This document shows positions 1-64,000 of a DNA stretch of 64,000 nucleotides, piece by piece. The notes under the pieces are model-generated. The model was not told the DNA's origin. It did not search any database and was given only the letters and a program-made list of their open reading frames with translations. The position numbers and the translations under genes were made by a program. Source of the stretch: Ceratodon purpureus (Eukaryota; Streptophyta; Bryopsida; Pseudoditrichales; Ditrichaceae); the NCBI GenBank assembly GCA_014871385.1, contig CM026429.1, positions 13,739,783 through 13,803,782 on the forward strand. Direction: 5' to 3'. Position 1 is the first letter of the stretch; every line of letters begins with the position of its first letter.

Positions 1-3000
1 ACTTTTCGCCACGGGCTGTCTGTGCGAGTTGTCATCGAATTACGCACAGGTTGCATTTGAGAAAGTGGTGGACATGGCGAATGCGATGGGGTCCTCTCCT
101 GCAACGAAGCTCGCTGCAATTCGGGTGTTTTCTAAGTTCGGAGTGTCTCCTCATCTGTCACTTGCGGCCCACGAGGTTTGTCCTCGTACCGAATAGTAAT
201 TGAGTTTAGTCATTCTCACAGAGTTGAGAATAGATTGTTCTGGTTTGGACTCTTGATGGTGATTCAACAATAGTAATTTTACAGCCACATCAATGAAATT
301 GATGTGGTCGGGGGTGCATGATTGCCCAAACTAGATGAAGATGATAGTCACCTTAGAGTTGAATAACTGTCATGTTCATATCTCATAACAATTGTTTAAG
401 AATCTGGTGCAACCTCGCACTTGAACGGATGAGCATTCTTGTTTCTTCTATAAACCTAGCTTGATCTTAAAGTTGATGGAAACGTGCAGGAAGGGGAATC
501 TTTGTTACTGCGTTTGCCCACGACAGACATTGTGTCAGCTATGCTTACCACCCTTACTGCGCTTGCTCTCAAGTCGACCGTCACAAGTGAAAGACAAGTA
601 CGCTAATCGTAAACCTTCAACTAGGCCTGATAGAATGAGATGTGGATTTGCAAACATGGCGACATGTGCTCTGGGCTTGCTTTCTCTTATGTCTCTTCCT
701 TTCTGTTAACTTTTCTTTTTATAGCCAGATAAGCTTTGTATCATAGACGTCAAAAAGATACTTCGTATTTAAAGTACTCTTTTGTAAGATGGTTTCCCAT
801 AGTTTTCAAGATGGATTTACACTTTTGGTTTTTAATTGTTTATAACGAGCTTTTACAACTAGTTGAATCTTTCTTTTGAAGACGGTTGTGGGACCTTAGA
901 CTACACTCTTACACCCCATCTTATTGATGACAGAGAATTTGCAGAGCCACCTCCTGTTGATATTAAAGTGGGCAGGTCACTTGCAGGTGGAGTTGTTGTT
1001 TGCATACGTGAGTTCCGATCCTCGTGCCACTGTCCGTGCAGTTGCCCTGCAATGCCTGTCAAAACTAGCTTGCCAAGCTGTCAGGATCAGAGTTTCGAAC
1101 ATGTGGAACTTTTCTGTTCTTCTTTCAGTTGCTGAAGATAGTGTCGCAGCTCCAGCACTTCGAGTATTGGCATTTGAAGTCCTCCACAAGGTTCGTGTTT
1201 GTGCGTTTCACTAGATATGGACTAGATCTGCAACAGTGTATGTGATGGACATTGGCTGGATCAAAGCATGTTTTGCCAGAGTATAGCTATCTGTCTCTTA
1301 TTTTCACCAGCGTGTTGTACTATTTTGCAGCTATCAGATCATTTCGTGAGAGTGGTTGCCAAAGCCGAGCTTTATCGTCTATTGTTGACAGTTGAGTCAA
1401 ATTTTCTGTCTTATGCTTGGCCTTTGAGACAAGCAGCCCTTGAATGCTTGGGATCGTTTGGCTGTAACCTTGCAATGCTTAAGCTGCCAGAGGGTAGTGG
1501 CCGTCCAGATGCCGAGGAGTTCACTAAAGTGGGTTTTGAAAGAGAGGGACAATTGTACGAAGGCAATGCCACAAGCATGCAGGAGTCCAATTGGTATCAA
1601 AGCCACAGGAGCTTCGCAGCAAGAGTGGGATTGTTGTTATGTGACCAACTTGCGTTAGAGGGCGCGCTTGCGATGGGTGTGAGAAACAAGGTGACAGGAG
1701 AGGAGCTTCGAGAAGTGGAGAAAGGTTTTGATCCTGACAGGCTTTTATTTATAACAGGACTTGTCGCGCGACTCATGCAGAACTGTCCTGAGATTGCACC
1801 CATGATTTCGGACTCACTTTTTTTATTGATCAAAGCTGTCACACAAAAGTATGTGGAGGGCGTAAGATCATTGATGGGCAAAAAAGAGGCAGCTGCTCCG
1901 ATGGATTTAGATAGCAAAGAAAGCACAGAACCGGAGGTGGCTCTTGAAGGGAATGAGGTTGTTAGCACTCGCCTAGAGACCGAATTGGAATTTGTGTTGA
2001 CTCTTTGTCATTGCGTGTATGTGGGCGCTAGTGGGATGGATCTGACTTCAGCTTCCTCAACTCTCTTAAAACTTCTGGACCTGACAACACAAGTTTCAGG
2101 AGATAATTCTGCTTGTCACATTTTAAGAGCAACTCTTCCGGCATTATTAAGGGTCTGGAGTTTGAGTGGAAGACGATCCAATGATAGAATAAGTATCGAA
2201 GGCCTCATCACAAAGTGCATCGATCAGTTGAGGGAAATTGGAGAAGTTTGGCCAGCTTATAAAGTAGCTTCGGAGGCCGCGGCATATGGGTTCTGGCTAC
2301 CTGCCTGTGCGTTATTTGAGGCACTCGTTAAGAAGGTTCACTCCGAAGGTTGTTACCTTTGGCTGTTGGGCCTCTCTCACGTTGCAAAGGCTGAAGCTAT
2401 ACTCCGCTCCTCTGACAACAAGAAGGAACATTCGAGGATTTCTGGTAGGGAAGTGCCAGCAAGCACAGCAGGTGATGAGGAGATTCCTAGTACCTCAACA
2501 TCAGGTATGGAAATGGATGTTGAGACAGGTTACATTGACACTACTGTGCTGGAGCAACTGGATCAAGGTAATAATCTTGCATTTACGTATGGTAAAGCGG
2601 CAGCAAGAGCGATTCCTCTTCTCCGTCAGGTAGGAAGTATACTTGCAGCTGGAGTATGCTCTGAGAGGACATTCGAATTTCAGCGATGGCTTATATCAAT
2701 TCGTCTTCGCATAGTACAATCTGTTGCTGACCTTCTTCAAATTTTAAGGCTTGTATTGTCGAGCTACAGCCTGCCCGAGGCCACTACACCCGCAGTCGAT
2801 ATGAATATGGATTGCTCTATTCCAGCGTTTGGGTCTCCAGGCGGTGAAGCGTCGGTTAATACTGTTTCGGATGGCGTGTATGATCGGCAGATTTTATCTA
2901 CTTTTAGAAGCGCAAAAGAGAGAGCCTCCGGAATATGTACTCAGTTGATACAGCTCAGCAAAGAGCTTGATTTGCTTGGGTTGTCGTTTCTGGGACTAGA

Positions 3001-4222
3001 TGAGGAGAGTCTTGAACGTCTTCGCGAAGCTTCTGTGAGCTGCTCTTTACTTGCCTTCTGTACAGACGCTGTATTCTTGGTGGTCTTACCTTCATCCGAG
3101 AACCTCAAGGACGATTCTGCCGTTCGGAATCTTTACCTTCGCTTAAGACATGTGAACGGTCTTCAAGGTATTGACCTTCTGCAGTCTTGGGTTGAGGCCA
3201 AGAATGAAACTGATGGATCCCTCATGGGAGGTTGTTGTCCAAATAGCGCTGTTGTCAGAGTCTGCGATTGGGCTATCAAGATAATTAGCAAATTAGAGAG
3301 AGGCACCTCTGTTTTGAAACAACAAAATAGCTTCCAAGATGTTCGTGTGGAGGCTCTGCACTTCTTACAACTTTTGATTGGAGAATGTTCACAACTTCCA
3401 TGCCCTATTCCAAGATACTTCTTTTGTACGAGGTATTTTTTTCCTACTTCTCTCTTCGATGTTCTCCTTGGAAAGTTAGTGAGTAGTTGAATCTTCCATT
3501 CGTTTTATTTATTTAACACCATTTTGCTCTCCATAGATTAGATTTGAATATGAAGCTAATTTCTATTAGTATTGTGGTGAGCAAGCAGTCCGCGTGCAGC
3601 TGTGGAATTGTTCGTAGCTCAAACTGGAAGGGAAGAGCTCAGTGAGCTCTGCGTGAAACAAGGCTCATCTCTTGTTTTGAGTATCTGCGCACAACTTACC
3701 AATGAGCCTGTGAGAAACTCTTCAAAGATTTCGTCTCTCTTCTGCGTTCTTACATTCCAAGGTGTTGAAAGCACCTCACTCGTAGAGGAAGACCTTTATG
3801 CAGATTGGAAATTGGGCTGGCATGAAGGCCAAGCATCAAACCAGTCTCTCGTAGACTTTTCTCTGGTTGAAAAACTTGTACAACGAGCCAAGTGTGTGGA
3901 TGCCAAGGATGCTGTCGAACTTGAGGAAGGCTTGGTGTCTTTGTCAACCGCAAAAGATGACACTTGCTCATCTATGAGTGGAAAGGGATCCGCAAAGAGG
4001 GCTGGTGCATCAGGAAGGAGTTTTGCCATATTCACCATGGATAAAAAAGGCAAGGGCTTCTCCTCATGTAATTTGGATGTTTCGGCGTTCCCTTCCGGGC
4101 AGTACCAACTATCCTTCGACTGTGTGGGCATGGACGCCAAGAACAAACCATGGGTTCTACTTCCTTCTCGTATTCTTCCTTCAGAGACCTTGAAAATTTC
4201 TCCTAGTGGTGCCTCTGCTTGA
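1..4222 (+). CDS. INTS7: Integrator complex subunit 7-like protein, 3' portion (5' end outside window)
   Basis: Armadillo/HEAT-type protein resembling plant Integrator subunit 7 (EMB1895-like), a nuclear scaffold of the Integrator RNA 3'-processing complex. Five exons keep phase: 1-175, 490-597, 987-1190, 1331-3432 and 3589-4222, about 1,074 codons including the stop. The first exon reads LFATGCLCELSSNYAQVAF, matching the plant INTS7 segment around SSLFAAACFCE. Helical repeats follow, for example SSDPRATVRAVALQCL in exon 3. The big fourth exon encodes a long alpha-helical region with an acidic Ser/Thr-rich linker near 2470-2530. The acceptor at 3588 was chosen over the nearby AG at 3598 because only it joins in frame. 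The C-terminus is a compact segment ending PSGASA. The 5' exons lie before the window. The family assignment rests on remembered similarity, not a search. Confidence 0.72.
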
Positions 4223-4829
4223 GAATTTGACTGGCTTGAGGCTAGTGCCCTCTTGAACTGCAGGCTGATTCACTCTGAGCTATCTACATTATTTTTGAAC
4301 CAGCCATTGATAGGGTGATGATTTTCTTGCTTTGGTAGTTAGTTATCTGGAGGATTATAAATTTTGGCAAATATTGAGGAAAAATACCAAAAATTCCTAA
4401 TACCAAAAATTGTAAATATTTGGAAAGTGAAATGTATATGGGATCCCACATTGATTAATAGACTTACTCATTTTCAGACATATTTGCCATTCTTTTCCAC
4501 TTCTGACAATATTCCAAGCTATTTTTTAATTTTCTCAAGAATTCTTGATGTTTAAATGCTATTAGTGGATTTCTTCTCTACAATTAGTAGAACAGTTCTA
4601 CTCATGTCCCATTTGACACCACAAACAAGAATTTTACACATACAATATAACCCACATAAAATGTATTGTAAAATACAAATGAAATATACTATAAAACTAG
4701 CATAAAACCTATTTACAAAAAAATAAAAATAAAACTTGTACATCTGCTAAACACTTTGTCCGACTTCGTACGGCAAACATTAGTCAATTTTACTACAAAT
4801 CTAAGATAGGAATTAATTTGTATAACTTT

Positions 4830-5300
4830 TCAAAACTTAAATTATTTTCTTTATGTATTTTTTGGAATCTTTTACATTTCTTTATCAAAATTTTATTCAC
4901 TTTCTTTTATTCCACATTCTCTTTTCTGCATATTTTCCATTCCCATTTCTTGTATTCTTAACATCCTTTTCTTTTATTATTAACTTCTTTTTGTGTTATT
5001 TTAATTATTTTTTCTTTGATAAGAATTATCTTTTCTTAAAATTATAATATCCTCTTCATTTAATTTTTAATTCCATTTTTCTTTAATTTTTTATTCTCAC
5101 TTCCGTTTATTCCACATTCACTTCTTTTTATTTTTAATATCCTTATCTTTTATTAGAATTCCCTTTATTTTAAATTTGTAGTACTCTTTTTCTTTAATTT
5201 TTATTTCCTCTTCTTTAATGTTTAATACCCTTTTCTTATATTTCAAACACCATTTCTTTCACTTTTTATTCCTTCTCCTTTTATTATTTTATATTCAAAT
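4830..5300 (+). repeat. Pyrimidine-rich degenerate tandem array
   Basis: About 470 bases of almost pure C/T/A on the + strand. A loosely repeated unit of roughly 24-40 bases alternates TTTTTATTCC or TTTAATATCC with CTTTTCTTT blocks. The strand asymmetry and recurrent TTCC/TATCC words suggest a decayed tandem array rather than random AT-rich DNA. Unit boundaries are uncertain by eye. Confidence 0.5.
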
Positions 5301-7369
5301 AATCCTTACTTTGTTCTCTACGTCCATCCCATAGTTCCACATCATGTCCAGCGCTGTGGACAAAAGCCGCACCTTATTTTCTTTTCCTCCATTTTGCTGT
5401 GATAATTCGGAGGACGCAGAAGGAAATGATTCCTTTCAGAAACTCTTGATCCATCCTTGTAATTGGAGGATATAATTTTGTGGTTTTGGGATGATTGTGG
5501 AACCTACCATCGGGAATCTTAAAAAAGAGTATTTCGTGAATTCTTATGGATTTCTAATTGGAAATATTTCTTTGTCATTCATTGGTGTGAGCCACAGTAA
5601 TTGTACAGGTTTGTGTAGTTGGATTGAATCACACTCATTGTCTTTTACCATGGAATTTCCCTCCCTAAGCCTTCATGACTCTAAACCACCTCAGTTCTCT
5701 CCCTATCCTCAACCCCTTTTCACACCCCAATAGTGTTCCGTATTGCTTGAGTCCTTTTTAAGTTCTTTTTCTAAATTAAATGGACGTGTGATTACATGAT
5801 ATGAATTCTTATACATTACAAAATTTGACGCCTATAAGCACTTATATATGGTAGTATTTTTATGTTATTGCTAAAAAAAGCACTTAAAGTCATATTTTTC
5901 TAAACTCATCAACTTTGAAATGTACTCAATGGATTACAACAAGATAGCTTCTCCATGATCCTATACTATGAAAAATATGTATTGAAAAATTAATACACTT
6001 TTGAATTGTGGAAATTAAGCTGGAAAAATGCACTGTATGAAATTCTTAGTTGCACACCAATTTGCACTACGCACTTGGACTTGATAAAAATATGTCCCTT
6101 GCACATTTATTGACCATTCCCTCAAGTTTCATAAGAGTAGCATAAAAATAACTTGTCCTTTTTATTCCTTTTAGCCAAATTATAAAAGAGAAACAATCCC
6201 GAATATTTTTTGAAAGGACTTATTTGGAATACAAGATGATCAATTTTTTTAAAGTAAACTATATGAACAGTTGCAACTAATTTTCATAAGAATGACATTA
6301 AATTAATGCATTAAGGTATAGGTATTGAGGTGCAAGAAGTTTTGTGGAGGGAGGAAGAATTCACAATTGGATAGTCCTTTCGGACACCCAATGGTGCCAT
6401 TACCCAATAAAGCTTTGTAAGAGTCTTTTAAAACATGAAACTTATTCTTATTATTTAAAAGATTGTATACTATTTAAAATTCATTAAAAAAATTCTATCA
6501 ATAATTAAATATATTTATATTTGTTCTCAAAAAATATTATTTAAATATAATTTCTAATCTTTAATTTTTTTTAAACTTTTTTTAATAAAAAATAATTCAT
6601 TTTGTTCCAATTCTTTGTTGCTTTTATAATTTAGAAATTAACTTAAATAAATTATTAAAGATTAAATTTAATAAAATTATTGAAAATCAATTTAAATTTT
6701 TACTTCTAAATCATTAAAGAAACTAGTTTTAATTAATTTTCAAAATTTTTATTCGTAAAAAACAATTAAAATTATTCCATTTAAATTTTTTACACTTTTT
6801 TAAGACCATGTAAAACACATAATTTTGAATAGCTTTTTTATTACAGGACTTAGGCAATATTATTGTTGGAAAAATCCTTGTAATCATGTTAAAAGCTACA
6901 TTTAGTATGCATGTATTCTTATTTTTTACTGCATTCTACATTTCATATACATGTATTAAATTTTATATTATATATGTCAAAAATGAATGAATAATGTCTT
7001 TCTTAAAAGTCTTGAAAGTCTTTAGTCTCTTTAAAAGGCCAAAATATTTTCTATCTTTTTTAAAAAAAAAAAAAAAAACGAATTGATGAAAAAATGCTTT
7101 AGAACATTACCTGAAACTATTATCATTAATTTTCCTACTACTTTCTTCAAAATTTTATGATATTTTAAAATACTAAATATTAAGTAATGTTAAAATTCAT
7201 TGTTTTATTGTGATAAAAATAATTCAAAAGCTCGAGGTACTTTATTAATGCCAAATTCCTTAATACACTTCATATGTACATTTTGTATTCTATATATTCA
7301 AAATATTTTATATAATTAATTACACATTGGCGCCATAGTTGACAATGATTTACACTCGCAAATAGGCTA

Positions 7370-8045
7370 AATATGCATTGGATTAAACAAATTAGCATTA
7401 AACAAATTAAGATTTCAAGATAAAGCACTTATGCAACAAGCGGATTAAGAAAGCCAATAAACCATAAGTACATTCAAAAAGACAATTAAGCATAAGGCAA
7501 TTAGGCCATTAAACAAGGCACAAAAACTTCAATTCATTCAGAAAAGGAAACAACCAGTAAAACAACTCGTAGACAAATTAATCATCCAACAAATTCGCAC
7601 TTTCAAAAGTTAAATACTTATAAGTGCATCTAGGAGAATTACAAGTCAAGTAGACAACTTACACTTAAGCAACCAACAAGTTAAAACTCGCACATAAGCA
7701 TCCATCAAGTTAACTTTTCATCTTAGTCATCTAGCACATTTGCAGTTATGCAAGTTAACAACTAGTATGCAGTAAACAGTTGAATTATTTGTCATGCAGA
7801 TAGATTTACATGTCAGTAGGAAGGTTTGTTTACGCATGAAGCACATAAGCACATAAGCAAGGAGGTTTTCCTAATGCACTTAAGAACTCCCTCTTGCAGG
7901 TTTCACTTAGACAGGTTTCAACTCGCAGCCAATTCATCAACATAAACACTTCAGAATAATGAACTTAAGCACTTAACATAAACACTAATGCACTTAATCC
8001 ACATCCGTAGACATAAGTATAAGCAAACAAGCATGAACTATTGCA
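7370..8045. repeat. Degenerate short-motif repeat block (AAGCACTTAAGC-like)
   Basis: For about 670 bases the sequence repeatedly uses close variants of CATAAGCA, GCACTTAAG, AACAAATTAAG and AAGCAAACAAG, unlike the AT-only DNA on either side. Spacing is irregular, so this may be an ancient minisatellite or several overlapping short repeats. No ORF or structured RNA was recognised. Confidence 0.4.
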
Positions 8046-8904
8046 TAATTTAACTATAATACGTCTTAAACATATTTTTTTTCATTTTACAATATATAAT
8101 TTACTCTCATATTCCAAAAGTTTAAAGTCACAATATAAGAAATCATAAATTTACTTATTTTAAATTTAAATTCTAGAATTGAATAAAATAAAATATAGAT
8201 GCATTCTAGTATATAAATTCTTTGATATTTATATTAAAAACATACATTAATTAGAAGATACATGGTAAAGATCTAAAGTTCTAAATGATACGCAAATACT
8301 TTTTCAAATGTTAAAATATGTTTTAGGTTTTAAAAAGACACTAAAATGTATTTTTATTATGAATCTATGTAAAATTAGCTAAATACACATATTAATAGAT
8401 GCATTTTCAATATTGGAGAGAATATTTATTACTATCATTCAAAAAAATAATTTATTTCTAAAATTAAAATATCTGCTTTTCAAAGTTAATGAGTATCTTT
8501 TAAAATTTATAATATTTTATTTTCTACTAGTGACACTTGCATAAGCATTCATAAGAGTTTTGAATAATTATTTATATTTTCCACTCAATGTACATTTTTA
8601 AATGCATTATTTTATTTATTTTTGTATAATCATGAAAATTTGATAATAAAATTATCACTTTAAATCTTGTATTTCTAGACCTATAATTGTTTTAAGCTCA
8701 AATTACTACAGTCAATACTAAAATGTCATAATACATTAATACATTATAGAAATGATATATATTTTGTACGTTTATAATGTAAATTCAATTAACATTTTTG
8801 GTTTTGTCTTTATTATGTTTTCAAATGAAATATTTAATTTAAAAAACTATAAATTGGAACATATGACAATGAAGTGTGAAATCCAATATGATTAATCTAC
8901 CTTA

Positions 8905-8907
<3 letters not shown>

Positions 8908-8963
<56 letters not shown>
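8908..8963. repeat. (TA)n microsatellite, about 28 units
   Basis: Uninterrupted alternating T and A for about 56 bases. It is likely length-polymorphic and hard to assemble. Confidence 0.98.
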
Positions 8964-8967
<4 letters not shown>

Positions 8968-9340
8968 TTAATTTGAATCTTACATAGGCTAATTCACTCT
9001 GTGCTTTCGTTCTTTGAAGTGTGTGCCTTCTCGCGACAAGAGGTTTGTCTTGACAGTTTATGAGAGGATCATTCTGTTTTGTGGTGCTTGAAGGTTTGGA
9101 TAAGTCAGTTCAGTATTCTTATTTGTGAAGATGGAGTGGAGAGCGCATAGAATCAATCGATTGCTGCTGACCAAGAAAGTTCATAATATGATAATAATCA
9201 TATTTGACTAAAAATACATATATTTATGATATTTATCAATCAATAGTTATAATACTCTTTCTTTATCATCAACACGGTTTATTAGTTTGTATTCTATATG
9301 CAATATAGGAGGTGTTAAGTTTAATAGTCAGAAAACATTT

Positions 9341-9539
9341 TAAAGCTAAATTAGCTATCTTCTCACTTTTTATAAATTGAGTATCTAAAAAATTTAAAAT
9401 ACAATGGGCTATCCTTTCATCTTGAAGGCTAATTTTTTATAAAGCTAAATTAGCTATCTTCTCACTTATTATAAATTGAGTATCTAAAAAATTTAAAATA
9501 TAATGGGTTATCTTTTTGTCTTGTAGGCTAACTTTTTAT
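9341..9539. repeat. Two-copy tandem duplication, unit about 99 bp
   Basis: Copy 1 (9341-9439) and copy 2 (9440-9539) both begin TAAAGCTAAATTAGCTATCT and continue through TCTCACTT, ATAAATTGAGTATCTAAAAA and ATTTAAAATA, then GGCTAA, with a few substitutions. The copies are directly adjacent, as expected from a local slippage or unequal-exchange event. Confidence 0.9.
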
Positions 9540-10818
9540 AGTTGAAGATTTTGTAGAAAAAATGATTGATTGAAAATAGAGTTGAATACAACATCAAATT
9601 TGACTACATAAAAAGTCTCCAATCACTAAATTAATCAAAATCCATAGTTTTGGAAAGCTTACTCTATTATTATTAATTTCTATAATTCGTGTATTTTTCA
9701 TTTTAATAATGATGTAGTTATGATAGTTTATAAAACTCTCTTGAAATTTTGTTGAAACTTGAATGATTTTACAAGGACGCTGAAGTAATTATGGATTAAT
9801 AATTTTTTGCATTTAAATAAACGTGTTTTTAATGTTTAGTTAATAATATCTTTAACCCATAATAATTAAATTCAAGACTAGTTTAAAGTATAACATTCAT
9901 AGTTATGTTGATTTTATATAATTCTTCAAGAATAATTTGGTGCAAAAAGAATTTTATTAAAATAATATAGCTTGATGGTTTAATGCAAAAATTTAATTTC
10001 TCAAAAGAATTATATCAAATCATATACTGTAATTAAATTTCTTACATATTGGATCCGATGATTACAATCATTTTTTCTACATATTATTGTCTTCCACTTA
10101 TATCTCATCTCAACTAATTCTACGTCATTCCTTGCAACATATGTTTTATTTAATCGATTTATTGCCAAATAAATATTACAAAACGTAATTAATGATATGA
10201 TACAACATCAATGAGTTCTATGACAAAATCAAATTTATTCGTAGTGATTTTCATTGAAATTGAAAGAACTAAAGTAAAAAATTTACTTCTTAATTTTTAT
10301 GTATCATGTTGAAAAATTGAATATTTAAGTGGGTCTTTGACAATACCTTCTTATGTTTATTAAGCAAGGACAAAAGAACACATGAATAAATGAATAAATA
10401 ACTGTTGCACAATTATTCATTTATTGCATAGCTGAAGTGCACATACAAAGTGCATATTTCATATGTGTAAAATTTTGAAATAATTCTTTTAGTTTTTAGC
10501 TGAAAATAACAAAAAGTAAAAGAGACAAAAAAACCTCCGGGATCCCAAACCCCACACACCCGTCCACACCAAAGCGCCCTGTTTCTGTTCCTGACCCCAA
10601 CGCACTCACTCACTCATTCATACCAAAAACATCTACTGCACCTAAAACCCCCACTATCTACAAAAACCCCGCAATCGACCCGCTGAAATCTAGAATAATA
10701 ACATATATACTCCCATTTCCTTTTTCATAAAGTAACGGTTCCAGATGCACTGTCTCGCTCACGAACGCGGATGCGAGTCACGGCGAGCGATTGTAGAGAT
10801 GTTATTTATTGAGTTTGC

Positions 10819-12500
10819 ATGGCGATGGAGAAGCCTCACGGCTGGGCGTCGCTCACGCGCATGCACCGCAACGGCGACGCCACGGGAGGGGGGGTTGTTG
10901 CGGAGGAGGCGTTCCCGTCGCTCGCTAGCGGGGGGCCGAAGTCAGGGGGTGTTGCGAATGGGAGGCGAGCTGGAGGGAGCCTGCAGGCGCCGTTTGTGAG
11001 CGTCGCGAGCAAGGGGCTAGTGGTTGCGTGTGGTAGCAGGGGGAGCGAGGGGGGCTTGAGCGCGGAGGACGTGGTGGTGGCCAGGCTGCTGGAGCAGAAT
11101 GCGTGGGCGGATGATGTGCTCGTGCGCGATGTGGTGCGAGCTGTGGACGGGGACGAGGGTATGGCCAGCGCGCAGCTGGCTGACATGGCCGGGCTGGAGT
11201 CTCCCGGAGCTGGGGAGCGGGATGGGGTGATGGGTGATGCGGGGCGGGCTGCTGGCGCCGTGGAGTGCGAGGAGAATGATGTTTATTTGAAGTTTCGGAG
11301 GGAGGCCTTGCGGCTTAGTCGGTGCGTGAGGGCTTTTGGGTTGGTTTTAGTCATGAATTTCGAGTTTTTCGGGGGTGGAATTTTTTTGCTCTTTTTGAAT
11401 CTGATTGGTTCGGTGAAGTGAATTCAATACTTTGATAAACGTTGGTGTTGTTGGATGCTGTTTGTTGAATTTGAATTTGAATTTGAATTTGAATTTGATT
11501 TTTTTTTTTTTAATTTTTCCTTTTTCGTGGGGGTGCAGGGCCAGGGGGAAGTATGCTCGTGGTGCGTACAATGCGTATATGGCTGGGGACCATGCTCATG
11601 CAAAGCAGTTCTCGAGAGAAGCACGCGAGAATTTTAAGACTGCTGAGATATTGCACGCTCAAGCTGCCGAGGAGATTCTTTACTCTAGAAATGCAGGTCA
11701 GCGGCGTACTATTTTTTTATTTGGATGATGACGTTGTTGAAACCTTGAATTTGGAGTGTGATTTGGAAAGATTATTTCTGGCTAATTTATATTAAATTGT
11801 ATGATTAATCATCTGTGGCTTTTTACATTGCCGATTTTGGTTTTAGATTAATGTTAACATTGCGTTGTGGTTTTTCTGTTTTGTAGATGGACATGTGAAT
11901 GTGTGGTCGATTGATCTACATGGATTGCACGCTACTGAAGCAGTAATGGCTCTTCAAGAACGTCTTGCTTATATCGAGAAAGAGTTGTCAACGAATCCAG
12001 CGTTTCTTTACAGTCAATCACAGCGGGCGCCGGGGCATGAGCAGCCGTTGCCACTAGCGGCTTCACGAGCTGTTGTGAAAAATGAACTCTCCGTCATAAC
12101 AGGTACATTAATCCTCAGAAGCGCAGGCTTATGTTTTATATTTTGTTTCATATCCTGTCTGCTTCGTGATTAGGAGTTGCCGTAGTCTACAATCTTTTTT
12201 AATTTCATTGAAGCACATCCGTTTACCCTGTTATTCATCTTGAGGAACCCAATACTGTAGGTGTTGGACGGCACAGTAAAGGTGGCCCTTCTCTTCCATT
12301 GGCCGTCAAGAATTTCCTTCTAGCTCATGGGTACTTCACCACATCTTTCTCATAATATGACCTTTCTGTTTCATTTAAGTACTTAAGTATGCGTGATGTT
12401 TGTGATGCCGACTTCTTTAGCATGCATGCCTCGCAGGTACAAGTTTAGTGAACCAAGGCCTGGTGCAATGTCTGTTACTCCCAAGCGGCACTACTCTTGA
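10819..12500 (+). CDS. DUF1771-Smr domain protein (CID5/6/7-like)
   Basis: Predicted 336-residue protein with a C-terminal Smr domain, a MutS-related putative nuclease or RNA/DNA-binding fold, preceded by DUF1771. Five exons keep phase: 10819-11321, 11539-11696, 11887-12102, 12261-12330 and 12437-12500. Residues 1-165 are Gly/Ala-rich and include a degenerate CUE-like helix pair around LLEQNAWADDVLVRDVV. The DUF1771 helix lies near residues 155-220 (KYARGAYNAYMAGDHAHAKQ). The Smr core shows the hallmark DLHGLH motif and GVGRHSKGG, then YKFSEPRPG near the end. In Arabidopsis, CID5-7 with this domain order also bind poly(A)-binding protein, but no clear PAM2 motif is visible here. The coding start is the first ATG in frame. 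Exon 1 is much richer in GC than its surroundings. Confidence 0.85.
11463..11497. repeat. Hexanucleotide microsatellite (TTTGAA)n in intron 1 of the Smr gene
   Basis: About six perfect TTTGAA units lie between exons 1 and 2 and are followed by a run of T that forms part of the pyrimidine tract before the acceptor at 11538. Confidence 0.95.
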
Positions 12501-13497
12501 TTAGGTTTGAGTCTGGCACATGTGTACAGTTCCCTTTAGGGTTGTACTACTAGGTCTCTTACATTTAGTGTGATTTGGTTTGCAATTGGTTGTGCTTCAA
12601 AAGTTGCACAACCTTGTAATGCTAGCAATAGGTTGTTCTCAGGAAACCAAAAAATGTGCAATGGCAAATGCCTTACACGACCTTAGTATTGCCACGACAG
12701 TATTTCTGCGTGGCTGTGGCGACTCGTTGATTCAGTCGTTTGTATTTTAGACACAGAGAGGTCCATTTTAGGTAGTGAGCTTAGCACATTCTTTAACCAA
12801 TGACAAGAATGACGGTCAGGGGTACTCGGTAGAGAGTGTCAACCCCACGGTCATTGGATCATATTCAGTCCCTGTTTACAAGCCTGGGGTGTAGCATATC
12901 TGAATAACAAGCATACTTGTGGGATTTGTATCCTGGTGCTTGTAATGTAATGCCAAAGTAGCTCTCTGAATCTGAAAGGATTCTCAGCAGCTATGCGTGC
13001 AATCAAGTGATTTCTGTTTGCTTTGTCCTAAAGGACATTATGTTTATTCAAATTGCGAATTCTCTTGAGATGAATCATGTTAATGGACCCATGTCACAGG
13101 CAACCCCTATTTGGTACCCCCCCTCTGATTATCATAAATCTCAGGCGTAGTTTTGGGTAGGTTTTTGTAAACTGTTTTAGGGGGTTACCTTGTCAAGTAC
13201 CTCAAGATTCAGTCCATTGTCACAAATATACACTGAACTAGTTTTCTCTTTCAACAGACACACAGGCATTCTTGCCGGCACACATGAAAATACATAATGC
13301 TGAATAACTTATTTATCAGATAGCTCCATTTTAGGAGATCATCCATCAGAATCTAGGCCTTTAGATGAGTCAGCAAGTTACGTATTAGATACCTTCCCAA
13401 CAATACGAATCTCCCGAAGTGATGCAAAATCCAGAAGTAACAAATGCGGCTTAGCAGCGACAAAAGCAAAAGATTATAGTCGCTATTGAGTCTCATC
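12501..13497. other. Spacer between the Smr gene and tRNA-Ser
   Basis: Holds the presumed 3' untranslated region of the Smr gene. No credible ORF, RNA gene or repeat was seen. Confidence 0.7.
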
Positions 13498-13579
13498 CGT
13501 CGCCTAAGAGATTCGAACTCTTGCGGGGAAACCCCATGTACTTAGCAGGCACACGCCTTAACCACTCGGCCAAAGCGAC
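13498..13579 (-). tRNA. trnS-GCU: tRNA-Ser (anticodon GCU)
   Basis: An 82-nt class II tRNA without intron. The seven-base-pair acceptor stem pairs 13573-13579 with 13499-13505, including one G-T pair, and leaves G as the discriminator base. The D-arm is GGCCGAGTGGTTAAGGC, the anticodon loop is CTGCTAA (anticodon GCT), the long variable arm is a GGGG/CCCC hairpin, and the T-arm contains GTTCGAATC. No CCA is encoded, as expected for a nuclear gene. A TTTT run about 27 nt past the 3' end on the minus strand (13468-13471) is a plausible Pol III terminator. Confidence 0.97.
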
Positions 13580-14131
13580 CAGTAAAACCCTAGCCCCATG
13601 GCAGGTCGGGCTCGATGTTGTGCGATGAGCGCTCAAGTTTCTATAAGTACATAATCACTGGCGACTATCTATTGTCATTATTGAAAAACCCTAAGCAAAA
13701 CAACTGCCTCCTGAATCCGTGACTAGTAACCAGCCAGTTCCACTTCCTACTACCATCAAATGCCGACTGCTGGAACCGTCCACCAAGCTAGAGCTCACCA
13801 GTAAATGGAATTATTGCCAACAAACCGCCGAGTAATATCCCTAAACACTGGCCACAGAGTGCCACATGGACCCCTCCTGGATCGACACATGTCCTTCTCA
13901 CCCCTTCTCCTCCTTCTCATATACAACACTGACCTCGCCCAAGATCTCACCAACACAATCTCACCCTCTTTGGAGTTAACTTCTCTACTCCTGGATCTGT
14001 ATCCCCTCCAAGCAACTTAGTTTCTCACGTATCCGTTGGAGTTTTTACGCATTTCCTACCCTTTTGTTGGATTTCTGTAGATTTCTGTAGATTTCTGGAG
14101 ATTTTGGGTTCGGAGGTGAAGTTTGAAAGCG

Positions 14132-14842
14132 ATGGCGAGTAATGCTGCTGTTGGAAGTGACAAGAGCCAGCCCGAGCAGAAGAGTACTGTTGACGAGACC
14201 GTTGTTGCTCCTGAGGTGTCCAGGTTTCCCAAGGTTAGTTGTCTTTTGTTGTGGATTTTGTTTTAATGTATGATGCAGTGTTGTGTTTATATGGATTTTG
14301 ATTTTGAGATGAATCGTTTGAGGGAGCGAACTGTTTTTTCCGCTTCTGGTAGGGTTTAGGGTTTGTTTCTCAGGAATTTGGAGTTTAGAGTGAGGTTATG
14401 CTGCTCTTTGGTTTGAGGATGGCTCTCTTGCTTCTCTCTTGTGTAGGAAGACGAGTGTTAGAGCAAAGAGCTGTCTCTGATGGCATTTAAGAAATAAGTG
14501 ATGTGAAGGTTTTGAGTTCAATGGGTAGTAGTCATTGTTTCTAGGTTGATATTTTAGATATGTATGTCTTTGTGACGCTGCCGTTTTTCTGATAGTGCGG
14601 CGTTTCGCCGATAATGCATTATTTTATTCGTGTTTTTTGCTGAAATGTGGGCAATATGGAATGTGATCTTTGTTCAGGATATTGATGGAGCCAGCCATGG
14701 TCCCGTTTGGCAGAGCATTGCCGTTCCATTGAAAGCGGATCCCGCCAACAATCCTGACAGTGACGAGTGGAATCAGGCTAAGCAAGCTTTCAAGGAGACC
14801 GGATTGCTCAATCGCATGTCAGATCACGTAGCGGATCCTTGA
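14132..14842 (+). CDS. Small two-exon protein, unknown function (88 aa)
   Basis: Exon 1 (14132-14233) encodes a 34-residue hydrophilic start, MASNAAVGSDKSQ..., and ends FPK with a GTTAGT donor. Exon 2 (14678-14842) continues DIDGASHGPVWQS to ...NRMSDHVADP. The join is phase 0 and the acceptor follows TTTGTTCAG. The protein has no signal peptide, membrane segment or motif I recognise. The mix of charged residues with a Trp-containing centre suggests a small soluble protein. The ATG is preceded by a pyrimidine-rich leader. The exon/intron logic and codon-like composition support a real gene. The family is unknown to me. Confidence 0.6.
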
Positions 14843-16316
14843 ATCTACACACGCATGGATATTCATACTATAGTCTCTGAGGTTTTTGGAATTGGAAGCG
14901 CTGATGGCATGCGGCATGCGTATGTAACTTGCATTTTGTAAAATATTAATTGATTACTCATTCTATTTCTTTGATGGGATCCTATATCACTTGCTCATTG
15001 GAAATGGACTTTGGGGATGTTCTTCTGGATCGCTTAATCGCGTGTTTCAATAATGTGTTACCCTCGCATCTAGAATGTTTCCAAAAAAAAGAAGGTTTCG
15101 TTAGGACTATCTTAGCTGGTATCAGGTAAATTGCACAGTGCGAAATGAGAATATCAGCTGGAAGCATTTCAAAGTTCGCACACCTTGAAATGTAAACACT
15201 AGGCTGTTCGTTCTCCTAATAGAAGACTTGCTCCCTGGTAACGGGAAAACTTCAGGTAATTGCAAGGGTATTCTAGAAGGAAGATGGACAAACTCTTCAA
15301 GGCAAGAAAGCGCTATCTGTGTCCAAACTATTCATTCATTATATGTTTTGATTTTTAAGGCAAGAAGCTGTTCAATTCCAATTCTCAACAGGCTGTGCAG
15401 TGTTCAGCATCGGGTGGTTTTTCTCAGCTTCAGTTACACAGAACATTCACTCTTGTGCTCTATTGAAACAGTGTTCCCCTCAATCCGAGCACTGTTCCTG
15501 GCGGCTCGAGGCCACAAAACGCCGTGCTTGACCAGAAACAGAGTACCAAAATATCCAACATGCGTTACCTGCATTAGGAAAAATCGACTTTGGGGATCTC
15601 CAGTAGAATACTTTGGGAATAACAAAACATTTGATTAATTGCGTTTTCGATTTTAAATCGACCTAAATGTTCAGAAGTAAAAGAAAATTAATTTAAAATG
15701 AGGTCTTCTTCGTTCAGGTCGAAGAGGTAGGGCTTTGGTTCTACAAGTTGCATATCCATCCTGCATCCCATCTGGGTAAAGGCTGCATCTGTTGAAACCG
15801 TTCAGTTAATTACCATACGATATTTTGAAATTCATCGTTCTGTGAGGCTTGAAATTGCAAACGAACATGGCATGCATGCATTTGTATGGATTCTCTCCAT
15901 TGCACAAAAAATCGGGGACTGCCATGAGAGCCATAATGTTGACGGAGCAATACAGGATCTGCCTCATCATGTGTAATTATGTTCCAGCTCTCTCAAGTAA
16001 ATTGCAATAAAAAAATGTGCACAAAAATGTGCTAAAAGTGGAAATCTATTACCAACCTTGGGAAACATTGTGTTCCTACGGAAACAACTACCGAGGAAAA
16101 TAATCCAGAACTAAGGAGTACCTGCGAAAAAATAACCAGAGCCCTTGGTAAAGGGAGGTTTAGTTCGTGTATCTAACAAGACATCTTGTGAGCATGTTGA
16201 TCATTGAACCAGTAGAAACCTAGACAATAGATAATACAATGTATAATCATCTATGTAGACTTTGATACTATCACCAAAAAATTCTTGTAAATAAATGGTA
16301 TTAATGTGGAATGACA
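14843..16316. other. Spacer between the small-protein gene and PDX2
   Basis: Contains presumed 3' untranslated regions of two convergent genes. Open frames up to 136 codons exist (for example 15228-15638 +), but they lack recognisable features and show no splice-consistent extension. Confidence 0.65.
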
Positions 16317-18265
16317 TTATTGTTGTTCGAGGCTGAAATAACTCGCTTCTTTGAAGACAGGCATGTCCCCGACTTGGCTCAAAGATTGTGGTAGGTCAGC
16401 CGGTGTTGCCACTATCCCCTCTGCACCTGGAACTCGTGCACCCTTCTCTCCATTGCTAACCATTTTCAGAAAAAAACTGTGCCTGAAGAAGGTAGTGCAA
16501 AGCAAACCACATCCTTACTATTAGTTAAGATACGAAACTACCATACAGCTTATCTCTGTTCATGTAATGTGCCGACATGTGAAGGAAAAATGCAGAATAA
16601 ATGATATGATTCAAGTTCTGATCAAATATCTGATAACGAGATTAAGGATTTGCATACAATTTAACCAAAAATTGTTGATTCAAAATGTAATGAATATACG
16701 TTTTGCTTACAAACAAAAAAGAGAGGAATCATACCACCGCAAGTCAGAGGTTAGCTCGGGATGAAATGCAGTTGCGAGCATGTTATTTTGCTTCACTGCC
16801 ACAATAACCTTTTTCTTGCTACCTCCCTCCTGTTTGAACGCGAACAAACACCAAAAATAACACCATTACATAACAAGCACACGAAACAGATTCTCCATAT
16901 TCAAAACAGATAGAGGCTGCCAACTACTACCACCTTGTGCAAGCTGGTGATAGCAGGTATAAAATTTTACATGAGATGGAAGTAAAGAAAAGGAGCACCT
17001 CAACGGCCTGCCCGGGTGCCAAGGGATATTCCGCCAGCACATCCACGGAAGGACCAACATCAAAAATCGCAGGAGCTCGGATGAACACAGCACGGCAAGT
17101 CGTCGAACCTCCTTCCTGTGAAGCTAGAGCTGGAACTGGGAGCTCCACTTCGAAGCTGTTCAGCTGCACAACGGATAAATTATCACTGTTAGTCGGAATA
17201 AAAAACTGTTCCAATTACTTGGATCATGCGTTCTACAGTCAAGATAAAAAGAAGCTGATCAATAGAGAATATCTTACAGTACTAAAACTAATAACAAACC
17301 ACAGAATTATAAAAAAAATGGCGTGGTCCAACAAGGTTACCTGGCTACCAAAAAAGTTGCGGTGAACGCTGCAATCAAGACCTCCCAAAAGCTCCTGGCC
17401 TCCAGCCTTCACACCTGTTTAGACAAGAGAATCGAGCTCAGTTCAACACTTTCATACATAATACACCAAATCACACACGCACACAGATTTTCAGAACCCT
17501 AAAACCCCACCACCGACACGATCCTTAAACCCTTAAATAGGTGAACAGCACCAACATTCAATTACAAAACTAGTTATGAAAGAGAGATATTACTAAAGTG
17601 ATACAAAGCCAGAGGTTGGGTTACAATTCTGCTCTCACCGGAAGCTCTGTCTGCCAAAAAGATGAGCCCAGCGCACGTCCCCCAAATTGGTTTCCCCGAG
17701 CGTCCAAATTCTCGCAGTGCTGGAAACTGCAACAGTCGTCATCAACTTGGATCACAAGTGTGGAAAAACAGAGAGAAGAATCCAGAAACCAAATTTTTTA
17801 TGAGACGATTTAAATAAAATCGTGAAGAGGGAGCGGAATGTGTACGCACAAGCTTGTTCTTCTCCGCCAGCTTGGCCATGGTGGTGCTCTCGCCGCCCGG
17901 AATAATAAGACCCGACAATCCCGCCAATTGCTCCGGCTTGCGCACCTCCACGGCGTCCACGCCCAGCTTACGCAAACCTGCATCCCCAACAATCCAACCG
18001 CAACCAACCAGTCAATTCACTCCTCACAACCCAAACAACAAGCTCAAAACCTCCAACTACACTTCGAAATTCAGCAAACGAACTTCCCACCGTCACCAGC
18101 TCATGATTAAAACGACGACCACTACTCCCAATTGCAACTCTATCACAACAACCGACTCCAAATGAAACTAAACAAGGTCGAAAAAAAACAGAGCATTTGA
18201 GAGGTGAACCCACAGGCTATGTGCTCGTTGAAGGATCCCTGCAGGGCCAAAACGCCCACCGCCAT
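16317..18265 (-). CDS. PDX2: Pyridoxal 5'-phosphate synthase glutaminase subunit PDX2 (PdxT family)
   Basis: Glutaminase that hydrolyses glutamine and channels ammonia to PDX1 for cytosolic vitamin B6 synthesis. Seven exons, all in phase: 18265-18214, 17977-17850, 17726-17639, 17414-17341, 17163-16999, 16829-16735 and 16482-16317. Together they give 255 residues, the usual plant length. It starts [15 protein letters not shown]. The class I amidotransferase triad is complete: Cys78 in WGTCAGL, and His192 and Glu194 in FHPE. The GGEST loop, shortly before it, and the HRNFFGSQ segment are also present. The C-terminus (about residues 205-255) is a plant-type tail ending in SLEQQ. No transit peptide is present, consistent with cytosolic PDX2. 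Every key residue is intact, so it is very likely functional. Confidence 0.96.
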
Positions 18266-19250
18266 AGCTGCTAAAACCTTCTGGTTTATTCACTACAACT
18301 CGAATGGAAAAAAAAACAGCACCTGCAGAGACAATTTGTGCCGAGAAGGCCCGGATGATCGCACTCCCAGAGGCTCTGAGAGAGGGCGAGAGTGCGAATC
18401 GGGCCTCACAGAGTCGGCACAAGGAGCCTGGAAGAGTGGGAAGCTCCAGGAGCCGTGTCCCCAACTTCCGAGCCTGGCCCAACCGCAGCGAATCTGGCTC
18501 TTCTCATGTTCCAGGGTGCCCCACCAAGTTTAGCAACTGGGCCACAGAATAGAATCTCGTTGAATTGATCCCACCCTCCCCTTTCTCTCGCCCTTTTCTT
18601 CGCTTCTCCCTTTCCTCCCTTTTCCCCATTTTTTGTTTCTTTTCGCTGCACGAGACTAACCGAACGTAACCGCCATGATCACATGATGGAGTCCCGAACT
18701 GGTCTGTCAGTTTCTCATGCGGTTTCTCTGGCCTTGGACACTTGACTTCATTTTTTTGGAAACAGAAACATAGCTATAGTGGATTTCGGTCATTCAGTTT
18801 GGGTTTGAGACATGACTGCAGCTCATTGCAACGGAGGAACGACGCTGTGTTTTGATCGAATGTAATTTCAAAGAGAAATGGAATTCTTTTAAAGCTCAGC
18901 AACTAGCGATGTCCTAAACACATTGACCAGCTTTCAACTCCAAACAAAAAACCCAGATACATGGAGACTTCAGATTGAACACAGTGCACCACATTTGCCA
19001 TAAGAATCAAGCGGACTTTATTACAACATCCGCACGCTTACAACAACTGATCCCCAATGCCTTGAAAAACATCTTCTGAGTCGATTAGATATCACAAACA
19101 TCGGCTACACTTCAAAGCATTCACTGGGATCCAAAATACTACAGTTACTGTTCGGAGATGGACTCCATTTCTTCAAACACACACTTAAAACCGGAAAGAC
19201 TAGACTGTGTGTAGCAGGCTCTTGATCGAAGGTGGAGGCGACACACTCGT
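18266..19250. other. Spacer upstream of PDX2
   Basis: Presumed PDX2 promoter, with a pyrimidine-rich stretch at about 18570-18650, and the 3' untranslated region of the secreted-protein gene. No credible gene was seen. Confidence 0.6.
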
Positions 19251-20111
19251 CTAAGGGTTGTTGAAAGAGTGAGGAACTGTAACAGTTGCTCCGTCAGGCT
19301 GCTCGTAGCCGACGTACTCGAGGCTGTGCGCAGCGCCGGGGCGATGCTTGGTGCCCCATGGACCATCTTCCCAGTTACTTGAATCGACATCAAACACAGG
19401 AACGTTGGTGCTGCTCTGGACTTCGTTTCGCTGGGATCCAGGTAGTGATGTTGCGGTGGACTTGGGGTTCCCCAACCAGGCGTTCAATCGAGCCATCTCC
19501 TCCGGCGAATCCTTCTGCGGCCCCGTCTCCCACAGAATCTCGGTGCCATCAGGCAACATCTTCGGGTACTCGTTCTTCCCCGTCGTGGTGGCCGTCTTTG
19601 CCTCATAGTTCTGCATCTCGCGGTTGAAGTTCGCTTCCTGTGCTTCGTTGAAGGCCTTGACCTGTGCCAACTCCGCGGGCGTCATCTGGTTCTGCATCTC
19701 ACGGTCGGACTTTGTTTGCTGAAGTTCGTTGTAAGCGTTCACTCGCGACAACATCTCAGGCGTGAAGAAATTATCCTCGGAGCGCTTGTTTGTGTCCTCC
19801 ATCGCGTAGTTGTATCCGTTGGCTGCGAGTCCCTCCCGCGGTCGCGTGAATCTGCTCGCATCTTGGGTGGTTTGGGTGGAGGCCCAGAACTGCGACTCAT
19901 CGAGGTTGGTGGCCTGCGATTCGACGTGGCTGGGGACGTCCTTGGGGATGTTGCGACTGCTCCAGAAGGGGTATACGTAAGGAACCTGGGGTCGGTCGGT
20001 GGAGGTGAAATCTTCGGGATAGGGCCGGCCTTGTACACCCACGAGAGTGACCGCGAGGAGCAGAAAAATGGCCGAGCGGGTTCGCACTCGAGTCATCGTC
20101 GTGGACGCCAT
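19251..20111 (-). CDS. Secreted repeat protein of unknown function (286 aa)
   Basis: Single coding exon. The ATG at 20111 is chosen because it puts a classic signal peptide at the start: basic TRVRTRS, then a hydrophobic run IFLLLAVTLVGV, with cleavage likely near GVQG/RPYP. The mature protein is Pro/Gln/Asn-rich and hydrophilic with no Cys pattern or membrane anchor. A 26-residue motif occurs twice, at about 117-142 and 144-169: (T)PxxLxxVxAaNExQ...REMQN. A shorter third copy, PEEMARLNAWLG, lies at about 203-214. The C-terminus contains a Gly/His/Pro-rich GPWGTKHRPG. A CAG four bases before the ATG could be a 5'-UTR intron acceptor. The family is not recognised; an apoplastic or cell-wall role is only inference from the signal peptide. 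Confidence 0.7.
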   Translation of the reverse strand: MASTTMTRVRTRSAIFLLLAVTLVGVQGRPYPEDFTSTDRPQVPYVYPFWSSRNIPKDVPSHVESQATNLDESQFWASTQTTQDASRFTRPREGLAANGYNYAMEDTNKRSEDNFFTPEMLSRVNAYNELQQTKSDREMQNQMTPAELAQVKAFNEAQEANFNREMQNYEAKTATTTGKNEYPKMLPDGTEILWETGPQKDSPEEMARLNAWLGNPKSTATSLPGSQRNEVQSSTNVPVFDVDSSNWEDGPWGTKHRPGAAHSLEYVGYEQPDGATVTVPHSFNNP

Positions 20112-21999
20112 GTTCTGCCGAAAGCAAAGCACCAAACGAGAGACAGGTTAAATCACCGACGACGTAACTCAATGCAGTTTATGCAACCATCACGAATTCT
20201 AGCAGAGCAGAACTAGCCTTGAACACTCGACAAGGAGCACGAAACTTAAAATTCATGCACATTCCACATATTTCTGTGCAATTTCTGTCGCATGATCCTA
20301 CACATCCAGCTTCGGCAAATCAAAACAACTTGTAACCTGCAATTTAAATGCTGGGAACTTCAGTCAAAAATTTGATGAGAAGCGTGTCCAAGAGTTTGTA
20401 CCTGAAGGTGCTAGCGCTCTGTTGATTGAAGAGATACTGGAACGAAGAAGCCGGGTGAAGTGCACGATGAGTTGAACAGATGGCCTTGGCAAGCTTACAT
20501 ACTCCATGGTTGGCAATGGCGGGGCCAGCTTGATTCTATTATGCCATGCTGCATGTTTTCAATTCGGATATCCTCTGAGGAGATTGATCAATCCGTGATG
20601 GGATCATGCAGCTGGCGGACTCTCCAAGATTTTTACAAACGATGACACCGACGTGAAGATGAACCTTCAGGAATATGCTCGAAGGGAAGTACTGATGGAT
20701 TGGTACTGAATGAAGTCGACATTGAACTGATGCCCATATGGATATATTCATTACTTTGGCAATTTTATGCTTTCCAAAGTGAGATTTGGAGTTTCAAAAT
20801 ACACTACATATTCATGTTTAGAAAGGACTTCGTAAACTGCGAAAGGTTGATGAAACTGCCAATGTAGTGAATATCTCCATCCATGTAGCCAATGCCCATG
20901 TAGCCAATGACCAATTACAGATGCAAATTCCTCCAGAATCAACGTTCTGGACGACTCAAGTATCTTGTGTGCATGAACTGAGGCGAAGATTATCTGTGTT
21001 TTTTTCAGGCTAGTATCAAATAAAGAGCTTGTTTTCTGTAAGAAGAGAGGTACGTCGTGAAATGCCAGTTTGTTTTCTGTTTCTCTAGAATATTCTGCTT
21101 CTGAAGGCGTTCTATCATCCATGGCAAATCTGTACTGTTGATGTGATGTCATTGCGCTAGAGTAGAGTAGAGGCAGAAAATTGTACGTAATGCAGGTGCC
21201 AGGTCTCTTTGTGATTCTATTTCTGTAAGAAATAGAACTTGCAATCAGAATATAAGGTTAAACTTGCAGGCTTTAAGTACAAATTTTCTACTACAATTGT
21301 GAAAGAATCAAGTGCCAATTATAGGGTAGTTTCACAGGAGGATCTTCCCACTTCACGAAATAATTGTACTTGGGCATCCTGCATCAATTTCCCAAGTAAA
21401 ATGAACACATTCATTCTGTTAGTAGTGTGAGAAAGTAATGAGGATGTTACATAACAAGGATAAACTCAAGAGAGGAAACCTGTTATTCTTTGTAGTACAA
21501 TATTACTGATGTTAATCTGTATTATGCAGTACTATGCAAGTCATAGATTTTTGTATTCATATTTGACATCACGAAGTACCACCAGGATATGAGAGGAATC
21601 ACAGACAAAGGCTAACACACATCATGATTTTCACTCGTCTGAGCTGATCAGGAACATTTTGGTACTGTCTTGGCCCAGCACCAAAATGTCCCTCAGATGC
21701 CATAAACCGGATAGACGATGCCTAGAAAGAACTTGGCATTATCTTCTATTATTTAGTAAAAGGTATAATAAAAGATATTGTGAAGGATGTAATAAAGGAT
21801 AAAGTAAAAGCTAAGTAAAAGCTAAGTAAAAGATAAAATAAAAGGTATGTGATAAGATAAAGTAAAGTAAAAGTAAGAGATAAAGTAAAAGATAAAGATG
21901 TATTCTATATAATTGGTCCTTGGTGTTATATTGTTACACAATTCATTTATTGAATAGTAGAGTTATCTAAAGTTAAGTGGCTTTGTTCAATATTACATT
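20112..21999. other. Spacer with a degenerate GATAAAGTAAAA array
   Basis: Includes the presumed promoter of the secreted-protein gene. A minus-strand open frame at 20751-21152 (133 codons) has no recognisable feature and is not called. The distal end holds the AAAG-rich array listed next. Confidence 0.6.
21770..21895 (+). repeat. Purine-rich degenerate tandem array, GATAAAGTAAAA-like
   Basis: About 125 bases are built from variants of AAAGGTATAATAAAAGATA and GATAAAGTAAAAGCTAAGTA, including an exact AGTAAAAGCTA doublet. The block ends about 100 bases before the chromodomain fragment. Confidence 0.75.
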
Positions 22000-22386
22000 T
22001 TGAAAGCTTCAAATTGTAAGAGATTCTTAAAAATGTCTATTTCATGTGAATTTGTTGTTGATGAGTCCTCTTTTAGTTCTAATGAACCATTTCCTGAATA
22101 TGTGGAGTCCATTTTTAGAAATGAAAATCAAATTGATTCATTTAACAGACATGATTCTTATGATATTGATGAACGGAGAGTTAAAGAAATAGTAGGAAGA
22201 AGATTTTCAACAAAACCTACTACGCCGCCAAAGTTTATAATTTTCAAAGAATATCATGTGGTTTGGAAGGGGCTGCCAAGAAATGACTCTACTTGGGAGC
22301 TAGCTACAAATATGAGAAATTGTAGGAAGAAAATTGATGAATTTTTAATCAAAGAAGAGAAACTAAAAAAACTCAGAGGCTATTGA
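22000..22386 (+). pseudogene. Chromodomain fragment of a Ty3/gypsy chromovirus polyprotein
   Basis: An isolated 128-codon frame whose second half matches the C-terminal chromodomain of chromoviral integrases. It reads VKEIVGRR followed by EYHVVWKGLPRNDSTWEL, the aromatic-cage pattern YxVxWKG...TWE. No integrase core, RNase H, reverse transcriptase or LTR was found upstream. A purine-rich AGAAGGGGGAGACAAG tract (22385-22400) directly after the stop resembles the GGGGA polypurine tract that follows pol in such elements. This is best read as a 5'-truncated relic. A domesticated chromodomain gene is possible but less likely, as the first 60 residues are unrelated low-complexity sequence. Confidence 0.7.
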
Positions 22387-25122
22387 GAAGGGGGAGACAA
22401 GTTCCAATCAATAAAAAGGAGAAAATCAAACTTGATATAAATTGCATCAATCTAGAGATTAACAGTTGAAAATTCTTTTGTTAATCATTAAAAATACAAC
22501 AATTAGTAATATATGTTGGCACCTGCCAAACTCTAAACTACTGATAAAATCTGTAATTACAAGGAAGCTTTGTCCATTTTGCAGTGTAGAAATGAAACAA
22601 AAACTTGTTGTTTCTCTTGAAAATAAACTAAAATAAAATAGAACAAAACTGACTTATGTAACAAAACATATAGTGCAGATTCATCTGAGTGCCGTGCGGA
22701 TTGCAGTATCTGAGACATACTAGATCAGAAATGGAAAGATACATAGTCAAGCGCTTCACTCACCATTTGCAAACCATGTAGATGATGTCCTTTTGATTTG
22801 AATGAAAGTATCAAGTGTATCATGTATGCCAAGCCACGCTGCGATGTGAAAAATGTGAGTCGGTACCGGTCCTGTTTCTTCAATAGAGTAAGAGCAGCCT
22901 ACATTTGATATAAACGCCATGATGCTTTAAAATTATGATGCACTTCAGAGCTGCCATCACCCGACAGCATCAGTTTCCCTTCATGTGCTTCCACGTCAAT
23001 CTCTTAACCTATTTGGAGCCTGCTGCCTGGTGCAAAGCCGAAGACATGTTTCAGATTGCCTGATCGCCACCTCCTCTTGAATGCCCAACTTGCTTCCCGG
23101 TGGAAGAATACATGTTCGTGCGACGAGGCACAGCCTTTGTACGACTCCCCGGCAGCATCACTCCAATCGTGTCGAATAACCCAAATGCCATGATCATGTG
23201 GTATTGTCGGGAGAAATGAAACCGCCAGTTCAGGAAAGAGTTGAAAGCATTGCCCATGGGTTCTTTCAGTCAGGGAGCAATGGAGATGTTGGATCTCACA
23301 CATGGTATCTGCAGCTGTAGGTCATGTAAATCCATTTTGGACGGCAGGCAGGAGTCATACTATTCGGCTTCTGAGACTGCGATTCAGCTGCAGCTCCTCG
23401 GTCATATTTCCTCCGGCCTCTAATTGCATGCCCACCTCAAGGTTTAGTTCGGCGGGTGACTCGCATCCACTGTTGTGTTTGAATTCATTTCCGCAAGTGA
23501 TGCATCAGCATCCACAATGATCGATCCTGCTACGTTTAAGACCGTCTTAGTAGATCTGTACAACATTAACCGCTGGAAGGATTATTACTTGAAGGGGACC
23601 TTGTCTGCTCTAATCAATTAATTGGTAGAGACAAGGTTCGAGACAGAAATGTACATAAGAACTTTTGACACTGTTGCACCGTATGAATTGATCTGTTTCT
23701 CAAAATCCAGAAATTGAATCTAAAGATTGCATCTTCGCCATCAGCAACACTTGCATACGCAGTTGCAATACGAGGGTGAGAAACTTACAGCAGCAGGATT
23801 GCCATTGATAGATACAGCTTCGTCCAATGCGGCTAACTCTATGGGTATCTCCCGTCTTTCTGCTTGGGAAACTAGACATGAAAGTGGTCTCTAAGCAAAA
23901 AATGGTTAAAATCTCGCATTGAACAACTCGTCAGCGTCCATAGCCTCACTCTAGCTCAGTAGCATTCGAAAGTTCCACTACACAATACAGTTAGATCTCC
24001 ATGCCCCTCTCTACCCCTTCTGATGTTGCCGATGGCAATCAATATCAACATAAAATTGCAGAAGTATCGGTGTTATGCTGGCAAGCTGGCATGCTATCCA
24101 TCCAAGATAACTTGCCGCCATTGCAGTGCATCTTGTAGTAAATATGGAACATAGAAATGACAAGATCAAGACATATCATGTCGTTTCATACATTATCAAT
24201 AGAAGAGGCCATTATCTTATGCCAACTTTACCAAAGAAACCGTACCCTTCACACAGCACTGGTTTCCCGATTGAGTACATCTCAGCCAAGGCGATTCTGA
24301 TTAACGAGTCTTCTTAATGTACAACTAACTTAATTCGTAGTACAGCTCAATGAGAGCCCCAGATTGACTGAACTTATAGGAACCCATAGAAGGCTGAAGT
24401 GAAGAATTAGAAGAACTGCAGACAATTGGCCTATATTCAATGATTCGTCTCTACTAACTTGACCTTTGCAACTGTCCTGGATTATATGCATAACCGCACA
24501 ATGTGCGCTAATTTTAATTTACACCTTGTAGCTTTCGAGACTCAGATGAACAACAGAGTACTTCCATGATACTGCAGGACTAGATAATAATGGAGGTACC
24601 CAGGATTATCTCTGCTTGCGGGAATCTCCTTGCTCGAACTTCTGAACTGCACGACCGGAGGAAAAGAGGAAGTCAGTGATAAAAAAATTCATCGTTTATT
24701 CTCCAGTGAACAGCAAGTCACTGTTCGTGATTTGCGAATTTGGAATTAATTGCTTAAAGTGATTCAAACTGTTGTGAACTACACATTGTGATTTTGTGCC
24801 AGGTGTGAGCATTCGGTCTAAAGACAACTATCATGACAATGCATATTACATGTCTTAATTGCTCATTGTCTATCTCTTTGAAGGCTCACAAAAATAATTT
24901 AGGTCATGTTAACATTTTAGAAATCCGAAACATATAGTCCAAATTAAGGGCAAACAATTTCTATCGCCAGGAACTTGACAACTCTAGTATATTACCAAGG
25001 ATCGAAGTCGGTAATTTAACTAGGTACACGATCTGATGTACGTAGCAGAGGGCTGCAAGGAATGCCCAATGAAGACCATGCTGGTGAAAGCGTTTACCTC
25101 TTTGCTACAATCGCTGACTCTG
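22387..25122. other. Spacer between the chromovirus relic and the trihelix gene
   Basis: No confident gene. Overlapping open frames of 60-100 codons around 23004-23520 lie on both strands in a slightly GC-richer patch but show no domain or splice-consistent structure. The last few hundred bases are the presumed 3' untranslated region of the trihelix gene. Confidence 0.55.
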
Positions 25123-26298
25123 TCAGAGACCTTCACTACAACATGATGAAGGGATTAAGCCTACTGGTCGTTTCCGCATCTCCTCGTCGCGTTGGCGTTT
25201 GTACTGGAATCGGTCTATTTTGAGCTGCAGCTTCTTCTCTTTTATTTCCATGTTCCGTATCCGCTCTTCTTCCTCAGCTGCAAATTTTTGCCTAAGAGTG
25301 TGACTCAATTCACGGATTTCTGCCCAAAGCACTCCAATATCTGAGTATGGTAGGTTTGAGTATTCCACAGCACCTTGGTTGGGTAAGAAGTCGGCAGCTT
25401 CGTAACGTTCACTCTCATATGCTGCGTCTCCAGAGTAGAATCGATCTCCAGCGTAGCGCTGTGAACCTTCTAAAGGTACTGACGGCTGGCAGCAAGGTCG
25501 TGTCGTAAACGCTGGATCGAACCTTAGTGAGGAATCCAAAGCGAAACCGCCCATGGCTGGTCCAGAGTGACTCGGAGATGGATCTGTTGCAGCAAAACGT
25601 AATTGGCCACTGTCTGGTCTTCGGCGCGGATTCAAATTCTGCTGAACCTTCTTTTTTGTCTCTGGCTTCTGACATGCTGCATCAAAGACTTGATACCATC
25701 TCTGACAAAAGGAAGATGGCACAGTGCGAATCCTCGCACTGTCGGTAAGATCCCAGTAATTGGTGTTAGGATTCTGGATCATCCACTGTTGAATTTCTAT
25801 ATAATGCTTCCTGAGTGCATACCACTTATCAGAACAATGTCTGTGATCCCTGATGAAACCCTTGCTCTTCAAGAATTCAGAGATAGATTTCCAGTCCATG
25901 TCTATCCCTTTCGACTCAACGAGAATGTCTTCTTCCATCTTCTCCCAGTTCTTTCCTCTCTGTCGCTCTCTCGCATGATTGGCTGGGGCTTGCACTTCTG
26001 GCAGAAAACCGGTCTGTTTTCTCTTCATTCGCGTGCTTCGAAACTTGTTATCACTCCTCCAGCCCTGCACCTTAACTCCATCGACATCGGAATCGGATTG
26101 TGTCTCTACACTGGTCTCTGCAATACTCATCACCACACAATCCTCACTCCTCGGCCATGAAGTCCCCTCTTCAGGCAACACGGAGCCGTTTTTATTCCAT
26201 AACTGACACTGTTGATTTCTATACAAATCGTCATCATCTGACCCCAAAATATCAACAAGCAAGCTCTCGTAATCGACGGAATGAAGTTGGTCAGACAT
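25123..26298 (-). CDS. Trihelix (Myb/SANT-like) transcription factor, 391 aa
   Basis: Nuclear DNA-binding protein of the plant trihelix/GT type, in one coding exon. The ATG at 26298 (MSDQLHSVDYES) is the first in frame. Residues 1-80 are acidic (LGSDDDD). A basic patch, MKRKQTG, precedes the trihelix domain at about residues 115-170. That domain shows the spaced Trp/hydrophobic pattern (NWEKMEEDILVES...DWKSISEFLKSKG...CSDKWYALRKHY). The middle is Pro/Ser/Tyr-rich. Residues about 320-375 form a coiled coil (LWAEIRELSHTLRQKFAAEE..., then FQYKRQRDEEMRKRP), typical of trihelix dimerisation helices. It is transcribed away from the gene at 27683, which shares its QYKRQRD motif. Target genes are unknown. 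Confidence 0.8.
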   Translation of the reverse strand: MSDQLHSVDYESLLVDILGSDDDDLYRNQQCQLWNKNGSVLPEEGTSWPRSEDCVVMSIAETSVETQSDSDVDGVKVQGWRSDNKFRSTRMKRKQTGFLPEVQAPANHARERQRGKNWEKMEEDILVESKGIDMDWKSISEFLKSKGFIRDHRHCSDKWYALRKHYIEIQQWMIQNPNTNYWDLTDSARIRTVPSSFCQRWYQVFDAACQKPETKKKVQQNLNPRRRPDSGQLRFAATDPSPSHSGPAMGGFALDSSLRFDPAFTTRPCCQPSVPLEGSQRYAGDRFYSGDAAYESERYEAADFLPNQGAVEYSNLPYSDIGVLWAEIRELSHTLRQKFAAEEEERIRNMEIKEKKLQLKIDRFQYKRQRDEEMRKRPVGLIPSSCCSEGL

Positions 26299-27682
26299 TG
26301 TCACACACTGAGAAGCAAGGAAACTCTGAGCAAGCACAAGGACTTCTTAAGAATTAGTGGAAGAACTCATTCTGAAAATGGCAAGACAGTGGCAGTTAGG
26401 CATGTACTGCATAGCAGCTAGAAAACAGGAACCACCACCAAAAAAGATAAGTGAATCAGTGCAAAATTGAGCTTCGGTCGCAGACAACTCGAAGCTGAAG
26501 AGACTTAGCCCTATGCCCATTTTGCGCAAGGAACTACTAGGAAGGAACGACCTCAGAATATGGAGACGTATTAACCTATTCTCCTACAGCTACCCCACTA
26601 TTCTGCAATAGACAAAAATTGTCGGGCATACAAATAATAATTTACCATAGGAAGTGCAAAGCTGAGTTCCAAACAACACGAACCTCGCATGTAGAAGATT
26701 GGAATTTGGAACCTCTCCGAACTGGTCTAACAACCACTTGTAGCGCGGCTCCATTTTTCCCAGAAACTACCAAAACGCGCCAAAACTTGCCCAAATCTTT
26801 CCAAGCAAGTATAGCCTTCCTATCCTGCGGCATAACAAGCGCATCAAAGTAAGTGCCAAATGACACCTGCATTCATCAGCTAGAACTGCAGACGATTTAA
26901 TTCTGATAAGGAACAAGCTGACTGTCTGTACAGACAATTTGCAAAGGGCTTGGCTACAGCTTACCAGAAATGACTGCAGACAGATAATTGAGAATCACAT
27001 GGCCAATTGGTAACATTGCAGATTCGCATCTGCGACTCCATCGAAACATGTGTAGCCTTGCTGAGATGGGTCAAATATAATTCACGTGGAAGTTAATCAC
27101 TGAGACTCGCTCTCGATTCCTCTACCTCGCTGAAATATAATACTCAGTACTCTTTTCCCTCGATATTCGTACCCGTCAAGGATGAAACTGTAAAAACGCA
27201 TTAAACCGAGCATCAGCACAGCACTGTAGTGCTTCCGATGTTGGCCCCACTATGACAAGAATTGAATTAATAATTACCGCCTCGTTTCACTCAACAACTT
27301 CACCACCAGGAAAAGTCAGCAAACAGGGATCACAAGAATGATGTGGTAAGCGTGTTAGCTGATGCCTGATTGCGGTCCCCAATAGTGGGCCTCGTTTCTA
27401 TGCTCCTGCCTGTTAGCGCGTAACACCAGCAGCACAGCCCACGAAGTACGTTCTGGCCTCAACCTTCGCCTTGTAATAGAGACCAACTTGCCCTTCATGC
27501 AAATTTTCACCACACAACTGAAAACCAAGGACAGATTGTCTCAAAGCATAGTTTGTTCCAAGCATTGTGTTTCCCTCCTGCTCTATGCTGATATATGGTC
27601 TCCTAGTCGCACTTTCTATTCCACGCATTGTATCATATTTTCCTTTTCTAGGTTGCAACTCCTCGTTCTAGCCCCGTTCATC
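26299..27682. promoter_or_regulatory. Head-to-head intergenic region, candidate shared promoter
   Basis: 1.38 kb separates the start codons of two diverging genes. It must contain both 5' leaders and promoters. A pyrimidine-rich TTTTCCTTTTCTAG at about 27639-27652 could be a 5'-UTR splice acceptor for the + gene. No individual element is clear enough to call. Confidence 0.45.
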
Positions 27683-28744
27683 ATGTCTTACAACTTTGAT
27701 GTCGGTGGCAGCCCTCCGAGTTTGAGTGGGTCGAATTCGGGAGATTTTGGGTTGGAGGAGAACCGTTTATGCAGTTTCGAAGGCCTGGCCCAAGCAGAGC
27801 GGCGGAGGATTGCTTCGGAACAACACCAGAACAACAACGACATATCTTTCCCCGCAGACGCACCGCCTAAGTTTATGGATTTATACGTCTCAGCTACGAT
27901 GTTGCCGAGTGAGTTGCACTTCTCTCCTTGGGTAATGAACTATCATGATTTGGTGGATACAGAAGCTGATTCCATTTCAGGAGCTCTGTCCCCTGCCAGG
28001 AAGCGGACTAATTCCTCTGTACAACATCAAAACGCCAGAACTTCGGTAGGAAATCATTTTAGTGTGAAGTCAAGCAGACATCGTCAGCTCTTTGCTGACA
28101 AGGTCCAAAATTCCATTGAAAACTTGCAAATGTTGCATGACAAGATTTCCAGCATGGTTGCGTTAGATATAGACGGCTGTGGCTATTCTGAAGCCTTGCC
28201 CCAAGGTGAGAAGCGGAACAACCTATCACCAAAACACCACCTGAATGCCCAGAGCACCAAATTCGAGGACGCAGTTTCAGATTTTCAGGTTTCCAATCGA
28301 CGGCAGCGGTTTGGTGTTGACGGGATGAACGCTGAGAGTTCAGAGAATCACATTGCGGAAAGAGTTACCCAGGAACAGAGCCGAGATGAAGGATCTTGGC
28401 ACTGGATGAGTCAAACTACGCACGAATGCTTGACAGAGGCCTTCACTGCAGAGAGTCCAGTTTCCCGAGTTGAAGAAGGAGGTGAATCTGAGTACAACGG
28501 GGGTAAAAGATCCGCTTCCACAGTCGAACTAGAGGATTTGCTTTCCAGCCTTCAGGCGCTCCTCTCCGTCCTGAAGAATCATGAAGAGAATAAGCAGATT
28601 CTACAAGCCAAAATGCAAGTGCTGCGGGAAAGGAAGCAAGCTTTACACGAGGAAAAACAACAGTACAAACGGCAGCGCGATTCACAGTGTAGGTCTCCCC
28701 TGTCACAAGAAACTGTTCACGTATGGTTGGCTGAAAGAGATTGA
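27683..28744 (+). CDS. Unknown protein with three internal repeats and a C-terminal coiled coil (353 aa)
   Basis: Single coding exon starting MSYNFDVGG; the upstream in-frame stretch lacks a good start and is probably leader. A loose 20-residue motif recurs at about 34-53, 100-119 and 170-189, spaced 66-70 residues: GLAQAERRRIASEQHQN, GALSPARKRTNSSVQHQN, EALPQGEKRNNLSPKHHLN. The C-terminus (about 275-335) is a coiled coil: LEDLLSSLQALLSVLKNHEE, then KMQVLRERKQALHEEK and QQYKRQRD. The QYKRQRD motif is identical to one in the divergent trihelix neighbour, but no trihelix domain is present. The basic clusters could direct it to the nucleus. Function unknown; dimerisation with the neighbour is a hypothesis. 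Confidence 0.65.
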   Translation: MSYNFDVGGSPPSLSGSNSGDFGLEENRLCSFEGLAQAERRRIASEQHQNNNDISFPADAPPKFMDLYVSATMLPSELHFSPWVMNYHDLVDTEADSISGALSPARKRTNSSVQHQNARTSVGNHFSVKSSRHRQLFADKVQNSIENLQMLHDKISSMVALDIDGCGYSEALPQGEKRNNLSPKHHLNAQSTKFEDAVSDFQVSNRRQRFGVDGMNAESSENHIAERVTQEQSRDEGSWHWMSQTTHECLTEAFTAESPVSRVEEGGESEYNGGKRSASTVELEDLLSSLQALLSVLKNHEENKQILQAKMQVLRERKQALHEEKQQYKRQRDSQCRSPLSQETVHVWLAERD

Positions 28745-30450
28745 GTGCTTGAAAAAACCTTCTATTTCTTCAATCTGGTGATCTCATTGGTTAGTATAGG
28801 TCTGCCGTGCTCAAGGAAGTTGCAAAAGTCATTCCCGGGTGCTATTAGCTACACTTAGAGGATGGTTGATAGTGAAAATCAATGGCATGAAACCCACTCT
28901 TTTGTTGCAAGTGAACGGTGTAGGGCACCCAGTGTAAGGGATACTCACTATCTGCTACCCAAGTGTTAGGATTTCAGTAGAATTATTTGGAAACAGAATA
29001 TTAGTCAAGACTGATGTCCAAAATTCACTGATAGAAGTATGTTTCGTCGTCGTTAGATAGACGGTACCTGCTTATCAGCATGCACTGCTCAATGACTTCC
29101 GAAGTGCACTTATTTTTGTTGTGCCGCCCTTCCCTCCGTGAACGCAGCTACTGTGTACAAAACGCCACCTGCCTTTGACGCAGACCAATACTATTTCACA
29201 TTAAATGTGAGGATAGTTTCGCGATGCTGCGCAAAACTTGTCGTGAGAACCCATATCAATAAGGAAAATATTCTATGGTTGCGGATGATAATCTCGAATT
29301 GATGTGTAAATTGAACCTGCAATCAATTTAAGGTCGTCACACTTATCCTGTTGTTTGGATTTTTCAAATAGATGGCTTGTCTCACCTCGTCACACGATAT
29401 CGTCAGAATTATCACAAGCAGATCCAGAGTACTTGCGATATAATGACAAAGCTGGGAACTGGGCCACTGTAATGTACAACTTCAAGGCCTCAACAAGCTG
29501 AACAAGCTTACAGCTACAGCAAATCTCGACCAGAAAAACACAATGATCAATTACATAGTAGTTTGCACTTAAGAGGAAGAGTATTGGACTTCACCGGGTC
29601 ATGATAACCTGCATAATTACTAACCATGGCATCCACTATGTATGATGTAATCCATCATTTCAAGCACGCAGGAATTCCGTATCACCTCCGTTTCGACGTG
29701 AGTAGAGCTCATGCATTGGTGCTCACTAAATATACCACTAGATTCAACCTAGACGCTAACGCTTCCTGCCATATTCCTACACTCTCAAAAAAAAATGAAG
29801 AGTGGTGACGTGTACTGTACTGTACAATACAGTGCAAGACACAAGACCTAGCAATACATTCCTTGGTAGATACAACAACTGATAGAATCGCTGGTTTAGC
29901 GAAATTCGGGCCACAGATACCACATGCTTGTGATTGTGGATAAAAAGCAGATGAGCATGTACAAGATATACCTTAACAAAAGAATCAGCAACAAACCCTA
30001 CTGAATTCCCAAAAAAATCTAAAAGGTCGAATAGTTGGAGACAAATATCATGCTACGACCAAACGCTTTAAAAATACTGGTCCTCGTGTCCACAGGAACC
30101 AGAAAATAAGTTTCATTGGATTCATTATGAGGTACAAAGAAAAGATTCTCATCAGAACTAAACACAATGTTCAGACGGTAAGGCTTAGTCCTAAAATAGA
30201 AAAAATCAAGACCTCATTCCACCTAGATATCAAGAGATGCCTATCTGGAGGAAAAAATCAGATAGAGCAATTCTGTAAACTCTGAATCTTCACGGGTTAG
30301 AGTTTAACAGCCGCCGAGATTCCTGTGACACTACAGTGGCGGCTTTATCGAATCCTTGTAACTAGGGAGAAGAAATCTGCAGGTGGAAATTACTCACAGT
30401 TTCCCACAGCGATAAAAATATGAATTGTACAATGTGAAGAAAGCCACTTG
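28745..30450. other. Spacer between two convergent genes
   Basis: Contains two 3' untranslated regions. No credible ORF, RNA gene or element was seen. Confidence 0.6.
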
Positions 30451-32239
30451 TTACTTCTTTTTCTTCTTCTGTGAACCAGCTTTTGCAGGCACCTTCACAG
30501 CAGGCTCTGGGGTTGGTGCAGGTATTGTTGTAGCGAGGTGCTGTTGGATGGCCGCAAACGGGTTTGCTTTGAATTGCGGATGTGCCAAAACTGCAGCAAG
30601 CTGCTTTGTCTCATTCGTCCTACAAATACAAAGAAGAAGACGTGAGCTTCATGAAAATAGTTGAAAGGCACACCAAAAATTATAAAATCATATTGCAATC
30701 TGCAAGCAAGGTAAAAAAATTCTAGATGAAGAAAGCACCTGCAACCAAACACACAATGAAAACTAGGGTTGAAACAGAGCATAGTTTGATACGTCAACAA
30801 GGACTCTGTTGGATCCCAGGCCATGGAAATCGCATCTCGGAGCGAGGTTGCCAATTTCACGACTGGAATTCACAGTGGGACACAGAAGGAATAATGCATA
30901 GGAGGAAGGTTCTACATGGATTGCAGATTACACAATCCAATTCAAGTAACACTTTAGTGCATGTTCCATATGTCCAGATATTTAACCAAATGCAGATATG
31001 TAAAAATTAGAGGGACGTACACTATCTTTTGCTTTGCTTTGCTTCGAAGGATTTTTGTCGCCGGAGCAATAGTTGAGGGAGTGATTGTGGGCAGGAACTC
31101 CGAGAGTGAAGAGAGATCATTCAATGCTTTTCCAGTTTGTGATTTACGTCTTTTCTGCACCCCGAAAAGGCCATCATGTCTAAGAGTCAGGCACTAGATC
31201 ATTATGTTTCGATCATAAACATATAAGATAACATATGACTGTCTGCTCTTGCCATTGAACAAAGACTAAAGTCTAAAAACCAATGAGACTGAGTTTCTCA
31301 AAATGTAAATTGAGCTGCTACTACTGAACCACATACCGCAATCAGCCAAATTCACATGTACAGCACGTGACATAAGCCGATCCACAAACTGTTCAGCAAC
31401 TACAGTAGCACCAAAGGGGATCACCTTAGAAATAGTTTTCTTAGCAGATAAAACCCGTTGCGTCTCCTGCAACTCTGCCACCATCAAGAAACTAGGTCAG
31501 CGAAACAAAGCGACATATTTCATCATAATATTACATCATCAAGAGAAATAAATAATGACCATTAGTTGCTGTCAGAAAGAGAATTACTATCCAAAAAGCG
31601 CATCTGCTTTGCCATCTTCCTCTTCACACTCGCCCGCTCAGACTTTGGATCCTTTCCATCGTCGCTGCCCCATTCACTGCAACAGCATACAGAAATTATG
31701 CTATCGTCAACAACTAAAAAACCTGTAAGAGCAAAACCTCATTGTTCGCTGGATGAAATGAACTAAATTCCCACACAATCAAAATGATTGAGCTTCAGAA
31801 TAACAAACCATAACAAGAATTCAGTCTCCAGAACACCGAATTACTCATGTTTCAAAATCTACAGTCCTCAATTTGGCTTACCCTAATCCAAGCCAAATCA
31901 ATCTACATCATAACCACAATACTCTCAACCTCATTTCACTCTCCACTGACCAAACAGAAAAAGAAAGCTACAACTACATAAAATTCAAGCTCCACGCGTG
32001 CCATACCTCGCCGCATCCGTAACCATCGCATTTTCATCTCGCTGCAACCACAAAAACACAGAAAATTCAATAAACCTCACATCTCGATTCCCCAAAACCC
32101 CACCCTACAACCACGTCTCAGATAGAAACAGACCAAAAAGAAACGAAATCAATCAAAAGCCGAAACACGTCACCTTCTCAACCGATTCCTTCTTCGAACT
32201 CTTCTCCCGAACCTTCTGCCGCGCTGTTTTCTTCTTCAC
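30451..32239 (-). CDS. SLX9: Ribosome biogenesis protein SLX9-like
   Basis: Nucleolar factor for small-subunit pre-rRNA processing, by similarity to the plant SLX9-like family. Six phased exons were reconstructed: 32239-32174, 32041-32007, 31676-31588, 31474-31425, 31154-31021 and 30619-30451. The protein is very basic and charged (VKKKTARQKVREKSSKKE...). It carries the family core KKTISKKRRKSQTGKALNDL followed by SSLSEFLP, then the C-terminal signature ETKQLAAVLAHPQF, NPFAAIQQHL, and a poly-Lys tail ending KKKKK. The exon carrying VKKKTARQ has no in-frame ATG, so a further 5' exon is needed. A candidate begins at an ATG near 32335 and would use a weak GTTTAG donor, joining in phase 0. The start is therefore left open and the listed end is the last sure coding base. 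Confidence 0.75.
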
Positions 32240-32704
32240 CTGCTCACCACACCCACACAAACCAACAACCCATCATCAACAAAACCCCTAAACCCACGAT
32301 CGACTCCCTCCAAAACTCAACATCTTATCCTTTTCATTCATGGGTACTCATCAAAATCATGATCCACTCTTGCAGCTAAACAATTCCTACACGATACATC
32401 GGGAACCAGCATTCCTGCACAGAGAAGACACGCAATGCATGATGGGTGCCAGTGAGGAGTACCATGATTGCTGGGGCTTGTAGGTCTCGATACCGCACGG
32501 GATTGAGAGAGGTGAGGTGCGTTCGGGAGAGGTTTGGGAGGGTGGTGTCGATATGTGCGATGTCTGAGGCTTCGAATAAGAGAATTTGTGTTGCAATCCG
32601 TGTGTGTGTGTGAGTTTTGGTGTGTGGTTTTGTTTGTTGAGCCCTAACGCAGGCCCACTAAACCCTAAACCCTGGACCAACGAAACACTGTCAGCCGAAT
32701 TTGG

Positions 32705-32911
32705 ATGGATGAGGCGCCCTTGCTAGATGAAGAGTTTGGATCGATGAGTCGTTTGGAAGGATGCATGGATGAGATCTTCAATTTTGATGTCGTGGCTAGG
32801 GCTCCAGAATTGCAAAAGGTTTTTATTGCATTATGGAATACTCTTGGAGAGTTTGAGCTAGGAAAGTGGAACTTGGAATATATTAATTGGGCAACCAGAT
32901 GGAAAATCTAA
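32705..32911 (+). CDS. Short acidic ORF, possible first exon or gene remnant
   Basis: A 68-codon frame, MDEAPLLDEEFGSM...ATRWKI, stands out from the AT-rich DNA that follows. Its first 38 codons (to ELQK) have gene-like composition and end in AAG/GTTTTT, a possible weak donor. It may be a 5' exon whose gene has been lost, or chance. No family is recognised, and no downstream exon was found before the M32 gene. Confidence 0.22.
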   Translation: MDEAPLLDEEFGSMSRLEGCMDEIFNFDVVARAPELQKVFIALWNTLGEFELGKWNLEYINWATRWKI

Positions 32912-33016
32912 TTGTTGCTTTCTTGATTTTAGTTTACGTTACTTCAAGAATCTGTCATGAGTAAAAGCCAATCAAAAGGAAATTACAGCCTTGTTTTTAT
33001 ATTTATTCAATTTTTT

Positions 33017-33330
33017 ATATTTCTAGTTTATATAATCTATTTTGAATACTTTTATTCTTATACATTCCTAAAATCACAATGGATTTTTTCACCATTTGTC
33101 TCAAAAAAATAAAATAATAATAAAAAAATAAAATAAAAAAATCAAAAGACATTCTTCATGGTAGTATATTCAAAACCTTGGTACATTAGAAGGCAAAAGG
33201 AGGTTGTAGACCACCTATCAGAGTGTATCACGTCAATAACACGATTATTCACTATTTTTTTTTATTTTTTTAAAAAATGTTAGTTTTTCACCAAAATAGA
33301 TTATATAAACTAGAAATATTAGTTTTTCAC
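33017..33330. repeat. 27-bp inverted repeat with flanking 12-bp direct repeat
   Basis: 33017-33043 and 33293-33319 are perfect reverse complements (core CTAGTTTATATAATCTATTTT). The right copy is framed by TTAGTTTTTCAC at 33280-33291 and 33319-33330. This looks like a short templated insertion that copied a nearby sequence in inverted orientation. Confidence 0.75.
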
Positions 33331-34156
33331 TTTTTGTTTTTTTAATACCAAATCACTTAAAATGACCTTAGATTGCTTAAAAAAACACAAATATCACATA
33401 AAATAAATTCTCATATTTTTGTATTTCCATCCTCGAGAATTTTCAATTTTTTTTCTTTTTTTAAGAATTATTTATGAACAAACATTCTATCAATGATATG
33501 GTATTCAAGACCATCTTTCATTCTAATTTAAATTTTCAAAAATGGAGGTTAAAAAATATTGCACATATGTCATAAACATAAGCGATGTAGCAAAACACTG
33601 CAGCGGTGCTATCTTACAAGCTATGAAAGGTGAGCAAAAATAATTTCATTTTTAAAGATTTTTTTAGACTTTAGGGAGCAATCACAGAATAAGGGGGTAT
33701 TGAGGACAATCTGTTGGTATATATGAGTACAAAAGAAGTCAGTCCTATAACAGTGGAATGTAGGAAATGTACCTGGTCAATTTCAATACTAAACATTTTT
33801 AGTATTATATTAAATGAATAGCTGGAATGTATGTAAAATTTTTTAAACCATTTTGGTGGTCTCGGATCCAAGACAAGAATATTCTCAAAGTTGAAATGAA
33901 TATTTTTTTTGTTGTTCGTTTGTAATTGAGTCAAAAGGTAGAAGTAGTGAATGGCACAAGGTGTATAGAGTAATTGTAATTGAATGATATTACAAGAAAG
34001 AATTGGTATTTTATCACAATATTTTAGTACATTCCAATTTGATTCCAACAAATTATACAGATCTAAAATCTGATCATTTTTGAGTTTACAACAAATTTTC
34101 AAACTTTTCAAAAAAACTTCCTCCATAAGGGAATTCGTTAACAGCCAGTCCCGAAC

Positions 34157-34387
34157 TGTACAATAGAGCTGAAACTTAATGGTAACATGCGTAATGAATT
34201 TGATGCTATCGAGAAGTGGCTGGAATTGAGAAAACTTACACCCCCATCCTCGTTTGACCTAATCACTTCTAAACCTTGCACAATTGATAGAAGTGGAGTG
34301 CAAAATCAGTGAAGAAAGTTGGGAGTGTACAGAAGAGCTGAAACTTAATGGTAACATGTATGATGAATTTGATGCTATCGAGAAGTA
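34157..34387. repeat. Direct repeat of about 62 bp spanning the M32 stop codon
   Basis: 34157-34218 and 34327-34387 share GAGCTGAAACTTAATGGTAA, then CATG, TGAATTTGATGCTATCGAGA and AGT, with a few mismatches. The second copy includes the M32 stop codon (34375-34377); the first lies 3' of the gene. Confidence 0.9.
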
Positions 34388-36147
34388 GACAATTCAGGAG
34401 TGGACAGGTTGTAGAGAGCACCGTATTTTCGAGACAAGTAGTCTAAGAAACACTTGGCATCAAGCTTGCTTCCAGTGACTTGCTCAATGAGTTCATCAGC
34501 CGTTTCATACAAAGAGCCCACAGAATGGATCTTGTCCCGCAACCATTCTCGAAGCTGCGAGAATTTGCCGTCCTGGATCTGTTTTCGGAGGCCTGGGATC
34601 TGCTTCTCGGCGGTCAGGAAGATCATGGAAGCGTAGACGGCGCCGAGAGTGTAAGTGGGGAAGTAGCCGAACAAGCCCATGCTCCAGTGAATGTCCTGCA
34701 AGCAACCTTCGACGTCGTCCTTGGGCACGATGCCCAGATACTCCTCCATCTTCTGGTTCCAAATTGCGGGAATGTCGGCAACTTGGAGGCTCCCATCGAG
34801 CAATCCCTTCTCGATCTCGAAGCGGAGCAGGATGTGGAGCGGGTACGAGACTTCGTCAGCTTCAACGCGGATCATTCCGGGCCTGACCTCGTTGATGAGC
34901 TTGTGGTAATCGCTGGCGGCGATGGCGGGGTTCAAGGAGTCCGAGAACCTGCGCTGCACCACTGGCCAGTAATGCTCCCAAAACTCCATGCTCATGCCCA
35001 CCTGCTTCTCCCACAGGAGAGATTGGCTCTCGTGCAGGCCCATGCCCGGCGGCTTCGACGCCGGCAACCCGTCCGCGCGCGCCTGTGCGTCCAACCCCTG
35101 CTCGTACAGCCCGTGACCTGCCTCGTGGAGCGTCGCCAACAAACCCGAGCTTAGCTCCGTCTCCCGGAACCGCGAAGTTATCCGGACATCGAACGGCGAG
35201 CCCACGGGGATCGTCATCGGGTGCGTGGAGACATCAAACCTGCCAGACGCGAAATCGAACCCTATCTCCTCTGCGAATTGCCTCGCGACCACCATCTGAG
35301 TGTCGACTGAAAGCTCCACGCCGTCGAGGAGGTCGTTGGTCGTATCAGATTTGGCTCGGATCTGCTTCACCAGGGCGATGAGTGGGGTTTTGAGCGAGGC
35401 GAAGAGGGGCTCCAGGCGCGCCACAGTCAAGCCGCGCTCGAAACGGTCGAGGCAGTAATCGTAGACATCCGTGCCGGGATCCGCCACGGCGGCGGTTTCC
35501 TCTCTAGCGATGTCGATCCACTCCTGGAGCACGGGCGCGAAGATGGCGAAGTCGTTCTCCTTCCGCGCCTTCTGCCACGCCGCGACGCCATTGGCTTCGA
35601 GCGCTGCCGCGCGCGCCGCGAGCTCCACGGGCTTCTTCTTCGTGCGGTTGTACTCACGGGCGGCCTCTCGCACCGACGCGATCTCCGCGGGCGTGAAGCC
35701 GTGCAGAGGCTCCGCGCGGGAGAGAGCCTCCAGCGCTGCCCCTATGGCGTCGCTCGTCTTGTGCGCGTGCGCGACGCGCGCGATGACCTCCTGCTGTGCG
35801 CCCCTGGTGGCCACGCCGTTGGGTGGCATGTACACTTGCTGGTCCCATGTGAGCAGCGCTGTTACTCCCTCCAGACAGCTGATCTCCTTCAGCTTCTCCT
35901 TCAGCTGCTCGAACGCCTCTCTTGCACCAGTGCTCCCTTCATCGCCACCCATGCTGATGCTGCTACTGCTATTGCTCGCCCTCGCCACCCCGAATCCTCC
36001 TCCTCTTCCTGGGACTCTAATACTAGCGCTCTCCCTGCGGAGATAGGGCAGGCCAGAGATGCTGCTACTATTCCTGCTCCTGCCGCTCCGGGTGGGGATG
36101 AGCGATGAGCGACAGCAGCAGTGCTGCCGCAGGGAGACCAGTGCCAT
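34375..36147 (-). CDS. M32 family metallocarboxypeptidase (carboxypeptidase Taq type), plastid-targeted
   Basis: Zinc carboxypeptidase that removes C-terminal residues from peptides, by family knowledge. One intronless 590-codon frame. Residues 1-70 are Ser/Arg-rich with few acidic residues (MALVSLRQHCCCRSSLIPT...), a typical chloroplast or mitochondrial transit peptide. The M32 domain follows at about 75-580, close to the roughly 500-residue norm. It has the HEAGH zinc motif at residues 341-345 and the family motif HESQS from residue 372 (LHESQSLLWEKQVG). Other conserved stretches are LLTWDQQVYMPP near the start and VRPGMIRVEADEVSYPLHI later. It is far richer in GC than its neighbours and has no intron while nearby genes have many, hinting at a bacterial or retro-copied origin. 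It lies head-to-head with HDS, 75 bases apart. Confidence 0.93.
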   Translation of the reverse strand: MALVSLRQHCCCRSSLIPTRSGRSRNSSSISGLPYLRRESASIRVPGRGGGFGVARASNSSSSISMGGDEGSTGAREAFEQLKEKLKEISCLEGVTALLTWDQQVYMPPNGVATRGAQQEVIARVAHAHKTSDAIGAALEALSRAEPLHGFTPAEIASVREAAREYNRTKKKPVELAARAAALEANGVAAWQKARKENDFAIFAPVLQEWIDIAREETAAVADPGTDVYDYCLDRFERGLTVARLEPLFASLKTPLIALVKQIRAKSDTTNDLLDGVELSVDTQMVVARQFAEEIGFDFASGRFDVSTHPMTIPVGSPFDVRITSRFRETELSSGLLATLHEAGHGLYEQGLDAQARADGLPASKPPGMGLHESQSLLWEKQVGMSMEFWEHYWPVVQRRFSDSLNPAIAASDYHKLINEVRPGMIRVEADEVSYPLHILLRFEIEKGLLDGSLQVADIPAIWNQKMEEYLGIVPKDDVEGCLQDIHWSMGLFGYFPTYTLGAVYASMIFLTAEKQIPGLRKQIQDGKFSQLREWLRDKIHSVGSLYETADELIEQVTGSKLDAKCFLDYLSRKYGALYNLSTPELSTSR

Positions 36148-36222
36148 CGCTCCTCGTAAGTTACGTCTCCACCCAAGCTCTCAGTTTCTCGTCACCTTCA
36201 TCAGTGCTTGAAAACCCGCCGG
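36148..36222. promoter_or_regulatory. 75-bp gap between diverging M32 and HDS start codons
   Basis: Too short for two separate promoters, so each leader or promoter must extend into the other transcription unit. The + frame upstream of the HDS ATG is open back to 36160, and a possible acceptor TTCATCAG ends at 36203. Confidence 0.5.
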
Positions 36223-39200
36223 ATGAAAGTTGCCGAGTGCTTTGACAAGATTCGTATCAACCCTGGCAACTTTGGTGAGCACATTCGCGCCTGGTGCCCT
36301 ATCTCCAAGCACGTTCTTTTGTGCACCATGCAGCCCCTCAATTCTTTTCAAATACGCAGTGTGTTTTTGGTCTAAACAGGACGGCTACATAGCCAAGGTT
36401 TTCTGATAAATGCGGAGTATCTATTACTTTAGCATATCATAATGTGCACGGTTGGTATATTATTAGTTTTAAAATCTTTTTCAATATTGCGCTTAATTAC
36501 GCATTCTTGCCATTACACATTGTCACTGAGTCCAACTCCCGCTGCTTCGCAGCTGATCGGCGCGCCCAGTTTGAGAAATTGGAGTACACAGAAGCTGACT
36601 ACCAGGATGAACTACAGCATATCGAAGAGGTATGTAACAATGGAATCTATCAGTGATAACGAAGTTCTTATGTTACCTTTGTGAGAAGATGTCAAAGTTA
36701 AATAGACTTGGTGGCGGCCAATGACGTCCAATGGTTTACGTGCATCAGGTATTTACTCCTTTAGTGGAAAAGTGCAAGAAGTATGGAAGAGCCATGCGCA
36801 TAGGGACAAACCATGGAAGTTTATCTGATCGCATTATGAGCTACTATGGTGACTCTCCAAGAGGCATGGTAAGTTTCTTTTCTTTTAAAAGTTTGACAGT
36901 AGACCTTATGGATAGTTTTTTTGGATGATCTACATTGAGAAACGAAATTATGATCTTACTAGAAATTCAGTTATTATATTCTGTAAACGCTGCTATCATT
37001 CAGGAGCTCGTCGTCCATGAGCTCACTAGAAATTTTGGTTTTGAATATAATTTCTGGGCTTTTACAGTCTCATTCAATTTTTTGTTGGAAGTTGAACAGC
37101 ATCATCGATGTTTACTAACCAACAATGCTGCAAGCAGATGTTTGGTTAGCGTAGGACTTGACGGAGAATCTAAAGCGACTTGTCAAATATGGCTTCCGCA
37201 GGTAGAGTCGGCCTTTGAGTTTGCAAGGATTTGCCGCAAACATGACTATCACAATTTCGTGTTTTCAATGAAAGCAAGCAACCCAGTGGTAATGGTTCAA
37301 GCATACCGACTTCTTGTGTCGGAGATGTATTTGAACGACTGGGACTATCCATTGCATCTTGGTGTCACTGAGGCTGGAGAGGGAGAAGATGGTCGCATGA
37401 AGTCAGCGATCGGCATTGGTGCCTTACTCCAGGTTCGATATTTCTGCATGTCTGTGTTGAAATAATGGAGGTCCAACTGTTTGACAACTCTATTCTAAAA
37501 ATTTCTGGAAGCAATTCAGACTTCCGATCTTGTTTAGGCCTTTCTTCAGTGTATGGACTGGATGTGCTATCCTTCAGTATTCACCGACATATGATTTTCC
37601 TGCAGGATGGTCTAGGTGACACCATTCGTGTTTCATTGACTGAAGCTCCTGAAGAGGAAATCGATCCTTGCACAAAGCTTGCTAACCTCGGCATGAAGAT
37701 ATCAGCAGAGCAGAAAGGAGTGGTGAGTCTGCACCACATGTTCGTCTGTAATTTGTCTGAGCATTGGCTACAAAAAAGATCTCTGGGTCACTCCAATCTT
37801 CTCATTAAATACGTTGTCCAGGCTCAAGTTATATATTTTGATAAAAATCAGGTGGTCGATTTTAACCTGAATATGAAGAAACTATCCTGAAGCTGATGGT
37901 CGTATATGGAGGTTAAACATCTAGGTTGATTTCATATTTTCCGCATTGATATTGAACGTAGAATTCTCTAGGTTGTGACGTTTAGTGAAAGAAAGTTAAT
38001 GTCGAATGGCTATCTTGTGATTTTTAGGCTGAATTTCAAGAGAAGCACAGGCGGTACTTTGACTTTCAACGGCGGACTGGTCAACTTCCACTGCAGAAAG
38101 AGGTTAGTTCATGCCTTGTGCACGTATTGACTGCTTATTTGTAGTGACAGAAAATTAGCTGTACTGGCATGCAAGGTTGCGTGAAATTAGCTTTATACAT
38201 GTTTATGTCTCGATTGAGCTTTGCATGATCATGCAAGTTTAGGGCTGGCATGTAGCTTTTTATGTATTGGCTGTTAAAATTTTCTGTCTCATTGTTAGAC
38301 AATTTATTTCTACTTAAGTTCTAAATTTTCCTCTTCCTCCCGTAGAAGGTATTGCGACTTTAAAGGACTTCTTAGGGAGAGCGTGAGTTTAAAAACCTTG
38401 CCATCTGAAAATCGGTTTTTTATTTGTACCTGAACTTCTATTTACCAGCAATCGGATGTTGGCACTTGACAGGGGGAGTTGGTAGACTACAGGAACGTGC
38501 TGCACCGTGATGGCTCTGTTTTGATGTCAGTCACGCTGGATCAATTGAAGGTAATACGACTTTTAGTTGTACATTCTCGTATATTTACTAGAGCGTTCAA
38601 AATTTCTGCTGTAGAAATCGATGAGCCGTTCAGCAATGTTTTGGACTCGAAATCATTCGAAGTTTCACAGTGAATATAGGTCGTCTGGATTTGATTGTGT
38701 TGATGCACATCTTATCAGTTGTGAGTGTTTTTTTAAAGAAATATGAATCTTTCTGTTCATCACTCTAGCTATTGTTGCTGTGTGCAGAATCCAGAAACCC
38801 TATATAGAAACCTGGCTACCAAGCTGATCATCGGTATGCCTTACAAGGTAATCCTAATGATATATATATGCAGCCATTGAATACAATAATATTTTCACTG
38901 TAATTCCCATCTTAGGTTAAAGTGGAAAATGAAGTACATGGTATCAGAGTGTTGTCTATTCTACGCTGCTCTAGTGAGATGCCGACTTGACTTCTTCTTT
39001 GGTTTTGCCTTTGTAACTAAGCAGGCTTATTCTCTATTCAAATTCATGCACACGGTGTTTGATGCAGAGAGCTCATAAGATGTTAGATTTATGTGCCATG
39101 TACTTTTTTGTACGATATTGGGCGCTGAAACCGTCTTTATCTGTTGGATGCAGGATTTGGCTACCGTCGACACTATTCTCTTGAATAAACTACCAGCTGT

Positions 39201-41286
39201 TGGAGACAAAGCATCGGTCAGTGAAACATGTTATCATATAGGATATTTGGATCCATTTAGATATTCCGTAGGTCAGTGGTCTGTCTTGATGCTTTTGACT
39301 AGATTACGCTCTATCGGTATCCTCTGACTTGCTTGATGATCTGCTCATGATGCAGAGATTGGCAGTGAAGAGATTGACGGACGTTGGCATAGGAGTGCTG
39401 ACTCCCCTAACTGAGCAGCTTGCTAATCCACTTCCACATGCTATGGCTCTCGCTACCCTTGATGAAATTTTCTCTGGAGCTCACAAAGAGCTGCCTGCAG
39501 GTATACCAACAAGTTTTGTTTAGCACATACTTTATTATCAAATTTATTTCAAATACCTGATGAATATAATTATGAGGTCAAGACTCGTGATCATTATTAG
39601 TAGGAGACAGGAGGAACAAGTCTATATCCTATGATTTAGTTGATTCAATTTTTTGTATCCTTGCTAACAGTTTAAAATATGTTTTCAGGCACTCGACTTG
39701 CAGTTACCCTTCGTGGAGATGAACCCGAAGAGAGACTTGAAATGCTGAAAGATTTGGATCTCATTATGTTGTTACAATATCTTCCAGAAGGTGATGAGAA
39801 GGCAAGCCGTGCACATGCTTCACGGAGGTAGGTCTTAGCCTCAGTTATCTTTGACCATGTCATTCTGTGCGGTACCTGGTTTTTAACTTGTAGCTGGGTC
39901 TCTCATTGCAATTATTGGTTGTAGTACGGAGCATACTAGTCTGTGGGTTAGTTCAGCACCTGAAAAATGTGTTTTTGCATCAATTTTCTGTGAAATCTAT
40001 GCAGGTTGTTTGAGTATCTGCAGACGAATGAGCTGAACTTCCCAGTCATTCATCATCTTCGATTCCCTGCAAACACTGACAGGTATTTAAGGTGGCGTAT
40101 TTGTGGAAAGATCACTGTCAAGATTATCGACTCTATTACTTCTACAACTAAATTACATTAATATAGAAGCTTTTATATAACTCGATATTAACCTTTAGAG
40201 TAAAATAAATAGGATTAAAAGTTATTCTACACTCTGCAGAGACGATTTGGTTATCAAGGCAGGCAGTGAAGCCGGCGCTATGCTTGTGGATGGCCTGGGA
40301 GATGGAGTCTTACTGGAAGCTGCTGATCTGGACTTCGAATTCCTGAGAAATACATCATTTGGCATGCTTCAAGGATGCCGGATGCGCAATACAAAGACAG
40401 TGAGTTCTTTGAGCTTTTTGCTTCTGAAAGGATAATAGAAGACCAAGTTTTCTCTGGAGCAGCTTTATAATCTGAATGATTATGTTTTGAGACGTGCATG
40501 TGTATCGTTCAGTACTATTATTTGCTCACGCTAGAATAAGTTGGAGCTGCACTTAATTAAAATATTGATGGAGATACCCAGGAAATCGGAAATGACGTTA
40601 AACATCAGAAATGTGGATTCTTAACATCGGATCTGATGCTTGCTTGCTTAATACAAGAGTGGGAATTTTTCATCTTTTAGATTCTTGGTGCTTTGTTCTC
40701 AGCAATTCATATCTTTCTGTGACTGCTGCCAGCTCTTCTAATCATTTTTTCATTGGGCTCAGGAATACGTGTCTTGCCCATCTTGTGGAAGGACGCTCTT
40801 TGATCTTCAGGACGTTAGTGCAGAAATTAGGGAGAAGACTGACCACTTGCCTGGTGTATCGGTACGTCAACTGCACACATTGTAACCTTATTATTTCTTT
40901 CAACCACAATTATAAGCACTTTCGGTCCGAGTTCATAATAGTTTCAACTAACTAAAGTTATTGCGATTTCCTTCCGCAGATTGCTATCATGGGTTGCATT
41001 GTGAATGGTCCTGGAGAAATGGCAGATGCTGACTTTGGATACGTGGGTGGGGCTCCCGGAAAAATTGATCTCTATGTCGGCAAGGTATATTCACGATTCT
41101 CATTTCCACATTTCATCGCGCTCGTATTTCTGCTTATCACTCAGTTGAGCTCATTTTAGGTTAAAACGTTTAAATTTGCAGGAAGTAGTCAGGAGAGGTA
41201 TTGCCATGGAGAAAGCTACCAATGAACTCATTTCCCTCATCAAGGAGCATGGTCGTTGGGTAGATCCAGAACCAACTGAAAATTAA
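36223..41286 (+). CDS. HDS: 4-hydroxy-3-methylbut-2-enyl diphosphate synthase (HDS/IspG), N-terminally truncated
   Basis: Plastid MEP-pathway enzyme that reduces MEcPP to HMBPP with ferredoxin electrons. Sixteen exons keep phase: 36223-36274, 36553-36629, 36749-36868, 37202-37432, 37606-37722, 38028-38102, 38473-38550, 38788-38847, 39154-39216, 39356-39500, 39689-39827, 40005-40082, 40240-40399, 40763-40861, 40980-41084 and 41182-41286, giving 567 residues. Identity to plant HDS begins abruptly at [15 protein letters not shown] and runs to the end. The plant-specific central insert and the 4Fe-4S site (Cys470, Cys473, Cys504, Glu511) are intact. Roughly the first 170-190 residues of a normal 740-residue plant HDS are missing: the transit peptide and the start of the TIM barrel. 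They are not recognisable upstream. As written it starts at ATG 36223, but 36230 could instead be an internal exon start after AAAG. It is therefore a truncated copy or a gene with distant first exons. Confidence 0.9.
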
Positions 41287-41500
41287 GTGAGGACCTTCGA
41301 GGATATCAGTTAAGCGAAAGCTCACAAATTTTATAAGACGCCGTTAGCTCATTTTTAATATTGAGCATGTTTTTGCTATGATTACAGTTGTAGGGCACTT
41401 ACGGCCAAAAAAGTAGAGATATCATGCAACTGAGGCTATTATTATAGGAGGTTGTTAAATTGTGAATTACAAGGATAGAAGGTGCTGCTCCCTCGTCACT
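41287..41500. other. HDS 3' untranslated region and left flank of the foldback element
   Basis: Short spacer. No gene or clear target-site duplication was seen at the boundary. Confidence 0.6.
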
Positions 41501-42385
41501 AGCCAGCCTCGAAATCGAGGACTGGCTAGGGCGATCGGGGCCGTCGATCTCAAGGGAACAATCTAGTCCGTCCGATCCTTTGTCAATGGTGGGGGCCCGC
41601 GAAGAGGAAGAAATCAACTGTTCACTGTGAATTTAATATTAGTCACATGTGACAGAATGGCATGGGGATGCATGCGGACGGGTATGCATCGGGCTGGGGG
41701 CTTGGGGCTTGGGGCTTGGGGCTTGGGACTGGGTAGTGGGGGCTGGGGGCTGGGGGCTTGGGGCTTGGGGCTTGGGGCTGGGTAGTGGGGGCTGGGGGCT
41801 TGGGGCTTGGGGCTGGGGTGTGGGGGCTGGGGGCTTGGGTCTTGGGGGTTGCGGGCTTGGGGGCTTGGGTCTTGGGTGTGGGGGCTTGGGGCTAGGGTGT
41901 GGGGGCTTGGGTGTGGGGGCTTGGGGCTGGGGGCTTGGGTCTTGGGGGTTGCGGGCTTGGGGGCTTGGGGCTCGGAGGTTGGGGGCTTGATGTAATGGCT
42001 TGGGTTAGGGGCTTGGAGGTAGCTGGGGCTTTGTGGAGGAAAGTCTGGGGTTGGTTAATGAACAAGGACATGGGTTTCAAATTAATTCTATTATGCTTAT
42101 GGTTATGTAAATTTGTTATTTATTTACATGAGTCTTTATCAAAAATTTGATGATATTTATTTTTGAATATAATCAAATATAAGACGATATATTTTTAAAA
42201 ATTAATCATTTCAAGCTTTGTGCTCACTTTAATATTAAAAAGATATCATGTAGTTTGTGTAATAATTGAATTTTTTTGAAATTAAAATAAATTTGTAACT
42301 TTTTTGTTTTCCTATTACTTGAAGTGCATGAATAAGTTAAAGATTTTCAAAGATGATAGTTTCAATGTATCTAATGTGATTTATC
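41501..42385 (+). repeat. Left inverted-repeat arm of the foldback element
   Basis: In order: terminal hairpin, a GC-rich unique block to about 41690, the G-rich minisatellite to about 42030, then an AT-rich unique block ending GTGATTTATC. Just inside, 42402-42447 is a diverged inverted copy of 42329-42373, so the inner edge has also been rearranged. Confidence 0.93.
41690..42030 (+). repeat. GGGGCTT-type minisatellite in the left arm
   Basis: Dozens of units of the heptamer GGGGCTT, mixed with GGGGGCT, GGGTAGTG, GGGGTGT and GGGTCTT variants. Regular runs of three to five G on one strand could form G-quadruplexes. The Gly/Leu/Trp-rich frames read from it are a by-product of the repeat. Confidence 0.97.
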
Positions 42386-42664
42386 TATAGTATTGGGGTT
42401 AGAGACATTGAAATTATCATTTTTGAAAGTTAATTACTTCTTCATGGAATGTCCAGCTAGGATATATAATCATACACTTGAATTTTCTTAAGTAAATTTT
42501 ATACAATGCATAATTAGAAAACGCACAAATTTTGGAATTACATTCTATAAATAATTTGAAAAGTTACAATAACCATAGTAGGATGGTAGCAAAACCACCA
42601 CCACAGAGACATTTATTATATATCAATCTTCTATACGAAGTTGCATTGCTTTGCCTTTATATGT

Positions 42665-43168
42665 TCAATAAAAATTCAACTCTTTGAAAAACAATTCCAA
42701 ATCTTCTTCACCTTCACAATTATCTTTTTCTAGTGCACCACTATCACTACCTTTTGCAATAACATATTGGCAATTGTGACACTCCCTAAACCCTAAACCG
42801 TCAAAGAATATGTTCAGTCCTTCACATTTGGGACATTCTTCTTGGCATAACTTTGGCAATTTCACCCTTGTGCGTTTCTTTTGCACTAGTTGTCTTTGTC
42901 GTAGTACTTTGATTCCACCACCTGGTCTTAGTAATTGAATTATTTGTTCTTCTCCGCTATGCAAGTCTTTGTAATTCAATTTTCTTTTCTTCTTCTTGTG
43001 GCTTCCATGTCCAAGTCTTGTATTCGTAACATGGACTTGAATAGGGGTAATACTTCCACCCCATCTTGGCAAAGAGATTCGATTTGGCTTTGGTACTAAG
43101 CCCATGTTTTCTAGGAACACTGCCAAAAACATTTCTCTTGCCCTCTTAATTGCTTCACGTTGCTCCAT
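42665..43168 (-). CDS. Zinc-ribbon protein ORF inside the foldback element (167 aa)
   Basis: A complete frame from ATG 43168 to the stop, in otherwise AT-rich DNA. The first 60 residues are basic (MEQREAIKRAREMF...), followed by a KKKKRKL cluster that looks like a nuclear signal. A four-cysteine zinc ribbon spans about residues 113-134: CPKC, 14 residues, CHNC. The tail is acidic (GEEDLELFF). The length, ordered basic-zinc-acidic layout and lack of internal stops argue for a real or recently real gene. No transposase catalytic domain is present. The start codon lies two bases from the TTAA that bounds the neighbouring piggyBac-like element, so its promoter may have been separated by that insertion or supplied by it. 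Function unknown. Confidence 0.55.
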   Translation of the reverse strand: MEQREAIKRAREMFLAVFLENMGLVPKPNRISLPRWGGSITPIQVHVTNTRLGHGSHKKKKRKLNYKDLHSGEEQIIQLLRPGGGIKVLRQRQLVQKKRTRVKLPKLCQEECPKCEGLNIFFDGLGFRECHNCQYVIAKGSDSGALEKDNCEGEEDLELFFKELNFY

Positions 43169-43170
43169 TC

Positions 43171-44106
43171 TTAACCCCTAAGTGCCCAGGAAAGCCAAAA
43201 CGGCTTGTTGCTGTTTTGGTCAATCTAGATAAAGGGGTTAAAATTGATATTTTTGCCTAAGTTTTTTACTGGATGCTCCTTGTACTGCAAAGTGTATGTG
43301 GTAAAATTTGCAAAGCCAAATTCCAATTTTAAGACCTTCATCTAGAAATATTAGGTTTCAAGTCCAAAACATGCAGCTTTAAATTAGGCTTTTTTGTAAA
43401 AACAATACTTGAAATATGTTCATAACCAAACCACCACTCAAATTCCAAAGAGACCCAAGTCAAAAAATATCCCAATTTTACAAGGGCAGCCTCTAAAAAT
43501 TACAAAGACAAGCTTCAATATTTTCAGTAATTTTTGAATTACTTCTTTCAAAATTCGTCAAAATTTGAGATTTTGAAATTTTTCAAAAATAATTTGGCTC
43601 AAAAATCAAAAACTTCTAAATGCACCTAACAACCATTCAGATTTTTCTAAAACCAAATATACGTGACGTCATGCATGTTTTACTATATCAACGTTTTTAG
43701 ACCTGCTTCTAGAAAACAATTTTTATGAGAGCCAAAAAAAGGAATGAGTCTCTCAAATTTTCCATGGAGGTACTCAGCTTGATTACCTACATGGGAAAAA
43801 ACATGGGCAAAATGTTTGGGGTAACAGTCTTCAACTCCCCCTTTGCACCATTTTGACTATGTCATTCAACCAATGCCCAAAAAAAGTTTTGCTGCAACTT
43901 TGAATATTATAATCTCTAAGATGGTAAACATCTAAAGGCTGAAAATTTTATCAGTATTTCTAAAGAAGGTTTAGTACAAGATCTTACGGCTGGATGTCTA
44001 AAAAAAGCAAATTTGTTTGGTTCAAATTGTCGTTTCTACAAGGTGGTCAAAAATCACTATTTTGGAGGTTTTGAGATCCAAAACATGCTTGGGCACTTAG
44101 GGTTAA
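43171..44106. mobile_element. Non-autonomous piggyBac-like element with TTAA ends (936 bp)
   Basis: The left end reads TTAACCCCTAAGTGCCCAGG. The right end, reversed, reads TTAACCCTAAGTGCCCAAGC: inverted repeats of about 16 bases with one C indel, each preceded by TTAA. TTAA target sites and termini starting CCY define the piggyBac superfamily. The interior is AT-rich and has no long ORF, so it would depend on a transposase elsewhere. It sits entirely within the loop of the foldback element, next to the zinc-ribbon ORF. Confidence 0.65.
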
Positions 44107-44266
44107 AACATCATATTTTTTCCTTGGACAATTTTGTGTTGCAGTCACGTTTGATATCTTCATAACCAACTCCCTTACAAAACCAACTCCATCGTAATCA
44201 AAATCGTTGTGGGTCAAAATCAACTCCATTAATCAATTCCATCAAAATCAATTCCATTAGATTATG

Positions 44267-45051
44267 GATAAATCACATTAGATACATTGAAACTATCATC
44301 TTTGAAAATCTTTAACTTATTCATGCACTTGAAGTAATAGGAAAACAAAAAAGTTACAAATTTATTTTAATTTCAAAAAATATTACACAAACTACATGAT
44401 ATCTTTTTAATATTAAAGTGAGCACAAAGCTTGAAATGATTAATTTTAAAAAATATACCGTCTTATATTTGATTATATTCAAAAATAAATATCATCAAAT
44501 TTTTGATAAAGACTCATATAAATAAATAACAAATTTACATAACCATAAGCATTATAAAATTAATTTGAAACCCGTGTCCTTGTTCATTAGCCAACCCCAG
44601 ACTTTCCCCCACAAAGCCCTAGCTACCCCCAAGCCCCTAGCCCAAGCCTTTACATCAAGCCCCCAACCCCTGAGCCCCAAGCCCCCAAGCCCGCAACCCC
44701 CGAGACCCAAGCCCCCAGCCCCCAGCCCCAAGCCCCCACACTCAAGCCCCAAGCCCCCAAGCCCGCAACCCCCAAGACCCAAGCCCCCAGCCCCCACACC
44801 CCAGCCCCCACACCCAAGCCCCAAGCCCCAAGCCCCAAGCCCCAAGCCCCAAGCCCCAAGCCCCAAGCCCCCGTCCGCATGCATCCCCATGCCATTCTGT
44901 CACATGTGACTAATATTAAATTCACAGTGAACAGTTGATTTCTTCCTCTTCGCGGGCCCCCACCATTGACAAAGGATCGGACGGATCAGATTGTTCCCTT
45001 GAGATCGACGGCCCCGATCGCCCTAGCCAGTCCTCGATTTCGAGGCTGGCT
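44267..45051 (-). repeat. Right inverted-repeat arm of the foldback element
   Basis: Reverse complement of the left arm, 100 bases shorter because its minisatellite has fewer units. Outer block, minisatellite and inner AT-rich block are in mirror order. Confidence 0.93.
44640..44875 (-). repeat. Minisatellite in the right arm (AAGCCCC on + strand)
   Basis: The outermost part (about 44816-44872) is an almost perfect run of eight CCCCAAG heptamers, more uniform than anything in the left arm. The rest mixes variants as on the left. Confidence 0.97.
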
Positions 45052-45060
45052 GGTCGCGAG

Positions 45061-46070
45061 GCAAAACCCTTGCAACTTCGAATTCATGGACCCACCGCTT
45101 CAAAAATCCTTTGTTGGCAATCTTGCACGTCACCACATTGGGCTTATGATTGCGGCACTTGTAACCAATCATCCAAGAGTTTTAAGCATGATATGAAGAT
45201 GAGCAATTTCGACATGTGGAGGCATAGACAACACCATAATTAGTATGGTAAGGTGGTCAATAATGGCTCAATTTTCAGCATTGAAAATCTTTAGTAAGTT
45301 AGTAATGCAAGTAATTTTTGTGCATGGGAAAGTAAGTGAAAAGATAGAGCTAGTGGAATCATCATATTTGGACTCTTCTACAATTAGTTACAAATTTTTG
45401 AAGCTCAAATTATAGGTGTTTCTAAAATGGTGCCTTAAAATGGCACCCTAGAATGTTGACTCTGTGGATATGATACTGTTGATTTGGGAAGCTATTATGT
45501 ATATCTAAGTAAAGATTAGTAGAGCTTCAATATTGGACTTGCTCCATTTTAGACTACTCTACTATATTTACCCTTGCAACCTTCAATGCTTGCAAAAACC
45601 CACCGCTTCAAAAACCTTTGCACATCGCTATAGTGGACTCGTGATTACGGCACTTGTGTTGTAAGTGGCTCAAGAAACCGCTCAAATATCAAATTGGCAT
45701 GGTCATTAGGGAGTTATTAAGGGAATCAATTTTTGAAGATGTCCAAAGTATTTAGGAGATTGGCATAGATTAATTGGAATAATTAATTTTGGATTAGTAT
45801 TGAATTAGTCATGAATTTTACAAGGGGAACTCACAGGTGTACCCAAAACCACTCAGCCTAATATATGCACCATGGTTTCAATTAAATTTGAAGTTGGAAG
45901 TTGTATTGTATAGGTCTAGGAAGTGGTTTGTGGTGTTGTGTTGGTTTAAAGCCACCTAATTAATCAATGAAGAGTTTGAAGCTTTATACAAAGAAGAGCT
46001 ATTTTGACATGTGGAGTGATAGACAACACTGTAATGTATATTGTAATGACTATGTGAATTTTACAAGGGA
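45061..46070. repeat. Diverged direct repeats flanking the foldback element
   Basis: ACCCTTGCAAC, CCCACCGCTTCAAAAA, CCTTTG and ATTNCGGCACTTGT occur in the same order at about 45065-45165 and 45570-45660. ATTT(T/C)GACATGTGGAG, followed by ATAGACAACAC, occurs at about 45205-45235 and 46005-46035. Together they imply an old duplicated unit of several hundred bases whose first copy starts at the foldback boundary. Confidence 0.7.
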
Positions 46071-47424
46071 GGATGGCTTTCATCTAATACCTGTATGTAA
46101 AGTGACGTGGGATTACCAATCAAGATACATGTAATCATATTATCAACTTTGCATTGAGCCATATCATAAATATAAAAACAACTCTTAGAAAACGTTTTTG
46201 CATTGTATCAAACAACATACACACGGAGATTGCTTATACCAAAACCTGCTTTGTATTACCTTCCAAAAATTCATATTTGAAATACATTCCAAGAATTAGG
46301 GCTAAAGTAGGCATCTCTAATTGTACATTGTTCCCAATATATCACACGCCGAAAGGTGTGATTATACTATGAGGGGCGTGTCACCAGATGTTTGGCAATA
46401 TGGGGATTAGGATCTCCTTGCATTTTTGAAACTCTTTGCTTTTACGAACCAGATGTTATAATTATCAATTTGGAGAAATTTGCCTCATAGCCTATAGCCA
46501 GATGAACCCATTTCAAAGTTAACGTACATTTCTTCCCTTCTGAGCAAAGTGGCAGTGCCGCAGTCTCCTAGCCTCCAATTTGACCTTATCCACTTGGGGA
46601 TTGAATCTCCTCGACCAGCATTTCGACGATTTTCATCCGTTAAAGTCTCATTTTAATTCTTCATTCACAGATATTCATCGATGTTCAGTTCAGCATGTTC
46701 AATAGGGTAGCCCTGGCTCAACACGTTAGTGGTCCAATTCAAAGGCTTCACCGAAAGAGATATTCCGTCTCCTATCACCGTGTCATTTGACTAATAGAGC
46801 TCATAACCACGACTAGATAGACTTATGACCACATCTTCGACCTTGAGAGGTAAATTTACCACCAAAAACAAATTCAAAAAGCAAACCATTGAGGATTATG
46901 GTACCCATGTGAGCTTCGATGCTTTGTTTGTTATGAATTTTGGCCACCTTGATACAAACAGGTGCTGTCTGGTTGATTGACTTCAGATCTAATTGTTGAG
47001 CAGATAGTGGATTCTGCTGTTGTTATATTTGTATTAAGATCACAAAGTACAATAGGTAGTGTACCTGCAACTGCTCACCTCGATTGAGCTCCCTCGGCAA
47101 ACACCGATTGCGTCGATTGACAATTTAATAGTAGTGTGAGATGGGAGATGTAAATTTTATAAAAAGAGTTCTTAGTTTAAATTAGACCAGCCAGAAGTTC
47201 ACATGTGGATGGTCTGCCCGCCTGTGTTTAGTGAGCTCTTGAATCAGACTATCTCCACTTGTTTGGATTGAAGTGGTTACACATTCTCAAGTGATCGTGT
47301 TTACAATGTAGAAAATCAACCCCAAATCAAGACTAACGTGGTACCCAAGTATACACATTCCGTGACATTCCTTAGAATTCCAAAATCTAGAACTGAGCCC
47401 TCATGCATCGTTGAGAAGCGTACC
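46071..47424. other. Spacer without recognised genes
   Basis: Mixed-composition DNA with only short open frames. No repeats or RNA genes were identified. Confidence 0.55.
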
Positions 47425-47697
47425 ATGCCAGAAGCAGGAGTTCCTCAAACCACTGAAGGTTTCGATCCTGCAGGTGCACCATATCCAAGTGCCCGCATTG
47501 TATGGACTAAGAAAAACAGACCGATCAAAGAAGCAATTGATCAGCTGGTTTATATTATTGCAATGAATATCACTAGAGAACATACAGAGAGTTCATACAA
47601 TCAAATCCATACTCAACGCAAAAGAGCCTTGCATTGGCTGGAATGTCGTTTAAATCACGACGAAAACCCTGATTCTCAGTGTCCCCAGATCAGTTGA
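47425..47697 (+). CDS. Hypothetical 90-codon ORF
   Basis: Frame MPEAGVPQTTEGFDPAGA...ending QCPQIS, with gene-like composition (WTKKNRPIKEAIDQL, RKRALHWLECRLNHDEN). It stays open upstream to 47338 without another ATG. No family is recognised and no flanking exon is clear. It could be a small gene, an exon or a transposon relic. Confidence 0.25.
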   Translation: MPEAGVPQTTEGFDPAGAPYPSARIVWTKKNRPIKEAIDQLVYIIAMNITREHTESSYNQIHTQRKRALHWLECRLNHDENPDSQCPQIS

Positions 47698-47901
47698 CGC
47701 CTTATGACGACTTGCCTTTGGCAAAGAAGTTTTCCTCCAAGTAAAGAATTTCTAATTTCAACACATCTCACAGCACATCCAGGAACCAGAGGATCATGCA
47801 CAAGTGCGCCTAGCTTGATGTCACAATGCAAGACTTCACTCTATCGACGCCGATACGAAACTTGGCTCTCGAGGTTCGTCGTCTTCAGATCTTCGACAAG
47901 G

Positions 47902-49233
47902 TTATGAAGAATTCATTAAAGTCAGTGCAAAGCTCCAGAAAACTGCTGCAAACACGGTCATTGACGAGGACCTCACAGATGGGCCAGCAGATGGAGTCGA
48001 TGGCGCAGGAGCTTCGCCGCTGGGGCTGATGCTGTCACCGGAAGGGTATCCAGGCGAGTCCCCTGTCAAAGGTGATGATGGAAGCGGGGCCGAAACTGGC
48101 TGCCCGAGAAGCGCAGGACATGTCCCGACGTCGATCGGGACCTTGCAGACGCTCGGTAGCTGTAAGGCTCGCGTGGCGTTGATGCCCGTGGTCGCAGGGT
48201 CGCCGCTACCAACAGTCTGCAGGAGCTGGCACAAACAAACAGGCTTGTTGGTGACGACAGTCCCGAACGAGGTGCAGCATTCCGCCGAGGGGGGCGTCGA
48301 GTCGTTGGCCATCACATACGCGAAGCAGGATTGCAGGAGGGCGTACTCGTTGGAGCAATCCACGGATTGCTCTGGCGCAGGAGCTGCAAGTGGCGAAGTC
48401 GACGGTGGAGTTGGAACAGGGGCGTACGCAGGCGTGGGGATGATGGAGAACGGTGTCGATGGGGGATGTGCAGGGGCGAACCATGGGGATGGCGATGGTG
48501 CCAACGGGCTGTTGAGCAATGTGGGGCACTGGGAGGTGTTGGCCGCGACGTGACAGAGCGCGGGGAGGTTCTGCGCAAGCGTTGCGTTGATGCCATACTG
48601 CGCGCCGTCGGCTGCTTGCGCGACGAGCTGACAAATGCAAACGGGCTCTCGGTTCTGGACGCTTGCGATCGCGGTGCAGCAGTCCTTCGGTGGCCCTCCT
48701 TTGCCGTCACCACTTACGAATCCTAAGCACGATGTGAGCTCGTTGATGGAATTTGTGCAGTCGTAGTCCTTGCCGGTGCGCGGTGCGGGGCCGGGAGCTG
48801 GCACCGGTGCGTGACGAGGTGCTGTTAAAGGTGAAGCTGGCGAATATGCTGGCGCCGATGTGGGCGGGAGACCGAGGAGTGCAGGGCACTTGCTGTAGTC
48901 CACCGAGACCTTGCAGAGGTGGGGTATTTCAGTTGCGCGCGTTGCGTTTCCTGGCGCGGTTGCGGGGTCCGCGAACGCTTGTTGCAGCTGACAGAGACAC
49001 TCCGGGTGCTGCTTCTGCGTTGTGGAGAAGGCCGTGCAGCAAGCAGCTGTAGGTGGGGCGGACGAATTGCTGTTCACGTATTCTATGCATGGCATCAGAT
49101 CGTTGAACGGAACGTTGCAATCGACTGCGGGAGGTGGGGCCGTTCCGGCGCTCGCTACCATACCTGTGCACAATAGCGCTAGCAATGCCCCTAATATGTT
49201 CCTCGCTCCCACCATCGCCATGCTTCTCCTCAT
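47902..49233 (-). CDS. GPI-anchored protein with three lipid-transfer (8-cysteine) domains, 443 aa
   Basis: Apoplastic lipid-transfer protein of the LTPG class, attached to the outer plasma membrane. The ATG at 49233 (MRRSMAMVGA) starts a signal peptide with core LGALLALLCTGMVASAG. Three eight-cysteine domains follow, each with the pattern C-x9-C-x15-CC-x12-CxC-x25/27-C-x8-C. They start at Cys39, Cys159 and Cys293; last cysteines are Cys116, Cys236 and Cys372. Pro/Ala/Ser-rich linkers (APVPAPGPAP, SPSPWFAPAHPP), likely O-glycosylated, separate them. A Ser/Pro-rich stalk and a hydrophobic tail (MTVFAAVFWSFALTLM) after SSS form a standard GPI signal. Ordinary LTPGs carry one such domain, so three in tandem is unusual. 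No intron lies in the coding region; a TTTCCACAG upstream may be a 5'-UTR acceptor. Confidence 0.92.
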   Translation of the reverse strand: MRRSMAMVGARNILGALLALLCTGMVASAGTAPPPAVDCNVPFNDLMPCIEYVNSNSSAPPTAACCTAFSTTQKQHPECLCQLQQAFADPATAPGNATRATEIPHLCKVSVDYSKCPALLGLPPTSAPAYSPASPLTAPRHAPVPAPGPAPRTGKDYDCTNSINELTSCLGFVSGDGKGGPPKDCCTAIASVQNREPVCICQLVAQAADGAQYGINATLAQNLPALCHVAANTSQCPTLLNSPLAPSPSPWFAPAHPPSTPFSIIPTPAYAPVPTPPSTSPLAAPAPEQSVDCSNEYALLQSCFAYVMANDSTPPSAECCTSFGTVVTNKPVCLCQLLQTVGSGDPATTGINATRALQLPSVCKVPIDVGTCPALLGQPVSAPLPSSPLTGDSPGYPSGDSISPSGEAPAPSTPSAGPSVRSSSMTVFAAVFWSFALTLMNSS

Positions 49234-52200
49234 AATCTTAGAACAGCCCTCTTGCAAAGTCTGTGGAAACAAACGTCGCGACTTCAAACCTAAAAGAGAC
49301 AGAGCCTTGTGATTTATGCGCAGGAGATTACCCCCTCTGATACTGAATTCTAGTGCATCTTCGGACCTTCAGAATTCGATCTCTTCAGTCGCCGAAGTTG
49401 GTCTAAGTTGGCAAGAATTAAATGTGAAAACTGCGCGGGCGCGACTTCTCATGGTGACTACCTCAAAATGCTGGTCCAACGCAACGATCCTCACATTCAA
49501 CACCCCCTCAACTGCAACGGAGCAGGCTAGTAATGACGGTGGGTTAAAGTAGAAGTTAGTTAAATATCTTGAGATGATCATTCGCCCCACTCACTATGCA
49601 TTAACCTTCCTGAATTAACAGGTTGTTACTCGCTTGCAGCTGCACAATATATTCATTACAAATAATACATATATAGTGGCCAAATACTTTCAGTACGATT
49701 AAGATACGAGTCGGATCTAAGTTGATTTTTCTTATCAACCTAAATAACCGGCCAGTACTAAGACATCAAATCCAATTAAATTGATCTCATCATGGAGGTA
49801 TAGTCATGTTTTATTAACTAATAACCTGTGAAGGTATTTTGTTACCGTCGCAAGGTTTCAAAGTTACACCAAAACTAATATATTTGAAGTGGATGTTTTG
49901 GAGGCATTGATCAATGTGTTAATATGGCGCCGACGACCTACCCACCCACCCGCCGGGTGGGTCCATGTGAGAGAGTTACAATAGCATGAAAGCCTGGTGT
50001 GTGGTGAGTGCAGGTGCAACTAAGTTGGCACGGGATGATGAGCGTTATCACGGGTGAGGTGCTCGCTGCCATGAATATGAAACGAGTGTGCAGTACTGTG
50101 CAAGGGAAGGTGTGCACATTAAGTGCATGGCACAAGGTAGAAGGCCAACTGGACAGTCTCAGACGAAGTTAGTTAATGCCCAAGCGTAGATAGTCATTAA
50201 TTAGTGCAGCGCCATGGACAGAATCGTCGGGTCTCCTTCCTTCCCCACTCAGATACAGCATTGCTGTTGCACCACGACGTACCTGTCAAACCTCGTTCAC
50301 CGTCAGTAAGGTAGGAGGCTCAAAACCTGTGCAACTAAGCAGAAGGAAGCATCTGTAGGGTTTGTGGGTGCAGCCAAACGTGCTAATTTTTTTTGAGCGA
50401 AGGCAAATTTTTTGAGAGAAGAAAGCAAGCTTTGTCTATTTTTTCAGAATTTTCCAAGTCAAATCACATGAGAAAATCAATTTCAAAGGGAAAAGGTCGT
50501 AGGTCACCAATTGCAGTCATAGGCACAGTTAAAACGAAGTTAAACATGCCTTGGAATTAAACACAACACTTCAAAAAGTAATGAATATGTATTAGATAAC
50601 CGACGAGCCGCGCTAGCGGCGAGTAGGTTATGATCCTGTTAATGTTTCAGACAGATATATAAGTGAGCAGCTAGAGTGAGGAAAACAACCCCGGACGTCC
50701 CTTTCAAAAGCTGATAGAATTACTAACTACTATTTTATGTTTATTTTATACTTAGGAACAGTAAGTCCTAATTATGTTCATCCTAGTACGTATTATGAAC
50801 ACTTCCATTTCTTGAAAAGAAGCTCAAATACTCACATTCACTGCCTACAAAAATGATTACTAATTTGCAATTCAGAAGGTACAATTTATGGCCCTCTAAC
50901 ATGCACAGTTCTAAATGGCCCTACCACATTTGAGCCTCCTACCTTATGCAAGTCTTTTTGTTGCTAGAATATTTCCAAAATTTTACTCCGACTTTCGCTA
51001 ATTGCATGTCTTTGGACTGCCTTCAAATTAGTCACTCTCGTCAAGTGAACTGCAAGCCTCAAATTTCTTGTGGGACCAATTTCGGTAGAGAGTATATATA
51101 AAAGGTAAATGAGGCACATTGTTGAATGAGGGGAAAGCAAGTTTCAATTTCCGTTCGAACCTGAAGGGTAATAAGGTAGACGAATCTTAAACCGATCATT
51201 TAAGGATTTCAGCATATGTGTTTGAGGTATATAATTTGAAGAGGATTTTCCATGTGTACAAACATAAGGTTCTTGTTGAATGTAAAAATTTCCATAATTT
51301 TCTTCCCAATATTGAAATAGTTATAATTAATTGAAGTGAAACATTGAACTCACACATTGTGGACATATAGGCTGCTATAAAGTTGACCACCATGACAATA
51401 AAACTTGATCATGGTACACTATCAAAATATTCCCATATGATTCCTTTTCTACCAATCATGTTTAGGAATCACACACAGATCTAGGAAGATCTCCCTAAAT
51501 TTTGAATTTGAAACTTTTTTTAAATGGAGAAGTCTATTAATCGGTTATGGGGATATGGTCGGATATGGGTTTGTCTACCTTACGCTGCCTTTTCAACAGA
51601 CAAGAGCGAAGGAAAATTAAACAATCTCTTTGTAGGAGAAAAGAAAGTAAGACGAGTAAATCATAAGCAAGCAACAACTATTATAATGCAAATGCTAGTC
51701 CAATACCTTGAATCTAAAAAAATAAAATGATAATGAACTTATAAATTGGGGCTACGGAAGCTCACGTTCGGGTGGTCAATTTGTTTACCCTACCTAGTTG
51801 TGGATTCTAGAGGCATTTTTTGGTAAATAATTTGTTAAATTTGAGGCTTCCAGCCCTATCTAATAGGTTGGAGCCCTCTTGAAATTGAATATTGCCCTCT
51901 CCAACATAATACTAGAGGCATAATTTGTCTCGCCCCTCCCTCTTCTTCATGAGCCTATGCTCCAAGCCACGCATGATGGGAGTATTTAAAGCAGAAGTCT
52001 AGAGTGCAAACAAGAAGTTACTCAAGGTTATTCTATGTGGAGGTCAAAAGAAGATTGACTACTCTTGTTATTGGAAAAGAGTTCGAAGACGGATGGAGGT
52101 CCTTATGGAATTAGGGTTATAAATGACATAGGCACATTGCCGCTTTATGTGCATGTACCCATGTTTTAAAGAATTCCCTTGAATGTGATTGCCTTCAAAA

Positions 52201-53490
52201 TCCAAATCTACAACATCCCGTCCACGTTAGCAACCACTAAGGAATCCTTCTCAGCTTACAAAAAAAAAAAGTTGTTCTAAAGAAGTAGAACTACACAATT
52301 TACAATCTACATTGGTCAAAGGTGAGGCAACTTGCCAAAGCCTAATTGAAGCATACTGATACAAAGCGTTGAAACACATATTGATACAAAGTGTTAAAAT
52401 ATGTCTTACAAAACTGTGAGATAAAACATAGTGGTCACAAGAACTTTTATATGCGACCAACAATCCAATATAATATTGTCATTATCAACCTTGCTTACCC
52501 TCTCATTGATATCACTGTTGCACTCTAGAATCTCCATTAATTCTTTCCTCAATTGCTAAGAGCATCAGCAGCCGCCTCCCATCAACAACTTACGGCAATG
52601 GAGCTTGACGAGACATCGACTATGTGTAGGAAGGTCATATCGGGAAGGAAGGCCAGTGGACTCTCTTAAAGAGGTCCCGAGTTTGATCCCTCTTGCACTC
52701 GTGGCAGTTGAGGAGTGGGCCGCGTCGTCTAGACTTAACTACCCGTGGGCCTCAAATCTGTCTATCTAGTTGTCTTTAGCCTTATTGTGCCATTGACTGG
52801 GTATAGCGTGAAGACTATATCTCCCGACAAAGCGTCAATGTTTAGTAGGATCGAGAGCAGTTTGGTGCGTCCCGATAGCTTGACGGGAGTTTTTCAAAGT
52901 ACATTCGAGTCCTCTTTTACAGCCAGAACCGCCATACATCGTTGACGAGAGCTGTTGCAATGTCCACTGCCGATGTTCTAAAAAACTAAGGGCGGTTTTA
53001 GACTAGGGATGGAGGTCAATTTTGAGGTTGAGGCCATTGAAATAAAGCTGCCCTATTGGTGTAGGAGTTGAGGTCAACTCCGTTGAATTTACATTTAGAA
53101 TGAAAGCCAATAGTTTTTTATGATCTTACACCATTTAGATTTTTTATTCGCATATAAGAGCCTCTAACATGGCCCCAAACCTCTCAAAAGGGAGCCCCAA
53201 AATGGTGAGCCATATCCATTTCCTTAGGGCCATGTCATGCCATTTAAAGCTCATGCATTTATGAGAGGTACATACTTTAAGAGCCCAAAATGGCCTCTCC
53301 TTGACCCTACAACTCCATGGCTCCCACCTATAGTCTAAACATGCCATAATTTATTATATCCTACTCTTTCTTACATTATATCCATATAAATATATAATTC
53401 ATATTCATATCTCATAATCTTTGTATTTCTATTCTGCTTGGTACATTCTGGTTGATTAAAATGCCAAAAATGAAGGATCATGCATAACAC
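49234..53490. other. Gene-poor spacer of about 4.3 kb
   Basis: Begins with the presumed LTPG promoter. A CG-rich imperfect palindrome lies at 50601-50628 (CGAGCCGCGCTAGCGGCG core). Only short, featureless open frames occur. A TATA/CCAAT promoter-like site is listed separately. Confidence 0.6.
51076..51105 (+). promoter_or_regulatory. CCAAT + TATA box without a downstream ORF
   Basis: CCAAT at 51076-51080 is followed by TATATATAAAAGG at 51093-51105, close to the plant TATA consensus. Transcription would start near 51130, yet no coding frame follows within a kilobase on this strand, apart from a 68-codon frame at 51524. Confidence 0.35.
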
Positions 53491-53503
53491 AAAACTGCAC
53501 ATG

Positions 53504-53551
<48 letters not shown>

Positions 53552-53828
53552 TTTTAATTTTTAATTTTTGTGTTTTTTGTGAGTCAAATACTGAAATTCC
53601 ATTGCAATAAGAACAATACACAAAGAAACACCACCGCCGCTTAACCGAGCAAGGCGAGCCCCGCTGGCGAAGAAACTAACCTGTCACTAAGGAGGTAACC
53701 TGGAGACCAAACTAATCTGCAACTAACTTAATAAAATACACCCCTGCGAGGCTGGGTATGAATCCAGCGAATTGGACCCGGGTCGAGGTGACATGCCGAG
53801 CCCAGCGTGACGCAAAAACTGCACATGA
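53491..53828 (-). mobile_element. SINE or 5'-truncated LINE insertion with 14-bp target duplication
   Basis: AAAACTGCACATGA occurs at 53491-53504 and again at about 53815-53828. Between the copies lies a roughly 310-base insert that, on the minus strand, starts GC-rich (GCGTCACGCTGGGCTCGG) and ends in an A-rich and (TA)n tail. That is the hallmark of poly(A)-type retroposition. Near the 5' end, GCTGG-ATTCATAC-CCAGC folds like a tRNA T-arm, and GTCCAATTC is one base off the Pol III B-box, favouring a tRNA-derived SINE. The 3' part, ATTGCAATGGAATTTCAG, also fits a LINE 3' end. Confidence 0.75.
53510..53548. repeat. (AT)n tail of the retroposon
   Basis: About 19 AT units continuous with the T/A-rich end of the insert, so probably grown from its poly(A) tail. 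Confidence 0.95.
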
Positions 53829-54308
53829 CTTCAGTTAACTTAGATGACTGCGTCACTCAACCGAGATGCAAGCATGCAACCTGGCCCAATTGTGGAAGTA
53901 AGCAATCTGATCTGACGAAGCCCTAAACTCTGCTCCATGGATGGATGAGAGGCGGCGTTCAGGACCAGTGGCTTCGAGCTGAAGCTACTACTGTATTTCA
54001 GCATCTCTGCTTCCCTCGGCACTGTAGACATAAGATATTCCGGCGGAGCTCACATTCGACTTCTTTGTCTAGATTCGTCTCGAGAGGAGAATTGTGATGT
54101 TCCGGGTGTTCGGCTGTTGAACATAGGAGACAGGGTGCCGAGGAGAGACTGGTTGTAGAGGTGCTTAGTTCTAGACAACTGGGCCAGGTTGAATTGCTAG
54201 TCTTTGATGGTTGACACGATGCAGAACACACACAAGCGGAGGCGCGATGATGTCGGTGTAGCGGTGGGAGTGCCATGGTGGAACTGTTCGAATTCAGCTC
54301 CAGGTGCC

Positions 54309-55696
54309 ATGGTTGCTGGATCTTCCATACCGCTGCAACTAGGAGATGACCAGGTAGTGTGATGTTGTCTGTTTTGTGTGATTCACTGCTTTGATGTGAA
54401 TGATGGTCGGTGAAAGCGTGATTTTTGTTTGAGGGGTGGTTACTGTTCGTTCATATGCAGAGTTTGGCGCTTGAGCAAGTGTTGGAGATGGTTGCTGCTG
54501 GCCAGGGTGAGCAGACAGGAACCAATCCTCAGCAACTTGCTGGGATCTCCCTGAGAATGATGAAGTTTCTCAGGGAGAAGCAGGAGATTGAGAAAGCGTT
54601 GGTGACAATGAGAATGTGTCAACAGCAGGCTGTGCACATTGCAGAGCAGCAGAAGATGGTAGGTATGCTTAAAAGTCGTGAGGAGGAGAATTTGGTACTG
54701 AAAAGGGACTTGGAAGCTCTAAGAGCTCAGTTGGCAACGACAGCTCAGCCTCGGGAGCAGATGCTGAACCCGGTGCCGAGAGACTCCGAGAGAGACTCGC
54801 AATTGAACCCCTTCTACGAATCGCCCAATGGTTCTGACTCTTCCGATGACTATGGCTCCGGCCCATACGATTGGAACTCTGAGCACTCTTCCGATGACTT
54901 TGGCTCCGGCCTACACGATGGGAACTCTCACTCTTCCGATGACTCTGGTTCTGCTTCTTCCAATGACTCTAACTTGGTTCTCGATCCTGACATGGTGGAG
55001 AGGATGAAAACAACCTTCGAAGAATACGACCTTGCAGTGGAAATATATTGCAATTACGTGCATAAGAAATGGGCAGAGAGAACAGGGAGAGGTTTCCGGC
55101 ATATTGAAACATTGGAGGAGTTACTGAAAATTTTTAGAATTAGCGAGGATGCTCACGAAACATTCAAAAAAGATTTTTCACAGGTCAAGCACTTGATCTG
55201 GGAGCATTGGGTTAGCTCAGTGATGTTCAAGGATTTTGAGGATCCGTTGTATGGGCTGGAGGATCTGACGGCACAGGAAATGGTGGACTCTCGGACACTC
55301 AACTACAAGTCCTTAATGGTATTCCACAAGTTTTGTATCAAGAAGTATGTTGAAATTTTCCCACAGTGGTTGCTACAACAACTTCAACAGTCCCGTGGTG
55401 TGGATCGTGATGAGTGTGGGAGATTTGAAGGTGATAAGTATTTTCGAGCCAAGTTCGCGGAAGTAGCCAAAAGTATTTGGTTTCTTCATGAATTAGCGTC
55501 CTCTTCACATCTTCTTGGCAGCCTTCTAAGAGTTTCCCCTGGAACTGTCTTTAAAAAAGAACTTCATTTGTGGGTCGCGCATATTTGGCCTTATGACCCC
55601 ATCACTGTGGATATTATGTTAACCCCAGGGTTTTGTGTTGGAAACGAGGTCATTTTCCGTAGCCGTGTCCTGTGCACAGAGCAACCGATTGAGTAG
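54309..55696 (+). CDS. GIL1/IRKI-like (DUF641-type) coiled-coil protein
   Basis: Plant-specific protein resembling GRAVITROPIC IN THE LIGHT 1. The favoured model joins exon 54309-54353 (MVAGSSIPLQLGDDQ) to 54461-55696 in phase 0 across a GTAGTG...ATGCAG intron, giving 426 residues. The alternative starts at ATG 54455 inside the acceptor. Residues about 50-120 are a coiled coil (MMKFLREKQEIEKAL..., LKSREEENLVLKRDLEALRAQ). An acidic Ser-rich linker repeats SSDDxGSG three times. The C-terminal half carries the family signatures: a WFLHELASS-type helix (IWFLHELASSSHLL), then MLTPGFCVGNEVIFRSRV near the end, matching the MPGFRVG...V motif of GIL1 relatives. Arabidopsis GIL1 works in phytochrome-controlled shoot gravitropism; the role here is unknown. 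Confidence 0.78.
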
Positions 55697-57248
55697 AAGT
55701 GAGGAGGGGAGAGTGGATTGGGCGGAGTTTCGGTGAAAGCCATAGAGTCTGCATCTGCTATAGCGAGCTGAACAGATTGCATATCCATGTATCTACCCTA
55801 CAGCGAGTGCTGGGCACTATCCTTTCACTGCAGGATGCTTCTGTAATCTCTTGGAACCTGAGTTTCATGGGAGAGCTTTGCAGAGAAGATCTAAGGTTGG
55901 TGTTGCGAGCACCTCAAATTCCATCAGTTTTGGTCACTTTCGGTCGGCAAATTATCTTTTTTATAAGCTTGGATTTGGTTTTAGGAGCAAGGGCAGGAGG
56001 AGGCATGGATTTAGGCTTGGCCATGGGTTTGGTAGCGCTTCGCCATCAGGTGACCAGGCTGGTCTGTGCTGTGACTGCTAATCTGCTGAAGAATGTCGTG
56101 AGTCAGCATTCTTTAGTTGTACATTTGTGTTTTATGAGTTCAGACTGTTCCTTTCACCTGTGCACCAAGTCTTTGAAGCATGAATTTACCTGATTGTAAT
56201 TTCGGCCTTTGTTGAAGCTCCTGAAAGGTTGTGTTCATTGAGGAGGATTCTAGGAATGTATGTTTTTCTAGAGTGGGTGGGCTCCCTACATTTTGCAAGA
56301 TCATGTGAAGGAGATAGTCGACTCTAGTTGGATTGGTGTGGATGTGACCTGCTTGAACGTTGGGTCTCCGTTTGGCATTTGGGTAATTCTGTTATTATTT
56401 CAGTTGGATAGAAGCGGATTCTTTAGCTGTAAGTTGGTTGTCAATGATGATGAGAATAGTGGATTCACATACGTGAGGCGAGACTTTGAAACCGTTTATA
56501 AGCCCACAGAGAATTTGAGACACTGGTTTTAGTTAAGAAGCATTTAAATGAAGGGACCCTGTAATTTTAGTCCACTGTGTCAGGGGAAAGGAAGCAGGAG
56601 TTGAAACTTTGTTTACATACTTGAAGAACCCAGTGCGAATGGGTTTCCCAATGGGTTCCGAGAATTAAAAAAATACACTTCTTGTGTAGGGTACCCTTCA
56701 CACCCCATGTGTAACAGAACTTGATGTTCTGTGTAATGCTTGTGGGCATTCGCAAAGTATGCAAGCGAATTTCCACACTTTGAGATAATGATGAAAATGA
56801 GAATGACAAGTGAATATGTACATGAAGATAGAAAACACGGTGCTGGAAAGTTGAGTTGAACAATGCCCATGTAATGTGTTCAAGTCAGCAGCAGTGTATA
56901 AAAGCACTGCTACAGACCAAGGTTGAGCACATACGACCACTATGTCGTCCTATCAGCTGATTGTTTCAGTGGAGAAACTGCGATAACATACTGCTCGTTA
57001 CAGAACCAATGAAATAAACACTACTAACAGTCTAACACCCTTCGGAATGTCCTTGGCATCAGCAATCCTAAGACCACAGCATTTACAACACAAACCACAA
57101 ACCACAATGTTGAATACAAGAGATAAATCCAAACACTGTTCAAACATAACTTATGAGAGGTTGGAGGACAGGCACTGTAAGAATAACCAGATAATGAGAA
57201 TTAATGGTTCATTGCAACGACTCAGAAACTTAATCGCTACTTGGAGAG
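55697..57248. other. Spacer and 3' untranslated regions of convergent genes
   Basis: Includes a + frame at 55699-56193 (164 codons) directly after the GIL1-like stop, most likely 3' UTR. GCAGTG-TATAAAAG-CACTGC at 56891-56910 is a small perfect hairpin around a TATA-like core. No confident gene. Confidence 0.55.
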
Positions 57249-60200
57249 TTAGAAGTCTTCGTCTGCAAGAGAAGGACGGGTAACTGGCACTGCCCACCGC
57301 CCCAAGTGAGCAGTATAGTTCAAGCACCTGACGATCCCCCTCCCAGAAGCGCCATCGGGAAAGTCCACAACACTCAAACTGCCTGTGTCCAGGTGATACG
57401 ACCCCAGTGCAGCTTGAGAAAGGCCAAGGCAGTGAGCCAGCATTGTAATATGTACAGTTGGGTGGGATACCACTACCACTGTCCGTTCTTTAGACTCTTT
57501 AGGATCATCGGAGTCTGACGAGACAGCTAGGTTTCCTAGCTCGTTGAGCACCGTTTGCCACGCATCACCAGCTCGTTCCCACAGAGAAGATAGACTCTCG
57601 GCGCCCGGAACAACCTCATGTTGAAGGTAGTCTTGCCAACGCTCTGGCTCCACCACACTTTCCTTGGGCTTCCCCTGCATGAACCAAGCAAACCGATTTA
57701 TGAGTATTTTCACTTGCAGTTGTAGCAATTGAAAAGTTGGCGACCTCGGAAACTAAAATTTAAGCGCTCACCTGCCATTCACCCCAGTCCATGTCCCGAA
57801 GCCCGGACAACTCCTTCGTGTCTACGTAGCGAGGCAGGCAGTTGACACCTAAGCAGTCGGCTGCCTCTTGCACCTATCCATGAGATCCACAATTCAAGCT
57901 TAACAATGCTGATTGGCAGTGTATAAGAAACTCATATTATCCGATGAGGTTGATAATGCTCAATTTCTCAAATATTAGATGAGACAGATTCAAATTGACG
58001 GGAATATGAAATCTTACGAAAACCAAAATAAGGAGCAGGAGCTGAGTGAGAGTAGTTGATAGAGAAATTTAACCACCTGAGTAATATAGTCAGCAGTGTG
58101 CTTAGCGCAAGATCCAGGTCCGTGGAGCACCACGTCCACATTCACGTCAAGTAGCAACTCCGCGACCTTCCCAGACTGCACCCATCCGATCCCCCACAAA
58201 AGGTCCAAATAGTCTGTAAGGAACTAACATCATAACCTTTGATCAAGTCAAACAATAAATCTCGAAAATGGAACGACGTATCCTTGACAATAGTCATAAG
58301 TTACGAATGACAGACGCTCTTATTTGCAAATTCAGGGATAAAAGTTTCTCATACATCAACAAACGCAGAGAAGGAAGAAACTTTCAAATACGAGTAAACG
58401 ATACAAAGGACTGCAAGTGTACCTGAATGCTCCCCAAGACATTCACATTTTCATTCGCAGAAGCTGGAAAGCGTCTCTACAAAAGCGCACCACATCTCCC
58501 TAGGTTTAAGAGAAGCTGTTACTGGAAACTTAAGAACCGCAACAGGCCTCCCTTACAATTGCTTATATCTGCTACCATGACATTATGTAATGAATATGAG
58601 AAAGTGTACCATCTCTTGGCAATTCGCACCTGAATCGAGCTATCAGTAGCCCCATGGCAAACAAGGAGGACACGCGTGAGCGCCTTCCGCCCCCCTGACA
58701 CTATCAAAGGCGGACTTGGTGTCTGCAATTCAGTAGTCCTGCATCAATGTTAAGATCTCTCTCTGTCACATTCTTTCCTTCTGGAAGGGTATGTATGTCT
58801 GCAGTATCAGCCCTGTCAACCGCTTGTCTCTGGCTTTTAGATTCTTTTATATGCCTGGCATCAGAGTCATCAGCCCTACTACTTTAGCTGGATACTTCTA
58901 CTTGGCTAAAAAATCTCAGTCTATGAATAGCGATGAACAGTTGCATTATGGACTTGAACGGAAAACTTGTGATTAAGCATGCAACCATAATTCTCATTAA
59001 ACCCCCTTTCTAGTTTCAATATTGTTTATGCAACAACTGCAATCTTTCCCATGAAAACCATCACCGAGGATTGAAGAAAGTGCCTGATTAAGTCGATCGA
59101 GGCAGACATAAGGAGGCAAATCACCACTCATCCGCGGGGTGAAGTCCAAAACACTCACTCCACAGTTGCTCTGAAGCAGCTGCCTGAAATATTCTGGTCC
59201 CAACCCTGGCAATACAAACACATTAACAGAAGGCACCGTACTCAATTCTGCGAAACCTTTCTACCTTAACATGTGAATTAACATTATCATTACTCAAATT
59301 CTGATAAGCTCAAATCATAAGCAATTTCACTAGAGCAATGGACCGGCATAAACCTGTGGCAGTTGCAACCAACGCCTGGTTGACGGCATTATGAGCAACT
59401 ACGAGTATTGAGATGCCATCACTGTTCAGGATACTTTGCCAGCATGACTGAGCACGCGCCCAGAGTTCACGCACTGGATAATGCCCATCAATCTCGAAGT
59501 TGGCAGCATCTTTCTGCCACATCCTATAATTTTCGCCATACCTGTCTTTTCCCTCTTGCTTATACAGGCCCTGACGAATTTCAAGAGATTAAGAACAATT
59601 GCAACTGGAAAAACCAGAGAAAGAGCAAAAAGGCTAACATATAGCTAGCATATGATGCAGAAGTCTATTGTCAATCATATCCAACGAGAAGCCAGCAAAG
59701 AGATACACTTAAAGAATAATGTCAAAAATCCTTCTACCTGATACTTTCAACGCTATGAGGCTGCCAAAATCTTTTCGAAACTTGAAAAAAATTGAAACAA
59801 AAATACGAATCGACAATAAACATATCAGGCTTACAAGGAATATGTCTATTAGCAGTGAACTTTGTACCTGAAAAGAGTATAGATCAATCTCCCGCAGGTC
59901 GAACAAGGATACCATCGGCTTCTCACGTGCATCCCAGATAATTTCCGCAGTGCGTTTTGTTCTTGCAAGTGGACTAGAGCCCCACAATCCCACATAGTAT
60001 CAGACCAGCGCTTCTCCCCTTGTGATCCAGCAATCACTTCACAAAGAATAACATGCAAATACGCAGAATTTGCAGGGTGGCCTAAAACATGAACTAGAGA
60101 AGAACCTGTAGAAGCAGCTATCGAAGTTGTCACCGAGTAACATCTGCCGAGAGGTTTCGGCCTGGCTCACTCCCTTGGGAGTCAGAACAGCAAAGTCCGA

Positions 60201-61198
60201 GCTCCCCTGAATACGTCCAATTGCATTCCATGTGCTCTCCCCATGCCTCACCAGAACCACACGCTTGTGCGCTTTGATAGGTGGCAACACATCATGTGAT
60301 GCCACACTCATGTCTAAGCTCTCCTTTAAGCTAGGAGACTCCTTAGCTTGCTCTGCATCTTTAAGTGCCGCCATGACTCGGGTTGACGAGTTCCTCTGCA
60401 AAATCACCGAGTATGAGATTATCCGCACCTGATCATCACAACGATATTACAATTGGCAAACAAAATATGCCATCTACTGCGAAAAAAAAACCCTATTTCT
60501 AGCGTTAAACTAACAACGTTACAGAAACACATACTCTCCTATAAAATGAAAGCTCCTATATGCGAAGCTGAAAAAATTAGCAGATGGGTGTGACGACTAT
60601 CCCTGCATTCTCTACCCAATCTACTAACCAGATGTGCACAAAAGCACAATTCATACTTAGAAGATGGGTAATTGGTCACCACGAATTGGTTATTTATTCT
60701 GTACTTGGTAGGGCCTGTTCATTGCTGAAATTCATAATGCTTGAGGGCGAGTTATCACTAAAGAGCTTCCTCAAACCCTCAACTCATCATCCAAACTAGC
60801 TCATTAAAAGGAAAAAAATCCTTCACCAGCTAGCATGACAGTAGAATGTCCCCAACTCTTGCATTGCACGATTATACCCAATTTGAACTAGCGACAACAA
60901 ATGAGAGGCCTTCTAGAAATCATTCTTTTCATTCTCGTAAACAGTAACTGGGCCAGAAAATGTGAGCTTGAACGTGGACAGGGAATTGCACCTTAGCACC
61001 TCCATGGATGGCCGGAGCTGAACACCCCCGGATGGAAACCACGACATTCCCTGCTGGACCACGGCCTCCTGCCCTCCCCAGCTGCCGCAACGCCAGCCTC
61101 GTGGAAGCCCAACTCAGAGCGCAACCCCAGGAGATTGTCGACGAAGATGGCAGAGACGACGAGGACGCTAGTGGCAGAGCTGTGCCAGGAAAGGCCAT
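57249..61198 (-). CDS. Chloroplast 2-carboxy-D-arabinitol-1-phosphatase-like protein (two phosphoglycerate-mutase domains)
   Basis: Histidine-phosphatase protein like plant CA1P phosphatase, which degrades the Rubisco night inhibitor. Ten phased exons: 61198-60992, 60428-60106, 59973-59868, 59570-59354, 59205-59084, 58722-58630, 58476-58423, 58175-58077, 57873-57772 and 57674-57249, giving 582 residues. Exon 1 encodes a Ser/Arg-rich transit peptide (MAFPGTALPLASSSS...). Domain 1 has the active RHGE motif at residues 130-133 (VLVRHGESTWN), SPLARTKRTAE, the acid/base segment REIDLYSFQ, and the second catalytic His in VVAHNAVNQAL. Domain 2 is degenerate: its motif is CHG at 347-349, though VVVSHPTVH remains. 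The exon ending at 59084 needs a GC donor (CAG/GCACTT) to give the conserved LNQ-TPSPP join. Confidence 0.92.
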
Positions 61199-62220
61199 CG
61201 CCACAGATCAGACTGCTCCGGAGTCTACGTCTACGTCTACACTCCGATTCCAAATGAGCTCCGGAGCCGAGTCCAGGCCAGTCCTCTCCTGCCTGCGACC
61301 TATCCTGGCATCTGGGTTATGCACTGAATTCAATCACAGAGCCGAACCTGGCCGACCATTTGACCCATCTGGAAAAGTAGACATTCTTCTTCTCTCTGTC
61401 CACTACAAGCAAAGTGGTCTTTTTGCAGAGTGGTCGTTTTTTCATTCCTATTTTGAGCCAATATTACAGAACATGGTGAGTGAGAATCGCCACAACACAA
61501 CAGATAAGGAAAAGTTACCTTTTCGGCATTTTCAATTAGTGAGAAGCAACGGGTCTAAGTTAGCGATACTTTGTGAGTTTAGAGATCAAAGGTACGTCGA
61601 GGTTCCTACAGGTAAGGCATCGAGAAACAAGAAGCGGGGCTATGCTGCGAGTGATTGTGGTATCCTCATCGCCATTGCGAGCCCAGCGCCTACCAGTCCT
61701 CAAACGCACATCCTGTCGTAGGGGAGATCGCTGGCTGGGCGAGTTCATCGCCGGACCCTGCTGTTGAACCCTCTGAACTGGTTGCAGCTCGTTAGATCGT
61801 CGATCATCCCGTCGGATCCGCTTCATCTAGCTATATGTTTACGATGCACTTGGAAATTCGTGTTTGTTGTGTTTACCATGGGCATTTACAGCCGGGGAAT
61901 ACCGGAGATGATATGCAAATCTTCATGAGCACTGTAATGACGATTTAAGACAAATGTGGGTCAGAAGGTATCAACGATGTTGGTGCTCTTCTGAAACATT
62001 CTGAAACACAAATGCGCTAGTGTGGTCTTCAATTACAAGGAACTGAAATTGATTTCTGAACCTCATTCTTATTGTACAATGATATTTTTTTTAAATTAAA
62101 CATGATACGGTAGTGGAACTTTGCTGTGTAATATAATTTTGCTGTCGGATCAGTGGTTGGTTGTTATTTTTAATATCCCTGCTAAGGTCTAGGCGTAATG
62201 ATAATCGTCGAGCTCTAGGC
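61199..62220. other. Spacer between the CA1P phosphatase and oxygenase genes
   Basis: Presumed promoter of the phosphatase gene and 3' end of the oxygenase gene. The + frame 61008-61721 that crosses it is judged an antisense by-product. Confidence 0.6.
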
Positions 62221-63986
62221 TTATGCTTCAACAGTGGGTGATGAATCCACTGCGAGTGTCAACTTCATTCTGTCAACACCACGGGTGGTGAGCTCAATTT
62301 GAAGGGTGTCGGTCAAATATTCACTGAATCTTACGGATCTGAAAACTGGTGGTTTAAATCTGCTACAAAGCTCTGCAGCTGGTTGCACCAATGTATCTCG
62401 TTTAGGTTGGAAAAAATTGGCTATGCTGAAGCAACCTGCAGGAAGAGCTACAGCTTGATGGTGTGCGCTCTTGAATCGATTGTTGCTTATCATCTGGCAA
62501 AACAAGTGCACACAATTTCAAATAGTATTAGCATCTTTGATTACACAAAACATTTCTGCAAGCATTTACCCAATGTTCATCACCGGTGTTTTAAATGAAA
62601 AAGGTCACATTCTAGCTTGAGGTCACACCTTCAGAATCCTTGCAATGGTCATAATTTAAAAAATTCCAAATGGCGATTATGTTACAGCCACATACAGATT
62701 CCCAGAATATAATCAAGAAGTAATTCTAGCCTAGTAAGCCAACATGAATAAGAATCTGATGAGTAGGCCACTTAGACCTACAAAGCGCGTGTTGCCTCCT
62801 TTCAAAGTAAAGACATGCTACGGACACCTGAAAACAACAAAACTGGAAGATTAATAAATTAAAAATTGAGTGAATGAGCAAGATCTTTCCTGAAGCATGT
62901 CGCCAATGTTGACAACAAAGGAATGAGGAATGGGTGGCACTGGGACCCAGAGCTCATCTTTCAGCACTTGTAGCCCACTCTCAGCGGCTTGCTGCAAAAT
63001 GGTCAGGCTTGATACATCAGTGTGTCCGGAGCATCCCATGACAAGCTCTGGGTGTGGGCACGGAGGATAAAAGTTGAGAGATGTCCGCAGAGGTGCTGCC
63101 TCTCCTGCAAATTGGTTGCACAAGAAGTCTGGACTCTGCCCCAATCCCTCGGACAAGATAGCCAGGATTTTTCTTGCGAGCTCATGAATTGCATCTCCAT
63201 ACCTTGTCAGCACTTGGCTGCAAGCACATACATCTAAACTTTATCAGTCACTGCCTTGACTCAATCTAGCATCTAGAATGTTGAACGGAACAAAAAATCT
63301 GGATAGATAATCCTTACTGTGAGCCAGGAGGCTTGTCAAGAACAATGTCATACGGTTCTTCATTTGCATCTTTGTTGACAGTAATGAGAACCAAACGATC
63401 GACCCAGTCCTTAGGAGCACCAGCAGACTCGAAATACCGGCCATAGCCAACTCCTCCCCCCTCCCTCACTCTAAACTCAGCTTTGTCCGCAGCAGACAAG
63501 GCATAGAACCCCTTAGCCACGTCCATGGCAGCATCCATTAGGGTTTCCGAAACACCATGGTTAACAACCTGGACATGAATAACATAACTTCAAATCCAAA
63601 TGGGCACCATAACAAAAGCCAAGTAACCATCGCTAAAACCCCAAATCACAACAGATAGTCCACTACTTGCAACACTTGCATGACCAATTGTGAATCGACT
63701 CCATGAGCTTGAGCAAACTAAGAATTATACCTGAGTACCTTACCCGGAAAAAACCCCACTCTTCACAAGCTCGAATGGTCTGATCCTCCACAGTCTTCTT
63801 ACTTTGGCGATCTACTCCAAGCATGGCCATGTCAATCACAGGAAAAGGTAACCTTGGGGTTTCAATTCTCCTTTGCAACAGAGCACGCTCATGTGGGGGT
63901 CGGATGAAAGCCAAAGGAACCTCCATGAGACCATGCTCCACCATGTCTTGCACCATCTCAGGCCCAGGATCAAGTCCACCGTTAAC
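62221..63986 (-). CDS. 2-oxoglutarate/Fe(II)-dependent oxygenase, 5' partial, with frameshift
   Basis: Isopenicillin-N-synthase-like plant dioxygenase. Exons: 63986-63744 (preceded by an acceptor, so earlier exons lie outside), 63569-63318, 63217-62890 and 62493-62221. It shows the N-terminal DIOX_N domain (LPFPVIDMAMLG, ACEEWGFFRV, VVNHGVSE), then LNFYPPCPHPELVMG, the iron ligands His and Asp in SGHTDVSSL, and RFKSAHHQAV with the third His and the 2-oxoglutarate RxS motif. Two oddities: exon 2 is 252 bases where phase demands 251, shifting frame just after NHGVSET; and the intron after MLQ begins GA, not GT. Either the assembly has errors, splicing is unusual, or the copy is decaying. The substrate cannot be told from sequence. 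Confidence 0.85.
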
Positions 63987-64000
63987 CTGCAAATCACTCT

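Follow-up and report, generated by a model that had tools for sequence, protein, structure and literature searches.

Structure of the element

What kind of element carries two long inverted arms, each with a G-rich minisatellite, around an open reading frame, how did the arms arise, and what moves the whole? These questions are raised by a locus in a stretch of 64,000 nucleotides of the Ceratodon purpureus assembly (C9:13739783-13803782, hereafter the window). The sequence-only reading of this locus had described a foldback element with arms of 885 and 785 bases, a hairpin at each tip and a zinc-ribbon protein encoded in the loop, and had suggested that a large hairpin or cruciform could drive its movement. 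With the termini defined as the points where likeness to other copies ceases, the element ends where similarity to copies on C6 and C2 breaks off, at 41490/41491 and 45061/45062. Its outline is as follows.

41491..45061, no strand assigned: MULE-derived foldback element, 3,571 bp, with flanks GTGCTGCTC (left) and CAAAACCCT (right)
41491..42389, forward strand: left arm, 899 bp, the 3' end of the parent MULE, with tip CCTCGTCACT, minisatellite and 3' untranslated part
41501..41532, forward strand: left-tip hairpin, from folding with RNA energy parameters
41691..41989, forward strand: left GGGGCTT minisatellite with 42 copies of period 7; the left arm has 10 G4 motifs
44263..45061, reverse strand: right arm, 799 bp, the 3' end inverted, capped by a 5'-type tip CCTCGCGACC
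44656..44871, reverse strand: right GGGGCTT minisatellite, read as CAAGCCC on the forward strand, 30 copies
45020..45051, reverse strand: right-tip hairpin, the mirror of the left one, from arm alignment and visible in the sequence

The inverted arrangement of positions 41491-42389 and 45061-44263 is far above chance (self-BLAST E 0.0), so that this part of the earlier description stands; the arm lengths do not, being 899 and 799 bp with ends about 10 bp further out. Each arm has a hairpin at its tip and a GGGGCTT minisatellite, and its inner part is AT-rich; the arms are identical at 187 of 192 aligned positions in the outer part and 380 of 394 in the inner part, their lengths being unequal because the copy number of the minisatellite is. 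The hairpin read at each tip is borne out by folding energy on the left and by arm alignment on the right, and the mirror-image minisatellites are indeed period-7 arrays of 42 and 30 copies. Seven G4 motifs lie at 44617-44872 in the right arm, and 17 of the 18 non-overlapping G4 motifs of the window fall inside the arms. The element thus has the traits of the Foldback class, namely long inverted termini and internal period-7 tandem arrays in both arms, and such arrays are also found in the arms of related copies. An assembly artefact is an unlikely source of the inverted arms, because the same structure recurs elsewhere in the genome, between other flanks and other target duplications. Upstream of the element lies a gene with a match to GcpE in its last two exons (PF04551, E 7.6e-14); the element starts about 204 bp downstream of its stop codon.

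Mobility of the family

A search of the genome with a 3,551-bp query recovered full-length copies on C6 (95% identity) and C2 (94%), and a query of 220 bases from the tip had at least 42 matches (best 40 of 64 candidates scored). A pattern of the 30-base terminus, allowing up to three mismatches, occurs at no fewer than 72 sites (39 forward, 33 reverse; 0 for the reversed control), which form at least 18 inverted pairs within 20 kb, part of which were classified; all genome-wide counts of the family are lower bounds. Among eleven complete elements inspected, perfect 9-bp target duplications, within the 8-11 bp of MULEs, flank five (L009, L010, L020, L021 and L039+L040), and in L025 eight of nine positions match when the flanks are read from the same terminus. 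Target duplications are absent from five of the eleven (the window copy, L023+L024, L038, L041 and L050). The flanks of the window copy, given above, contain none; a deletion, or exchange with another copy, would explain the absence, and a search of the right flank for the cause found only a separate MITE (best 40 of 344 candidates scored).

Empty sites were sought with a genome query made of the two flanks of the C6 copy joined together, a single duplication being retained. The 15 matches comprise the two flanks of the C6 copy itself, eight partial matches to the left flank and five unbroken places, which are 89-90% identical and run uninterrupted over query positions 106-300 across the joint after position 150; these five are paralogous empty sites of the C6 copy. 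The sequence-only reading had looked to a genome self-search for copies with matching ends and target duplications as the sign of a mobile family, and had allowed that a unique locus with no empty site would speak against one. The self-search returned full copies on C6 and C2, common termini and target duplications at several elements. The locus is accordingly not unique, the empty sites seen are those of the C6 copy rather than of the window copy, and the matching ends, 9-bp duplications, empty sites and dispersed copies together bear out a mobile family.

In the trio of full-length copies on C9, C6 and C2, the outer 3' arms are closer to each other than each is to its own 5' arm, and the inner arms follow the same pattern where measured, the inner 3' arm of the C6 copy being missed by the motif used. 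The three copies therefore moved as ready-made foldbacks. The arms of L020 are 99.86% alike over 724 bp, which makes them either young or homogenised. In L020 and some other copies both tips are of the 3' type, and later exchange has therefore blurred the distinction between the ends.

The loop frame and the transposase-bearing relatives

The loop between the arms holds the following features.

42665..43168, reverse strand: 167-aa ORF, the C-terminal tail of a MULE transposase with CxxC...CxxC
43175..44102, no strand assigned: nested TTAA-flanked repeat, 928 bp, with ends CCCCTAAGTGCCCA, splitting the frame
44104..44229, reverse strand: start of the loop frame, whose first residues come from the junction filler and are followed by the transposase tail

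The nested repeat has TTAA copies at 43171-43174 and 44103-44106 and is also present in the C6 and C2 copies, which match over their full length. In sequence searches of Pfam and PDB the 167-aa ORF has sub-threshold matches only (L37ae, TFIIB and similar), and an AlphaFold2 model of it is too weak to establish a zinc-ribbon fold (mean pLDDT 41.3), with strands at about residues 109-138 (block means 41-60). Its identity is given by a relative, L039, in which the loop protein forms the last part of a 429-aa frame that contains a SWIM finger (PF04434, E 7.8e-5) and comes after a frame with the MULE domain (PF10551, E 9.1e-11). The ORFs of the window, C2 and C6 copies match residues 260-429 of the L039 frame at 82-84% without stops, and the whole frame has at least 105 matches in the genome (best 98 of 231 candidates scored). 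The tail recurs, at 34-36% identity and with the four cysteines kept, in another, more distantly related MULE family (L042-L046; PF10551 in L042, E 2e-12), so it is a regular part of this transposase lineage; the four CxxC...CxxC cysteines are invariant in ten aligned tail sequences. The coding loop of the earlier reading is real as an ORF, which is the end of a longer frame split by the nested repeat. The putative zinc-ribbon ORF is not borne out as a new combination, being the tail of the family's own MULE transposase, and this tail is all that the window copy retains of the enzyme.

The MULE domain PF10551 is found in L041 (E 1.1e-11) and L037 (E 1.4e-6) as well as in L039, and Pfam scans of transposase frames from L037, L038, L039 and L041 found MULE and SWIM domains and no P-type or THAP family. 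A stop-free transposase was not found among the close copies examined (L037, L038, L039+L040 and L041). Two relatives have both a transposase and the tips of the family: L039+L040, of 10,138 bp, with the duplication CTCTCCTCC and a DDE_Tnp_4 element lodged inside, and L041, of 5,028 bp. On the 3' side both are G-rich and colinear with the foldback arm; on the 5' side both are unrelated to it and carry GGTGGTGACCGTCACC repeats. The tips of the family are of a 5' and a 3' type, the sequences listed above for the right and left arms, and of 16 pairings of a tip with a transposase within 12 kb, 14 have the tip type expected from the orientation of the transposase, the two exceptions lying on C5 and C6; the pairings were drawn from 21 of the 105 transposase matches, those of the close family that extend into the SWIM half. 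Elsewhere in the family, L022 contains a DDE_1 fragment (PF03184, E 1e-4) and L037 a stretch that resembles DDE_1 by eye without a Pfam match, both of which are taken as other elements lodged inside.

Junction and origin of the foldback

Two further features mark the place where the right arm meets the loop.

42327..42446, no strand assigned: imperfect palindrome in the left arm, in whose loop the similarity between the arms stops
44196..44262, reverse strand: junction filler between the inverted 3' arm and the transposase tail, made of imperfect repeats of the adjacent GATGGAGTTGATTTTG

The tips of the window element are of the 3' type on the left and of the 5' type on the right; despite its 5'-type tip, the right arm copies the 3' arm from about base 10 inward. 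It breaks off in the palindrome loop (L041:788-907 in the relative, with the breakpoint at 850), and is followed by a filler of 67 bases, largely imperfect repeats of its neighbour, and then by the transposase tail. By its repeat content the filler looks locally templated. The junction is common to eight copies (L001, which is the window copy, L009, L010, L020, L021, L022, L026 and L032), with a shorter filler in L022 and L026 and a longer one in L021 and L032, and it is shared in part by L029 and L034. It is absent from the transposase-bearing L037, L038, L039 and L041. A different copy, L031, whose left tip was not found, has a junction of its own beyond the palindrome, with a short filler that repeats the nearby GACAAATAG.

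The two ends of L039+L040, and likewise those of L041, have only about 40-80 bp in common. Therefore, the foldback was most likely born when an inverted copy of a MULE's own 3' end took the place of its 5' half. In such a MULE, while a break was being repaired, the 5' terminal repeat would pair with the 3' one through the 40-80 bp that they share; copying would run inward through the G-rich part and the 3' untranslated region and halt in the hairpin loop; and the copied end would be joined to the transposase tail with filler templated nearby. The outcome would be an element whose catalytic 5' half is swapped for an inverted 3' end, and which may move by cut and paste when transposase from a relative binds its tips. 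The reading as a whole, that of a non-autonomous, internally rearranged member of the MULE family, born by repair and moved by the transposase of a relative, is very probably correct. Transposase supplied in trans would explain the movement with no role for hairpin, cruciform or G-quadruplex.

Weighing of other explanations

If the foldback form were instead ancestral, the long arms would be original and the short-armed transposase copies would have lost one arm. The foldback copies are numerous and some of the transposase copies are decayed and interrupted, as this would have it; even so it is improbable, since two separate transposase-bearing elements share the same unrelated 5' side with GGTGGTGACCGTCACC repeats, and the right tip of the foldback is of the 5' type while the arm behind it is 3' sequence. 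Moreover, an arm that ends in the hairpin loop next to filler occurs in eight foldbacks and in none of the four transposase-bearing relatives, which is as expected if the foldback is the derived form.

Two further explanations are both very unlikely. One holds that the loop ORF has been kept for a function of its own, for instance as a captured host gene or a repressor. No stop interrupts the 167 codons in any of the three full copies, and dN/dS, calculated without codons that are a stop in either sequence, is 0.33-0.47 between these and two transposase copies. However, the three copies differ from each other by 5-11 bases (dN/dS 0.38, 0.43 and 1.01), too few to reveal selection; the nested repeat splits the frame in each of them; the tail in L020, with its nearly identical arms, has three stops; and in relatives the ORF is fused to MULE and SWIM parts, which rules out a captured host gene. 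The other attributes the spread of the family to breakage and copying driven by DNA structure, through G-quadruplex arrays and hairpins or cruciforms, without a transposase. The concentration of G4 motifs in the arms, the variation in array length between arms and between copies, and the position of the birth junction in a hairpin loop would all suit it, but the ends are precise, the 9-bp duplications exact and the empty sites clean, all of them marks of insertions made by a transposase. DNA structure may have shaped the arms of the foldback MULE and not its moves.

The heptamer array across the genome

A search for the MINISATELLITE with the pattern (GGGGCTT)3, allowing up to one mismatch, found at least 53 sites at no fewer than 12 loci of the genome (0 for the reversed control). 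Eleven of the twelve loci, holding 52 of the sites, belong to the family: ten were assigned by sequence (the window, L009, L010, L021, L026, L029, L031, L032, L048 and L049) and one, C6:56954832, by a match to the transposase tail less than 1 kb away. The sole locus outside the family is C1:28538425. The G-rich array of the transposase-bearing L041 differs from the heptamer array, whose expansion therefore seems to have taken place mainly in the foldback branch. The array would have grown by slippage and may, more tentatively, act as a set of repeated sites for transposase binding or recombination.

Comparison with known elements

FARE of Arabidopsis is a plant MULE with palindromic or foldback arms. 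MuTAnT of Medicago (PMC4486113) is another such MULE and differs in that it targets TA microsatellites; in contrast to the moss family, the accessible part of that account mentions no G-rich heptamer array for either FARE or MuTAnT. The likeness to Tm1 of root-knot nematodes, to the extent of the available description (PMC3169594), lies in arms of variable length made of tandem short motifs (14-bp, 1-9 units), 9-bp target duplications, outermost motifs that differ between the two ends, and a Mutator type with both non-autonomous and transposase-bearing members. Sequence, host and arm motif are different, the moss having a G-rich heptamer in long arrays; its arms are derived from a single end of a MULE of plant type that has a SWIM finger, and its founder junction can be read. 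Tetris, a foldback of Drosophila virilis that its authors place in Mutator, has tandem repeats in its arms and duplications of 8-10 bp, and in the sections of the paper at hand the source of its transposase was not found (PMC4079207), whereas the moss family has transposase-bearing relatives in the same genome. Galileo of Drosophila also has long, internally repetitive arms, and its authors propose that arms grow when internal sequence is recruited by repair on the wrong arm as template; in the excerpted text the transposase places Galileo in the P superfamily, and long arms are present already in its complete copies (PMC3573991), while the moss family is MULE. Lengthening of arms by wrong-end repair is therefore not new in principle, as far as the Galileo account extends (PMC3573991); the legible junction is. 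Plant MULEs with multiple long TIRs resemble the moss family in having rearranged ends and, in some cases, no target duplication, with recombination and slippage discussed as sources of the rearrangement, and differ in that their extra ends are tandem and not inverted, according to the part of the report available (PMC3310237). In a literature search at the level of titles and abstract openings that covered subscription papers and preprints thinly, no comparable moss family was found, nor anything joining Ceratodon, Mutator and terminal inverted repeats. The element belongs to a new, well resolved MULE/Foldback family, of a kind already known and with an origin that is unusually legible.

Implications

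The idea that foldbacks arise from ordinary transposons by loss of the transposase gene and lengthening of the arms is cited in the available text on Tetris (PMC4079207). One moss genome holds short-armed elements with a transposase, a founder junction and the copies that came later, and another junction unlike the first; with these stages together the route from MULE to foldback becomes testable. The chances are about even that the genome preserves the birth of a foldback from a MULE, possibly twice, by mispairing of the ends, copying inward past an array that forms G-quadruplexes, a halt in the hairpin loop in the first event, and sealing of a polymerase-theta-like kind with templated filler. 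If so, one-end inverted duplication by aborted gap repair would be a testable general route to foldbacks, and the G-rich arrays would be aids to or scars of stalled copying. An array capable of forming G-quadruplexes and nearly confined to one family would also offer a clean case in which to ask whether such arrays serve transposase binding or disturb replication.

Repeats and an open frame within the window

Features of the window and of related loci in the same assembly are as follows.

Window 34375-36147, minus strand: one open frame of 590 aa that contains an HEAGH motif
Window 43175-44102: separate high-copy element of ~930 bp with ends CCCCTAAGTGCCCA, also found at genomic loci L004-L008
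Window 45244-45567: MITE-like repeat of ~325 bp adjoining the foldback element
L031 6262-8186 (contig C5, ~442.5-444.4 kb): another case in which the 3' end of this MULE is duplicated in inverted order
L041 4438-4729 and L040 (10950-11270 of L039+L040): arrays built from 33/72-bp units and bearing the palindrome GGTGGTGACCGTCACC

The ~930-bp element is bordered on both sides by TTAA in all five copies inspected, and a genome search in which 40 of 2419 candidates were scored found at least 37 more copies in this assembly with 94-96% identity; we take it to resemble a piggyBac-type MITE. To the right of the foldback element, the ~325-bp MITE-like repeat, which has 39 other copies with 78-84% identity among the matches listed (40 of 344 candidates scored), separates the two direct copies (45066-45251 and 45570-46046, 77-79% alike) of a local duplication. 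The 590-aa frame presumably encodes a protein resembling M32 carboxypeptidase; such an unbroken frame is unusual for a plant.

Related loci and candidate transposase sources

The inverted duplication in L031 has a junction that differs from the window-type junction and contains a short filler of its own, and no left tip of this duplication was found in the L031 sequence. The 110.5-Mb contig C6, which makes up 30% of the assembly, holds 27 of the 72 family termini, a raw count somewhat above proportion.

In the transposase-bearing relatives L041 and L039+L040, the palindrome-containing arrays are located upstream of the transposase start. Five loci (L042-L046) constitute a second MULE family; their open frames are long, they share the zinc-ribbon-like tail, and the family could be a source of transposase. 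The Pfam scan identified a piggyBac-type transposase (DDE_Tnp_1_7, E 3.7e-25; L023 2565-3449, minus strand) within the 13.6-kb relative L023+L024, in which a gypsy-like polyprotein was also noticed by eye. This piggyBac-type transposase may serve the TTAA elements as a helper.
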